In this document: one piece after another, positions 1 through 64,000 of the stretch | Layout of the letters: every line of letters starts with the position of its first letter | How positions within the stretch are numbered: position 1 is the stretch's first letter | Source: Gammaproteobacteria bacterium | Lineage (GTDB): Bacteria; Pseudomonadota; Gammaproteobacteria; Magnimaribacterales; AG-339-G14 | Direction of reading: 5' to 3' | Assembly: GCA_019652555.1 (NCBI GenBank) | Contig: BPAJ01000001.1 | Location: 124,001-188,000 of the forward strand | DNA length: 64,000 bases | The notes under the pieces: generated by a model | What the model was told of the DNA's origin: nothing | The model's database searches: none | What the model saw: the letters and a program-made list of their open reading frames with translations, nothing else | Made by a program: the position numbers and the translations under genes

Positions 1-1
1 G

Positions 2-259
2 GGCTTTAAAGTAAAGAAAATAAATAAAGTTTTGGAAGGCAGGCCACACATCGTTGATTTGATGAAAAATAAAGAAATCAGTCTTGTGGTCAATACCACC
101 GAAGGAAGAGAATCAATTACCGATTCTGCATCAATTAGAAGAACCGCTTTGGATCAGAAGATTTGTAGTTCTACCACTATTGAAGGTGCAAGAGCGATAT
201 GCAAGGTAATAGAAAATCAGGTTGATTGGAGGGTAAAAAAACTTCAAGATATCCATTGA
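2..259 (+). CDS. carB: carbamoyl-phosphate synthase large subunit, C-terminal fragment (5' truncated by window)
   Basis: Open frame from base 2; MGS-like domain sequence GRPHIVDLMKN..LVVNTTEG..SI..RRTAL; located upstream of greA as in gammaproteobacteria. Confidence 0.9.
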   Translation, partial: GFKVKKINKVLEGRPHIVDLMKNKEISLVVNTTEGRESITDSASIRRTALDQKICSSTTIEGARAICKVIENQVDWRVKKLQDIH

Positions 260-263
260 GGAT

Positions 264-743
264 ATGACTGACAAAGCCCCAATGACCGTAGAAGGCGAGA
301 AAGCCTTACGCGCAGAACACGAACACCTTACAAAAAACGTAAGAATCCAATTGTCCAAAGAAATCGCTGCAGCCAGAGAGCTTGGTGATTTGAAGGAAAA
401 TGCCGAATACCACGCAGCCAAAGAACAACAAGGGCTGACAGAAGCAAGAATCAGAGAGATAGAGTCTAAATTAACGAATTCCCAGGTTATAGACGTAACC
501 GCTATAGCGCCTTCCGGCAAAGTAATTTTTGGCGTCACGTTGGATCTTTATGATTTAGGAAAAGATGAAGAAGTGATTTTCAAAATTGTTGGCGAAGATG
601 AAGCAAATGTAAATGAGGGCAAAATCTCTTTCTCCTCTCCTTTAGCTAGAGCGCTTATAGGTAAGGGTGAGGGAGATATTGCTAAGTTTGAAAGTCCAGC
701 CGGTCCTCAAGAATACGAAATAGTAGCTATTAAGCACATTTGA
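264..743 (+). CDS. greA: transcription elongation factor GreA
   Basis: Translated ORF matches GreA (MTVEGEKALRAEHEHL...ARELGDLKENAEYHAAKEQQG). Confidence 0.96.
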   Translation: MTDKAPMTVEGEKALRAEHEHLTKNVRIQLSKEIAAARELGDLKENAEYHAAKEQQGLTEARIREIESKLTNSQVIDVTAIAPSGKVIFGVTLDLYDLGKDEEVIFKIVGEDEANVNEGKISFSSPLARALIGKGEGDIAKFESPAGPQEYEIVAIKHI

Positions 744-744
744 T

Positions 745-1326
745 TTGAGCAAAAATCCCAACTATACCGGCGGAGAAAGGTTCAATAAGCTTTCAAAAAA
801 AGACGGCTATCGATCAAGAGCAGCCTATAAATTAAAGCAGATCAATAAGTCGCACAATTTAATTAAACAAAATCAAAATATTTTGGATATCGGCTGCGCT
901 CCAGGCAGTTGGATTCAAGTGGTAAAAGAGCTTACAAAAGGAAAAGCATCAATTACAGGCATAGATATACTTTCCATGGCTAAAATTGAGGGAATTACCT
1001 TTCTGCAAAAGGATTTATTGGAAGTTAACGACGATGACCTGAATGACCATTTTGACCTTGTTTTATCTGATATTGCCCCCAATATAAGTGGTATAAGTAT
1101 TACCGACTCTGAAAATATGATTGAACTTTTGAATATAGAGATATATCTAATAAATAAATATCTTGTAAAAGGAGGTTCTTTTCTAGCAAAATGTTTTCAA
1201 GGTAGTTCTTTTGATCATTTAAAAGAATTTATGAAAGAAAATTTCAAAGAGGTAGTAAGAATTAAACCAGAAGCATCCAGAACAAGTTCAAAGGAATGTT
1301 ATTTATTAGGAAAATTTAAAAAGTAA
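745..1326 (+). CDS. rlmE: 23S rRNA (uridine-2'-O-)-methyltransferase RlmE/FtsJ (TTG start)
   Basis: [19 protein letters not shown] motifs; between greA and ftsH. Confidence 0.93.
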
Positions 1327-1331
1327 GAATT

Positions 1332-3242
1332 ATGTCGCAATTAATGAGAAATATTTTAGTTTGGCTCGCAATTTCAGGTATCACCTTTGTTGCTATCCAA
1401 AACATTTACAACCAAAGCCCTTCACAGAATATGAACTATTCTGAATTTGTTTCTTTAGTAAACAAAGACCAGATTTCCCAAGTATCTTTTAAAGGAGATG
1501 GTTATACCATCGAAGGGATCACTCAAGAAGGAAACTCTTTCACAACAACTCGTCCTATATACGTTCAAGACGATCAGTTAATGACTGATCTATTTGAGCA
1601 CAGAGTCGAAGTTTTAGGTGAAGAACCTCAAAGAGAAAGCATTTGGACACAACTTTTGGTAGCTAGTTTTCCAATTCTCATAATTTTAGCCATCTTCTTT
1701 TTCTTCATGCGTCAAATGCAAGGAGGCATGGGAGGTCGTGGTGGCCCAATGTCATTCGGTAAAAGCAAAGCAAGAATGTTGGAAGGTGGGAAGGTCAAAA
1801 CAACATTTAGAGATGTAGCCGGAGTAGAAGAAGCAAAAGAAGAAGTTCAAGAACTGGTAGATTTTTTAAGAGATCCTTCAAAATTTCAAAAACTAGGTGG
1901 AAAAATTCCTCGAGGAATTTTAATGGTTGGTTCTCCTGGAACAGGTAAGACCTTGCTTGCAAGAGCAATAGCTGGAGAAGCCAAAGTGCCATTTTTTACA
2001 ATTTCAGGTTCTGATTTCGTAGAAATGTTTGTCGGTGTTGGAGCTTCTAGAGTTAGAGATATGTTCGAACAAGCTAAACGTCAAGCACCTTGTATCGTAT
2101 TCATTGATGAAATTGATGCAGTAGGTCGTCATAGAGGAGCAGGCTTGGGCGGTGGTCATGATGAAAGAGAGCAAACACTTAACCAGCTCTTAGTAGAGAT
2201 GGATGGATTTGAAGCTAATGAAGGAATTATCATCATCGCTGCTACAAACAGACCAGACGTTCTAGATCCTGCTTTATTAAGGCCCGGAAGATTTGACCGT
2301 CAGGTTGTTGTACCACTTCCAGACATCAAGGGTAGAGAACAAATTCTTAATGTGCATGTTCGAAAAGTCCCAATCGATAAGGATGTTGAAACTTCTTACA
2401 TTGCAAGAGGAACGCCAGGCTTTTCAGGTGCCGATTTAGCTAACTTAGTTAATGAGGCTGCTCTGTTTGCTGCTCGATCCGGCAAAAAGAAAGTCTCCAT
2501 GGAAGAATTAGAACTTGCTAAAGACAAAGTAATGATGGGTGCCGAGAGACGTAGCATGGTAATGAGCTTGGATGAAAAAACAAAAACCGCTTATCACGAG
2601 GCAGGTCACACCATTGTTGGTAGAGCTTTAGAGCACCACGATCCGGTTTATAAAGTTTCAATTATTCCGCGTGGAAGGGCTCTTGGAGTAACCGTTTTTC
2701 TTCCTGAAGAAGATAAATATAGTTACAGCAAAGAATCTATATTAGACAGAATCTGTGGATTATTTGGAGGAAGAATTGCCGAAGAACTAATTTACGGTGA
2801 AGGCGGAGTAACGACTGGAGCATCTAACGATATAGAGAGAGCAACAGAACTTGCAAGAAATATGGTCACCAAATGGGGTTTGTCTGAAAAACTTGGCCCT
2901 ATTAAATACGACGAAGAGGGTGATGAGCCTTTTCTTGGAAGAAGCGCAGGTTCAAAATCAACGTCTGTTTCAGATAAAACTGCAAACTTAATTGATGAAG
3001 AATCAAAAAAAATCATCGATACTTGTTATAAGAAAGCTACTAAGGTTTTGAAAGACAATTTGGATAAGCTTCACATGATGGCTGAATCACTTGTAGAGCT
3101 TGAAACCCTAACCAGCGATCAGATTGATGACATCATGGCTGGAGCTAAGCCAAGAAGTAATGATGACGATGATATTTCTTCTGATAAAGATAATAAAAAA
3201 GGAGAAGAACCTCCAATTAAGGATCCAGCAGAACAAGTCTAA
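1332..3242 (+). CDS. ftsH: ATP-dependent zinc metalloprotease FtsH
   Basis: Two N-terminal TM segments, AAA Walker [19 protein letters not shown] zinc motif. Confidence 0.98.
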
Positions 3243-3253
3243 AGCTTCTTAAC

Positions 3254-4057
3254 ATGCTCTTTCCAAAAAAAGAGTTAGATCTTTCTACCCCAAAAGTCAT
3301 GGGGGTATTAAACCTAACACCTGACTCTTTTTTTGATGGCGGCAAATTTCTAAAAAAAGACAATACTTTTGATGAATCAAAGGTATTCAATTCAATTGAA
3401 TCAATGATTGAGGATGGTGCTGATTTTATTGACATCGGAGCTCATAGTACAAAACCTGGATTTACCAAAATATCTCCTCAAGAAGAACTTGACCGAATAG
3501 GATTTGTTTTTGGAAAGTTAAAAGATTATCCGATACTTTTTTCAATTGACTCATTTAATTTTGCAGTAATCAAAGAAGCCATCTTGAATAAAATTGATTT
3601 AGTTAATAATGTTTTTTCATTTGAAGACGAAGAAAGTTTTAATTTAGTCTGCAAAGAAAATATACCTGTCTGTATTTGTCATCAAGGCAATCCTGAAAAC
3701 AAAAAAGATATATTTGATCAAATAGAACATTTTTTCTCTGAAATCGAAGTCAAATTTAAGAAAGGAAACTTTAATTTAAAAAATTTGATTTTTGATCCTG
3801 GTTTTGGATACGGAAAAACACCTTTTCAGAACTTAAAAATTTTATCTAATTTAGAGAAAATAAAAAAAGATAGAGTTTTGTTGGCTGGCTTGTCGCAAAA
3901 GAAATTTTTGAAACTACTTTTTGAAACAAAGGAAAATCATCTAAACGAACAAAGCTTAACTGCTGGTATAATAGCTTCTCTAGGTGGGGCAAATATTTTA
4001 AGAGTTCATCAAGTTAAAGAAACCGTTAATTTATTGAGAACTATATGGCCAAAATAA
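3254..4057 (+). CDS. folP: dihydropteroate synthase
   Basis: VMGVLNLTPDSFFDGG, DIGAHSTKPG motifs; folP-glmM synteny. Confidence 0.94.
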   Translation: MLFPKKELDLSTPKVMGVLNLTPDSFFDGGKFLKKDNTFDESKVFNSIESMIEDGADFIDIGAHSTKPGFTKISPQEELDRIGFVFGKLKDYPILFSIDSFNFAVIKEAILNKIDLVNNVFSFEDEESFNLVCKENIPVCICHQGNPENKKDIFDQIEHFFSEIEVKFKKGNFNLKNLIFDPGFGYGKTPFQNLKILSNLEKIKKDRVLLAGLSQKKFLKLLFETKENHLNEQSLTAGIIASLGGANILRVHQVKETVNLLRTIWPK

Positions 4058-5403
4058 TAAACGCAAAAAAGAAATTCTTTGGCACTGATGGCATCAGAGG
4101 TCCGATTTCTTCTAAGACCAGTCCAGATTTCATCCTGAAACTAGGGTGGGCAGCTGGAGAAGTCTTCAAGGATCAGGGAATATCATCATTTATCATTGGT
4201 AAAGATACAAGAATTTCAGGTTACATGCTGGAAGCTGCCCTCCAAGCAGGAATAATTTCTTCAGGCTTGAATGTACGCTTAGTAGGCCCACTGCCAACTC
4301 CTGCAATATCTTATTTAGTCAGTACTTTTAAAAGTCAGGCAGGTATCGTCATAAGCGCATCTCACAATTCTTACGAAGATAACGGAATTAAATTTTTTGA
4401 CGATAAAGGACAAAAAATATCAGACGAATTAGAACTATTGATTGAACAAAAAATTTCAGAACCTATTAAAGTAGTTGAACCTGAAAACTTAGGAAAAGCA
4501 GCTAGATTATCTGATGCCAGCGGTCGTTATATCGAATACTGCAAAAACTCTTTATCTAAAGAAATTAGTCTGAACAATTTAAAAATTGTTATCGATACAG
4601 CTAACGGTGCAGCATATGATGTCGCTCCAAAAGTTTTCAGAGAATTAGGAGCTGAAGTAGTTGCAATTTCAGATGATCCAAATGGTCTGAATATTAATCA
4701 AAATTGTGGATCAACGGATTTAAATGTTTTAAAAAAAGCCGTGCTAGACAATAACGCTGATTTTGGAATTGCCTTTGACGGCGATGGCGACAGATTAATC
4801 ATAGTCGACTCAGAGGCAAAGGCTTTGGATGGAGATGATATTTTATTTTTATTAGCAAAATTTAAATTTGAAAATCAGATTGTTCTAGGATCTAAAGGAG
4901 TTGTTGGAACAGATATGACAAATAAAGGTCTGGAAAATGCTTTATCTGAAATGGGTATTGAATTAGTAAGATCCAAAGTTGGAGATAAGTATGTATTGGA
5001 AAAGCTTTTAGAACTTGGTTGGCAGCTAGGTGGAGAGCAGTCAGGACATATTATTTGTTTAGATAGCGTTGCAACGGGAGACGCAATTATTGCTGCCATC
5101 AAATTTTTTGAAGCTTTTCTTACCTTTGGAAAACCATTAAACGAAATTCTGGGCTCTTTTAAGAAATATCCACAAATCCTCACAAACGTTGAAGTTGCCA
5201 ATGCTGAGAGCATTTTGGCTAACAAAAAATTTAAGAATTCTTGTGAAAAAGCCCAAAAAGAGATAACAGAGTTTGATGGCAAAATTTTAGTGAGAAAATC
5301 AGGAACCGAGTCTTTACTTAGAATTTTGGTGGAGGCCAAAGACTCTAAAGTAACGGAAATTCATAGCAAGCAACTTACTGATCTTGCAAAAGATTTAGCC
5401 TAA
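4045..5403 (+). CDS. glmM: phosphoglucosamine mutase
   Basis: FFGTDGIRG, SASHNSYEDNGIK active serine loop, DGDGDR. Confidence 0.97.
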   Translation: MAKIINAKKKFFGTDGIRGPISSKTSPDFILKLGWAAGEVFKDQGISSFIIGKDTRISGYMLEAALQAGIISSGLNVRLVGPLPTPAISYLVSTFKSQAGIVISASHNSYEDNGIKFFDDKGQKISDELELLIEQKISEPIKVVEPENLGKAARLSDASGRYIEYCKNSLSKEISLNNLKIVIDTANGAAYDVAPKVFRELGAEVVAISDDPNGLNINQNCGSTDLNVLKKAVLDNNADFGIAFDGDGDRLIIVDSEAKALDGDDILFLLAKFKFENQIVLGSKGVVGTDMTNKGLENALSEMGIELVRSKVGDKYVLEKLLELGWQLGGEQSGHIICLDSVATGDAIIAAIKFFEAFLTFGKPLNEILGSFKKYPQILTNVEVANAESILANKKFKNSCEKAQKEITEFDGKILVRKSGTESLLRILVEAKDSKVTEIHSKQLTDLAKDLA

Positions 5404-5409
5404 CTATTC

Positions 5410-6162
5410 ATGAAATATCTGATTGCTAACTGGAAAATGAATTCAGTTGATATAAATGTTTGGGAACAAGAATTTGTAAATCTTGTTAGTTCTCAAAATA
5501 ATTTTCCAAAATCTGATGAAGTAAGATTAATAGTTTGTCTAAATTTGTATGATTACACTGTTTTTTCAGAAAAAATAAAAAATTCAAAGAATGAAATTTT
5601 TAATAAAATTTCTCTCTTCACCCAAGATGTTTCCCAATATGATGAAGGAGCATTCACCGGACAGATTTCATCTAAATTTTTAAAAAAAGTGGGTGTCGAA
5701 GGTTCTATCATTGGTCACTCTGAGCTAAGAGAAAATGGCGATACAGAAAATATTGTTTTTGAAAAAGGTTTTAGATTAAACGAACAAGGATTATCGAATA
5801 TTTTTTGTATTGGAGAAAATTTAGAAATTCTAGAAAATAACAAAAAAAAACCTTTCCTACTAAATCAATTGCAGACTTTCTGTAAAGACAACATATCACC
5901 CGGTCTTTTAGCATATGAACCAATATGGGCTATTGGTACTGGAAAAGAAGCAGATTCTGAAAATATTGCTTCAGCAGTATCCATTATTTTAGATTTTTTT
6001 GAAAATAAGAAGATTGATTGTCCTATTTTGTATGGTGGAAGTGTCTCCAAAAGCAATATTGAAGAAATAATTTCTATTTCCGGAATTGATGGTTGCCTTG
6101 TAGGAAATTCTTCGCTTGACGGCGAACAATTTGCTATTATCGCTTCGAAAATTAAATCATGA
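5410..6162 (+). CDS. tpiA: triosephosphate isomerase
   Basis: NWKMN, IIGHSELR, AYEPIWAIGTGKEA, YGGSV motifs. Confidence 0.96.
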   Translation: MKYLIANWKMNSVDINVWEQEFVNLVSSQNNFPKSDEVRLIVCLNLYDYTVFSEKIKNSKNEIFNKISLFTQDVSQYDEGAFTGQISSKFLKKVGVEGSIIGHSELRENGDTENIVFEKGFRLNEQGLSNIFCIGENLEILENNKKKPFLLNQLQTFCKDNISPGLLAYEPIWAIGTGKEADSENIASAVSIILDFFENKKIDCPILYGGSVSKSNIEEIISISGIDGCLVGNSSLDGEQFAIIASKIKS

Positions 6163-6476
6163 TTACAGTATTTATAGTTTTACAGGTATTGATCGCCATT
6201 TCCTTGGTAGTAATAATCTTACTGCAACACGGAAAAGGTGCAGACATCGGTTCCGCCTTTGGAGGTGGAAACAACAATGCAATGTTTGCTCCTGCAGACG
6301 CTACAAATATCTTAACTAAAATAACTTGGGGTTTAGTTATTGCTTTTTTTTCAATTACTATTGCAATTTCAGCTTATCAAAAAACTTCTTTAGATTCTGA
6401 GTTGGAAGTCTTTAAAAATTCTCAGTCTCAGGAAATCATAGAAGAAAAGCCTTTAATTGAAGATCTCCCTGAGTAA
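6159..6476 (+). CDS. secG: preprotein translocase subunit SecG
   Basis: LLQHGKGADIGSAFGGG motif; two TM segments; tpiA-secG-tRNA-Leu synteny. Confidence 0.93.
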   Translation: MITVFIVLQVLIAISLVVIILLQHGKGADIGSAFGGGNNNAMFAPADATNILTKITWGLVIAFFSITIAISAYQKTSLDSELEVFKNSQSQEIIEEKPLIEDLPE

Positions 6477-6478
6477 TT

Positions 6479-6565
6479 GCCGAAGTGGTGGAATTGGTAG
6501 ACACGCTATCTTGAGGGGGTAGTGGACTTAGGTCCGTGGAGGTTCAAATCCTCTCTTCGGCACCA
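6479..6565 (+). tRNA. tRNA-Leu (anticodon GAG), CCA encoded
   Basis: Acceptor gccgaag/cttcggc, long variable arm, GGTTCAAATCC T arm, ACCA end. Confidence 0.95.
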
Positions 6566-6570
6566 TTAAC

Positions 6571-6599
6571 TTGACCTATTTAGAACTTAATCCTATACT
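6571..6599 (+). promoter_or_regulatory. sigma70-type promoter TTGACC-N17-TATACT for initiator tRNA
   Basis: -35 TTGACC 6571-6576, 17-nt spacer, -10 TATACT 6594-6599, tRNA 5' end at 6612. Confidence 0.75.
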
Positions 6600-6611
6600 C
6601 GCCAAGCTTTT

Positions 6612-6688
<77 letters not shown>

Positions 6689-6701
6689 ATTTAGACAACT
6701 A

Positions 6702-6730
6702 TTGACCATTCTTCTCTATACTCCTATACT
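6702..6730 (+). promoter_or_regulatory. sigma70-type promoter TTGACC-N17-TATACT for the rimP-nusA-infB operon
   Basis: -35 6702-6707, 17-nt spacer, -10 6725-6730; same -35 and same TATACTCGC as the upstream promoter. Confidence 0.7.
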
Positions 6731-6776
6731 CGCTTTCAAATTATTGATTTGACTAACTTATTAGTTAAGAATTTTT

Positions 6777-6798
6777 AATAGGCCCTTTAGGGCCTATT
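6777..6798 (+). promoter_or_regulatory. leader hairpin (perfect inverted repeat AATAGGCCCT-TT-AGGGCCTATT) upstream of rimP
   Basis: Exact 10-bp palindromic arms; possible attenuator or processing site. Confidence 0.6.
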
Positions 6799-6815
6799 TG
6801 TTATGTAAAAGAAAA

Positions 6816-7271
6816 ATGCTAGAACAAAAGATTGCTGACATTTTAAAAAAGGATATTGAGAGCCTAGGTTGTTTCATTTGGGGAATAGAAATTTCTGGCG
6901 GTTCCTTTTCAAAGCATATAGTTATTTACATCGATAAAAAGGATGATTTGATAACTTTAGAAGATTGCGAAAATGTGAATATTCAAGCACGAGAAGTTTT
7001 GGATAATTTCTCAGAATTGAATTTTAATTTTAGTTTAGAAATTTCTTCGCCTGGAATTGATCGAAAGTTTTTCAACATCAATCAGCTTAAAGACTATTTA
7101 GGCGAGACAATCAACTTGTCTTGTTTTCTAGATGGAAAAAAATGCAAATTAAAGGGAGAGCTTAAAGAGGTATCTGACGAAGAAATCTCTTTAGTATCTC
7201 AAGGACAGATTTATCAAATCTTGAAAGGGGATTATTTATCCTCAAATCTATTAGGGGCTACCAATGAATGA
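6816..7271 (+). CDS. rimP: ribosome maturation factor RimP
   Basis: RimP-like sequence (EISSPGIDRKF), upstream of nusA; ATG at 6816 preferred over the ORF-track start at 6798. Confidence 0.92.
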   Translation: MLEQKIADILKKDIESLGCFIWGIEISGGSFSKHIVIYIDKKDDLITLEDCENVNIQAREVLDNFSELNFNFSLEISSPGIDRKFFNINQLKDYLGETINLSCFLDGKKCKLKGELKEVSDEEISLVSQGQIYQILKGDYLSSNLLGATNE

Positions 7272-8739
7272 AGAGATATTATTAGTTGCAGACTCAGTTT
7301 CAAACGAAAAGGATTTACCAAGGGAAACAATCTTTGAAGCTATAGAATTTGCTTTAGCTAGTGCTGCAAAGAAGAGATATAAAGAAGAAGTAAATATTCT
7401 TGTTGATATTGATCAATCCACTGGAGATTATCAAACTTTCAGATACAAAGATGTTGTAGATTTTGAAAATTATGAGGATAGCGAATTACACATCTTGGTT
7501 GACAGTGATTTTGCAGAAGAAAATGATCTTAAAGTTGGGGATAAATTCAAGGAGCAAGTTGAAAATGCTGAATTTGGAAGAATAGCTGCACAAGCCGCGA
7601 AACAAGTAATTGTCCAAAAAGTAAGGGATGCTGAAAGATTAGAAATCATTAAAAGGTTTAGACCTTCCTTAGGTCAACTTGTATCAGGATCTGTAAAAAA
7701 GGTTACTCGAGAGTTTATTATTGTTGATCTTGGAGATAATGCAGAAGCGTCATTACCAAGAAAAGATCTAATCCAAGGAGAAATTTATCGAGTTGGAGAT
7801 AGAATCAAAGGCATTCTTGAAGAAAGTGTTCGAGAGAATAGAGGCCCTCAATTAGTTTTAAGTAGAAGCTCTAAAGAGATGGTATCAGAACTTTTTAAGT
7901 TAGAGGTTCCAGAAATTGCGGAAGAAGTAATTGAGATCAGAGCCGTTGCTAGAGAGGCAGGAGCTAGAACAAAAATTGCTGTAAAAACCAATGACGCAAG
8001 AATTGATCCTGTAGGAGCTTGCGTAGGCATGAGAGGTTCTAGAGTTCAGGCAGTATCAAATGAGTTAGGTAATGAAAGGATTGATATTGTTGTTTGGGAA
8101 GACGATCAAGCCAAGTTGCTTGTAAATACTTTGGCACCTGCAGAAATTCTATCCATCGTTATGGATGATGAAAATCAATCCATGGAAGTAGTAGTAAAAG
8201 ATGAAAATCTAGCTCTAGCAATTGGTAAAAGTGGTCAGAACATCCGACTTACTTCGGAACTGTTAGGGTGGCAAATACAAATTAAGGGAGAGTCTTCAGG
8301 AGAAGAAGATACAGAAATTTCCAAGCTGATTGAATATCTTGGTGTTGACAGAAACTTAGCATCAAAACTAATTGAAAATAATCTTGATACTGTTCAAAAA
8401 ATATCCGAATCTAAAATAGAGGATTTTGCTGGCATTGATGGTCTAGAAGAAGAGGTTATTTCAACTCTTATAGAAAGAGCAGAAGAGTCTCTTCTTGAAA
8501 TCGCTTTATTGGAATTAGATGAAGATGAGACAGAAGAAGAAACTAAGGAAGCAAGAAAATTAGAATTATCCGATGGTTTTTCCGAGGAAGAATTGGAGTT
8601 ATTGGTTAAAAATGAAATTCTCACTGTTGAGAACTTAGCAGATTTAGCTACAGATGAATTGACTGAAATTTTTGAAATTGATGAAGAAAGAGCAGCTAAA
8701 CTTATAATGTCAGCTCGAGAAGAATGGCTAGAAGATTAA
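7264..8739 (+). CDS. nusA: transcription termination/antitermination protein NusA
   Basis: S1/KH architecture, DPVGACVGMRGSRVQAV, ALAIGKSGQNIRL, C-terminal HhH repeats. Confidence 0.97.
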   Translation: MNEEILLVADSVSNEKDLPRETIFEAIEFALASAAKKRYKEEVNILVDIDQSTGDYQTFRYKDVVDFENYEDSELHILVDSDFAEENDLKVGDKFKEQVENAEFGRIAAQAAKQVIVQKVRDAERLEIIKRFRPSLGQLVSGSVKKVTREFIIVDLGDNAEASLPRKDLIQGEIYRVGDRIKGILEESVRENRGPQLVLSRSSKEMVSELFKLEVPEIAEEVIEIRAVAREAGARTKIAVKTNDARIDPVGACVGMRGSRVQAVSNELGNERIDIVVWEDDQAKLLVNTLAPAEILSIVMDDENQSMEVVVKDENLALAIGKSGQNIRLTSELLGWQIQIKGESSGEEDTEISKLIEYLGVDRNLASKLIENNLDTVQKISESKIEDFAGIDGLEEEVISTLIERAEESLLEIALLELDEDETEEETKEARKLELSDGFSEEELELLVKNEILTVENLADLATDELTEIFEIDEERAAKLIMSAREEWLED

Positions 8740-8742
8740 ATT

Positions 8743-11052
8743 ATGGCAGATATAAATGTTAAACAACTTTCTAAAGCAATAAAAATTGATTTAGATAATT
8801 TGTTGGCCCAGATGAAGGCGGCGGGTCTTTCTCATAAATCAGAAAAAGATATTGTTAGTACTGAAGATAAAAAAGTACTTTTAAAATTCATCAAAGATAG
8901 TAAGAAAGACAGTAAAAAAACCATTTCCTTAAGTACCTCTTCCCAAAAAACAGCAAAACCAAACTTATCTGTCACAAGAATTAATTCTCCAGATAAAGAA
9001 AAAAAGTCAAATGTAAAACAAGACTTTACTGGATCAATTGATTTCGACGAAGCAGAAAGAAAAAGATTGAATGCTCAAAATGAGTCAGCAGAAGAAGAAA
9101 AAAAGAAAGCTGAAGCAAAAACAAAAGTTGTCAGAAAAACAAAGCAGGAACCCCAAAAGAAAATTCCTCAAAACTTAAAAAAAGACAAAAAAACATTTAA
9201 AGACAGCTCCAAAGAGGATCAAAGAGAGCAAGAGGGTGAAAAATTTCTAGAAAAAAACTTTGAAAATGTTCAAAAATTTGAAAAACCACAAGAATTCATC
9301 CAAAAAGAAGTAAAAATTCCTGAAACCATTGTCGTATCGGAGCTTGCTAAAGAACTATCCATTAAATCATCGGATTTGATTAAATCGTTAATGAATAGTG
9401 GAGTCATGGTAACTTTAAATCAAGCTATTGATCAGGAGACAGCTATTTTAGTTGTTGAAGAGTTGGGACACATTGGTATTCCTCAAGACATTGAATCTGA
9501 AGAGGAAAAAATTCTTGAGAATATAGTTTATGAAGGAGATGAAGAGCTGAGGAATCCGGTTGTCTCAGTTTTAGGACATGTTGACCATGGAAAAACTTCA
9601 ATACTTGATTTTATTAGAAAATCATCTGTAGCTGATCAAGAAGAAGGGGGAATTACTCAAGGAATTGGGGCCTATCAGGTAGATCGAAATAATCAAACCA
9701 TTACATTTATCGATACGCCTGGACACGCAGCCTTTTCAGAAATGCGAGCAAGAGGAGCCAACTCCACAGATATCGTAGTTTTAGTTGTTGCTGCCGATGA
9801 CAGTGTTCAACCTCAAACAGAAGAGGCTTTCAATCATGCAAAAGCTGCAAATGTTCAGGTGATAGTTGCAGTAAACAAAATTGATAAACCCGATTCAGAC
9901 ATAGAGAAAGTAAAAGGAGATCTCTCAAAAATGGGCCTTGTCCCAGAAGATTGGGGTGGCGATACTCAGGTAGTTCCTGTGTCAGCAAAAACTGGTGAGG
10001 GAATAGATGACTTAATAGAAAATATCACTTTGCTTTCTGAAATGTTGGAATTAAAAACCAATCATGACGGTCCAGCGTCCGGAGTGGTTTTAGAATCTGG
10101 AGTCAAAAAAGGTGAGGGAGCTGTTGCGACTCTTCTGGTTCAAAGAGGTACTTTAAATAGCGGAGATTTTGTCTTAATTGGAGATCAATTTAGAAAAATA
10201 AGGAGCCTCAAAAACTTTTTAGGATCTCAAATTAAAACTTCTCCTCCATCATCTCCTGTTGCAATCTCTGGACTTGAATATCCTCCCAATGCCGGACAAG
10301 AGTTCATGGTTGTTAAAGATGAAAAGGCTGCGAAGAGTTTGTCTGAAGAAAGAGCTAGCAAAAGTAGAGATAATAGATTGGCCAAAAAGGGAGTAGTCAG
10401 CTTAGATGGTATTTTTGCAGGCGCCGGGGATTCCGCAAAACCTTCAGTAAATTTAATAATCAAAACAGATACAAACGGTTCTGCAGAAGCAATTGCAGGT
10501 GCTATAAATAATTTAAAAGTAGAAGACGCAAAGATCAAAATAGTCTTGGATGGCGTCGGCCCAGTTTCAGTAAACGATGTTAATTTAGCTGTCGCTTCAG
10601 AAGCCGTTATTCTTGGATTTAATGTAAGGTCTGACGCAGCAGCAGAAACGCTTGCAGAAACAGAAGAGATAAAAATTCAGTATTTTGGAATAATTTATGA
10701 CTTACTTGATGCTGTAAAAGAAATAATTGAAGGCTCTCTTGAGCCTGAAATAAAAGAGGTTACAGTTGGAATTGCAGAAGTTAAGGATACCTTTAAATCG
10801 CCAAAGTTTGGTTTGATAGCTGGTTCAATTGTCATAGAAGGAGCAGTGATAAAAAATCTTCCAATACGAGTTCTTAGAGACAATATCGTTATTCATGAGG
10901 GCAAGCTAGATTCTTTAAGAAGGTTCAAAGATGAGGCTAGTGAAGTAAAAAGCGGAACAGAATGTGGAATTGGTATCGAAAATTACAACGATGTAAAAGT
11001 TGGAGATAAAATAGAAGTTTTCGAAAGAACAGAAACTGCTAGAAAAATTTAA
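8743..11052 (+). CDS. infB: translation initiation factor IF-2
   Basis: VSVLGHVDHGKTSILD, DTPGHAAF, NKIDK motifs. Confidence 0.98.
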   Translation: MADINVKQLSKAIKIDLDNLLAQMKAAGLSHKSEKDIVSTEDKKVLLKFIKDSKKDSKKTISLSTSSQKTAKPNLSVTRINSPDKEKKSNVKQDFTGSIDFDEAERKRLNAQNESAEEEKKKAEAKTKVVRKTKQEPQKKIPQNLKKDKKTFKDSSKEDQREQEGEKFLEKNFENVQKFEKPQEFIQKEVKIPETIVVSELAKELSIKSSDLIKSLMNSGVMVTLNQAIDQETAILVVEELGHIGIPQDIESEEEKILENIVYEGDEELRNPVVSVLGHVDHGKTSILDFIRKSSVADQEEGGITQGIGAYQVDRNNQTITFIDTPGHAAFSEMRARGANSTDIVVLVVAADDSVQPQTEEAFNHAKAANVQVIVAVNKIDKPDSDIEKVKGDLSKMGLVPEDWGGDTQVVPVSAKTGEGIDDLIENITLLSEMLELKTNHDGPASGVVLESGVKKGEGAVATLLVQRGTLNSGDFVLIGDQFRKIRSLKNFLGSQIKTSPPSSPVAISGLEYPPNAGQEFMVVKDEKAAKSLSEERASKSRDNRLAKKGVVSLDGIFAGAGDSAKPSVNLIIKTDTNGSAEAIAGAINNLKVEDAKIKIVLDGVGPVSVNDVNLAVASEAVILGFNVRSDAAAETLAETEEIKIQYFGIIYDLLDAVKEIIEGSLEPEIKEVTVGIAEVKDTFKSPKFGLIAGSIVIEGAVIKNLPIRVLRDNIVIHEGKLDSLRRFKDEASEVKSGTECGIGIENYNDVKVGDKIEVFERTETARKI

Positions 11053-11379
11053 TTGTTTAGTTCAAAACCTTATAAGAGAGCTCAGAGAGTTTCAGATAAT
11101 ATCAGACGAGAAATAGCTAATATATTTAGTTTTGAGATTAGTGATCCAAGACTCAAGAGCCTCACAGTAACAGAAGTCAAGTTAAGCGATGACTTATCGT
11201 CTGCAAAAATATTTCTTTCTAATTATTTAAATCAAGCATTAAATGAAGATCAGGATGGCCTTTCCAAGGCATTGGAAAATTCAAAACCATTTGTGAAAAA
11301 AAAGTTGGGACAAAACATCAAATTAAAAAAAATGCCTGAACTTTTATTTTTTATTGATCAACAGGATAATCCAATTTGA
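11053..11379 (+). CDS. rbfA: ribosome-binding factor A (TTG start)
   Basis: RAQRVSDNIRREIANIFSFEISDPRL; between infB and truB. Confidence 0.93.
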   Translation: MFSSKPYKRAQRVSDNIRREIANIFSFEISDPRLKSLTVTEVKLSDDLSSAKIFLSNYLNQALNEDQDGLSKALENSKPFVKKKLGQNIKLKKMPELLFFIDQQDNPI

Positions 11380-12248
11380 TATCTGGATTGTTAGTCTTGA
11401 ACAAACCTTCTGGAATTTCTTCAGGAGAATTTATTAGAAAGTTAAAACCTTTTCTTGGCGATTCTAAAATAGGACATTCTGGCACTCTAGATCCTTTAGC
11501 CAGTGGCGTAATTCTTGCATGTCTGGGTCAGATGACTCGATTCACAAATTTTTTAGCAAACGAAAGAAAGACATACATCGCAGAAATGATGTTTGGTCTT
11601 CAGACTGATACTGGAGATTTAGATGGAAAAATTGAAAGGGAATATAAAAAAATACCTACAAAAAATGACTTCAATAAAATTAAAAAAAAATTTATCGGCA
11701 GCTTAAATCAAGAAGCTCCTAAATATTCTTCTCTAAAATATAAAGGAAAGCCTTTGTATCACTATGCTAGGAAGAATAAAGAAGTTCCAAAGAAAATAAG
11801 AGAGATAGAAATTTATAAATTAGATTTAATTTCTGTTGATCAGAATAAGTTCAAGTTTTTAGTGGAATGTGGAAAAGGAACTTACATAAGATCTCTTGTT
11901 AAAGATCTAGCTAAGGATTTGAATAGTGTTGCAGTGTTATCTAATTTACAAAGAACCATTTCTGCTGAACATGAGATTAGTGAAGCACACGAAATTGAGT
12001 CGATAAATAGGGAAAATATTAAAAGTAAAATAATTCAAATGGGGGATGCACTTAGAAGCTTAGATAAGCTACAATGCGCCTCAGAAATAATAGATAGGAT
12101 AAAAAAAGGCCAAAAAATATATTTGAAAGAGGCCGAAATAAAAAGCAAATACCTGAGATTGTTTGACGAAAAAAATAAATTCATTGGAATTTTAAAAAAC
12201 ATTAACGGTTTAGTTTCACCCAAAAGGTTAATATCTATAGAAAATTAA
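11376..12248 (+). CDS. truB: tRNA pseudouridine(55) synthase TruB
   Basis: LNKPSGISS, KIGHSGTLDPLASGV, GKGTYIRSLVKDLA. Confidence 0.95.
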   Translation: MISGLLVLNKPSGISSGEFIRKLKPFLGDSKIGHSGTLDPLASGVILACLGQMTRFTNFLANERKTYIAEMMFGLQTDTGDLDGKIEREYKKIPTKNDFNKIKKKFIGSLNQEAPKYSSLKYKGKPLYHYARKNKEVPKKIREIEIYKLDLISVDQNKFKFLVECGKGTYIRSLVKDLAKDLNSVAVLSNLQRTISAEHEISEAHEIESINRENIKSKIIQMGDALRSLDKLQCASEIIDRIKKGQKIYLKEAEIKSKYLRLFDEKNKFIGILKNINGLVSPKRLISIEN

Positions 12249-12267
12249 ATAACTAAGGAGGCAGTTC

Positions 12268-12537
12268 TTGAGTTTAGAAACAAAAACAAAGGAAGAGATT
12301 ATTTCAAAGTTTGCTCAATCTAAGGGAGATACAGGTTCGCCAGAAGTTCAAATAGCTTTGTTAACAGCAAATATCGAGTCTTTACAAGCTCATTTCAAAG
12401 ACCACGCCAAAGATCATCACTCTAGGCAAGGACTTATAAGAATGGTTAATACAAGGCGTAAGCTTTTGGATTATTTGAAGAAAAAAGATCCTAAAAGATA
12501 CAGTTCTATTCTCTCAGAATTAAACCTCAGAAAGTAA
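12268..12537 (+). CDS. rpsO: 30S ribosomal protein S15 (TTG start)
   Basis: [37 protein letters not shown]; strong SD aaggagg. Confidence 0.96.
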
Positions 12538-12566
12538 CTTAGAGTTACATAATTTAAGGAAAATAA

Positions 12567-14654
12567 ATGAATGATATGAAAGTTATATCTTGCACAAGAG
12601 AAATTGCAGGAAGAAATGTTACGTTGGAAACAGGCAAGGTTGCTAGGCAAGCAACCGGATCAGTGATTGCTTCTTCTGGAGACACTAAAGTTTTGGTAAC
12701 TGTAGTTGCTGGACAGGATAAATCCGATCAAGGATTTTTCCCTCTTACTGTTAACTACATTGAGAAATTTTATGCTTCAGGAAAAATCCCAGGAAGTTTT
12801 TTTAGAAGAGAGGGAAGGCCTTCTGAAAAAGAAGTTCTTACTTCAAGGCTAATTGATAGGCCTATTAGACCTCTATTTCCCAAAGGTTTTGGTAGGGAAG
12901 TGCAGATCATCTGTACAGTCTTATCCATGGACAAAAACGACGATGCAGATGTTATCTCTATCATAGGCGCATCAGCTGCACTTCAGCTTTCAGGACTTCC
13001 TTTTCAAGGTCCTCTATCTGCGGCAAAAGTTGGTTTCATAGATGGAAATTATGTTCTAAATCCATCCTTAGAAGATCTAGAAAATTCTTCTCTAAATATG
13101 ATGGTGGCGGGCTCACAAGATGCGATATTTATGGTGGAATCGGAAGCAAAAGAACTTTCAGAAGATCAAATGCTTGGCGCAATTCTTTTTGCTCAAGCTG
13201 AAATGCAACCTAGTCTAGAGCTAATAGACGAATTAGTTTCGCAAGCTTCAATTTCTCCTATTGAGTACGAGGCTAAGGAAGAGGACACTGAAACAAAAGA
13301 AAAGGTTAAAAGTCTAATTTCTGAGGAATTATCCGAAGCATATCAAATAGCAGAAAAATCCAGCAGACAAGAAAAAATTGCCGAATTAAGGGAAAAAGTG
13401 AAGACATCTTTTGAAGATCCTGAAGATGAAAAAATTGATGAAGCTCTTAGTCAATTTAAATCTTTAGAGTCTGAGATTGTCAGATCAAGATTATTATCTG
13501 GAGAATCAAGAATTGACGGAAGAGATTTAGATACAGTTAGACCAATATCTATTGAGGTAGGAGTTTTGCCACAAGCTCATGGCTCTGCATTATTTACAAG
13601 GGGTGAGACGCAATCTATTTCTGTAGCGACCATGGATTCATTGAAGCTCTCTCAATTAATAGATTCATTGCATGGGGATTTAAAGGATCCTTTTATGCTG
13701 CATTATAATTTTCCTCCTTTTTCTGTCGGCGAAGCAGGAATGGTTGGAAGCCCAAAACGAAGAGAAATTGGTCACGGGAAACTTGCAAGAAGGGCTTTAG
13801 AAGCTGTCCTGCCTAATCCAACAGATTTTGAATATGCAATTAGAGTCGTATCAGAAATTACTGAATCTAATGGTTCAAGTTCGATGGCTACAGTTTGTGC
13901 TTCAAGTTTAGCAATGATGGATGCTGGGATTCCGTTAAAAAAACCCGTAGCAGGAGTTGCCATGGGATTGGTAAAAACTGATGATCAACACTGTGTCATT
14001 ACCGATATCTTAGGAGATGAAGATCATCTTGGAGATATGGATTTCAAAGTAGCAGGAACAGATGATGGAGTAACGGCTTTACAAATGGATATAAAAATAG
14101 CTGGGATAAATGAGCAAATTCTTGAAGATGCTCTGAATAAAGCTCATACAGCAAGAAACCACATTTTAGGAGAAATGAATAAAGTTTTATCTGAAAGCAG
14201 ATCTGAATTGTCTCCTCTGGCTCCTCAAGCAATCGAGCTCAAAATTCCTAAAAACAAAATTGGTGAAGTCATTGGTAAGGGCGGAGCAAACATAAAAAAA
14301 CTTACCGAGGAAACCAATACAAACATTGATATTTCCGATAACGGCTCTGTGAAAATTTATGGTCGCAGCAAGGAAGAACGAGAAGATGCTTTACAAAAAA
14401 TCGAGTTTATTACATCTGATCCTGAAGTAGGTTTGGTGACTTTAGGGACCGTAGAAAAAATAGTTGATTTTGGTGCTTTTGTTTCTTTCGATAATGGAAG
14501 AGAAGGTTTAGTACACATTTCAGAAATTTCTGAAGAGAGGGTAAAAAACATTGCTGATTACCTCGTTGAAGGAGAAGAAGTTGAAATCAAAGTTATCGGA
14601 ATAGATGATAGAGGAAAAGTAAAACTCTCAATGAAAGAAGTATCATCTGAATAA
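12567..14654 (+). CDS. pnp: polyribonucleotide nucleotidyltransferase
   Basis: RPLFPKGF, LFTRGETQ, KH (IGEVIGKGGANIK) and S1 domains. Confidence 0.98.
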   Translation: MNDMKVISCTREIAGRNVTLETGKVARQATGSVIASSGDTKVLVTVVAGQDKSDQGFFPLTVNYIEKFYASGKIPGSFFRREGRPSEKEVLTSRLIDRPIRPLFPKGFGREVQIICTVLSMDKNDDADVISIIGASAALQLSGLPFQGPLSAAKVGFIDGNYVLNPSLEDLENSSLNMMVAGSQDAIFMVESEAKELSEDQMLGAILFAQAEMQPSLELIDELVSQASISPIEYEAKEEDTETKEKVKSLISEELSEAYQIAEKSSRQEKIAELREKVKTSFEDPEDEKIDEALSQFKSLESEIVRSRLLSGESRIDGRDLDTVRPISIEVGVLPQAHGSALFTRGETQSISVATMDSLKLSQLIDSLHGDLKDPFMLHYNFPPFSVGEAGMVGSPKRREIGHGKLARRALEAVLPNPTDFEYAIRVVSEITESNGSSSMATVCASSLAMMDAGIPLKKPVAGVAMGLVKTDDQHCVITDILGDEDHLGDMDFKVAGTDDGVTALQMDIKIAGINEQILEDALNKAHTARNHILGEMNKVLSESRSELSPLAPQAIELKIPKNKIGEVIGKGGANIKKLTEETNTNIDISDNGSVKIYGRSKEEREDALQKIEFITSDPEVGLVTLGTVEKIVDFGAFVSFDNGREGLVHISEISEERVKNIADYLVEGEEVEIKVIGIDDRGKVKLSMKEVSSE

Positions 14655-14710
14655 AAATTCTGTTTTAATTAAATTAGAAATTTGATAAATTAAAGCTCTT
14701 GGGAGATAGA

Positions 14711-15124
14711 ATGACCTTTCTAAAAAAAGCTAATCAAAAGTACCTATTTTATGGCTTTATAGCTTTATTTTTAATTGGCTGTGCCAACCCTGTATGGTGG
14801 TATAGAAGTCCCACATCTGATTACACACATTTCGATTTTGACCCAACAGAGCTCAATTGTATTGAGTTAACAGAGCAAGTAATTAGGGTTTCTGCGATTA
14901 TTTCAGATCTAGCTTCAAAATTAACAGAACAAGCTGATAGAGATACAGGTTATGCTTCTTTTGGGTTTGAAACAAATAACCCAAGAACAGGTCAAAACTT
15001 TTTTGGCTTCAGATCAACCGCTGTAGATCCCAAGGTAGTTGAATACAAAGAAACTCTTGCAGTGTTAGAAGAAATGCAAGTTCTTCTTATCGACAACTGT
15101 GCTCCAGATCAAGTAGATCCTTAA
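14711..15124 (+). CDS. putative lipoprotein of unknown function
   Basis: N-terminal hydrophobic segment with lipobox LIGC; internal ATG at 14711 likely; no family recognised. Confidence 0.6.
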   Translation: MTFLKKANQKYLFYGFIALFLIGCANPVWWYRSPTSDYTHFDFDPTELNCIELTEQVIRVSAIISDLASKLTEQADRDTGYASFGFETNNPRTGQNFFGFRSTAVDPKVVEYKETLAVLEEMQVLLIDNCAPDQVDP

Positions 15125-15139
15125 TTTTTATAATTTAAT

Positions 15140-15216
15140 TGGTGGCTATGGGTAGACTTGAACTACCGACCTCAGCATTATGAATGCTGCGCTCTAACCA
15201 GCTGAGCTACATAGCC
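15140..15216 (-). tRNA. elongator tRNA-Met (CAT), CCA encoded
   Basis: Reverse complement GGCTATGTAGCTCAGCTGGTTAGAGCGCAGCATTCATAATGCTGAGGTC...CATAGCCACCA. Confidence 0.92.
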
Positions 15217-15258
15217 AAAAAATGGATTCTCTTTGTACTTAGACTAATTGTCAAGATT

Positions 15259-16347
15259 CTAAACATTAAATCTAAATAAAATTATATCGCCGTCTTTAAC
15301 TTCGTAATCTGCTCCTTCAGATCGCCATTTCCCTTGAGCTTTTGCACCTTGTTCTCCATCAAATTCAATAAAATCTTTGAAAGATACAGTTTCGGCTCGA
15401 ATGAATCCCTTTTTAAAATCGGTATGGATTACTCCTGCAGCATCCGGAGCTTTGGTTCCATTTTTTATTACCCAAGCTCTAGATTCTGATTCACCCGATG
15501 TAAAGAAAGTTTGTAATCCTAAAGTTCTAAAAGCAGTTTTTATTAATTTATTTAGACCTGGCTCCTCTAAACCTACAAGATCTATAAGTTCCTGCCTGCT
15601 TTCATTTTCCAGCTCACTTATTTCAAATTCTATTTGGTTACACATTTCAATTAACTGCGAACCATTTGAATGTGCTTTTTCTCTTAATTTTTTAAGCCCG
15701 TCGGTTTCTTCCATATCCTCATTCAAGTTTGCAACAAAGATGACTGGTTTTGCAGATAGAAGGCCAACTTCATTTACAAAAGTTTTATTTTCGTCATCTT
15801 GTAAATATTCAAAAAGAGAATCTCCTTTTTTGAGAATGGTTAAAATATCTTCTATTCTAGAAAGATCTTTTAACAAATCCTTATCTCCACTTTTTGCTTT
15901 TCTTACAATTCTTTCTTTTGTTTTTTCTAAAGATTCTATATCTGCCAAGATTAATTCCATTTCTATGATTTCAACATCTGAAATTGGATCTACTTTTTCA
16001 TTCACATGAGTAACCTCATTATCTTCAAAGCACCTGACAACATGAATAATTGTTTGAGTCTCTCTTATGTGACCTAAAAACTTATTTCCTAAACCTTCTC
16101 CTTTGGATGCGCCTTCAACCAAACCGGCAATATCAACAAATTCAACAGTGGCAGGAATCACTTTTTCAGATTTAGATATTTTTGAAATTTTATCCAGTCT
16201 TTCATCAGGTAATTCAACTATTCCATGATTAGGTTCAATCGTACAAAAAGGGAAGTTTTCTGCGGCAATTTTCGAGGCAGTAAGGGCATTAAATAGTGTT
16301 GATTTGCCGACATTAGGCAAGCCAACTATTCCACATTTTAAAGACAT
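15259..16347 (-). CDS. ychF: redox-regulated ATPase YchF
   Basis: GIVGLPNVGKSTLFNALT; C-terminal TGS domain. Confidence 0.97.
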   Translation of the reverse strand: MSLKCGIVGLPNVGKSTLFNALTASKIAAENFPFCTIEPNHGIVELPDERLDKISKISKSEKVIPATVEFVDIAGLVEGASKGEGLGNKFLGHIRETQTIIHVVRCFEDNEVTHVNEKVDPISDVEIIEMELILADIESLEKTKERIVRKAKSGDKDLLKDLSRIEDILTILKKGDSLFEYLQDDENKTFVNEVGLLSAKPVIFVANLNEDMEETDGLKKLREKAHSNGSQLIEMCNQIEFEISELENESRQELIDLVGLEEPGLNKLIKTAFRTLGLQTFFTSGESESRAWVIKNGTKAPDAAGVIHTDFKKGFIRAETVSFKDFIEFDGEQGAKAQGKWRSEGADYEVKDGDIILFRFNV

Positions 16348-16916
16348 TAGTTGTTCAGTTTATTTAAGGCTGTGTCCCAATCCTCTTGAAATAAAAATTC
16401 CATGACGGAAAGCCCTTTATCTATGCATTGCAGGCGATCTATCTTTTCCTCTTTTTTTCCTTTCTGAATCACGTACTTATTTACTTTTTTCTTATCACCC
16501 GGGTGATCAATTCCAATTCTAATTCTTTTAAATTCTTGTGATCCCAGATTTTCAAAAATACTTTTCAAACCATTGTGTCCCCCATGTCCTCCGCCTGCTT
16601 TTAACTTTATTACTCCAGACTTCAAGTCAAGATCATCATGAATGACAATAATATTTTCTATATTCGTATTAAATTTATTTTTTAATAACTTTAAAGCTAC
16701 TCCGCTATGATTCATAAAAATGGTGGGAATAGCAAAAATAACTTTTTTATCTTGGATAATTACTTCTGCTAAAAAGGATTTTAAAGTTTTCTTTTCTTTT
16801 AAATCAAAAGAGTATTTTTTTTGAGCTTCAAGGATAAAGTCTGTTCCAACATTATGCCTAGTATTGGAATATCTTGAACCTGGGTTACCTAGGCCAACGA
16901 CTAGAAAAGAACTCAT
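16347..16916 (-). CDS. pth: peptidyl-tRNA hydrolase
   Basis: VGLGNPGSRYSNTRHNVG, FMNHSG, HDDLDL, GGHGGHNGLKS. Confidence 0.96.
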   Translation of the reverse strand: MSSFLVVGLGNPGSRYSNTRHNVGTDFILEAQKKYSFDLKEKKTLKSFLAEVIIQDKKVIFAIPTIFMNHSGVALKLLKNKFNTNIENIIVIHDDLDLKSGVIKLKAGGGHGGHNGLKSIFENLGSQEFKRIRIGIDHPGDKKKVNKYVIQKGKKEEKIDRLQCIDKGLSVMEFLFQEDWDTALNKLNN

Positions 16917-16931
16917 GAAAACTCACGAAAG

Positions 16932-17630
16932 TTAGTCTTTAGATTCTTCCTCAGAGCTACTCTCATCTGCAGCTTCTTTAGTTTCAGACGTCTCGTCAGT
17001 TGATTCTTCAGATTCGTCTTGTTCGCCCTCAGAAGGCTCATCGTCAATATCAAGAGCAGCTCGAGTAACGTTCACACTTGCAACTGGTTGGTCTTGATTG
17101 TTAAGAATGTTAGTACTTAGAGAAACTCCTTCGGGAAGGATAATTTGAGACTGCATAACGTTTGAACCTATTTCCAGATCTTTCATATCAATCTCAATGA
17201 ATTCTGGAAGATTTTGAGCATTACAAGTCAATTCAATCTCATTTTTGAGATGTGAAATCATCCCGCCTTGTTGTTTCACTCCGATACAAACCTCTTCATT
17301 AATAAATTTTAGAGGCACATTAATTGTGATGTTAGTCTTTTCACTAACGGCTTGAAAATCGACGTGGATCGGTCTGTCATTAGAAGGATTTACCTGAACC
17401 TCTTTCAAAATAACTTTTACGGCACCATCATTTTGACTCAACTCGATCACTTGAGAAAAAATACTGGGATTTTCAAGAATTTTTACTAAATCTTTTTCTA
17501 AAATTTTAACCAGTTTAGGATCATTTTCTTGACCATATACTATTGCAGGTATCTCTCCTGATTTTCTCAAGATTTTTGCTGAAATATTATTTTCTCTTAT
17601 TTCGGCAGATATAGATGTTGATTCACTCAT
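16932..17630 (-). CDS. rplY: 50S ribosomal protein L25/general stress protein Ctc with acidic C-terminal tail
   Basis: IPAIVYGQ, VDFQAV, IEIDMKDLEIGS; synteny prs-rplY-pth-ychF. Confidence 0.93.
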   Translation of the reverse strand: MSESTSISAEIRENNISAKILRKSGEIPAIVYGQENDPKLVKILEKDLVKILENPSIFSQVIELSQNDGAVKVILKEVQVNPSNDRPIHVDFQAVSEKTNITINVPLKFINEEVCIGVKQQGGMISHLKNEIELTCNAQNLPEFIEIDMKDLEIGSNVMQSQIILPEGVSLSTNILNNQDQPVASVNVTRAALDIDDEPSEGEQDESEESTDETSETKEAADESSSEEESKD

Positions 17631-17632
17631 TT

Positions 17633-18586
17633 TTATAAAAACATTTGGCTAATGGATTCTTCTTTATTAACCCTATTTATAGCCTCAGCTATAGTTTTAT
17701 CCATAGAAATGGTTTTAATCTTTTTAGTTGATGAGGCCATTTCTGAAAGCGGAATTGTATCAGTAACTATTAATTCGTCTAGTCTTGAATTACTAATATT
17801 TTTTAAAGCATCTCCAGAAAGAACTGCATGAGTAGCATAACTAACGACTTTTTTAGCACCTGACTCCTTTAAAGCTTCAGCAGCATTACAAATTGTTCCA
17901 GCCGTATCAATAATATCGTCAACAAGAATGCATGTTTTGTCTTTCACATCTCCAATAACGTTCATGACCTGAGATTGATTTTCCTTTTCTCTTCTTTTAT
18001 CAATAATTGCTAAATCGGCATCATCTAAAAACTTAGCCAATGCTCTTGCTCTTACTACTCCTCCAACATCAGGAGAAACCACCATTTGATTTTTATATTT
18101 TGTCTTAACGATATGATCAAAAATTACACTTGTTCCATAAACATTATCAACTGGGATATTGAAGAAGCCTTGAATTTGATCAGAGTGCAGTTCGATAGTA
18201 AGAACTCTGTTGGCACCAGCACTTTGCAACATATCTGCAACTAATTTTGCACTTATCGGAACTCTTTCGGATCTAACTCTTCGATCTTGTCGAGCGTATC
18301 CAAAATAAGGTATCACAGCTGTAATTCTTGATGCTGATGCTCGTCTCAAAGCATCAATCATAATGATCAATTCCATTAGATTATCATTTGCTGGAAAACA
18401 AGTAGACTGAACTATGAAAACATCCTTTCCCCTGACGTTTTCTTCAATTTTGATATTCATCTCTTGATCGCTAAATCTTCCCACTGTCGCTTTTCCAAGT
18501 GGTTTGTTGAGTTTTTTAACGATTTTGTTTGCTAAGCCAGGATTAGAATTTCCGGAGAAAATAACTAAGTTGTTTTTAGAATTCAT
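17633..18586 (-). CDS. prs: ribose-phosphate pyrophosphokinase
   Basis: [45 protein letters not shown] at 18586 preferred over the ORF-track start, which lies inside the tRNA. Confidence 0.96.
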
Positions 18587-18595
18587 TTTTATTTT

Positions 18596-18670
18596 TGGCT
18601 GGGGTGGATGGATTCGAACCATCGCATGGCGGCATCAAAAGCCGCTGCCTTACCGCTTGGCTACACCCCA
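18596..18670 (-). tRNA. tRNA-Gln (TTG), CCA encoded
   Basis: Reverse complement TGGGGTGTAGCCAAGCGGTAAGGCAGCGGCTTTTGATGCCGCCATGCGATGGTTCGAATCCATCCACCCCAGCCA. Confidence 0.96.
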
Positions 18671-19476
18671 GAATTAAGCAGTTCATTTAATAAAGGCGAT
18701 TTGTTAATAGTATTAGTAATAACATATGCTAATTTTCTTGGTGCATTATCCATTATTTCCTTTCCCTCTTCAAAAGAATTAATTTTTATGAACAAACTAC
18801 TTCCTGTTCCAGAGATATTTACTTCTTTATTCTCACTCAAAAAGTCAAATGCTTCTCTGACCTGAGGGTAATTAAACAAAACCCACTCTTCAAAAAAGTT
18901 TCCGTTTAACCTATCCTTTTTATTTGAAATTTCCTCCAATGTTACAGCGTTATAGGCATCTTTTGTGGATATTGAACATTCAGGAAATAGAATCATGACT
19001 AGATTTTCTGGGAATTCCTTAGGCTCAATTATCTCTCCTATTCCCGAGACTCTTCCAGACAGACCTTTTAAAAAAAATGGTATATCCGATCCTAAAGATT
19101 TACCCAAATCTACTAACACATCTAAGGATAAATTGAGTTTTGCGAGACTATTTACTGCAAGCATTACAGTTGCCGCATTGGAACTTCCGCCTCCAAGTCC
19201 AGAGCCAAGAGGAATGTTTTTCTCAATTTTTACAGAATAATTAAGTTTGGTATCACAAAAGGACTCAATTTTTTTCAAAGCTTGAGTAACTAAGTTTTCT
19301 TGTTGAGATAACTGAATTTTTGTTGTTGAAACTGATAGTTTATTTGAAGAAGAAATTTCGATTTTGTCTCCCCAATTTAAAAATTGAAAATCTGAATCTA
19401 TATCATGGAAGCCATCCGATCTCTTTCTAATTATTTTCAAAGATAAATTAATTTTTGCTGGAGAACTAAATATCAT
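18661..19476 (-). CDS. ispE: 4-diphosphocytidyl-2-C-methyl-D-erythritol kinase
   Basis: SPAKINLSLKI, PLGSGLGGGSSNAA GHMP kinase motif, GTGSSLF. Confidence 0.94.
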   Translation of the reverse strand: MIFSSPAKINLSLKIIRKRSDGFHDIDSDFQFLNWGDKIEISSSNKLSVSTTKIQLSQQENLVTQALKKIESFCDTKLNYSVKIEKNIPLGSGLGGGSSNAATVMLAVNSLAKLNLSLDVLVDLGKSLGSDIPFFLKGLSGRVSGIGEIIEPKEFPENLVMILFPECSISTKDAYNAVTLEEISNKKDRLNGNFFEEWVLFNYPQVREAFDFLSENKEVNISGTGSSLFIKINSFEEGKEIMDNAPRKLAYVITNTINKSPLLNELLNSGV

Positions 19477-19906
19477 TGAGTTTCAGTGACAATCTAAAGT
19501 TTTGAAAATTTCCTTGAATAATTAGACCTGATTTATTTGATAAATGCTTTTTTAGTTTAAGATTTTGCAAAGCAAAATTTTGACATTCGATATTTGTACA
19601 TTTGAAAAAGAACCATTTAAGAAATAACTTAAAATCAGATTCTTTTATGATGTTTTCGTATTTAAAGTTAGTTTTGATTTCTTCATCTTTAAACGAAATT
19701 TTAAAGTCTTTACTCAAACTATCTAAATTCAATTGAATTCTCTTCTCTACGTTACTCACATTTATGGTTCCTGAGAAATATTCAGAATTAGAAGCAAGAG
19801 AAAACTTACCTTTTTTTGAAAAAATATCCTCTTTAATTTCGATTGCGGCACAAGAAAAGAGAAAAAAAACCAAAAAAAGATACCAAGCTAAAAACGATTT
19901 TTTCAT
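19466..19906 (-). CDS. lolB: LolB-like outer-membrane lipoprotein (divergent)
   Basis: Signal peptide with lipobox LFSC; position immediately upstream of ispE as for lolB; weak sequence similarity only. Confidence 0.55.
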   Translation of the reverse strand: MKKSFLAWYLFLVFFLFSCAAIEIKEDIFSKKGKFSLASNSEYFSGTINVSNVEKRIQLNLDSLSKDFKISFKDEEIKTNFKYENIIKESDFKLFLKWFFFKCTNIECQNFALQNLKLKKHLSNKSGLIIQGNFQNFRLSLKLNDI

Positions 19907-19938
19907 ATGAAAGCAGACTAGATACTATAATAGTTTTT

Positions 19939-21030
19939 ATGCTGGAGTCGGTAAAAAAGAAACTAGAAGAAATTCAAATTAAATTTTCCCAAATGGAATC
20001 TGAGCTATCAAAGCCAGAAACAATAGAAAATCAAACTAAGTTCACGTCTATTTCAAAAGAATATTCAAACCTGAAACCTATTGTCGATAGTTTTAGCGAA
20101 TTTAAAACTGTTGAGGAAAATATTGATGAATCTAACCAACTTTTGAGCGATTCGGATAGTGAAATTAGAGCCTTAGCTCAAGAAGAACTAGAAAGTCTCA
20201 AAAATAAAAAAGATTCGTTAGAAGAAAATTTAAAAAAAATGTTGTTACCAAAAGATCCAAATGACGAAAAAAATGCATTTATAGAAATTCGCGCTGGTAC
20301 TGGAGGCGATGAAGCGGGACTGTTTACTGGTGATTTGTTTAGGATGTTTTCCAGACTATCAGAAAGACGTAAATGGCAAATAGAAATCATTAGCTCTAGA
20401 GAAAGCGAAAAAGGAGGTTTCAAAGAAATAGTATCTAAAATTACTGGAAGAGGTGCTTATGGTTTTCTCAAATATGAATCAGGAATACACAGAGTTCAAA
20501 GAGTTCCAGAAACCGAATCACAGGGCAGAATTCATACTTCAGCATGTTCAGTAGCCGTCCTGCCAGAGGCAGATGAACAAGAAAACATAAACATTGATAA
20601 GTCAGAAATTAGAGTTGATACTTTTCGAGCATCTGGAGCAGGAGGACAGCACGTTAATAAAACTGATTCCGCAGTTAGACTGACACATATTCCGTCTGGC
20701 ATCGTTGTTGAGTGTCAGGATGGAAGATCGCAACATAAGAATAAAGAGAAAGCTATGTCTTTACTTCAGAGTAAATTGAATGAGGCAGCCCTAGAAGAAC
20801 AAGCTAAAGAGTTAGACTCTCAAAGAAAGATCATGGTTGGAAGTGGTGATAGGTCAGAAAAAATTAGAACTTATAATTTTCCTCAAAGTAGAGTTACTGA
20901 TCACAGAATAGAATTTTCTATTCATAATTTGGAAGAATTTTTAGATGGTGACATGGAAATTATGCTATCAGCCCTAACAGAAGAGAATGAAGCAAAAAAA
21001 CTTATTAACTTAGAAAATGAACCTGCCTAA
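19939..21030 (+). CDS. prfA: peptide chain release factor 1
   Basis: GGQ motif RASGAGGQHVNKTDSAVR; ATG at 19939 aligns with the usual RF1 N-terminus. Confidence 0.96.
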   Translation: MLESVKKKLEEIQIKFSQMESELSKPETIENQTKFTSISKEYSNLKPIVDSFSEFKTVEENIDESNQLLSDSDSEIRALAQEELESLKNKKDSLEENLKKMLLPKDPNDEKNAFIEIRAGTGGDEAGLFTGDLFRMFSRLSERRKWQIEIISSRESEKGGFKEIVSKITGRGAYGFLKYESGIHRVQRVPETESQGRIHTSACSVAVLPEADEQENINIDKSEIRVDTFRASGAGGQHVNKTDSAVRLTHIPSGIVVECQDGRSQHKNKEKAMSLLQSKLNEAALEEQAKELDSQRKIMVGSGDRSEKIRTYNFPQSRVTDHRIEFSIHNLEEFLDGDMEIMLSALTEENEAKKLINLENEPA

Positions 21031-21839
21031 TGCTTCTCAAGGATAAGTTAATAGAAACTAAAAACAAAATTGACAGTCCTGATGCTGAAATTATTTTTCA
21101 ACATGTTCTCAAAATTGATAAAGCAAAAATTTATTCAGATATTAAAAAAGAAATTAATAAAAAAGATTTAAGCTCCATTGACCTCATAGTCGAAGAGAGA
21201 TTAAAAGGGAAGCCACTGGCTTATTTAATCGGAAAGAAAGGGTTTTGGAAAAATAGTTTTATTGTCACGCCAGATGTCCTTGTTCCGCGTCCAGAAACTG
21301 AAACATTGGTAGATGCAATTCTCAACGAAAATCTACAAGGCAAAACTCTTCTTGAGCTTGGAACAGGGTCTGGAGCTATTTCTATATCTATCGCTCAAGA
21401 AAATAAAGATTGTTTTATCTTTGCAACAGATATTTCTATTAAAAGTATCTTGGTGGCAAAACAAAATGCAGCGAAGTTTTACTGTGAAAACATAATTTTT
21501 TTAAATCACGACTGGAATAATGAATGGCTTTTTCCTCAGGTAGATTATCTAATTTCTAATCCTCCTTATGTAGATAAAGAGGCAACTAGTGGAAAAGAAG
21601 AAGGGATCTGGCATGAACCAGAAATAGCATTATTTTCAAAAGATAAAGGGTTATCTGATTTAAAATTAATCTTATCTAAAGGAAAAAAATTTTTAAATGA
21701 AAGTGGTAAAGTTTATTTAGAACATGCTCCAGATCAATACGAAGAATTAAATAAATTTGCCATGGAAAATGGGTATCTTAATTTTTCTAATTTAAATGAT
21801 TTAAATGGAGATAAAAGAGTTTCGATTTATCAATGTTAA
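21030..21839 (+). CDS. prmC: release factor glutamine methyltransferase
   Basis: LELGTGSGAISISIA, SNPPYV motif; follows prfA. Confidence 0.95.
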   Translation: MLLKDKLIETKNKIDSPDAEIIFQHVLKIDKAKIYSDIKKEINKKDLSSIDLIVEERLKGKPLAYLIGKKGFWKNSFIVTPDVLVPRPETETLVDAILNENLQGKTLLELGTGSGAISISIAQENKDCFIFATDISIKSILVAKQNAAKFYCENIIFLNHDWNNEWLFPQVDYLISNPPYVDKEATSGKEEGIWHEPEIALFSKDKGLSDLKLILSKGKKFLNESGKVYLEHAPDQYEELNKFAMENGYLNFSNLNDLNGDKRVSIYQC

Positions 21840-22570
21840 AAGAAGAATTATTAAGATATAGCAGACATATTATGTTGCCTGAAATAGACATTGAAGGGCA
21901 GAAAAAAATTAATGATATGTCGTTGGCATTTATAGGCATGGGTGGCTTGGGATGCTCTGCCTCTCTTTATTCAGCTCTATCTGGATTCGGTAAAATCAAA
22001 ATAATAGACTTTGACTTTGTAGAAGCTTCAAACTTACAAAGGCAAATTCTTTTTGATGAAAATGACTTATCAAAAAACAAAGCCACTACCTCAGTAAAAA
22101 AATTATCTCAATTGAATCCTTTTGTTGAGCTAACAGGATTAGAGGAAAAAGTTGATTCTGCAAATATCGAGTATCTTCTGAGGGATTCAGAAATAATTCT
22201 TGATTGCTCTGATAATTTTGAAACAAGAAAAGCTGTAAATAGATATTGCGTAAAACATAACAAAATTCTTATTTCTGGATCTTCTATCGCTTGGAAAGGA
22301 CAATTGGGCTGCTTTGATTTAAGAGATTCTATGAATTCCTGCTATGAGTGTTTATTTGAAGATCTTGAGAACGAAGATTTATCATGCAGAGAGTCTGCGA
22401 TTGCTTCTCCGTTAGTTGGAGCCATAGGCTCTTTAATGGCAATTGAAGTGATAAAAGCGACTATAGAAAAAAATTTTGAATCATATTTTATGATTTTTGA
22501 TTCGTTGAAAGGAATTTTTAAAAGAGTTGATATTCATAAAAATCCAGAATGCAGGATCTGTCGAATCTAA
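21833..22570 (+). CDS. MoeB/ThiF/HesA-family E1-like adenylyltransferase
   Basis: RYSRHIMLPEID..GQ, GMGGLGCSASLY, DFDFVEASNLQRQILF, paired CxxC; prfA-prmC-moeB synteny. Confidence 0.88.
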   Translation: MLKEELLRYSRHIMLPEIDIEGQKKINDMSLAFIGMGGLGCSASLYSALSGFGKIKIIDFDFVEASNLQRQILFDENDLSKNKATTSVKKLSQLNPFVELTGLEEKVDSANIEYLLRDSEIILDCSDNFETRKAVNRYCVKHNKILISGSSIAWKGQLGCFDLRDSMNSCYECLFEDLENEDLSCRESAIASPLVGAIGSLMAIEVIKATIEKNFESYFMIFDSLKGIFKRVDIHKNPECRICRI

Positions 22571-22573
22571 ATC

Positions 22574-23629
22574 ATGTTTAAAGGCTATATAGAAGGTTAT
22601 TACTCTAGGAGATTACCTATTGATGCGTTTAAAGACTTAAAAACACCAATTTCTCATTATTTTTATGGACCAAAAGAAGATATTTATTTGCGTCATCGAT
22701 GGAAAGAACTTGATAAAAATCTCAAAAGAAGAATTCTTCCAAAAAAAATCAAGCAAGTTTATTGCGTTTCTCCTACTTCAGAATTTTTTGAAGATATTGA
22801 AAAAAATTTAAAACTTTTGAAAACAAAATTATCTCATGCTCTTGAGAAGGCAGGCTTTGATGAAATAGCAATTTTCTTTGATGACATTGATATAACTAAT
22901 TTTGGTCAGGAAGCGGCAGACAAAGATTTGGGAAAAAAACATGCAGAAGTTTTAAATGAAGTTTCTGTGCACTTTCCAAAACAAAAAAATATCTGGTTTT
23001 GTCCGTCAATTTATAATTTATCTTTGTCAAAAGGGATATTTGATGAAGGATATTTAGGAGGGCTAAAAGAAAATTTAAATAAGCACGTAGTTATTTTTTG
23101 GACAGGTGATAACGTTATTAGTGAAAGGATTAATAATTCATCTCTAAAGTCAATTCAAAATTTTTTTAAAAATCCTTTAGCCATTTGGGATAATTTTTAT
23201 GCAAATGATTATTGCCCAAGTAGACTGTTTTTAGGCCCCTTAAAAGGAAGGTCTTTAAACAAATCAATAGTTGGACACTTTCTTAATGGAACTGGTTTAA
23301 AAGAAACAGACAAATTTTTATTAAATTATTTATTTAACCCGAAGCAGAAAGTTCCATATTTACCAAAAGAATTAAAACCAATCTTCTCTGATCCGTTTAA
23401 GAAGTTAAACGAAAAGGAATTACAGCGCGCTTTAAATATCAGTAAAAAATCAATTCGATTTATTTTTGAAAACCCTCTTGATGAAATTTTATTGGAATGG
23501 AAACCATTTTTAATGTCTTCTTTAAACGATATAAAACTTTTTCATTTAGAATCAAAAAAAGAGGTTGAAGGATTTCTTGAGCGAAGATATTCTCCTTTAT
23601 TCGTAAAGGGTTTAACAAAAAAAAGGTGA
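22574..23629 (+). CDS. GH84-like beta-N-acetylglucosaminidase (O-GlcNAcase-type)
   Basis: YIEGYYSR, YFYGPKEDIYLRHRWKE, AIFFDDID (catalytic Asp pair), VIFWTGDNVISE, AIWDNFYANDY, matching recalled GH84 motifs. Confidence 0.78.
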   Translation: MFKGYIEGYYSRRLPIDAFKDLKTPISHYFYGPKEDIYLRHRWKELDKNLKRRILPKKIKQVYCVSPTSEFFEDIEKNLKLLKTKLSHALEKAGFDEIAIFFDDIDITNFGQEAADKDLGKKHAEVLNEVSVHFPKQKNIWFCPSIYNLSLSKGIFDEGYLGGLKENLNKHVVIFWTGDNVISERINNSSLKSIQNFFKNPLAIWDNFYANDYCPSRLFLGPLKGRSLNKSIVGHFLNGTGLKETDKFLLNYLFNPKQKVPYLPKELKPIFSDPFKKLNEKELQRALNISKKSIRFIFENPLDEILLEWKPFLMSSLNDIKLFHLESKKEVEGFLERRYSPLFVKGLTKKR

Positions 23630-23633
23630 GATT

Positions 23634-25250
23634 ATGTTAGGAAATATGATGAATGAACAACTTCTTATTTCAGGAGTTTTAGAACATGCTATAAAAAATA
23701 ACGCCAATACCGAAATAGTAAGCAACACTGTAGAAGGAGGCATACACAGATATACCATTAAAGACTCCGCAAAAAGATCAAAGAAATTGGCCAATGCTTT
23801 GCTTAATTTAAGTATTAAAGAGGGGGATATAATTGCCACAATGGCGGTAAACAGTTATCGCCATTTAGAACTTTATTTTGGCATTTCCGGATTGGGAGCT
23901 GTTCTTCATACTCTTAATCCTAGATTATTTCCAGACGACATTAAATACATTGTTAATCATGCCGAAGATAAATATATCTTCGTTGATGCGCCTTTCTTAC
24001 CAATTATAGAAAATGTCATTTCTGACCTTAAAACAGTTAAAGGAATTGTGGTACTTACTGATAAGGAGCACATGCCATCTTCATCAATTAAAAATCTCAT
24101 TTGTTATGAAGATCTTATTGCTGATGAATCTGAAGAAATAGTTTGGCCTGAGTTTGATGAGAATACAGCATCATCATTGTGTTATACGTCTGGTACAACT
24201 GGAAATCCTAAGGGAGTTCTTTATTCTCACAGATCTACAGTTTTACATGCTTGGTATGCTACTGCTGGGAATGCAATGAATTTAACTTCTGAAACTGTTT
24301 TGCTTCCTGTAGTACCAATGTTTCATGTCAACGCGTGGGGAATTCCATATGCTTCATTTATGTATGGCGCCAAAATGGTTTTTCCAGGCCCCTTCACTGA
24401 TGGTGAATCAATTTGTAATTTAATTACTTCTGAAAAAGTAAATCAGCTTATGGGAGTTCCTACTGTATGGCTTGACTTACTGAATTACACTGAGAAGAAC
24501 AATATCAAACTTGAGTCTGTAAATAGTGTTTTAGTTGGCGGTTCTGCCGCTCCAAAAGCAATGATTAAAGCCTTTCAAGAGAAACATGATTGCTTTTTAC
24601 TTCATGGTTGGGGTATGACAGAAATGAGTCCGCTTGGGACACTCAATTCCTATACTCCAGAGATGGATGGCATGGATCTTGAAGAAAGATATGAAATTCA
24701 AACAAGCCAAGGTAGGGCAGTTTACGGTTGTTCAATGAAAATAATAAATGATGAAGGTAAGGTTCTTCCTAATGATGGAAAAACGTTTGGGAGACTTATG
24801 GTCAAAGGACCTGCAATTATTGAACGATACTTTAAGTCTAATGAGACAGCTCTGGAAGATGGTTGGTTTGATACGGGAGATGTTGCAACGATAGATACTC
24901 ATGGCTACATGAGAATAGTCGATAGAAGTAAAGATGTTATTAAATCTGGAGGAGAGTGGATTAGTTCTATTGATCTAGAAAATACGGCAGTTGGACATCC
25001 GGGAGTAGCAGAGGCATGTGTTGTTGGAGTTGCTCATGCCAAATGGGATGAAAGACCTTTATTGTTTATTGTAAAAAATGGCTTGGAAGAATGTGATAAA
25101 GATTCAGTATTGGATTACCTTTCTGATAAAGTAGCCAAGTGGTGGCTTCCTGATGACGTTATCTTTCTAGATGAACTTCCTCACGGAGCAACAGGGAAAC
25201 TTCTCAAGACAGGTTTGCGAGAAGACTACAAAAATCATTTAATGAAATAA
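23634..25250 (+). CDS. AMP-dependent acyl-CoA ligase (medium/long-chain fatty acid or MMPA-CoA ligase type)
   Basis: [55 protein letters not shown]. Confidence 0.9.
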
Positions 25251-25268
25251 AAAAATAAGGAGAAAACA

Positions 25269-25721
25269 ATGGCTGGATTAGTACCTGCAGACACTTTAAA
25301 AGATTACATTGGTAAAGATATGGGGGCTTCTGATTGGTTAAAAGTCGATCAAGATAGAATAAATCAATTTGCTGATGCAACGAATGACCATCAATTCATT
25401 CATATCGATTCAGAAAAAGCTACACCACTTTTTGGCTCAACAATAGCTCATGGATTCTTATCCCTCTCGTTGATGGCTGGGTTGCCAGCTCCTCAAGTTG
25501 CTCCTGAGGGTATGACCATGGTTTTTAATTATGGACTTGATAAAGTTCGATTTTTAACTCCTGTTAATGTGGGTTCAAAAGTAAGGACTAAATCAACACT
25601 TTTATCTGTTGATGATAAAGGTGATGGAAGATATCTTTTAAAATACGAAGTTGTGATGGAGATAGAAGGTCAAGAAAAACCTGCTTATGTTGCAGAGTCT
25701 TTATCTATGTTTATTACTTAG
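25269..25721 (+). CDS. MaoC-like (R)-hydratase/dehydratase
   Basis: FADATNDHQFIHID...GSTIAHGFLSLSL hot-dog hydratase motif. Confidence 0.88.
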   Translation: MAGLVPADTLKDYIGKDMGASDWLKVDQDRINQFADATNDHQFIHIDSEKATPLFGSTIAHGFLSLSLMAGLPAPQVAPEGMTMVFNYGLDKVRFLTPVNVGSKVRTKSTLLSVDDKGDGRYLLKYEVVMEIEGQEKPAYVAESLSMFIT

Positions 25722-27153
25722 ATAATTTATCCTTTAAAAGTTTATTTACTACTTGTGGGCTTGCACTGCCCGAAGTTTTTTTCATAACTTGACCAACGAA
25801 AAAGCCTTGCAATCTATCTTTGCCTGATTTTAGCTGCTCAAATTGTTTTTGATTTTCAGAAATCACCTCATCAAGGATTTTTTCAATTTCATCATCATTA
25901 GAAATTTGTTCTAAACCTTCTTTCTGAATGAGCTCTTGTATTTCTCCTCCTTCACTCCATACAATCTCAAGAAGTTTTTTTGCAGAAGGGCCAGAAATTT
26001 TTTGATCTTCAATATTTTGAATTATCTCTGCAATGTGCTTTGGATTTACTTTAGATTCAGAAATGTTTGTGTCATTTTTATTAAGCAATGCAAATAAGTC
26101 TCCAGTGATCCAATTTACGGCATTTTTAGGAGATACTTCATAAGACAATACCTCTTCAAAAAAGGATGCAGTTTCTTTATTTATTGTTACAAGCTCAGCA
26201 TTGTCATCTGATAGTTCGTAAGAGTTCATGAACCTTTCTTTCATAATTTCTGGTAATTCAGGCAGATTTTTTCTCACATCGTTAATTTGATCTTTTGAGA
26301 TTTTTATTGGAATTAAATCTGGTTCTGGAAAGTAGCGGTAGTCATTGGCTTCCTCTTTAGAACGCATGGATCGCGTAAGATTTTTTTTAGAATCATACAA
26401 TCTAGTTTCTTGAATAATTTCTTCTCCCTTTTCAAGCTCTTTAATTTGTCTATCTATTTCAAAAATAATTGCTTTTTCAACAAATTTGAAAGAATTTATA
26501 TTTTTTAATTCAGTTCTTGTACCTAGTTTTTGATCATCGGGCCTTTTAACAGACACATTAGCGTCGCATCTCATAGATCCTTGCGACATGTCGCCATCTG
26601 AGATTCCCAAGAAAGTAACAATACTGTGTATTTTTTTTAAATACTCAACCGCTTCCTCAGCAGAACTAAGATCAGGCTCAGAGACTATTTCCAATAAGCA
26701 AGTTCCAGCTCTATTCAAATCTATTGCAGAGTTATTGCTGTACAAGTCATGGATTGATTTTCCTGCATCTTCTTCAAGATGAGCTCTAGTAACACCAATA
26801 ATTTTTGATTTATCACCAAGTTTTATTTCAACACTTCCTTTTCCGACTATAGGATCATCTAATTGACTTATTTGGTAACCCTTAGGTAAGTCAGGATAAA
26901 AGTAATTTTTTCTTGCAAAAATTACCTTTTCAGATATTTCGGCGTTTATTGCACAACCAAACTTTAATGCATGAGAAATCGCTTCCTTATTTAATACTGG
27001 CAGTACACCAGGAAGCCCTAAGTCAATTTCACTAGCTTGAGTATTTGGATCAGCACCAAAAGCTATTGGTGAAGAGGAAAAAAGTTTTGTTCTGGTTGCA
27101 AGTTGCACATGAACTTCCAATCCAATAACAGGCTGCCAATTATTTAAACTCAT
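25714..27153 (-). CDS. gatB: Asp-tRNA(Asn)/Glu-tRNA(Gln) amidotransferase subunit B
   Basis: IGLEVHVQL, GLPGVLPVLNKEA, RAHLEEDAGKS, DYRYFPEPDL. Confidence 0.97.
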   Translation of the reverse strand: MSLNNWQPVIGLEVHVQLATRTKLFSSSPIAFGADPNTQASEIDLGLPGVLPVLNKEAISHALKFGCAINAEISEKVIFARKNYFYPDLPKGYQISQLDDPIVGKGSVEIKLGDKSKIIGVTRAHLEEDAGKSIHDLYSNNSAIDLNRAGTCLLEIVSEPDLSSAEEAVEYLKKIHSIVTFLGISDGDMSQGSMRCDANVSVKRPDDQKLGTRTELKNINSFKFVEKAIIFEIDRQIKELEKGEEIIQETRLYDSKKNLTRSMRSKEEANDYRYFPEPDLIPIKISKDQINDVRKNLPELPEIMKERFMNSYELSDDNAELVTINKETASFFEEVLSYEVSPKNAVNWITGDLFALLNKNDTNISESKVNPKHIAEIIQNIEDQKISGPSAKKLLEIVWSEGGEIQELIQKEGLEQISNDDEIEKILDEVISENQKQFEQLKSGKDRLQGFFVGQVMKKTSGSASPQVVNKLLKDKLSK

Positions 27154-28579
27154 GAAAATTCGTTAATTTTTGAAATTTATTTGCAAGATTAAGAATTCTT
27201 CCTTCCTCAAGATAATTTCCAATGAGTTGGAGGCCAATTGGCATTTCGTCAGCTGTACCTGATGGAATTGATAACGCTGGTAAACCTGCCAAGTTTGCAG
27301 GAATTGTATAAATATCTTGTTCATACATTTCTACAGGATCGCTTATTGAGCCCAGTTCAAAAGATGAGTTGGAGCAAGTAGGCATTGCTATCGATGAAAC
27401 TTTTTTAAAAGCTTCATCAAAATCACTCTTTATTAAATTTCTTATTTTCAAAGCCTTGTTGTAAAAGGCGTCATAGTAACCTGCTGAAAGACAAAACGTT
27501 CCAATAAAAATTCTATTCTTTACTTCTCTACCAAATCCTTCTGTTCTTGAATTTACATAAAGATCCTCTAAAGAAGATACGCTCTCGCTTCTATGGCCAA
27601 ATCTAATTCCATCATATCTCGCCAAATTTGCTGAACACTCTGCAGGGGCTATTACATAGTAAGCAGGTAAGGAGTACTCAATATGAGGCAGATTAATTTC
27701 TTCAATTTTTGCTCCATCTTTTTCAAGAATGGAAATAGCATTCTTGAAAGAATCTCGCACCTGATCATTTTTAATATTTTCAATTAGTTCTTTAGGAATT
27801 CCAATTATATGCTCTTGTTCAGCATCGACTTCCTTTTGTAAATCTTTAACTTCTTCATTCAAAGATGTCGAGTCTTTTTGATCAAACCCAGACATATATT
27901 TGAGTGCTATAGCGGCATCCTTAGCATTTTTTGCGATTATTCCTGCTTGATCAAGGCTAGACGCAAAAGCAATCATTCCCCATCTGGAAACTCTTCCATA
28001 AGTAGGCTTTATACCCGTAACTCCGCAGAAAGAAGCTGGCTGTCTTATAGAGCCTCCTGTATCGGTTGCAGTTGCAAATGAGCAAAGATTGGCTCTAACA
28101 GCAGCTGCTGATCCTCCAGAAGAACCTCCTGGAGAAAGTTTTTCGTTAATAGGGTTTAAAACATTTCCATAAAAGCTTGTTTCGTTTGAAGATCCCATAG
28201 CAAATTCATCCATATTTGTTTTTCCTAGGGTAATTGCTCCGGCAGTATCTAATTTAGAGAAAACCTCTGAAGAATAGGGAGAAATGAAGTTGGATAACAT
28301 TTTAGAACCACAAGTTGTTTTTTTATCTTTAATACAAAAAATATCTTTGTGGGCAATTGGAATCCCCTCTAGAGGCCTAGCTTTGTTTTTTGCAATATTT
28401 TCATCTGCCATTAGGGCTTTTTCTTCTGATTCTTCTTCAAACACTGAAATGAAACAATTTAGAGATTCTTTTTTCTTAATTTCATTTAAATATGCTCCTG
28501 TAATTTCTTTAGATGAGAAAGATTTATCAGCAAGCCCAAGTATCTGATCTGTCAAAGAAAGATTTATTAATTCACTCAT
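27140..28579 (-). CDS. gatA: Asp-tRNA(Asn)/Glu-tRNA(Gln) amidotransferase subunit A
   Basis: Amidase signature GGSSGGSAAAVRANLC..ATDTGGSIRQPASFCG. Confidence 0.97.
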   Translation of the reverse strand: MSELINLSLTDQILGLADKSFSSKEITGAYLNEIKKKESLNCFISVFEEESEEKALMADENIAKNKARPLEGIPIAHKDIFCIKDKKTTCGSKMLSNFISPYSSEVFSKLDTAGAITLGKTNMDEFAMGSSNETSFYGNVLNPINEKLSPGGSSGGSAAAVRANLCSFATATDTGGSIRQPASFCGVTGIKPTYGRVSRWGMIAFASSLDQAGIIAKNAKDAAIALKYMSGFDQKDSTSLNEEVKDLQKEVDAEQEHIIGIPKELIENIKNDQVRDSFKNAISILEKDGAKIEEINLPHIEYSLPAYYVIAPAECSANLARYDGIRFGHRSESVSSLEDLYVNSRTEGFGREVKNRIFIGTFCLSAGYYDAFYNKALKIRNLIKSDFDEAFKKVSSIAMPTCSNSSFELGSISDPVEMYEQDIYTIPANLAGLPALSIPSGTADEMPIGLQLIGNYLEEGRILNLANKFQKLTNFHEFK

Positions 28580-28581
28580 AA

Positions 28582-28869
28582 TTATTCAATTACTTTAGGG
28601 GTAAGATAAAAACCAGAGTCTTTTTCCTTAGAAAGTTCTTGAAGTTTTTCTCTTTCAATGTCTTTTTTTTCGATGTCTTCTCGCAAGGTCTGAGTATTCT
28701 CTATGGGATGGGTTAATGGATTTATTTTTGAAGTATCTAGCTCATCCATTTTGTTGACCATGGTCAAAATTGATTCCAGGTCTTTTACCAAAGAGTCAGA
28801 TGTCTCCTCGTCTATCTTGATTTTACTCAATAAAGAGATGTTTTTAAGGTCTTGTTCAGTAATTTTCAT
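28582..28869 (-). CDS. gatC: Asp-tRNA(Asn)/Glu-tRNA(Gln) amidotransferase subunit C
   Basis: Small GatC-like protein upstream of gatA; LREDIE motif. Confidence 0.92.
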   Translation of the reverse strand: MKITEQDLKNISLLSKIKIDEETSDSLVKDLESILTMVNKMDELDTSKINPLTHPIENTQTLREDIEKKDIEREKLQELSKEKDSGFYLTPKVIE

Positions 28870-28949
28870 TATAATGATTAAAAGAGAGGAAGATTTTATA
28901 TCAACTTAAAATCAACTACTATTCGAATTATTTAAAAAGTTACAAAATT

Positions 28950-29990
28950 ATGGTTCTTAAAGCTCTAAAAGGCATCTACTCAACAGATTTATCAATTGAT
29001 TTGGGTACTGCAAATACACTCATTTTTGCCAAAGGAAAGGGAATTGTTCTAAATGAACCATCCGTAGTAGCTATAAAAAAATCTGAGGGCCATAGATCAG
29101 TGGTTGCGGTAGGCTCTGAAGCAAAAAGAATGCTTGGAAGAGTTCCTGGAAACATCGAAGCAATTCGTCCACTTAAAGATGGAGTTATCGCAGATTTTCA
29201 AGTAACAGAAAAGATGCTTCAACATTTTATCCAGGTTGTTCATGGAGAAAATTTCTTTAAACCAAGTCCAAGAATATTGATTTGTGTCCCTTGTCAATCA
29301 ACACAAGTAGAAAGAAGAGCAATAAGAGAATCAGCCCTTCAAGCAGGCGCTAGAGAAGTAAGGCTTATAGAAGAGCCTATGGCAGCAGCTATTGGTGCTG
29401 GATTGCCGGTTGAAGAGGCATCAGGTTCAATGGTGGTGGATATTGGTGGAGGAACAACTGAAATAGCAATTCTTGCTCTTAATGGAGTCGTTTTTTCCAG
29501 CTCTTTGAAAACGGGAGGTGATAGATTCAATGAAGCTATTGTTTCTTATATTAGAAGGAAATACGGAGTTTTGGTTGGTGAATCAACTGCCGAAAGAATA
29601 AAAGAAACTGTGGGTTGTGCAACTCCTGAAAGTGAAGATAAATCAATGGAAATCAGAGGAAGAAATTTAGCCGAAGGTGTCCCAAATACAATCAATTTTT
29701 CAAGTTTAGAAGCCTATGAAGCCATATCGGGACCTCTATCTTCAATTCTTCAATCTATAAGAAATGCCTTAGAACAATCCCCTCCGGAACTTAGCGCAGA
29801 TATTTCTGAAAGAGGAATAGTTTTAACAGGGGGAGGAGCCTTGCTTACAGACTTAGACATAATGATATCTGAGCAGACTGGAATTCCGGTAATTGTCGCT
29901 GATGATCCTTTAACCTGTGTAGTAAAAGGCGGAGGAATTGCCCTTGATATTATTGATAAATTTGATGTAGATCTTTTATCTACAGAGTAA
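28950..29990 (+). CDS. mreB: rod shape-determining protein MreB
   Basis: [12 protein letters not shown], actin-like ATPase motifs. Confidence 0.98.
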
Positions 29991-29994
29991 TTTC

Positions 29995-30843
29995 ATGTTC
30001 GGCGGTGAACACAAACAAACCGATATCGCGCAATCAGCAATATTCACTACGGGGTCAATGCGCGCAAGCCGTTTCTATCCCGCAATCCTCTTTAGTTTTC
30101 TTATTATGTATGGAGATTATTCGTTTGATTTAAGCAGTAAAATTAGAATCATTTCGTCATATATTTTTTCTCCTTTCACACAAATTGAATACCTAGCTAA
30201 AGATAGTTTTAATTCCTTTGATTCTTACTTTTCATCTCAAAAAAAACTTTCTGAAGAAATAGATTTATTAAGAAACCAGATAAGAGATTTAGAAAATCAA
30301 AATCTTGCTCTTCAAAATACAAAAACTTCTTTAAATGAGCTTGAGGAGCTTTTTGATCTAAGTAAGAGTTTTCAGGAAAGAAAAATATTTTTAGGCAAAA
30401 TCACAGATTTTAAGAAATTTCCTAAAGAAATTGTTTCAGTTGAAATCAGATCAAATAATATTACAAAAGATATGATTGCTTTTAATGCTTTTGGTTTAAT
30501 CGGAGTGATAGATGAACTACTTAATAATTCAATAAAAATAATACCTCTTCACAACGTATCAATAAAAATTCCTGCAAAGAACTCTAGGACCTTAGAAAAT
30601 ATAATTATAGTTGGAACAGGTAAGCCTAAAACATTTCAAATTGAAGAATTCAAAAAAAATGGAGATATTAAAAAAGGGGATGAAATCATTTCGTCTGGAT
30701 TGGGAGGCAGGTTCCCTGAAGGTTTTTTGCTTGGAAGGGTAACTGAAATAAAAGAAAATGATCAATCAAACTTTTTGCAAATTACAGTTGAAAATACTTT
30801 TGACTTTAGTTTTGGCTCTACAATTTTATTTACTAAGCCATGA
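29995..30843 (+). CDS. mreC: rod shape-determining protein MreC
   Basis: TM + coiled coil + MreC beta domain; mreBCD order. Confidence 0.93.
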   Translation: MFGGEHKQTDIAQSAIFTTGSMRASRFYPAILFSFLIMYGDYSFDLSSKIRIISSYIFSPFTQIEYLAKDSFNSFDSYFSSQKKLSEEIDLLRNQIRDLENQNLALQNTKTSLNELEELFDLSKSFQERKIFLGKITDFKKFPKEIVSVEIRSNNITKDMIAFNAFGLIGVIDELLNNSIKIIPLHNVSIKIPAKNSRTLENIIIVGTGKPKTFQIEEFKKNGDIKKGDEIISSGLGGRFPEGFLLGRVTEIKENDQSNFLQITVENTFDFSFGSTILFTKP

Positions 30844-31346
30844 ATAGTCTTGATGATAAAAAACCTTCAATTTTTAATTTTTATTTTTTTGTAGGACTTA
30901 CTTTAATTATCGCTTCAATGGTTGAAGTCTTATTAAATGACCTCCTGCTATCTAGGCTAACTTTGCCTCTAACCTTGATGACATTAATTTATTGGAATGT
31001 AGCAACGCCAAGAAATATAGGTTTTTTTTGGACTATGCTTTCTGGTTTCATTTTAGATATTTTTTTGGGATACCTCTTAGGAATTCATGTTGTTATCTTT
31101 CTTTTGACATCTTACTTTTCGCAAAGATACTTCCATAGGTTTAGAGCTTTATTTAGGTTGCAACAATCTTTGATTGTGGCAATTATTGTTTTTATATATC
31201 AAATTTATTTCATTTTGATTTCCAATAATTTCGCCTTATCAATTATTTTTGAATTATTAATCTTAACAATCATCTCTAGCTTATTTTGGCCAATTATTTA
31301 CGGAGTTTTGAGATATTTGAGGATAAAACTTACTTACGGACAATAA
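30840..31346 (+). CDS. mreD: rod shape-determining protein MreD
   Basis: Small multi-TM protein after mreC. Confidence 0.88.
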   Translation: MNSLDDKKPSIFNFYFFVGLTLIIASMVEVLLNDLLLSRLTLPLTLMTLIYWNVATPRNIGFFWTMLSGFILDIFLGYLLGIHVVIFLLTSYFSQRYFHRFRALFRLQQSLIVAIIVFIYQIYFILISNNFALSIIFELLILTIISSLFWPIIYGVLRYLRIKLTYGQ

Positions 31347-31355
31347 AAATTTTGC

Positions 31356-32069
31356 TTAAGTTACTTCGCCAAGATAAACCTTTCTGACGATTTCATTTTG
31401 CACAATTTCATTTGGAATCCCTTGAGCGATAACTTTTCCTGCGTTAATGACATAAATGTAATCACAAATATCCAAAGTAGCATTTACATTGTGATCACTT
31501 ATTAGAACACCTATACCTTTCTCTTTAAGATTTTTAATCAAAGTCTTAATCTCATTTATTATCAAAGGATCAATTCCTGCAAAAGGCTCATCAAGCAATA
31601 TAAGTTTGGGGTTTAACGCAATTGCTCTAGCAATTTCAACTCTTCTTCTTTGACCTCCAGATAAAGAATTACATTTTTGAGTTTTGATGCTCATGAGATC
31701 AAATTCTTCAGAGATTCTAGTAAATTTGTTATCAATTTCTTTCTTTTCATATTTTTTTGCTTCAAGCGCAGCCTTTATATTTTCTTCAACGGTGAGTTCT
31801 CTGAATACTGAAGGCTCTTGAGGCAGGTAAATAACCCCTAATTCAGATCTTTTTTCAAAACTTAGGTTGTTAACTATTTTTGAATCATAGAGCACTTCGC
31901 CTTCAGAAGGTTTGCTCAAACCAGCCAGAATAGAGAACAAAGATGTCTTACCTGCTCCATTTGGACCTAGTAAGCCGTATATAGAATCTGAGGAAATAGA
32001 AATATCTATACTCTCGAGAATATTTACTTTATTTGAAACTTTTTTAAGTTTTTTTCCCTCAATACGCAT
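31356..32069 (-). CDS. lptB: LPS export ABC transporter ATP-binding protein LptB
   Basis: GLLGPNGAGKTSLF, LSGGQRRRVEIARA, LLDEPFAGIDP. Confidence 0.95.
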   Translation of the reverse strand: MRIEGKKLKKVSNKVNILESIDISISSDSIYGLLGPNGAGKTSLFSILAGLSKPSEGEVLYDSKIVNNLSFEKRSELGVIYLPQEPSVFRELTVEENIKAALEAKKYEKKEIDNKFTRISEEFDLMSIKTQKCNSLSGGQRRRVEIARAIALNPKLILLDEPFAGIDPLIINEIKTLIKNLKEKGIGVLISDHNVNATLDICDYIYVINAGKVIAQGIPNEIVQNEIVRKVYLGEVT

Positions 32070-32074
32070 TTTAA

Positions 32075-32707
32075 TTAATAATTTTTAATATTAAGTTTTG
32101 ATGGAAAAATTAATTCTCCATTTGATTTTAACTTCACCATAGACGTCTCTGTCTCTAAACCTTTGTTATCTTTAAGGTATACAGGGCTACCTTTAAAAAC
32201 TATCTCATCTTCATTCAGAATAATTTCTTTCACAGAAATTTCATATTCATCGATAAAAATGATTAATTCATCAGATGATAAGTTTCTTTTGTTAAGATCA
32301 ATATCAACTTTACTAGCTTTTCCTAAAATATCTTTTTCATTTACCTTTCCAGAAATTTCAGTCTTATTATCAAGTTGCACTATATTTTTATCGTAAGCAA
32401 TTGTTCCCTTATTTGAAATTATTTTTAAAAAAGTATTTTTTCCGGAAATATCTATTTTTGGCTGGTAAACATAAAGATTTTTTTCATCTTTCAAAGAATT
32501 AACCATTGAAGAATTTACTTCTAAAATAAAATCACTTTCTTTAAAGCCTAAATTAATAGAAATATTTTTTGCTTCAAAAATAACTTCATTATTTTGTTTT
32601 ATTAACTCAGAAGATGATGAGTTTAAAAAAAATGAAGACAAGAACAAGACAGAACCAATAAGAAAAAATAAAGCAACTAAATATACAAAAATGCTTTTTG
32701 GCATCAA
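32075..32707 (-). CDS. lptC: LptC-like LPS export protein
   Basis: N-terminal TM anchor + OstA-like beta-rich domain; position between kdsD and lptB. Confidence 0.72.
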   Translation of the reverse strand: MMPKSIFVYLVALFFLIGSVLFLSSFFLNSSSSELIKQNNEVIFEAKNISINLGFKESDFILEVNSSMVNSLKDEKNLYVYQPKIDISGKNTFLKIISNKGTIAYDKNIVQLDNKTEISGKVNEKDILGKASKVDIDLNKRNLSSDELIIFIDEYEISVKEIILNEDEIVFKGSPVYLKDNKGLETETSMVKLKSNGELIFPSKLNIKNY

Positions 32708-33681
32708 ATTATTTTTGCTGAAAGAATTTCATGCATTCTGATTAAACCTGTTATTTTTTTATTCGAATTCTTTACTATCAATGAATAGATTTTTTGATCT
32801 TCCATTATCCTTGAAACATCAAGGACAAGATCAACATCTTTAACAAATTTAAAATTTTTAGTCATGACTTCTTTTATAGGCGTTGATGTAAGATCTATAC
32901 GATTGTTTATCATTCTTCTTAAATCTCCATCTGTAAAAATACCTTTCACGATACCTTTAATTTTTATTAAACCTAATCCAAACCCTTTTTTTGATATTTT
33001 TTCCATTGCATCAATTATAGAAATATTTCCATCTATAAAAGGTAAGTCTTTTTCTTTGATCATAATTTCTCTTACCTTAATGAAACTTTTACCAAGACTA
33101 CCTCCTGGATGATTTGCACCAAAGTCAGATCTTTTTAAACCTTCGTAGTTTGTTATAGCTACAGAAATAGCATCTCCAATCATCATCATGGCAGTAGTGC
33201 TGGATGTTGGTGCAAGATTTAGCATATCCGCCTCTTTTTTTAAATTCAAAGATATGTGCGCTTTAGATGAAAGTGCAATTGAGGACTTTTTGTTTCCTGT
33301 AACAGAACAAATATTCACTTTTTTTTGCTTAAGATTTGGCAAAAGATCTACCAATTCTTCCGTCTCACCTGAGTAAGAGAAAATAATTAATGAATCTTTT
33401 TTAGTTATCGCACCAAGATCTCCATGACTAGCCTCGGCGGCATTTATATAAAAAGACGGTTTTCCAAGGCTAGAAAGAGTAGCTGATATTTTTTCAGATA
33501 CCTTTCCTGACTTACCTATGCCTAAAAAAATTAAATTTCCTTTTGTTTCTAATAAAAAGTTACAAACGTTATTGAATTCATTTTTCGAAATACCCGAAGA
33601 AACCTCTTGAAGAGCATCAATTTCGTTTGAAATTACTTTTTTACCAATTGCAAAAAAATTAATTTTTTTTGGTTTTTTCAT
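32704..33681 (-). CDS. kdsD: D-arabinose-5-phosphate isomerase (KpsF/KdsD; SIS + CBS domains)
   Basis: FLGIGKSGKV, SASHGDLG, LAPTSSTTAMMMIGDA; two CBS motifs. Confidence 0.93.
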   Translation of the reverse strand: MKKPKKINFFAIGKKVISNEIDALQEVSSGISKNEFNNVCNFLLETKGNLIFLGIGKSGKVSEKISATLSSLGKPSFYINAAEASHGDLGAITKKDSLIIFSYSGETEELVDLLPNLKQKKVNICSVTGNKKSSIALSSKAHISLNLKKEADMLNLAPTSSTTAMMMIGDAISVAITNYEGLKRSDFGANHPGGSLGKSFIKVREIMIKEKDLPFIDGNISIIDAMEKISKKGFGLGLIKIKGIVKGIFTDGDLRRMINNRIDLTSTPIKEVMTKNFKFVKDVDLVLDVSRIMEDQKIYSLIVKNSNKKITGLIRMHEILSAKII

Positions 33682-33731
33682 CTGTGATTAATTATCCTGT
33701 AGTAGACTAGGCTCTTTAAATCCGATTATAA

Positions 33732-35619
<1,888 letters not shown>

Positions 35620-35620
<1 letters not shown>

Positions 35621-36243
35621 TGTTAATTGTTTTACCAAAAGGAAGATTACTTAAAGAAATTAGAAATCTATTGGAGCTGATAGGCATATCTTTTGAAGAC
35701 TCATCAAGAAAACTGGTTATGGATACTTCTGTAAAAGATATCAAAGTAGCAATCCTTAGGTCTTGGGACATTCCAAAGTTTGTCAATAAAGGCATTGCAG
35801 ACATGGGGTTTGTTGGGAAAGATGTTCTAAACGAGATTGAAGATGAAGAAAATTTTTATGAATCTTTAGATATAGGATTAGGCAAGTGTCGTCTTTCTTT
35901 AGCCTCATATAAGCAAGTAACTAATTCAAACAAACCGATAGTAGCTACTAAATATCCAGTATCTGCAAAAGCTTTTTTTGCTTCAAAAATGCAAAACGTA
36001 GAAATAATAAAATTAAAAGGCGCAATAGAAATAGCACCAATTCTCGGGCTTTCAGATTATATTGTTGATCTTGTTCAAACAGGTAACACCCTGAAGGATA
36101 ATGGATTGTCTGAATTGGAGGTGATCCAAGACATTTCAACTAGATTAATCATTAACAAATCCTCTTTCAAAACAAATAATCAAAAGATAGAAAAATTAAT
36201 TATTTCCATGAAAAATGCTCTAAATGAAAACTTTAAAAATTAA
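35620..36243 (+). CDS. hisG: ATP phosphoribosyltransferase, short form (HisGs)
   Basis: LPKGRLLKE, DMGFVGKDVL, ADYIVDLVQTGNTL-type motif; 207 aa. Confidence 0.93.
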
Positions 36244-37528
36244 GAAAGTATCTTTTCCTGTCGCCAAAAAATACTTATTGCAGAGTAAATTTAGAAATCA
36301 GGCTGTTCACGTCAAAGAAACTGTTCGAAAAATAATACTTAATGTAAAAAAAAATGGTGATAAAGCATTAATAAAGATTTCTAACAAAATTGATAAGACA
36401 GAATTTAAAACAGTTACAGAAGCTTCTTTCAATAAGTCTGATTTAAAAAAAAATTATGAAAAGTTAGACAATGCAATCAAGAAAAACTTAAATTTCATTA
36501 AGAAAAGAATAATAAATTTTCATAAAGCAATAAAGACAAGTGATTTAAAAACAAAGGATGGGATATTTAATTTATTAGGTCAAATCCATAAACCAATAGA
36601 CAGAATTGGTCTTTATGCTCCTGGAGGCAAAGCTGTTTATCCATCATCTATTCTAATGACTGCATTAGTTGCAAGAGTGGCAGGCTCTAAAGAGATAAAC
36701 CTTTTTTTTCCTAGTTCTTCCGAGAAAGCAAAAACATTAATGTTAGGGACTGCTCATCTAGCAGGAATAACTAATGCTTATAATTTCGGTGGAGCACATG
36801 CAATAGCCGCTATGGCCTATGGGACAGAGTCGATATCAAAGTCAGATAAAATCTTTGGCCCTGGGAATAACTATGTTGCAGAAGCAAAAAGACAGGTATT
36901 TGGAGATGTTGGCATAGATTCATTTGCTGGCCCATCTGAGGTATTAATTATTTCTGATAAGAAAAAAGGATTTGAACAATTAGCTGCTGATCTAATTGCC
37001 CAAGCCGAGCATGGAGAAGACTCCAAATGTATTTTTATTCAAATTGGAAAAGGAGGATTAGGGGATTTGTTTAAAGAACTTGAACGACAAGTTACTGAAG
37101 CTCCAAGAGGAAAAACAATAAAAACCGCTTTAGAAAAAAATTCAATGTTTATACAGGTTAAAAATTTAGAAGAAGCAATTGAAATCAATAATCTTGTAGG
37201 ACCAGAACATTTACAAATTATTTACAAAAATTTTAAAGAGTCATTATTAAAAAGATTCATTGCTGGAGCCATTTTTGTTGGAGAAAACAATACAGCTGTT
37301 CTAGGAGATTATGCTGCAGGACCCAGTCATGTAATTCCAACAAATTCTGCTGCCAGATTTAGTTCGCCTGTTAGTATTGAAGACTTTTTAGTGAGAACCT
37401 CGGTAACAGAAATTAAATCCATTAAGAATAAGGCAAAATATAATGAACTACTTGATCATTCAATATTTTTAGCAGAGCTTGAAGGTTTGCATGGGCATGC
37501 ATATGCCTTGAAGCTCAGGCGCAAATAG
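36224..37528 (+). CDS. hisD: histidinol dehydrogenase
   Basis: GLYAPGGKAVYPSSILM, FGPGNNYVAEAKR, DSFAGPSEVL. Confidence 0.96.
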   Translation: MKTLKIKKVSFPVAKKYLLQSKFRNQAVHVKETVRKIILNVKKNGDKALIKISNKIDKTEFKTVTEASFNKSDLKKNYEKLDNAIKKNLNFIKKRIINFHKAIKTSDLKTKDGIFNLLGQIHKPIDRIGLYAPGGKAVYPSSILMTALVARVAGSKEINLFFPSSSEKAKTLMLGTAHLAGITNAYNFGGAHAIAAMAYGTESISKSDKIFGPGNNYVAEAKRQVFGDVGIDSFAGPSEVLIISDKKKGFEQLAADLIAQAEHGEDSKCIFIQIGKGGLGDLFKELERQVTEAPRGKTIKTALEKNSMFIQVKNLEEAIEINNLVGPEHLQIIYKNFKESLLKRFIAGAIFVGENNTAVLGDYAAGPSHVIPTNSAARFSSPVSIEDFLVRTSVTEIKSIKNKAKYNELLDHSIFLAELEGLHGHAYALKLRRK

Positions 37529-37531
37529 ATA

Positions 37532-38317
37532 CTATTTATCTACAATTGAATTGAAGACTTCAATTACTGTATCGACAGGAATAGCAAAATTTAACCCCTG
37601 ATTTCCTCCAGAAGTAGACCTAATAACATTTACCACGCCTAGTAATCTTCCTTTATCATCAATTAATGCTCCGCCAGAGTTTCCTGGATTTATTGATGCA
37701 TCAGTTTGGATAAAATTTCCTTTTTTATCTTGGAAAGTTCTGTTTATGGCGCTAACAATACCCTTACTGAATGATTGCCCTAATCCTTGAGGATTACCAA
37801 TTGCAATTACAGACTCTCCAACTTTAACCTGATCTATGTTTTTTCTTATTTTAAAGGGCTTTAGATCAATCGAATCAATAATTCCTAAAACTGCAATATC
37901 TGCTTCTGAATCAAATCCTAAAATTTGGGTTTTAACTGTTTTCCCTAAATGATTCTCTACTATTAATTCTTGATTTTGATTAAAAGCATCACTAATAACG
38001 TGAAAGTTTGTAACTATTAGACCTTTTTCAATAACAACTCCCGATCCATTAGGAAAAAGACCAGTTTTTACAACTCGTCTGTTGAATTTAAAACCAAATT
38101 CATTAGATTGTTCTTGCCACGCCTTCCATTTTTTTATTGTCCAAATATTTACAACCGAAGGGGAAGTTCTTTCGAGTACATTCGAAATATCATGATAGAT
38201 AGGGATATAGATATCTGTTTTGCCATAAAAACTAGAAAAAATTAAAGCAGAAAGGGCGCCTAAAACTATCCATAAAGATATGACAAAATAACTTTTTTTG
38301 ATCATTGGTAATAGCAA
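37532..38317 (-). CDS. DegS/HtrA-like serine protease lacking a PDZ domain
   Basis: TM anchor; catalytic triad contexts NFHVI (His), SEADIAVL (Asp), DASINPGNSGGAL (Ser); protein ends after the protease domain; adjacent to rplM as degS is. Confidence 0.88.
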   Translation of the reverse strand: MLLPMIKKSYFVISLWIVLGALSALIFSSFYGKTDIYIPIYHDISNVLERTSPSVVNIWTIKKWKAWQEQSNEFGFKFNRRVVKTGLFPNGSGVVIEKGLIVTNFHVISDAFNQNQELIVENHLGKTVKTQILGFDSEADIAVLGIIDSIDLKPFKIRKNIDQVKVGESVIAIGNPQGLGQSFSKGIVSAINRTFQDKKGNFIQTDASINPGNSGGALIDDKGRLLGVVNVIRSTSGGNQGLNFAIPVDTVIEVFNSIVDK

Positions 38318-38362
38318 TTATAACCTCTCTGAGTTATCATTCTCGCCTTTCAAAACTTATTT

Positions 38363-38791
38363 ATGGAAACTAAGAGTTATAAGAGCGGTAATGTCGAAAA
38401 AAATTGGCATCTTGTTGATGCTGAGGACAAAGTTTTAGGCAGATTGGCTGTGAAAATAGCAACAATTCTCTCAGGTAAAAACAAAGCCCAGTATTCCCCA
38501 AATGCTGACTTAGGTGACTTTGTAGTTGTTGTTAATGCTGAAAAAGTTAAGGTAACTGGTAATAAATTTTCTCAAAAAAACTATTATCATCACACCGGCT
38601 ATCCTGGAGGACTCAAGACAAAATCTTTTGAAAAGATGCAAGAAGATTCTCCTGAAAAAATAATTGAAAAAGCTGTTAAAGGAATGCTTCCTAAAAACAA
38701 ACTTGCTAATCAGATCATTAAAAAGTTAAAAGTTTATTCTGGTTCAGTTCATCCTCACATTGGACAGCAACCTAAGGAATTATCTATTTAG
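38363..38791 (+). CDS. rplM: 50S ribosomal protein L13
   Basis: [31 protein letters not shown]. Confidence 0.97.
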
Positions 38792-38795
38792 TAAT

Positions 38796-39185
38796 ATGTC
38801 AGAAGCAATATATGCAACAGGAAGACGAAAAAGCGCAACTGCTAGAGTTTACCTATATGAAGGCTCTGGAAACATATTAATAAATGATCTACCTTTAGAA
38901 GAATACTTCGGAAGAGAAGTAGCTAAAATACTGGTCAAACAGCCATTGAAGCTTTTAGATTGTGATCAGAAATTTGATTTCAAAATTAAAGTTTCTGGTG
39001 GAGGTTCCTTTGGCCAAGCTGGCGCCATAAGACATGGTATTTCAAGAGCGCTGGAAAAAAAGAATAGTGAATTCAGAGGAGCATTAAAGTCCGCAGGCTA
39101 TTTAACAAGAGATTCAAGAAAAGTGGAAAGAAAAAAAGTTGGATTAAGAAAAGCAAGAAAAGCACCTCAATTCAGCAAAAGATAA
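38796..39185 (+). CDS. rpsI: 30S ribosomal protein S9
   Basis: [42 protein letters not shown] at 38796. Confidence 0.97.
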
Positions 39186-39188
39186 AAT

Positions 39189-39782
39189 ATGCAACCCAAA
39201 AGTCCTCCTAATCCTGGTAGAAGGAAATTTCTCACATATACAACTTCATTCCTAGGAATTATCGGAGCATTTTTTACGGCGATACCATTTGTTAGTGCCT
39301 TTAAACCTAGTGCTAAAGCCGAGGCAGCAGGTGCGCCTGTTAAAGTTGATGTTTCAAAGTTACTTCCTGGAGAAATGATGACTGTTGAATGGAGAGGAAG
39401 GCCTGTTTTCGTCGTAAATATTCCAGAAGAAAATACAAATTTCATAACAAAAAATCTTGAAAGACTAGCTGACCCTGATATGGATGATCCTTCTCAACCG
39501 GAATATGCAAAAAATGAGATAAGGTCTAGAAAAAAAGGAATTGCAGTTTTGACCGGAGTTTGTACCCATTTGGGCTGCGCTCCAAAGTATTACCCAGAAG
39601 CAAAGCCAGAGGATTTTGATTCAAATTGGCAGGGAGGATTTTTTTGTCCTTGTCATGGTTCGAAATTTGATTTGGTCGGAAGAGTTTATGCAAACGTTCC
39701 AGCTCCTACGAATTTAGTTGTGCCTCCACATTTTTTTGAAAAAGATAACTTATTGGTTATCGGTTCAGACGGAGTAAGTTAA
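39189..39782 (+). CDS. petA: ubiquinol-cytochrome c reductase Rieske iron-sulfur subunit
   Basis: CTHLGC...CPCHGS Rieske motifs. Confidence 0.96.
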
Positions 39783-41038
39783 TGAGCGAAAACACTATTG
39801 GGAAAAAAAGCCTTGATTGGGTAGATAAAAGGTTTCCCGTAATCGACCTTTTCGAAAGGCATCTTTCTAAATATTATTCTCCTTCCAACATAAATATTTG
39901 GTATTTATTTGGCTTTCTTTTATTGATTGTTTTGGTAATGCAGATTCTAACCGGTTTGTGGTTGATGATGAATTATACCAATACAGCAGAAGGAGCATTT
40001 TCTTCAATTGAATACATTATGCGGGATGTAGATTATGGCTGGCTTATCAGATACATGCATGCCGGCGGTGCATCAGCATTTTTTGCATTGATTTATCTGC
40101 ATATGTTTAGAGGCATGATGTATGGTTCATATCAGAAGCCAAGAGAATTAATTTGGGTTGGTGGATGGTTTGTTTATGTTCTTCTATGCGCAGAAGGTTT
40201 TACAGGCTATGTCCTTCCCTGGGGACAAATGTCATTTTGGGCGGCACAAGTAATTATATCTCTGGTAGGTTCTATCCCTTACTTTGGCGAAGATCTTGCT
40301 ATCTGGATCAGAGGTGATTACATAGTCTCAGGAATTACTTTATCGAGACTTTTTGCATTTCATGTAGTTTTATTACCTATTTTAATTATTGCGGTTGTTT
40401 TCTTTCACATTTTAGCTCTTCATGAAATTGGCTCTAATAATCCAGACGGCATAGATGTTAAAAAACATACAGATCAGGATGGAGTTCCATTGGATGCCAA
40501 GCCTTTCTTTCCATATGACATAACTCACGATTTTTATGCATTGGGAGTGTTTTTATTAATTTTTTGCACAGTGATATTTTTCTTCCCAGAAGGGGGAGGA
40601 TATATCATCGAGTACGTTAACTATGAGCCAGCTAATCCACTATCTACTCCAGCTCATATTGTTCCATCTTGGTACTACACTCCATTTTACGCAATGCTTA
40701 GAGCAATAGATTTCCCTCTATTTGGATTAACCGCTAAATTTCTGGGTTTTGTAGTTATGGCTGCGGGAATTGCAATTTTTGCTGCTTTACCTTGGTTAGA
40801 CAGAAGCCCAGTCAAATCAATTAAGTATAAAGGTATTTTCAGTAAAGTTTTTCTAGCTGGTTTTGTGATTAGTTTCTTCGTTTTAGCATATCTTGGATCT
40901 GTCCCTCCTACAGAGACTAAGAATATGCTTGCGAAAGTTTTTACTTTTCTTTATTTCGCCTATTTTCTCTTGATGCCTTTTTATACGAGATTTGAGAAAT
41001 GCAAACCTGTCCCAGAGCGTGTTGGAGATACAGCTTGA
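39782..41038 (+). CDS. petB: cytochrome b (bc1 complex)
   Basis: Cytochrome b TM topology; [12 protein letters not shown], haem His residues. Confidence 0.96.
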
Positions 41039-41697
41039 AAACCCTTTTTTATCTCACAATCATAACCTCGTCTTTCTTTATCTTTTCTGCAGGAGAATAC
41101 CGATGCGGTTCTATGGAGTGTGATTACTTCGAAGCAGATGTTTCAGATAAAGCTTCTTTGCAAAGAGGATTATCTACTTACATGAATTATTGCTACGGCT
41201 GTCACTCCCTTAAGTATTCTAGATACAAAAGGGTTGCCGAAGACTTACTTATTCCTTTGGAAATGTATGAGAATAATTTAATTTTTGATGGTTCAAAAAT
41301 AGGGGAACTTATGGAGATAAGTTTGACTAAAGAAGATGCAATAAATTGGCTTGGGGCTTATCCTCCTGATCTCACTTTAGAGGCCAGATTGAGAAGGCCT
41401 GATTGGATATATACTTACTTAAGAAATTATTATCCCGACTCTTCTAGACCTTACGGAGTAAACAACAGGGTCTATCAAAATGTAAATATGCCGCATGTTT
41501 TAGAAGACATGCAAAATAATCTTTCCGAAAGCCAATATGATCAAGTTATATATGATTTAACCAACTTCATGACATATGTGGCAGATCCTTCTGCAGAGCA
41601 ACGCAAAAGAATTGGGACTTATGTGCTACTTTTTTTGATAATTTTTACCGCTTTTGCTTATATGACATATAGAGAATTTAAAAAAGATTTAAAATAG
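41035..41697 (+). CDS. petC: cytochrome c1 (TTG start overlapping the petB stop)
   Basis: [12 protein letters not shown] haem-binding motif; C-terminal TM. Confidence 0.93.
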
Positions 41698-41701
41698 TTT
41701 T

Positions 41702-42334
41702 ATGAGTCTTCTAAGCAACAGGTCTGCTATGGTTTTGTTCCATGATGATATTGGACATAGATCTCAAAAAGTTAGGATTGTAATTGCTGAGAAAGGAATA
41801 ACTTGCAATTTGGAGGTGCTCAGTAAAGATGATCTTCCTAAGGAAATTTTAGAGATAAACCCTGATGGACATTTGCCTCTTTTAGTAGACAGAGAACTCT
41901 CCTTGTATCACTCTGGTTTAATTGTTGAATATCTTGATGAAAGATTTCCTCATCCACCTCTTTTACCTGTTTACCCAGTTTCTAGAGCTCAATTTAGATT
42001 AATCCTTCAAAGAATTGAAAAGGACTGGGCTGAAAATTTAGATGTCCTTGAAAATACAAATTCTTCAAAACCACAAATTACAAAAGCAAGAAACGACTTA
42101 CAAAAAAATATTTCAAACTCTTTGGCGATGTTTGACAATAAAAAATTCTTCAGAAACGACGAGTTTTCAGTCTTGGATGCTGTAATTATTCCAATTCTGT
42201 TGAGACTTGATCATCATCAAATTAAAATTCCTAACAATAAAGCATCAAAACCTCTTTTTGATTATATTGAAAGGATGCAAGACTTACCCAGCGTCAAAGA
42301 AAGTTTTACTTCATTAGAAATAGAATTACTTTAG
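41702..42334 (+). CDS. sspA: stringent starvation protein A (GST-fold)
   Basis: GST-like fold; follows petABC (rplM-rpsI-petABC-sspA synteny). Confidence 0.9.
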   Translation: MSLLSNRSAMVLFHDDIGHRSQKVRIVIAEKGITCNLEVLSKDDLPKEILEINPDGHLPLLVDRELSLYHSGLIVEYLDERFPHPPLLPVYPVSRAQFRLILQRIEKDWAENLDVLENTNSSKPQITKARNDLQKNISNSLAMFDNKKFFRNDEFSVLDAVIIPILLRLDHHQIKIPNNKASKPLFDYIERMQDLPSVKESFTSLEIELL

Positions 42335-42336
42335 TT

Positions 42337-43398
42337 CTATTGAAAGCCAATTTTTTCTGGCGTGATAAAAATTCTATTTTCATCTTTTGTATATTCACCT
42401 AACAGTCCCTTAAAACTAGTGTTGATACCTCTGCCTAAAAATAATAGCGAATCAAATCCTAAAGCGTAAAAAAGCTTTTCTTGAATTTGTTTCTTTGAAA
42501 ACTCATCATCAAATAAAAAGTTATTGTTCAAAAAGATAGGGTGCTCTAAGCCTTTTAAATTAGAATTAAATTCCTTTTTTGAAAATCTCCATAAATCAAG
42601 TTGCCCAGGTAGGATATAAATTTCAGGTTCAAAAATTAAGTTGAAATTAATTGCAGGGATAATTCTTTCAGCCGTAACTTCTTTTGTATTAATGATAATT
42701 TTTTTTACATCTTTCCTGAATCTTGGCGTTTGATAAATTCTGTTTTGAGTTATTCTTTCTAACTCCCTTTTTCTGTTTGAACTTTTATTAATCTCGAAAA
42801 GGTTTGAAATTCTATTTTCAATGTTTGATTGCTTTTCGATTAAAAAATAATTTTCTGCTTTTAATTCTCTATCAGTTAAAACTACTGATTCTTCTCGAAG
42901 AATCTCAGGATCTGAACTGTAAAGATAGTCAACATAGTCATAGAAAGGATCAATGAAATTGAGATTTAATTTAACTTTTTCTTTTAATCCGACGATAACC
43001 AAAATATTGTTACTATTTTTTAAATTACAACTATTCAAAATATCTACCAAGTTATTATTGAGGAAAATTATTTTTTTTGTTTTGGTTAATATTTTTGAGC
43101 AATCAAAAGATTTTTCTTTGGAAAAATCTATAAAGTTGATTTGAGAATTTCTTTTCTGACCTTCCCTTAAAGTAAAGAAACCATTCTTTATTCCTTCTAA
43201 AAAGGATTTCTGAAAAGCGGTTTTGTCTTCAAAAAAAACAATGTCTATGTTTGAGTTTAATCGAGATGAACTCAGAACGAGATCTTTACTTTTAAACTCA
43301 TCAATATCATCTTCTTTTTTCGAGTATTCATTGCTAGATAAAGTGCAGCAAGTTAGGATGAAAACTAAGACAACATAAGAGATTATTTTTTTTAACAT
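42337..43398 (-). CDS. short LpoA-like lipoprotein (penicillin-binding protein activator family)
   Basis: Lipobox LTCC; C-terminus YALGFDSLLFL...FKGLLGEYTKDENRIF resembles LpoA; lpoA/rsmI divergent synteny; start refined to 43398. Confidence 0.68.
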   Translation of the reverse strand: MLKKIISYVVLVFILTCCTLSSNEYSKKEDDIDEFKSKDLVLSSSRLNSNIDIVFFEDKTAFQKSFLEGIKNGFFTLREGQKRNSQINFIDFSKEKSFDCSKILTKTKKIIFLNNNLVDILNSCNLKNSNNILVIVGLKEKVKLNLNFIDPFYDYVDYLYSSDPEILREESVVLTDRELKAENYFLIEKQSNIENRISNLFEINKSSNRKRELERITQNRIYQTPRFRKDVKKIIINTKEVTAERIIPAINFNLIFEPEIYILPGQLDLWRFSKKEFNSNLKGLEHPIFLNNNFLFDDEFSKKQIQEKLFYALGFDSLLFLGRGINTSFKGLLGEYTKDENRIFITPEKIGFQ

Positions 43399-44221
43399 GA
43401 CAGGAACATTATATTTAGTTGCTACACCAATTGGTAACTTAGAGGATATAACTTTAAGAGCAATTCGAATACTTAATGAGTCGAGCATTGTTCTTGCAGA
43501 GGATACAAGAAATTCAAAAAAACTTTTTGTAGCGCACAAAATTGCTAGCAAGTTGGTTTCTTATAATGACTTTTCATCTCAGAAAAAAATTTCCTCGATA
43601 ATAAAACATCTAAAAGACGGTAAAACTATTTCTTTGATCTCAGATGCTGGAACACCTCTAGTCTCAGATCCGGGTCATGAATTGGTTTCACAAGTCATCA
43701 GCGAGAAAATTAAAGTTGAAAGTATTCCAGGTCCTTCTTCAGTAATTTCGGGATTAATTACTTCAGGATTTAAAAATAATAAGTTTATTTTCGAAGGCTT
43801 TTTACCAAAAAAATCTAGCGAGTTAAAATCACTGCTTTCAAAATGCAATTATGAAACAAAGACAATTGTTTTCTTTGAATCCCCTTACAGAATAAAAAAA
43901 ACTTTAAAAGTCATGAGAGATGTTCTTGGTGAAAATAGAAGAATAAGTATTGCTCGTGAAATGACTAAAATGCATGAAACAATTTTAAGAGGCACAATTG
44001 AGGAGTTGAACCACATTGCAGATGTGGATTTGAACCTTACTAGAGGAGAAATTGTTATTGTTTTAGAAGGATCTGATAAGAGAGATGATGAATTTGACAA
44101 CAAATTGGATTATTTGTATTCAGCATTATCAAATGATCTTTCCTTGAAACAATTTTCAAAGGTTTTTTCTAAAATTTCAAAACAGAGCGCAAAAGAAATT
44201 TACAACAAATATAAAGAATAA
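43397..44221 (+). CDS. rsmI: 16S rRNA (cytidine(1402)-2'-O)-methyltransferase RsmI
   Basis: LYLVATPIGNLEDITLRA, SDAGTPLVSDPG. Confidence 0.96.
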   Translation: MTGTLYLVATPIGNLEDITLRAIRILNESSIVLAEDTRNSKKLFVAHKIASKLVSYNDFSSQKKISSIIKHLKDGKTISLISDAGTPLVSDPGHELVSQVISEKIKVESIPGPSSVISGLITSGFKNNKFIFEGFLPKKSSELKSLLSKCNYETKTIVFFESPYRIKKTLKVMRDVLGENRRISIAREMTKMHETILRGTIEELNHIADVDLNLTRGEIVIVLEGSDKRDDEFDNKLDYLYSALSNDLSLKQFSKVFSKISKQSAKEIYNKYKE

Positions 44222-44228
44222 GTATAAT
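44199..44228 (+). promoter_or_regulatory. putative rnpB promoter (TTTACA-N18-TATAAT)
   Basis: TATAAT 44223-44228 just upstream of the RNase P RNA 5' end; -35-like TTTACA 44199-44204 inside rsmI. Confidence 0.6.
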
Positions 44229-44234
44229 TCTCGC

Positions 44235-44570
44235 GAGCTGACCGAGTAATCGCTGCATTGCAGAGGAAAGTCCGGGCTCCATAGGAAAAAGTGCCAGGTA
44301 ACTCCTGGAGGTAAGTTTTAAAAGCTTACTATGGAAAGTGCAACAGAAAATAAACCGCCTTAGGGTAAGGTTGAAAAGGTGAGGTAAGAGCTCACCGTGT
44401 TTTTTGGTAACAAAGAACAGCTAGGTAAACCCCACTTGGAGCAAGGCCAAATAGAGATTTTATAATGTTTTCCGCATTGAATCTGGGTAGGCCGCTAGAA
44501 ATTCATGGCGACATGAGTTCGAGATGAATGATTACTTCAAACAGAACCCGGCTTATGAGTCAGCTCAATC
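44235..44570 (+). ncRNA. rnpB: RNase P RNA (bacterial type A)
   Basis: P1 gagctgac/gtcagctc; conserved GAGGAAAGTCCGGGCTCC and ACAGAACCCGGCTTA. Confidence 0.95.
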
Positions 44571-44640
44571 CAATTTAGCAGCCTTTATTACAGCGTAAAA
44601 ATCTGTTTTTTTAGAGTTTTAATATATTTACAATCCCTAA

Positions 44641-44680
44641 AAAGTGTGTAAAAGTGTGCAAAAGTATACATTAGTGTAAC
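44641..44680 (+). promoter_or_regulatory. MraZ-box-like operator: four 10-bp-phased repeats (AAAGTGTGTA/AAAGTGTGCA/AAAGTATACA/TTAGTGTAAC)
   Basis: Exact 10-bp register, 16 bp upstream of the mraZ ATG. Confidence 0.8.
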
Positions 44681-44696
44681 TTTTTGGGACTACTTT

Positions 44697-45173
44697 ATGG
44701 CTGGACTTTATGGGTTTAGCAGTCTTTCCTTGGACACAAAGGGAAGAATTGTTATACCTGCAAGATACAAAGACTTGTTGAAGGAAATGGCTTCAGGGTC
44801 GATTATTATCACTCGAGATCCTCAATATCCTTCACTCTTGATTTATCCAGGAGCATTGTGGAAGAAAATTTCCGATGCCTTTGAAAATCTATCTGGCCTA
44901 AATCCAAAAATTAGATCTTTACAGTGGAATTTCCTTGGAAATGCTCATGCTATTGATTTTGAAGTCTCTGAAAGAATGACCCTTCTTATTCCTCAGTCCC
45001 TAAGAAATTACAGTCAAATTAAAGAAAAAACTAAAGTTGTACTCATTGGTATGGGTCAAAAACTAGAACTATGGAGTGAAAAAAACTGGAAACTCAAAGA
45101 AGAAGGGAAAAACGTAAAAGGCGAAAGGCTGGAAATTGAACTTCCAAGTGAAGTTCAGGAGATCCCGTTTTGA
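44697..45173 (+). CDS. mraZ: transcriptional regulator MraZ
   Basis: SLDTKGRIVIPARY; first gene of the dcw cluster. Confidence 0.95.
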   Translation: MAGLYGFSSLSLDTKGRIVIPARYKDLLKEMASGSIIITRDPQYPSLLIYPGALWKKISDAFENLSGLNPKIRSLQWNFLGNAHAIDFEVSERMTLLIPQSLRNYSQIKEKTKVVLIGMGQKLELWSEKNWKLKEEGKNVKGERLEIELPSEVQEIPF

Positions 45174-46042
45174 ATTATTCTCATGAACCAGTTTTATTGA
45201 AAGAGACTTTAAACAATCTCATTTATGATAAAAGCGGTTCATACCTTGACTGCACCTTTGGTTTAGGAGGGCACTCAAAAAAAATTCTAGAAAATCTTAA
45301 TTCGGATGGCAGTCTTTATTCAATTGATAAAGATAAAGAGGTCAAACATTATGCGAATCTAATCAAGGATGAGAGATTTAATTTCCAAACATCAACTTTT
45401 TCAAATATCTCGAGCTTATTTTCAAAAAATACTATGAATGGTGTTCTTTTTGACTTAGGAGTCTCGTCCCTTCAATTAGATAAGCCTGAAAGGGGCTTTA
45501 GCTTTATGCGTGAGGGAGAACTGGATATGAGATTTGATAATAGTTCTGGAATGTCTGCTAAAGAATGGATAAATAGCGCATCAGAAAAAGAACTTGCAGA
45601 CGTTTTTTATTTTCTTGGAGAGGAAAGAAAATCTAGACAGTTTGCAAAAAAAATCATCCAAGCAAGGAAAGATACAAATATTTCTTCAACTAAAAATCTG
45701 GCAGAGCTTTTCAAACCAAAAGGTTTCCAAAAAAAACATCCAGCCACAAATATTTTTAGAGGCATAAGAATCTTAATTAATAATGAATTTGAGGAATTAA
45801 AGGAAGGCCTAATTTCAGCAATAAAAGTTTTAAAAGACAGGGGCATTTTAGCTGTCATAAGCTTCCATTCAGCCGAAGACAGAATAGTTAAAAACTTTTT
45901 CAAGAAAGATTACAAGAATTTTTTTGAGGGTATTAACTTGAAAAACGTTAATAAAATTAAACCATCGAAGGAGGAGAAATCAACTAATCCTCGATCTAGA
46001 AGTGCAATTTTAAGAATTGGGGAAATAGAATATGTCTCTTAA
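45170..46042 (+). CDS. rsmH: 16S rRNA (cytosine(1402)-N(4))-methyltransferase RsmH (TTG start)
   Basis: HEPVLLKETL, DCTFGLGGHS, FDLGVSSLQLD. Confidence 0.96.
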   Translation: MNYSHEPVLLKETLNNLIYDKSGSYLDCTFGLGGHSKKILENLNSDGSLYSIDKDKEVKHYANLIKDERFNFQTSTFSNISSLFSKNTMNGVLFDLGVSSLQLDKPERGFSFMREGELDMRFDNSSGMSAKEWINSASEKELADVFYFLGEERKSRQFAKKIIQARKDTNISSTKNLAELFKPKGFQKKHPATNIFRGIRILINNEFEELKEGLISAIKVLKDRGILAVISFHSAEDRIVKNFFKKDYKNFFEGINLKNVNKIKPSKEEKSTNPRSRSAILRIGEIEYVS

Positions 46043-46301
46043 ATACATATCATTTCTTTCTCTTTTGTTTATCTTAACTTTTGTTTTGTTAGTTTACTTA
46101 CAGCTGGACTTTAATATAAAAAAAACAAATTCAGATATTTATAAACTAACAAAAGCATTTAATTATGAATTGGATGAGAATCTCTCCTTAAATAGCAGAA
46201 TACAATTAAAAAAATCTCTAAAAGAAGCTTATGAGAATTCTTCGCAAAGCCTTTCTATGATCAGACCAGATGAGATATTGAAGATTGAGGTTGCAAATTG
46301 A
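46032..46301 (+). CDS. ftsL: cell division protein FtsL
   Basis: Small bitopic protein directly after rsmH. Confidence 0.75.
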   Translation: MSLKYISFLSLLFILTFVLLVYLQLDFNIKKTNSDIYKLTKAFNYELDENLSLNSRIQLKKSLKEAYENSSQSLSMIRPDEILKIEVAN

Positions 46302-46798
46302 ATATCAAGCTTAATCCAAAGATATTTTTTCTTTTTTCATTTGTCTTACTCAGTGGTTTTGCAATAGCTTCCTCCATTGACGGTTTAAATTTTAAAGATA
46401 GCGAGTTAACAAAAATACCTTATTTTTATTTAAATGATGATGAAGTCATTTCTCAAAACGGCAAATCAATCCTACTAAATGATAATGATTCTTTATCTTT
46501 GGTTAATTTATCAACTGCTGGCAAAGAACCTTTAGGGTTGATTAGTAATTATTACGCAATTCAAGAGGTCCTACTCTTGAAAGATCTTCAAATTGAAGAA
46601 ATGGAACATAAAAAATTTGGGCAAATAAAAATTCAAACGACCAATAAGAAATTTATTAAATTTCAAGATTTTCAACTCCCTGATCAACTTAGAACCCTGA
46701 AATTATTCTTCCAGAGCAAAGATTCACAAAATTTATTAAAAAACTTTAAAACCATAGACCTAAGACATAAAGATAAATTAGCAATTGGATATTATTAA
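46298..46798 (+). CDS. ftsQ: FtsQ-like cell division protein (short)
   Basis: N-terminal TM, C-terminal IDLRHKDKLAIGYY typical of FtsQ; directly upstream of ftsA. Confidence 0.65.
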   Translation: MNIKLNPKIFFLFSFVLLSGFAIASSIDGLNFKDSELTKIPYFYLNDDEVISQNGKSILLNDNDSLSLVNLSTAGKEPLGLISNYYAIQEVLLLKDLQIEEMEHKKFGQIKIQTTNKKFIKFQDFQLPDQLRTLKLFFQSKDSQNLLKNFKTIDLRHKDKLAIGYY

Positions 46799-48027
46799 TG
46801 GCGAACAATAACAAAAATAATTTAAGAGTCGGAATAGATATAGGAACCTCTAAAGTTGTTTGCATAATTGCAGAGAATACCTCGGAGGGCATAAACGTAT
46901 TGGGCTTAGGTATTCAAAATTCAATAGGTCTTCGAGATGGAGTTATTGTGGATATTGAATCTACGGTAGCAGCCGTCAAAGAGGCGGTTTCGAAAGCTGA
47001 GCTTATGTCAGGAAGGCAGGTTACAAAAGCTTTCGTAGGAATTTCAGGCGGGAGTGTTAATGGTTTGAATTCTTCAGGAGCCGTGCCAATAAAAGATAAA
47101 AAAGTAAAAATGAGCGAGGTTGAAAAGGTTATGTCTACAGCTCAAGCTCAAAGAATTCCAGAGGGCTACGAGCTTTTGCATGCTTTGCCAAGGGAATTCA
47201 TCATTGATAATCAACCTGGAGTAAAGGCGCCATTAGGTATGGCAGGAGTAAGGCTCGAAGCCCATGTTCATTTGGTTTCTTGTCTTAAGAATTCAGCAAC
47301 AAATATTGGATCTTGCATGAAAATATGTGGAATTGATGTTCAAAAATATGTCTTGGAACAACTTGCATCTAGCCATTCAGTTCTTACGGATGATCAGAAG
47401 AAATTAGGTGTTTGTCTTATTGATATTGGCGGTGGAACTTCTGACGTAGCAATTTTTTCAGATGGAGCAATTAGTCATACAGTAAATGTACCTATTGCAG
47501 GAACACATGTTACTAATGATATTGCTAGGGCAATTCAAACTTCGATTCAAAATGCGGAAGATATTAAAAAGAAACATGGTTGTGCTTGGAGTGAATTAGC
47601 AGATTCCGACGAAATGATAACTACTCAATCAATAAATGGTAGAGAAAACCAATCATTCTCAAGACATGGCCTATCGACTGTTATCGAAGAACGATATCAA
47701 GAAATTTTTCAAATTATTAAGCAAAGAATGGGAAATATAAATCTTGCTCAAGCAATACCCGCAGGAATAGTGTTGACCGGGGGCGCATCAAGAATAGAGG
47801 GCATTTCTCAATTAGCGGAGGCAATATTTCAAGCTCCTGTCAGAGTCGGAAAACCTCAGGGATTGATTGGTTTAAGCGATATTTTATCGAATCCCATATA
47901 TTCCACAGCAGTTGGATTAATTTTGTTTGCTCAAAAGGAACAGGAAGAAGATTACATGGACTTTGCGATGTTAAACGAAAAAGGCTTATTAAATAAAGCC
48001 TTTAGATGGATACAGAATACTTTTTAA
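46798..48027 (+). CDS. ftsA: cell division protein FtsA
   Basis: VGIDIGTSKVVCII, LIDIGGGTSDVAIF; C-terminal amphipathic helix NKAFRWIQNTF. Confidence 0.97.
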   Translation: MANNNKNNLRVGIDIGTSKVVCIIAENTSEGINVLGLGIQNSIGLRDGVIVDIESTVAAVKEAVSKAELMSGRQVTKAFVGISGGSVNGLNSSGAVPIKDKKVKMSEVEKVMSTAQAQRIPEGYELLHALPREFIIDNQPGVKAPLGMAGVRLEAHVHLVSCLKNSATNIGSCMKICGIDVQKYVLEQLASSHSVLTDDQKKLGVCLIDIGGGTSDVAIFSDGAISHTVNVPIAGTHVTNDIARAIQTSIQNAEDIKKKHGCAWSELADSDEMITTQSINGRENQSFSRHGLSTVIEERYQEIFQIIKQRMGNINLAQAIPAGIVLTGGASRIEGISQLAEAIFQAPVRVGKPQGLIGLSDILSNPIYSTAVGLILFAQKEQEEDYMDFAMLNEKGLLNKAFRWIQNTF

Positions 48028-48046
48028 CTTTATTTTAGGAGGAGTT

Positions 48047-49171
48047 ATGAAATATAAACTAGTAGATAATGGCAAGAGAAATCAAACCATAATAAAAGTA
48101 GTTGGTGTTGGTGGCTGTGGAGGCAATGCCATAGACCACATGGTAGCTAACGGAGTTGAAGGTGTGGAAACAATTTCCGCAAATACTGATTCGCAAGCAT
48201 TAACTAAAAATAAAGCAGCTGAAAAAATAATCTTAGGAGAATTAAATAATCACGGGCAAGGAGCTGGAGGAAAGCCAGATGTAGGCAGAGACACTGCTCT
48301 AGATGATTATGAAAGGTTAACGACTATGTTTGATGGTGCCGATATGGTCTTCATAGCAGCAGGAATGGGAGGAGGAACTGGAACTGGTGCAGCTCCTATA
48401 GTTGCTAGAGCTGCGAAAGAGGTTGGCGCTTTAGCAGTAGCAATTGTTACAAAACCAATGTCTTTAGAGTTTAAAGATGATTTGGCAGAAGCAGGAATTA
48501 AAGAGCTGAGGTCGGAAGTTGATTCTTTAATAACCATTCCAAATCAAAAACTAAGTGAAGTTTTTGGAGGCGACTGCACCATGTTAGAAGCTTTTGGCCA
48601 TGCAAATGATGTTTTGTTAGGAGCTGTGAGAGGTATCGCTGACATCATCACTCAGACTGGTTACATAAATGTGGACTTTAACGATGTTAGAACTGTCATG
48701 GCTGAGCAAGGAGTTGCCATGATGGGAACAGGAGTTGCTAGTGGTCCTAGCAGAGCAAAAGATGCAGCAGCTCAAGCAGTAGGGAGTCCGCTTTTGGAGG
48801 ATATAAATTTACAAAATGCAAAAGGAGTTCTAGTAAATATAACTGGAAAAGGCATTAAGGTTGGTGAGATAGAGGACGTTCTTCGACAAGTATCAGAATT
48901 TGCGAGTGATGGCGCTCAAATAATCCATGGTGCAGTAGAAGATAATGACATGGAAGGAGATATAAAAGTCACAATCATAGCGACTGGCTTATCAGATAGC
49001 TCTCAACAAAATGATAGAGCTTCAGGATTTAAGGTTGCTAATGATCCATACGGTAGATTTCAAGAAGTACCAACTTTAGGAAAAGTTGAAAATGAAATTG
49101 CTAAGAATGAATCAACCAAAAAAAGTGATTATTTAGACATACCGTCATTTGTGAGAAAACAGATAGATTGA
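48047..49171 (+). CDS. ftsZ: cell division protein FtsZ
   Basis: [10 protein letters not shown] tubulin signature; C-terminal peptide [10 protein letters not shown]. Confidence 0.98.
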
Positions 49172-49172
49172 T

Positions 49173-50806
49173 TTGAATGCAAGCGAGAATAATAAATACA
49201 GAGAACTTACTCTCTGGATTGTAATATTCTTTATCCTATTAGCTTTACCAACTAAGTTAGTCTTTTTTCAAAAAAACGATTTTAGTTTAGGAAAAGAATT
49301 TTCACAAAAAGCTTCAATCAGGCAATCTTCTATTGCTTCAAAAAGAGGAGTAATTTTTGATAGAAATAACAATGTTTTGGCTGAAGATATACCATCTTAT
49401 GAGATCGGCATCTCCCTAAAGGATTTTTCATTTGACCCAATTCATATCAATCTCATATCGACTAATTTAGATTTAGATATTGATAGGTTAAAAAAGCGGT
49501 TAGCTAGAAAAAAAACCAAATATTTGGTTCTCAATCAAAAAGTAGCAAAACAAAAAAAAGAACTCATTCAGTCTTTAGAAATTCCTGGAATAGTCATAAG
49601 CAAGAGAACATTTAAAAGAAACTATCCTCAAGGAGAGATATTTTCTCAATTGATAGGACTTACTAATTATAAAAACGAAGGTGTTAATGGAATTGAGTTT
49701 GCTCTTGATGAAACTTTAAAGGCAGAAGACGGTTATCAAGAAAAAATTCTTTCTAGAAAATCAGGCGTTATTCAAAATAAAATAATTAAAGAGCCAATTA
49801 ATGGCTCATCAGTAAACTTAACGGTTGACTCTAAAATGCAATTTGTCTTATTTGATAAGCTTAAAAAGCTGTTGAATTTCATAATGCAGAATCTGCGTCA
49901 GGCATAATGATTGACTTGGATTCAAATGAAATTCTAGCAATGACAAATTTTCCGTCATTTGACCCCAACAATAGAAAAAAACTTAATAACATGGAATTAT
50001 TGAAGAATAATTCAGCGATAGAGCTCTTTGAGCCAGGCTCTACTGTAAAACCCTTAGCTTTATCTGCCTTATTAAAAAACAATCCAGAGTTAATTGAGTC
50101 AGCAGTAAATACTTCCCCTGGGTGGATAGAATTTGAAGGTTATAAAACTGAAGATGCCAGAAACTACGGGACATTGTCTACAGAAGAAATAATTTCTAAA
50201 TCCAGTAATGTCGGCATGGTAAAGCTATGCGCTGATTTTGATCCCAGTCTAATTCTTAGAACTTATTACTCTCTTGGTTTGGGGAAGTATATGAATGAAA
50301 TTTTTATCTCAACCCGAGAAGGCTATCTCCCAGAATATAAAAATTTATCGCCTAGAGAAAAAGTTTCACTTTGTTATGGATATGGTCTTCAGACAACCCT
50401 GGTTCAATTAATCTCTGCTTACAGCACAATTTTTTCAGAAGGAGTTTATCGCCCACTTAAATTAATAAAAAACTCATCTCAATTTGAAGAAGAAAGAATC
50501 CTTAGCAAAGAAAATGCTAAACAAATAAAGAAAATATTGTACCAAGCAATAAAAAATGGCACCGGATTTCGGGCCAAAGTTAATGATCATGATGTTTTTG
50601 GCAAAACAGGAACGGCAAGAATCTTTAAGGATCAAAAGTATAATGAGGATTTGCATAATGCCTTATTCATAGGAATGACGAAAATAGAAGATAAAGAGTA
50701 CTTGGTCGGACTATTTGTAAAAAATCCAAAGATTAACGGTGATGGAGGAGGCGATGTTGCTGCTCCAATATTTTCGGAGATCATTGAAACCATTCAAAAA
50801 CTTTAA
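49173..50806 (+). pseudogene. ftsI: ftsI (penicillin-binding protein 3) interrupted by one frameshift near 49863-49867; ORFs 49173..49907 and 49907..50806
   Basis: First ORF has the TM and dimerisation domain; second has SXXK (GSTVK), SSN and KTGT; conserved KAVEFHNAESASGIMIDLD is encoded across the junction in the second frame. Confidence 0.85.
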
Positions 50807-50808
50807 TA

Positions 50809-52215
50809 ATGCTTTCCTTAACAGAAAATCTTTCAAAATTAGAAGGTATAAAAATCACTGGATTTACCGATAATTCAAATTTTGTAAAGCGAGACTATGC
50901 TTTCATATCTCTTTCAAAAAATCCAAAGGAAGCACTTAAATATTCCAAAGATGCTATTGATAAAGGCGCCAAAATTGTCATTAGTCAGGTAAACCTCCAT
51001 GAACATTTAAAAGATAAAAACTTATTTGATTCGAATTTAGTCAATCATAAAGATAAATATCTAGAGACTCTTTTTGCAAGATCAAAAAAAAGTATCAAGA
51101 TCGTTGGAATTACCGGTACAAATGGAAAATCTTCAACCGCATTTTTTCTTCACCAACTTTTATCTTTCAAGGATTCCAATGCGACTCTATTAACGAATAC
51201 ACCAGAAGTTTCAAATCTTAAAAATACACAATTCACTCCCTTAACTACACCAGATAATTTTTTACTTCATCATTTTTTAAAAAAATCTATCGATTTAAAG
51301 AGAAAATACTTCCTTATGGAAGTTTCCTCACACGGCATAGATCAGAGCAGAATTTCTGGTTTAGATTTTTTCGCTAAGTCCCTCACAAGCTTTTCAAAAG
51401 ACCATCTTGATTATCATAAAAATTTTAGTAGTTATAGAAATGCTAAAAAAAGCTTTTTCTCAACATTCGATGAAAACAACATCGTTTCCATTGATAATGA
51501 TTTAGGAAGGGAAATTCATTCTGAAAACAAATCAACTTTGACTGTTTCAGTGAATGACAAAACTGCAAATTTACACTTAGAAAATAACTTAATAAAAACT
51601 CCTTGGGGAGATTTAACAAATTATCTTCCTTTTAAAAGTAAATTTATGATTTCAAATTTTTTATGTGCTTTGGGTCTCTACGGAAAGATATTCAATGAAA
51701 TAGACTTTGAGGCAGAAATGCTTAAAAATTTGAAAAACCTTCCTGGCAGGTTACAAAAAATCTCTTTATTTCAGGACAAAATTTGCTATGTAGACTATGC
51801 ACACACCCCAGATGCATTGAAATCTGTTTTGGATTATTTGAGAAGTAGCTATAAAGGAAAAATCATAACTTTATTTGGATGTGGCGGGGAAAGAGATTCA
51901 TCCAAAAGAGGGGATATGGGAAAAATCGCCCAAGAGAAATCGGATTTTCAAATTATTACAAACGACAATCCAAGAAATGAAGATCCAAAAAAAATAGTGG
52001 CTCAAATTGTCAAAGATATGCATTTAAAAAACTTTGACATCATTTTTGACAGAAAAGAAGCTATCTCTGAGGGCTTAAAAAAACTTAAGAAATTGGAACA
52101 AGAATCAGTTTTGCTTATTGCTGGAAAGGGCCATGAGAACTTTCAAATTTTAAAAGGCAAGGAAATAGAATTTAACGATTTAACAATTTTAAATGAATTG
52201 AAGGATGTTATTTAA
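50809..52215 (+). CDS. murE: UDP-N-acetylmuramoyl-L-alanyl-D-glutamate-2,6-diaminopimelate ligase
   Basis: GITGTNGKSS, EVSSHGIDQSR, DNPRNEDP (Dap-specific motif). Confidence 0.95.
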   Translation: MLSLTENLSKLEGIKITGFTDNSNFVKRDYAFISLSKNPKEALKYSKDAIDKGAKIVISQVNLHEHLKDKNLFDSNLVNHKDKYLETLFARSKKSIKIVGITGTNGKSSTAFFLHQLLSFKDSNATLLTNTPEVSNLKNTQFTPLTTPDNFLLHHFLKKSIDLKRKYFLMEVSSHGIDQSRISGLDFFAKSLTSFSKDHLDYHKNFSSYRNAKKSFFSTFDENNIVSIDNDLGREIHSENKSTLTVSVNDKTANLHLENNLIKTPWGDLTNYLPFKSKFMISNFLCALGLYGKIFNEIDFEAEMLKNLKNLPGRLQKISLFQDKICYVDYAHTPDALKSVLDYLRSSYKGKIITLFGCGGERDSSKRGDMGKIAQEKSDFQIITNDNPRNEDPKKIVAQIVKDMHLKNFDIIFDRKEAISEGLKKLKKLEQESVLLIAGKGHENFQILKGKEIEFNDLTILNELKDVI

Positions 52216-53470
52216 AAAAAATATAGAAAATCTTGCAGCCTTTGGAGGAGGAAGAATTTATTGTCAAAATATTGATTTCAAAAAAATAGTTTTTAATTCA
52301 AAAGAAATCAAAGGAGGGGATGTATTTATACCCCTTAAAGGACAAAATCATGATGCTCATAAATTTATCGCTGAAGCATATGATCTTGGGGCAGCATGTG
52401 TTGTTTCTGAAAAAAAGATTGATAATAAAAATCATATTCTTGTTAAGGATACGAACACTTTTTTAGAAAATATCGCAAGAAAACAAAGAGAACTGTTTGA
52501 GGGGCTGGTGGTAGGAATTACAGGGAGTAATGGCAAAACCACAACAAAAGAAACTCTAAGTAAATACTTCAAGGAGAAATTTAAGCAAAATGATGTCTAT
52601 AAAAGTCATGGAAATTTTAATAATTTTTATGGCCTTTGTTTTTCTCTTTTGGAATTAAGCCCGCATCATAAAGTGGGTTTTTTTGAAATTGGAACAAATA
52701 ATCCTGGAGAAATTTCAAAATTGGCAAATATTTTAAAAATGAATTTAAGCATTATTACGAATATTGGAAATGCTCATTTAGAAGGCCTAAAAAATATAGA
52801 TGGCGTGGCAAATGAAAAAAGTGATATTTTTGTTTTTACCAAGGATGAAGGATATTGTTTAGGGGACATTCCAAAAAAATATTTAAATCTAGTTAGAGAT
52901 AAATCGTCTGGAAAAAAAAGAATTTTCTTAAGCGACAATGATCCAAAAAAATTAATGAAAACTGCCATTATAAAAATTAATGATCTGCTAGAGGTTGAGT
53001 ATCTTCCTGAAGAAATAGATAGCTTCTTAGATAAAAAAATTGATGTTCCTGGCAGGTTTGAAATAAGAAAATCAAAGTCAAAAGCTCTGATCATTGATGA
53101 TTCGTACAATGCAAATCCAGATTCCTTTTTATATGCTTTTAAAAAAATAAAAAATCTAGATCTTTCAAAAATTTCTTTTATTGAAAAAGGTTCAAAATAT
53201 CAAAAAAAAATATGCGTTATGGGGCAAATGGGAGAACTTGGAGAAAAATCCGAAGACTTACATAAATATATCCTCAAAGAGGCATCTTTAATATTTGATA
53301 TTGTTTTAGCAATAGATTTCAAGGTGAATTTGAAAGAATCAAATATATCTTTCTTAAAAAGAGAAGAAATTGATTCTTATTTGAAGGAATATCTTGAAGA
53401 AGATGCTTTAATTTTCTTCAAAGGTTCACGTTCGGTTAAAATGGAAAACATCATCAAGAATCTTACTTAA
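52205..53470 (+). CDS. murF: UDP-N-acetylmuramoyl-tripeptide-D-alanyl-D-alanine ligase
   Basis: GITGSNGKTTTKE, IIDDSYNANPDS. Confidence 0.95.
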   Translation: MLFKKNIENLAAFGGGRIYCQNIDFKKIVFNSKEIKGGDVFIPLKGQNHDAHKFIAEAYDLGAACVVSEKKIDNKNHILVKDTNTFLENIARKQRELFEGLVVGITGSNGKTTTKETLSKYFKEKFKQNDVYKSHGNFNNFYGLCFSLLELSPHHKVGFFEIGTNNPGEISKLANILKMNLSIITNIGNAHLEGLKNIDGVANEKSDIFVFTKDEGYCLGDIPKKYLNLVRDKSSGKKRIFLSDNDPKKLMKTAIIKINDLLEVEYLPEEIDSFLDKKIDVPGRFEIRKSKSKALIIDDSYNANPDSFLYAFKKIKNLDLSKISFIEKGSKYQKKICVMGQMGELGEKSEDLHKYILKEASLIFDIVLAIDFKVNLKESNISFLKREEIDSYLKEYLEEDALIFFKGSRSVKMENIIKNLT

Positions 53471-53471
53471 A

Positions 53472-54554
53472 ATGTTTTTACCAATACTTGAATATTTAGC
53501 GGAAAGCTTTGGGCCTTTAAGGATCTTCAACTATTTCACTTTTAGAGCAATCCTTGCAACTTTAACCTCACTGGTTTTTATTCTTTTTTTTGGCAAGACT
53601 TTTATAAGATTCATAGCAAAACAAAAGTATGGTCAGATCATTAGAGACGAAGGCCCTCAAAGTCATTTAGAAAAAAAAGGAACTCCCACGATGGGAGGGT
53701 TATTAATTTTATTTTCTATTGTATTTTCATGCCTTTGTTGGGGAGATTTAAGTAATAAATATCTTTTAGTTTCAATGGCAGTAACCTTTTTATTTGGCGT
53801 TATTGGGTTAATTGATGACTATTTAAAACTGCGTTATTCAAATAGCAAAGGTCTAAGTGGCAGAAGTAGGCTTCTATGGGAAATTTTAGTAGCTTTATCT
53901 GCAAGTTCATTGATTTACTATTTTGCTACTAGCGCAGAAGAAACTACTTTGTTTCTTCCTTTTTTCAAAGACTTTGCTCTGCAACTTGGGATTTGGTTCA
54001 TTTTATTCAGCGCCTTGGTTCTTGTTGCAACTGCAAATGCTGTTAATTTAACTGATGGGCTAGATGGACTAGCAATAATGCCTTCTGTAATGGTGGCTGC
54101 AGGAATGGGAATAATTGCATACATTTCGGGTAATGCAATTCTCTCGGATTATCTTAATGTTCCCTATCTTTTTTATTCAACAGAAATAGTAATTTTTTGT
54201 GGGGCGCTAGTTGGAGCTGGGATAGGGTTTCTTTGGTTTAATACTTATCCAGCACAAATATTCATGGGCGATGTTGGATCTCTGTCTTTAGGTGCGGCAT
54301 TAGGAATTATCGCAGTAAGTATTAGACAAGAATTTATATTGATGTTGATGGGGGGAGTTTTTGTAATAGAAACTCTGTCTGTAATTCTTCAGGTTGCTTC
54401 TTTCAAACTAACTGGGAAAAGAATATTTAAAATGGCTCCCTTACATCATCATTATGAACTTTCAGGGCTAGCTGAACCAAAAATAATTGTCAGATTTTGG
54501 ATCGTTACCTTAATTCTTGTTCTTTTTGCTTTGGCTACCTTTAGACTAAGATAA
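53472..54554 (+). CDS. mraY: phospho-N-acetylmuramoyl-pentapeptide-transferase
   Basis: GTPTMGGLLIL, NLTDGLDGLA, FMGDVGSLSLG, APLHHHYEL. Confidence 0.97.
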   Translation: MFLPILEYLAESFGPLRIFNYFTFRAILATLTSLVFILFFGKTFIRFIAKQKYGQIIRDEGPQSHLEKKGTPTMGGLLILFSIVFSCLCWGDLSNKYLLVSMAVTFLFGVIGLIDDYLKLRYSNSKGLSGRSRLLWEILVALSASSLIYYFATSAEETTLFLPFFKDFALQLGIWFILFSALVLVATANAVNLTDGLDGLAIMPSVMVAAGMGIIAYISGNAILSDYLNVPYLFYSTEIVIFCGALVGAGIGFLWFNTYPAQIFMGDVGSLSLGAALGIIAVSIRQEFILMLMGGVFVIETLSVILQVASFKLTGKRIFKMAPLHHHYELSGLAEPKIIVRFWIVTLILVLFALATFRLR

Positions 54555-54556
54555 AA

Positions 54557-55759
54557 ATGAATTCATCCAAACCTGTTCTAATCCTTGGCAAAGGAATTAC
54601 AGGAGAGTCATTTAGAGAATATTTTTCTAAAAAAAAACAACCATTCATTACTTACGATACGAGGGTAAAAAAGGATGATTTCAATTTAAAAAAAAATTTA
54701 AATTTTAATTTTATTACCGAAGAAGAAATCGATTTTAACAACTTAAAATTTATAGCCTGCAGTCCAGGATTTGACTTAAATCACAACATAATCAAAACAG
54801 CAAAAGAAAAAAACATAGAAATTAAAAGTGATATAAATATTTTTTTAGAAGAAAACACATCAAAAAAAATATTAATTTCTGGCACCAATGGAAAATCAAC
54901 AGTTTGTTCATGGTTAGAAAAATTATTTAATTACCAACATTTAGATACTCTTGCCATTGGAAACATCGGAAGACCAGTTTTGGAATTCGTGGAGGAAAAA
55001 AAAGACTTTTTTGTTTTAGAGGTTTCAAGCTTTCATTTGGATATAGCACCATTACCCAAATTCAAATTATCAGTTTTGTTAAATATTACACCTGATCATA
55101 TTGATCGACATGGAAGCTTTAATGAATATGCAAAAATAAAAAAGAAGATAAGTGACAGTAGTGAAATTTCAATTGTTAACGAAAATCTCAAAGAATTTAT
55201 TCCTCAAGCTGATTATTTTTTTAGCAATAAAGGGTCTGTAAAAGATCAAAACTTCAATGCAATCAAAGAAATTTGTTCCTGCTTAAATCTTAATTTTTTA
55301 GAAAAAGATATTTTGAATTGTTTTGCTCAGCTTCCTCACAGAATGGAACTTTTTCATCAGTTAGATGGAAACATAACCTTCATAGATGATTCAAAAGCAA
55401 CTAATGTAGCTTCATCATTAGAAGGCCTGAAAAGTGTCGATGAATCCAAGTCATTGATAGTGATTTGTGGAGGAAGATCAAAAGATCAGGATTTTAAAAG
55501 TTTCACTGATTATCTAAATAAACGTGCAAAGAAAATTTATTATTTTGGCGAGAGTACAAAAATTTTAAAAAAGCTTCTTGATTCGTCAAAATCTCAAGAA
55601 GTTTCAAACCTTGAAGAGGCAGTTCATTCGGCATTAAAAATTATTGAAAGTGATACCGTTATGATTCTTTCGCCAGCATGTTCTAGCTTAGATATGTTTG
55701 AAAGCTTTGAGGAAAGAGGAAAAAAATTTAAGGATTTAGTTTTGAATGCCAAAATTTAA
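54557..55759 (+). CDS. murD: UDP-N-acetylmuramoylalanine-D-glutamate ligase
   Basis: ISGTNGKSTVCSWL, ITPDHIDRH, DDSKATN. Confidence 0.93.
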   Translation: MNSSKPVLILGKGITGESFREYFSKKKQPFITYDTRVKKDDFNLKKNLNFNFITEEEIDFNNLKFIACSPGFDLNHNIIKTAKEKNIEIKSDINIFLEENTSKKILISGTNGKSTVCSWLEKLFNYQHLDTLAIGNIGRPVLEFVEEKKDFFVLEVSSFHLDIAPLPKFKLSVLLNITPDHIDRHGSFNEYAKIKKKISDSSEISIVNENLKEFIPQADYFFSNKGSVKDQNFNAIKEICSCLNLNFLEKDILNCFAQLPHRMELFHQLDGNITFIDDSKATNVASSLEGLKSVDESKSLIVICGGRSKDQDFKSFTDYLNKRAKKIYYFGESTKILKKLLDSSKSQEVSNLEEAVHSALKIIESDTVMILSPACSSLDMFESFEERGKKFKDLVLNAKI

Positions 55760-56912
55760 AAACCAATCAACATTGCAAAGGATTTTTCTTGGTAAGCAAG
55801 ATCGCTCGCTTGGCTTCGCTGATATTGATATACCTATGTTGTTCATTTCAACGTTCTTATTATTTTTTGGTATTGTCATGGTTACTTCCGTATCTCTCCC
55901 TCTCACTTCAGGGTCGCTCAACATGACTTTGAGTCATATTCAAAAAATTTTCATTGCGTTTGTTATTGCATTATTTGCTTTCAGAATGCCAATGAGCTTT
56001 TGGCAAAAAAATTCAATTTATTTCTTATTGTTCTCTTTACTTTTATTGATATTGGTTTTTGTCCCCTTCATAGGAAAAGAAGTTAACGGCGCATTTAGAT
56101 GGATTCGAGTTTTGGGCTTTTCTTTTCAACCTTCTGAATTGATGAAGTTTTCGCTTATCATTTATATATCCTCATATTGCATTAGAAAATACGATGAATT
56201 TAGAGAAGAATGGTTAGGCTTCTTTAAACCTGTTTTTTTGATTTCGCTTTCCATATTGCTTATTTTGCTTGAGCCAGATTTAGGTTCATCGGCAGTAATA
56301 TTTATTGTATCTTTTTCTATACTTTTTATTGCTGGAGCCCCTCTAAAGCATCTTATATCAATTTTTATAGTTGGATTATTTACATTTATTGGCTTGATAT
56401 TTACAGCGAGCTACAGAATCAAAAGAATTATGGGATATTTAGATCCTTGGAATAACGAATTTGCAGAGCAGTTAAGAGCTTCTTTAAGCGCAATAAGTAA
56501 TGGGCAATGGTTTGGAGTAGGCATTGGAAATAGCCAAATGAAAGAGGGATTTTTGTCGGATGCTCAAACCGACTTTATTTTTGCGATTATCACAGAAGAA
56601 TTAGGCATTGTTTTTAGTTTAGTTTTAATTTTAGCTTTCTCATACTTAGTCTTCAGATGTTTTATGATAGGAAGATATGCTCGTCAAAATGATTATACTT
56701 TTGGTTGTTTAGTATCTTATGGAGCGGGAGTTTTAATAGCTCTGCATGTTTTTATAAATATCGGCGTTTCAACGGGATTGCTACCTACAAAAGGTATTAC
56801 GTTACCATTAATAAGCTTTGGAGGTTCCAACTTGATGCTCATGTTTGTTTTGATTGCCTTAGTTCAGAAAATAAAGATTGAAGCAAACTTTTCAAATAAA
56901 GTTTCTGTCTAA
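55746..56912 (+). CDS. ftsW: peptidoglycan glycosyltransferase FtsW
   Basis: SEDS family; FQPSELMK, GLLPTKGITLPLISFGGS. Confidence 0.96.
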   Translation: MPKFKNQSTLQRIFLGKQDRSLGFADIDIPMLFISTFLLFFGIVMVTSVSLPLTSGSLNMTLSHIQKIFIAFVIALFAFRMPMSFWQKNSIYFLLFSLLLLILVFVPFIGKEVNGAFRWIRVLGFSFQPSELMKFSLIIYISSYCIRKYDEFREEWLGFFKPVFLISLSILLILLEPDLGSSAVIFIVSFSILFIAGAPLKHLISIFIVGLFTFIGLIFTASYRIKRIMGYLDPWNNEFAEQLRASLSAISNGQWFGVGIGNSQMKEGFLSDAQTDFIFAIITEELGIVFSLVLILAFSYLVFRCFMIGRYARQNDYTFGCLVSYGAGVLIALHVFINIGVSTGLLPTKGITLPLISFGGSNLMLMFVLIALVQKIKIEANFSNKVSV

Positions 56913-56917
56913 AAAAT

Positions 56918-58015
56918 ATGTCAGATAAAAATAAAAAAATTATTATCTGTGCAGGGGGGACAGGGGGACATGTATTTCCTGCAAAAAAATTAAGCGAAAT
57001 GCTTCTTAAAGAGACTGTTGAAATAAGTTGGATTGGCTCGTCTAGAGGACCGGAAGAACAAATATGCAAAGATTTAGGTATTAAATTTTATCGGTATCCA
57101 TTAACTGGCTTCAGAGGCAAATCTTTATTTTTTAAAATCTTAAGTCTTATTTTTTTGATTTTCTCATTCTTGAGATTTTTTCTAGAATTTCAGATTGGGA
57201 ATATTTTTTCTAAAAGAAATATCCTAGTTTGTTTTGGAGGGTATGTCTCTTTAGTAGGTTTGGCACACTTTTCTGGACCAATATATATTCAAGAACAAAA
57301 TTCTATACCTGGTTCTACAAATAGACTTTTAGCTCGGTATAAAAAAATAGATAAGATTTTTTGCGGTTTTCCAAAAACCCAAGATTTTTTTGAAGAAAAG
57401 AAAGCAATATTCTCTGGCAATTTAATAAATCTTAATGCACAAAAAGTTGTGAAAAAGAAACCCTGCTCTGGTGAGTTAGATATCAAGATCATGGGAGGAA
57501 GTCTTGGCGCTAGATTGATTAACAAAACTGCACCCAAAGTTTTCAGCCAGCTATCACAAGATTTTCCTGATTTTAAATTTATCTTGTCGCACCAATGTGG
57601 CAAAGGAAACCTAGAAGAAACAAAATCGTACTACGATTCTTGTAAAAAAAATTTTGATTTAAAGCTCTTTGAATTTGTAGAAAGTATGGAAAGCTTTTAT
57701 TCAAATGCGGATCTAATAATTTCAAGAGCAGGAGCTCTGTCCGTATCTGAAATTTGTGAAACTCAAAATATTGCAATTTTCATTCCTTTGAAAAATTCAA
57801 TTGATAATCATCAACATGAAAATGCTAAATTCCTGGCAGAGAAAAACTCTGCATTTATTTGTGAAGAGGATCTTTTGGAAGAAAATTTAAAAAAAATATT
57901 ATTTGAAATAGTTAAAAATCCTGAGATTCTTGAAAAGATGAAAAAAAACATATCCAGGATTTCTTTAACTGACAAAAAAAATATTATTGTCAAAAAAATT
58001 CTTTCAAATGAATGA
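56918..58015 (+). CDS. murG: UDP-GlcNAc:undecaprenyl-pyrophosphoryl-MurNAc-pentapeptide transferase
   Basis: CAGGTGGHVFPA, QEQNSIPGSTNR, ISRAGALSVSEI. Confidence 0.95.
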   Translation: MSDKNKKIIICAGGTGGHVFPAKKLSEMLLKETVEISWIGSSRGPEEQICKDLGIKFYRYPLTGFRGKSLFFKILSLIFLIFSFLRFFLEFQIGNIFSKRNILVCFGGYVSLVGLAHFSGPIYIQEQNSIPGSTNRLLARYKKIDKIFCGFPKTQDFFEEKKAIFSGNLINLNAQKVVKKKPCSGELDIKIMGGSLGARLINKTAPKVFSQLSQDFPDFKFILSHQCGKGNLEETKSYYDSCKKNFDLKLFEFVESMESFYSNADLIISRAGALSVSEICETQNIAIFIPLKNSIDNHQHENAKFLAEKNSAFICEEDLLEENLKKILFEIVKNPEILEKMKKNISRISLTDKKNIIVKKILSNE

Positions 58016-59359
58016 CATAAAAAAAATACATTTAATTGGAATAGGTGGTGCCGGAATGAGTGGCATTGCTGAAATACTAATCAATTTAGATTATGAAATT
58101 TCTGGTTCCGATTTAGTTGATACTCCAATAACGCAGAGACTTGAGTCTCTTGGAGCTGAGATTTTTTATGCCCATGATGCCTCAAATGTAGCAGAAAAGG
58201 ATTTGGTTGTTATTTCATCGGCTATTTCACATGAAAATTTGGAAGTATCTGAGGCTGAAAAATTAAAAATTCCAGTTATCAAAAGAGCTGAAATGCTGGC
58301 AAATTTAATGATGCTTAAAGAAAGTGTTGCAATAGCCGGCAGTCATGGCAAAACCACTATAACTTGTATTCTTGCTCATATTTTTAGCAGTAATGAACTT
58401 GATCCTACATACATCATTGGCGGGAAGGTAGAATCTTTTGCATCAAATGCAAAGCTTGGCAAAGGCAAACATATTTTTACCGAAGCTGATGAAAGTGACG
58501 GCTCATTTTTATTATTAAGACCCCATAAAGCAGTAATTGCGAATATAGATAACGATCATTTGGAGGCTTATGACGACAGTCTTGAAAAATTAAAACAATC
58601 CTTTAAGGACTTTTGTCTGAAAACTCCCTTTCAAGGTCGAATATTTGCCAATGGTGATTCTCCTGAAGTAGTAGAAGTCATTGAAAATCTTCCTCGTAAT
58701 GTATCTTTGTTTGGTTTTTCTGCAAACAACGATTTTCAAATATTAAATTTCATGCAAGACAAAGATGGTTCTAATTTTGTTTTATTTGATAAAGAAAAAA
58801 ACAATAAAATGAGCTTTAAGACAAATATGCTGGGAAAGCATAATATTTTAAACGCAGCAGCAGCTATCACTGTAGCTCTCGATGAAGGAATATCTTACGA
58901 AGGAATAAAGCAGGCTTTAGAAAATTCATTTTGGGGTTTCAATTTATAGAAAAGGGTTTTTGAAAAGGACATAAATTCTTATCGATGATTATGGACATCA
59001 TCCAAAAGGGAGTTAAGGTTTCAATTAAACAGTAAAGAGGTTTGGCCCAAAAAAAACTATTGGTTTTTTTTCAACCCTAGGTATTCCGCAAAAGCTTTTT
59101 TGACGATTTTGTAAGGCTTTTGTCTTCTTGCGAAAACTTAATTCTTTTAGAGATCTATCCAGCAAGTGAAAAACCGATTCCAAACTATGAAAGTGATGAC
59201 CTTATTAGAGAGATACATAAGTTAAATCCATCGGCAAAATTGGTAAGAGGCATAGAGGAGGCATATGATGCAATGAAAGAAATTGCTGAGGATAATTTCA
59301 TTTTTCTAACGCAAGGAGCTGGAAATACTTCGTTGCTAGCAAAAAAATTTAAAAATTAA
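58008..59359 (+). pseudogene. murC: murC (UDP-N-acetylmuramate-L-alanine ligase) disrupted by a stop and a cluster of indels at about 58945-59102
   Basis: N-terminal HLIGIGGAGMSGIAEIL, GSHGKTT, EADESDGSF intact; C-terminal LLEIYPASEKPIPN...QGAGN intact; conserved IDDYGHHPK, VKVSIK, EVWPKKK, RYSAKAF, DDFVRLL found in shifting frames. Confidence 0.85.
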
Positions 59360-60276
59360 TGAAGATAGAAAATTTAAGCATTGGTATTGTCTGTGGAGGC
59401 TTTTCAAATGAAAGAGAAATTTCTTTGAGAGGAGCTCAGTCAATTCATCAAACCTTGATTGCGAAAAACATAAATTCCAGACTCATTGATATCAGAGATA
59501 AAAACGAAATGCATGACAAAAAAATGTATGACGGTATTGATTTTGCTCTTGTAATGATTCATGGAAAAGGTGGAGAAGATGGAGAAGTCCAAGAGTTTTT
59601 ATCGTCATTGAATATTAAGTTTTCAGGAAGTGACATTTCAGGCCTGAAAAATTCATATGATAAAGTTCTGACCAAACAAATTTGGTGTGAAAACAAAGTA
59701 AACACTCCTCAATATGTGTCAGACATTTTTGACTGGTCTGATCTTCCTGACTTTTTAAAAAAAACTTCAAAGTTGGTTATAAAACCAAGCAAGGAAGGTT
59801 CAAGTCTTGGAGTATCTATAATAAAAAATAATTCTGAAAATTTTTCAAAGGCCATTAAACATGCAAAAAAGTTTGAAGGCACTCCAATTATTGAAGAATT
59901 TATTCCTGGAAGAGAACTTACTATCTCAGTTTTAGGAAATTTAATATGTGATCCAATAGAAATTGAAGCTCAAGAAGAGTTTTATAATTTTGAAGCAAAA
60001 TACAATAGAACTGATACATCTTATAGCTTTCCTATTTTTGCAGAAGACAAACTAGCTAAGCTTAAAAAGCTTTCAAAGAATGCTTTTGATCTTTTAGGGT
60101 GTGATAAATGGGGGAGAGTAGATTTAATTGAATACGAAGAAAAATTTTACTTCATTGAGGTGAATACCGTTCCAGGAATGACAGAGACCAGTTTAGTGCC
60201 TAAATCAGCAGAAAAAGAAGGTTTAAATTTTTTTGAACTCATAAAAAAAATAATAATAGACTCTATTGATAATTGA
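59359..60276 (+). CDS. ddl: D-alanine-D-alanine ligase
   Basis: ATP-grasp; GGFSNEREISLRG, VKPSKEGSSLGV, FIEVNTVPGMTETSL. Confidence 0.96.
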   Translation: MKIENLSIGIVCGGFSNEREISLRGAQSIHQTLIAKNINSRLIDIRDKNEMHDKKMYDGIDFALVMIHGKGGEDGEVQEFLSSLNIKFSGSDISGLKNSYDKVLTKQIWCENKVNTPQYVSDIFDWSDLPDFLKKTSKLVIKPSKEGSSLGVSIIKNNSENFSKAIKHAKKFEGTPIIEEFIPGRELTISVLGNLICDPIEIEAQEEFYNFEAKYNRTDTSYSFPIFAEDKLAKLKKLSKNAFDLLGCDKWGRVDLIEYEEKFYFIEVNTVPGMTETSLVPKSAEKEGLNFFELIKKIIIDSIDN

Positions 60277-60348
60277 GTTCTTTTGACTTAGACTTCGCGT
60301 GTTTTCTTGAGTCTTACTTTAAAAGATTCATACCCATAAGGAGGCAAA

Positions 60349-61212
60349 TTGAATCATTACGAAATTATTTATATTTTTAACCCTGATGAAAAAGAGCTGG
60401 GTAAATCTCTATTCGATAAAATATTAGAGACAACCAAATCCATTAAAGGTCAGATACATAGATCCGAAGAAATTGGCTCAAGAAGATTGGCATATCCAAT
60501 AAAAGATTTCTATCGAGGCGAGTACTTTTTAATCAACTTAGAGTGTAATTCCTCTGAGCTAGCATCAATAACCGACCTTTTTAAATTTAATGAAAATATT
60601 TTAAGGACATCCGTTTTAAAGAAAAAACAAGCTGAAACTGGCAAATCAGCTCTCATGGAACAAACCAAAGACTCTTCGTATGAAAAAGATTCAAAAGACG
60701 AAGGCCTTGTAAAAAAAGTTTCAAATGAAGCAAAAGAAGTTTTATCAAAAGCAGAAGAAGTAGTTGAAGACGCCATTGAAGAAGTCAAAGAAGCTGCTGA
60801 AAAAGTCGAAGAAGTTGTAGAAGATGTGGTTGAGGATGTGGTTGAGAAAGCTGAGGAGATTGTCGAAGCTGCTGAGGAAGTCGTTGAGGATGTTGTTGAA
60901 AAAGCAGAAGAAGTAGTTGAAGACGCCATTGAAGAAGTCAAAGAAGCTGCTGAAAAAGTCGAAGAAGTTGTAGAAGATGTGGTTGAGGATGTGGTTGAGA
61001 AAGCTGAGGAGATTGTCGAAGCTGCTGAGGAAGTCGTTGAGGATGTTGTTGAAAAAGCAGAAGAAGTAGTTGAAGACGCCATTGAAGAAGTCAAAGAAGC
61101 TGCTGAAAAAGTCGAAGAGGTTGTTGAAGAAGTAGTTGAAGAGGCAAAAGAAAAAGCAAAAGGAGTTTTTGCAAAAGTTAAGAATGTTTTTAAATCAGAT
61201 AAGAAAAAGTAA
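60349..61212 (+). CDS. rpsF: 30S ribosomal protein S6 with long acidic repetitive C-terminal extension (TTG start)
   Basis: [14 protein letters not shown]..., [16 protein letters not shown] core, then about 190 aa of extension; rpsF-rpsR-rplI order. Confidence 0.94.
60748..61118 (+). repeat. 153-bp in-frame tandem repeat, about 2.4 copies (51 aa [51 protein letters not shown])
   Basis: Copies start at 60748, 60901 and 61054; the first two appear identical by eye at nucleotide level; third is identical to about 61118. Confidence 0.95.
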
Positions 61213-61217
61213 GATAT

Positions 61218-61481
61218 ATGAGAAGACAAAAAGATAACAAAAGAAGAAATCAGAATCAGGATAACTTTCTAAAGCCTAAAAGAGCTTGTCAATTTACTGC
61301 AGCAGGCGTTGAAGAAATTGATTATAAAGATGTTGAGCTTTTAAAAAAATTCATAACAGAAACAGGAAAGATTATTCCAGCACGTATGACCGGTACAAGT
61401 GCAAAGTATCAACGCCAACTTACTAGAGCCATAAAAAGAGCAAGGCTTTTGGCATTATTACCTTTTACAGATAGTCATTAA
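61218..61481 (+). CDS. rpsR: 30S ribosomal protein S18
   Basis: [35 protein letters not shown]. Confidence 0.97.
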
Positions 61482-61485
61482 AAGC

Positions 61486-61938
61486 ATGAAGTTAATTCTA
61501 CAAGAAAGCATTACTGGATTAGGAAATCCTGGAGACTTGGTCCAAGTTAAATCAGGTTATGGTAGAAATTATCTTTTACCTTCAGGCAAAGCGATTATTG
61601 CCAATGAAGAAAATATGAAGGTTTATGAAGCAAAACAAGAAGAATTGAAACTTCAGGAAGAAAAAAGGCTAGAAAGTGCAAAAGAGATTTTTGAAAAAAT
61701 AAATGAATTTTCCGTCTCCCAAAATGTAGCGATTTCCGAGGAAGGCACAATGTATGGCTCAGTAGGAACAAAAGAGATTTCAGAACTTTTAGAAGCAAAT
61801 GATTTCCAAATTGAAAGAAGTGCAGTCAGACTCCCTGAGGGTTCGCTCAAAGAACTCGGAAATTATGTGATTGATATCGAATTGCATCCTGAAGTTATAG
61901 CTAAAATTAATCTCGAACTAAAACCCGAAGAATCTTAA
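61486..61938 (+). CDS. rplI: 50S ribosomal protein L9
   Basis: MKLILQESITGLGNPGDLVQVKSGYGRNYLLPSGKA. Confidence 0.97.
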   Translation: MKLILQESITGLGNPGDLVQVKSGYGRNYLLPSGKAIIANEENMKVYEAKQEELKLQEEKRLESAKEIFEKINEFSVSQNVAISEEGTMYGSVGTKEISELLEANDFQIERSAVRLPEGSLKELGNYVIDIELHPEVIAKINLELKPEES

Positions 61939-61986
61939 AATCTAATTGTCTTCATTCTTCAGTAGTGGGAGAATATCAGCCCTGCT

Positions 61987-63366
61987 ATGAGAAAAGAAAA
62001 CGACTTACCATCATCTATTGAAGCCGAAAAAGCTGTTCTTGGAAGCATTATTTTAGAACCAACACTTTGGGATTCATTGTCTGTAGAAGTTGATGAAAGT
62101 GATTTTATTGCCAACGAACATAAGTTAATTTATCGAGGCATCAAAAAACTGATTGATCTTGGATCGGAGATTGACACCGTTACTTTGATTGAATCTCTTT
62201 CAAACGATAGCGATCTTTCATCTCTTTCTAATTTTGATCGAGTGAGTTATGTAAAAAATTTGGTATCTGAAACACCAGGCACAGCTAACTTTGTTAATTA
62301 TACAAACATCATTAAACAGTCTTCTTCGCTTAGGAAATTAATATCAACTGCAGCTGATATCTCTTCTTTGGCAAAGGAAGCAGATACTTTTGAAAGCGAA
62401 AGCGCTCTAAGCGAGGCTGAAGATAAATTAATAAAACTCAGAGACTCAATTCAAAGAAGTTCTGGTCCAATGTTAGCTAAAGATTTGATAAAACCGGTTT
62501 ACGACAAGATAGATGAGACCATAAGATCTGATAGAGATTTGGTAGGGATAAGCACAGGCTTTAGAGATTTAGATAAGCTCACAATGGGCTTACAACAAGG
62601 AGATTTATTCATTATTGCAGGTCGACCCAGTATGGGAAAGACTGCTTTTGCTCTTAGCATTGCCGGACAATTGGTAAACGATGGCATACCATCAGTGCTT
62701 TTTAGTTTGGAAATGTCCGCAAGATCTATTATGTACAGGCTGATATCTCTGCTAGGAAAAATAGAATTAAAAAAACTATTCGAAGCAAAAAATCTTTCTG
62801 ATAATGATTTTAATGAGATAGAGAACTCTCTTTCTTTACTGAGTAGATCCAAATTTTTTATTGATGATACATCTTCATTATCTCCATCAGAAATTCTCTC
62901 TCGATCAAGAAAGCTTAAAAGAGAAAATCCCGATTTAGGTCTGATCATCATCGATTACATGCAGTTGATGAATGCTGATAATAAAAATGATAATCGTGTT
63001 TCAGAAATGAGTGAAATTTCAAGATCTTTAAAAGCTCTGGCAAAAGAAATTGATGTCCCGGTAATAGCTTTATCTCAATTGAATAGAGCACCTGAAACAA
63101 GGACAGGAAAAAGACCTGTTCTTGCTGACCTAAAGGATTCTGGAGCGATTGAGCAAGATGCTGATATTGTGACTTTTGTTTTTCGTGCAGAAAAATATGA
63201 ACAAGATCTTGAAAATAAAGGGCTTGCAATAATTGATGTAGCAAAACATAGAAATGGGCCTACAGGTTCAGTGAAATTGCATTTTTCAGATAAATATACA
63301 AAGTTCCAAGATCTTGCCCCAGATGATCCAGCTCTAAGAAATCCAGATTTTTCAGAAGAAGATTGA
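61987..63366 (+). CDS. dnaB: replicative DNA helicase DnaB
   Basis: PSSIEAEKAVLGSII, AGRPSMGKTAFAL, KHRNGPTG. Confidence 0.97.
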   Translation: MRKENDLPSSIEAEKAVLGSIILEPTLWDSLSVEVDESDFIANEHKLIYRGIKKLIDLGSEIDTVTLIESLSNDSDLSSLSNFDRVSYVKNLVSETPGTANFVNYTNIIKQSSSLRKLISTAADISSLAKEADTFESESALSEAEDKLIKLRDSIQRSSGPMLAKDLIKPVYDKIDETIRSDRDLVGISTGFRDLDKLTMGLQQGDLFIIAGRPSMGKTAFALSIAGQLVNDGIPSVLFSLEMSARSIMYRLISLLGKIELKKLFEAKNLSDNDFNEIENSLSLLSRSKFFIDDTSSLSPSEILSRSRKLKRENPDLGLIIIDYMQLMNADNKNDNRVSEMSEISRSLKALAKEIDVPVIALSQLNRAPETRTGKRPVLADLKDSGAIEQDADIVTFVFRAEKYEQDLENKGLAIIDVAKHRNGPTGSVKLHFSDKYTKFQDLAPDDPALRNPDFSEED

Positions 63367-63367
63367 A

Positions 63368-64000
63368 TTGAATCGTCCAACATTTGTAGAGATCGATCTA
63401 AAGGCTTTGGACTTTAATCTTAAAAGTCTTAAGAGCTCTGTACACTCTGCTAAATTTTTTCCAGTCGTAAAAGCTGATGCATATGGCCACGGCATAGATA
63501 AAATTACGAAACACATCCAAAGCAAAGTTGATGGATTTTGTGTTGCAACGTCTGAAGAGGCCATAAATCTTCGTTCAAAATCAAAAAAACCTATTTTAGA
63601 TTTGGAAGGGCCTTACGATTTAGCCGATATGAAGGCTCTTCTCAAAAACGATATAGAGTTTGTTATCCACTCCAGCAGGCAGCTTAATTTTTTAAAGCAA
63701 ATTAAGAAATTCAAAGAAAGTCATCCGATATGGCTTAAATTTGACTCAGGAATGAATAGACTCGGCTTTTCAATTGAAGATTCTTCAATAATTTTTGAAG
63801 AAGTTTCAAAAAAAACTAACCAAATAGTTTTAATGAGTCATTTTTATTCTTTTAAAGGTAATGCAATACAACTAAAGAAATTTAAGGATCTTGAGAAAAG
63901 ATGCTCATCTGATGAAATTTCTGTAAAGAAAAGCCTATGCAATTCCGGCGGCATGATTAATTATCCTGCTTCGCAGAAAGATATTGTAAGACCTGGGATA
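63368..64000 (+). CDS. alr: alanine racemase, 5' part (TTG start; truncated by window end)
   Basis: RPTFVEIDLKAL, VVKADAYGHG (PLP Lys), LKFDSGMNRLGF. Confidence 0.93.
   Translation, partial: MNRPTFVEIDLKALDFNLKSLKSSVHSAKFFPVVKADAYGHGIDKITKHIQSKVDGFCVATSEEAINLRSKSKKPILDLEGPYDLADMKALLKNDIEFVIHSSRQLNFLKQIKKFKESHPIWLKFDSGMNRLGFSIEDSSIIFEEVSKKTNQIVLMSHFYSFKGNAIQLKKFKDLEKRCSSDEISVKKSLCNSGGMINYPASQKDIVRPGI

Follow-up and report, generated by a model that had tools for sequence, protein, structure and literature searches.

A long, repeat-built amphipathic tail on ribosomal protein S6 in one genus of SAR86, and a similar tail on S16

The window analyzed here is a stretch of 64,000 nucleotides (G000:C1:124001-188000) from a 1.24-Mb, 3-contig genome. 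Among named genomes, the nearest to it are those of SAR86 cluster bacteria with isolate names such as AG-422-E19, AG-447-O04, AG-899-P03, and AH-326-N13, and names of the AG-422-E19 form are usual for single-cell genomes. In this window rpsF (60349..61212, plus strand) encodes a ribosomal protein S6 of 287 amino acids, which starts at a TTG codon preceded by a strong GGAGG and ends at a TAA stop codon. The gene is present as a single copy and lies in the usual rpsF-rpsR-rplI-dnaB cluster, in which dnaB was assigned from its own sequence. rpsR, encoding S18 (61218..61481, plus strand), begins with an ATG that follows the S6 stop codon by 5 nt, an offset that is 5-14 nt across the genus, and is followed by rplI, encoding L9 (61486..61938, plus strand), an ordinary neighbor recognized by its open reading frame and Pfam match. 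An antisense open reading frame of 239 amino acids (60510-61229, minus strand) lies over the S6 tail; it is a T/S-rich shadow of the repeat described below and likely not a gene. Elsewhere in the window a K/E/A-rich low-complexity stretch (9087-9143) is found in the N-terminal part of an IF-2-like protein (8743-11052).

The S6 core comprises amino acids 1-93 (60349..60627). Residues 3-91 match PF01250 (Ribosomal_S6) with 71.9 bits against a curated cut-off of 27, the best PDB matches of the product are S6 chains, and AF2 models the core with a pLDDT of about 93. From residue 94 the same reading frame continues into a tail of 194 residues (94-287) with a net charge of -44, 88% of which are E, V, A, K, D, or I and which ends in SDKKK. 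The initial annotation had read the protein in much the same way, with a core ending at about residue 93 and about 190 residues of this composition closing in a basic segment. All on the plus strand, the tail can be divided into a variable linker (amino acids 94-118; 60628..60702), where AF2 confidence is low, a putative amphipathic acidic helix segment (119-265; 60703..61143), and a basic C-terminal tip of 22 residues (266-287; 61144..61209).

The greater part of the tail is built from a tandem repeat, which Tandem Repeats Finder places at 60747-61139 with a period of 153, 2.6 copies, 98% match, and a score of 758. Three 153-bp units starting at 60748, 60901, and 61054 had been claimed. The first two (60748..60900 and 60901..61053, plus strand, 51 amino acids each) are indeed identical at 153/153 bases, while the third is only partial: it is identical for its first ~66 nt (61054..61118, plus strand) and divergent beyond, so that identity at the 153-nt period holds between 60747-60965 and 60900-61118. 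Identity of this extent is far beyond chance. The three-unit layout is also present in the close relative AG-422-E19 (G010; core pS 0.05 against the window genome, G000) and in a more distant species of the genus (G011; core pS 0.51), the latter with a unit sequence of its own, and thus the repeat cannot be put down to an error in a single assembly. Repeat copies agree at 153/153 positions within G000 and at 152/153 within G011, whereas the units of the two genomes agree at only 136/153; judged from these comparisons, the array is subject to concerted evolution or repeated re-duplication, in line with the earlier suggestion of recent or ongoing homogenization. The in-frame unit itself measures 153, 120, or 54 nt (51, 40, or 18 amino acids) depending on the species, and copy number, for which variation between strains had been thought possible, differs between species as well.

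The exact number of copies calls for caution, as the S6 repeat interrupts several assemblies: the contigs of G004, G005, and G009 end just before it, and that of G007 begins inside the tail and holds the 3' part only. In another genome, G001, the tail apparently contains one unit only and is shorter by exactly two units, which means either that arm length is dispensable or that the repeat collapsed in assembly. These contig ends, the deficit of exactly two units, and identical units longer than short reads would all fit a copy number produced by collapse or expansion during assembly, but we regard this as very improbable, given the same layout in G010 and, with different units, in G011; the doubt is limited to the exact number, and the tail itself is secure. 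Counting S6 and S16 tail repeats together, contigs of five genomes of the genus end or begin at such a repeat, namely G004 (L033), G009 (L034), G005 (L035), G007 (L142), and G012 (L101).

A long amphipathic helix had been proposed from the spacing of V and A, and the periodicity of the sequence agrees with it. From about residue 122 to 287 the G000 tail follows one straight amphipathic helix pattern, with its spectral power highest at 99 degrees per residue (3.64 residues per turn) and a mean hydrophobic moment of 0.49 against 0.195 +/- 0.025 in shuffled sequences (z=12). The hydrophobic face points the same way throughout 166 residues (R=0.99 at 99 degrees), and on a helical wheel one half of the circumference carries V/A/I with few E or K, and the other E/D/K. 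Neither proline nor glycine occurs from residue 122 up to the glycine of the tip. A left-handed heptad coiled coil was considered and rejected, as coherence drops to 0.19 at 102.86 degrees (3.5-residue period) from 0.99 at 99 degrees. The 51- and 40-residue units correspond to 14 and 11 turns, and the tail of G012, with its 18-residue unit, peaks at 100 degrees (18/5 = 3.6). In G000, G011, and G006 register is kept from one end of the tail to the other, and in G013 the phase shifts once; since exchange between similar segments would be expected to enlarge an array in register in any case, register alone is no proof of selection. AF2 draws two helices of ~77 residues (126-201 and 208-285) with a pLDDT of about 50, and at such low confidence the model cannot decide the shape or function of the tail. 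The straight hydrophobic stripe is of the apolipoprotein/perilipin type (3.64-3.67 residues per turn), and the tail scores below the cut-offs of such families (33.2 bits against 90 for PF01442, 28.9 against 36.3 for PF07464). Weak Pfam matches to phasin, Rv1893, apolipoprotein, and EcKL were regarded as low-complexity helix resemblance and not taken as homology.

A comparison of rpsF tails in relatives had been called for, and among 203 genomes of the order, in 172 of which S6 was detected, the arm is seen in every member of genus g1 (the genus of the window genome) with a readable tail and in none of the other genera. The eight complete g1 proteins range from 185 to 290 amino acids and all share the V/A/E helix and a common end, while outside g1 the longest S6 reading frame among the matches listed is 229 codons. 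Acidic S6 tails of ~35-110 residues, rich in K/E/D/S/N, are found in other genera of the same family (f1) and in families f2 and f3; in f4, S6 has no tail. Over 24 S6 tails, the z-score of the hydrophobic moment is 6.4-12.6 in g1 and -1.4 to 3.0 in all others. A search for relatives of the tail outside its own genome, in 369 genomes across the class, yielded only one weak match of 23% identity; a 148-residue match (L143) that had been a candidate for a free-standing homolog turned out to be atpC. The restriction to a single genus goes beyond the initial annotation, as do the similar tail on S16 and the finding that the tip is the most conserved part.

Against G011, whose S6 is of the same length, pN/pS is 0.12 in the helix region and 0.09 in the core, rising to 0.42 in the linker, and the tip shows no amino acid change at all (pN 0 at pS 0.40). 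The last 29 codons are less variable than the core in each of three comparisons, with pN of 0 versus 0.045 (G011), 0.078 versus 0.146 (G012), and 0.079 versus 0.154 (G013), and across strongly diverged species the tip residues are nearly invariant, without even V/I/L or K/R exchanges. In the helix, 15/15 substitutions against G011 remain within V/A/I or within D/E (expected fraction 0.60, nominal P 0.0005), although homogenization copies changes, so that by our estimate these represent about 8 independent events (P about 0.02). Judged by these substitution patterns, the tail is encoded in frame and under purifying selection.

When the window genome was searched with the S6 tail, only S6 itself and S16 (rpsP) were matched. 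The S16 gene lies outside the window at G000:C1:255.7-256.8 kb (L065:651-1716, L094), upstream of rimM and trmD, and in g1 it encodes about 350 amino acids with an amphipathic tail of ~207 residues (98 degrees, z 12). A related S16 tail occurs in genus g3, and most of the remaining order has APAEE-type repeat tails on this protein. These APAEE-type repeats, another repeat-built ribosomal tail, are of very different lengths (L070-L086, L108-L114). Because S6 has an ordinary tail in g3 although S16 there carries the arm, the arm on S6 is probably the later addition, made in g1. At their ends, the tails of S6 and S16 have VK[ND]xFxSD in common (shuffle p 0.0045 in G000, 0.03 in G013), a sign that the two arms may be connected. 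A degenerate DNA pattern for VK[ND]xFx[ST]D finds exactly two sites in the genome, both at these protein ends, with zero in the control; the pattern was written from S6 and S16 themselves, and thus the count speaks for the absence of a third site and not for significance. The S16 tip is acidic (charge -3) where that of S6 is basic, which makes a common partner uncertain. We also considered a common origin of the two tails at the DNA level, for which a blastn score of 85 bits seemed good evidence when compared with codon-shuffled controls. Synonymous-codon shuffles reach equal scores in 15/60, 38/60, 22/60, and 19/60 cases, and in 2/60 for the S6 tail of G012 against the S16 tail of G013; protein pattern and codon use suffice to explain the similarity, and a common origin is not supported.

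The S16 tail starts with an in-frame Met (ATG) that has GAGG upstream at Shine-Dalgarno spacing in 14/14 sequences of the genus. Synonymous variation is found in 5/19 conserved codons of this stretch against 157/213 elsewhere (Fisher 6e-5, for a stretch that we chose ourselves after the site had been noticed). In g3, GAGG is present in G026 and G032 and absent in G023, and G020 has Met-Glu at the site. This suggests an internal start in rpsP as a candidate source of a free tail protein.

Extensions of both proteins are already known from other bacteria. In Mycoplasma pneumoniae, ribosomal protein extensions, that of S6 included, are present on working ribosomes, and the S6 extension is C-terminal and partly helical like the arm described here; such extensions are common throughout bacteria, their function is mostly not known, and in M. 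pneumoniae most are predicted to be disordered (PMC9534751). The accessible part of that source describes neither a straight amphipathic helix built from repeats nor a pairing with S16. Cutibacterium acnes has a C-terminal bS16 extension that contacts uS4 on the 30S subunit, comparable to the S16 tail by position; it differs in having 65 amino acids and in not being described as a repeated amphipathic helix, and the S6 of that species is shorter than that of E. coli (PMC10085706). In form only, the closest likeness is perilipin 4, a giant helix of 33-residue (3x11) repeats that coats lipid droplets and shares the long tandem array, near-identical repeats, and unbroken hydrophobic stripe, whereas the S6 tail forms part of a ribosomal protein and has a strongly negative charge (PMC5889406). 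A literature search of partial coverage found no paper on such S6/S16 arms in SAR86, and it is their helical, concertedly evolving, and paired form that is new. An ocean lineage with a streamlined 1.2-Mb genome keeps genes for two long amphipathic arms on 30S proteins, and in one of them, on S6, the repeat units turn over in concert while the tip hardly varies. The g1 ribosomes seem to have gained protruding arms, and in SAR86 the question of what ribosomal tails do becomes directly testable.

We tentatively favor a reading, possible though still short of probable, in which the S6 tail serves the 30S subunit as a docking arm specific to this lineage. Such an arm would begin with the variable linker, run on as a single unbroken amphipathic alpha-helix, V/A/I on one face and rich in E/D on the other, and close in the fixed basic amphipathic tip; at ~145-165 residues the helix could span up to ~25 nm when fully extended. 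The acidic face would keep the arm off rRNA so that it projects from the 30S platform, and the V/A/I stripe may pack on another amphipathic helix, be it a hairpin partner within the same tail or the S16 arm of the same or a neighboring 30S. The tip would then dock on a specific protein or RNA partner, which its near-invariance favors over generic lipid. The length of the middle would be tolerated as a spacer, with selection acting on pattern and tip. In E. coli the C-terminal extension of S6 lies on the solvent side of the 30S (PMC10085706), and in Flavobacterium S6 holds the 3' tail of the 16S rRNA together with S18 and S21 (PMC9976891); by analogy, other ribosomes, the membrane, or initiation factors may be within reach of the arm. 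A more elaborate proposal, which we consider distinctly doubtful, is that the S6 and S16 arms form a two-arm docking device in which VK[ND]xFxSD is recognized by one partner, the S16 arm being made also as a free protein from the internal rpsP start. If so, the ribosomes of this lineage would have a dedicated and evolving system for clustering or tethering.

Two other functions are unlikely, though they deserve consideration. In the first, the basic tip inserts into the inner membrane and the acidic helix serves as a stiff spacer that holds ribosomes close. An 18-residue window at the tip has a charge of +6, a hydrophobic moment of 0.40, and a discriminant of 2.35, such as peripheral membrane helices would be expected to show; but generic lipid binding does not usually keep residue identity so nearly invariant, and negative charge is found at the S16 tip and, strongly, along the long middle of the S6 tail. 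In the second, the tail is a longer version of the acidic tails of the relatives, a coat that keeps other ribosomes, as well as RNA, at a distance in the crowded interior of a small cell. Acidic S6 tails in most of the order, S16 tails acidic throughout, and the high negative charge here are in its favor. A straight hydrophobic stripe and a conserved basic tip would both be superfluous in a brush of this kind, and the S6 tails of the relatives are not amphipathic; the amphipathic pattern speaks against a plain acidic brush being the full explanation. It is highly unlikely that the tail is merely a tolerated low-complexity expansion, arisen in an E/V-rich tail through slippage or through unequal exchange: tandem units that differ by species and are homogenized would be expected of it, but the low pN/pS in helix and tip, the face class kept in every substitution, and the register kept over whole tails do not fit, and it is disfavored by these selection tests.

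As a main idea, the suggestion of the initial annotation that the tail could be a genome-encoded poly-acidic replacement for polyglutamylation by RimK is not supported. In Pseudomonas, RimK adds chains of about 4 glutamates to S6 (RpsF) post-translationally; the acidic C-terminus is shared with g1, whereas the g1 tail is encoded, patterned, and basic-tipped in a genus where RimK was not found (PMC7343187). The rimK search that had been suggested gave nothing above the TIGR00768 curated cut-off in the window genome, where the best profile match is gshB, adjoining rsmE, or in any of 16 genomes of the genus (59-96% complete). This is what a replacement would predict, yet all of family f1 is without RimK above cut-off, including genera that carry only short acidic S6 tails, and so RimK absence is uncorrelated with the arm; with an encoded end that is basic and not poly-E, and with an amphipathic V/A/I face unlike poly-E, the replacement is scarcely credible. 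RimK-family proteins above the cut-off are present in 29/203 genomes of the order, all in f2, f3, and f4. Their reading frames (G162, G057, G079, and 26 others) measure about 455-483 codons, compared with about 300 for the usual RimK.
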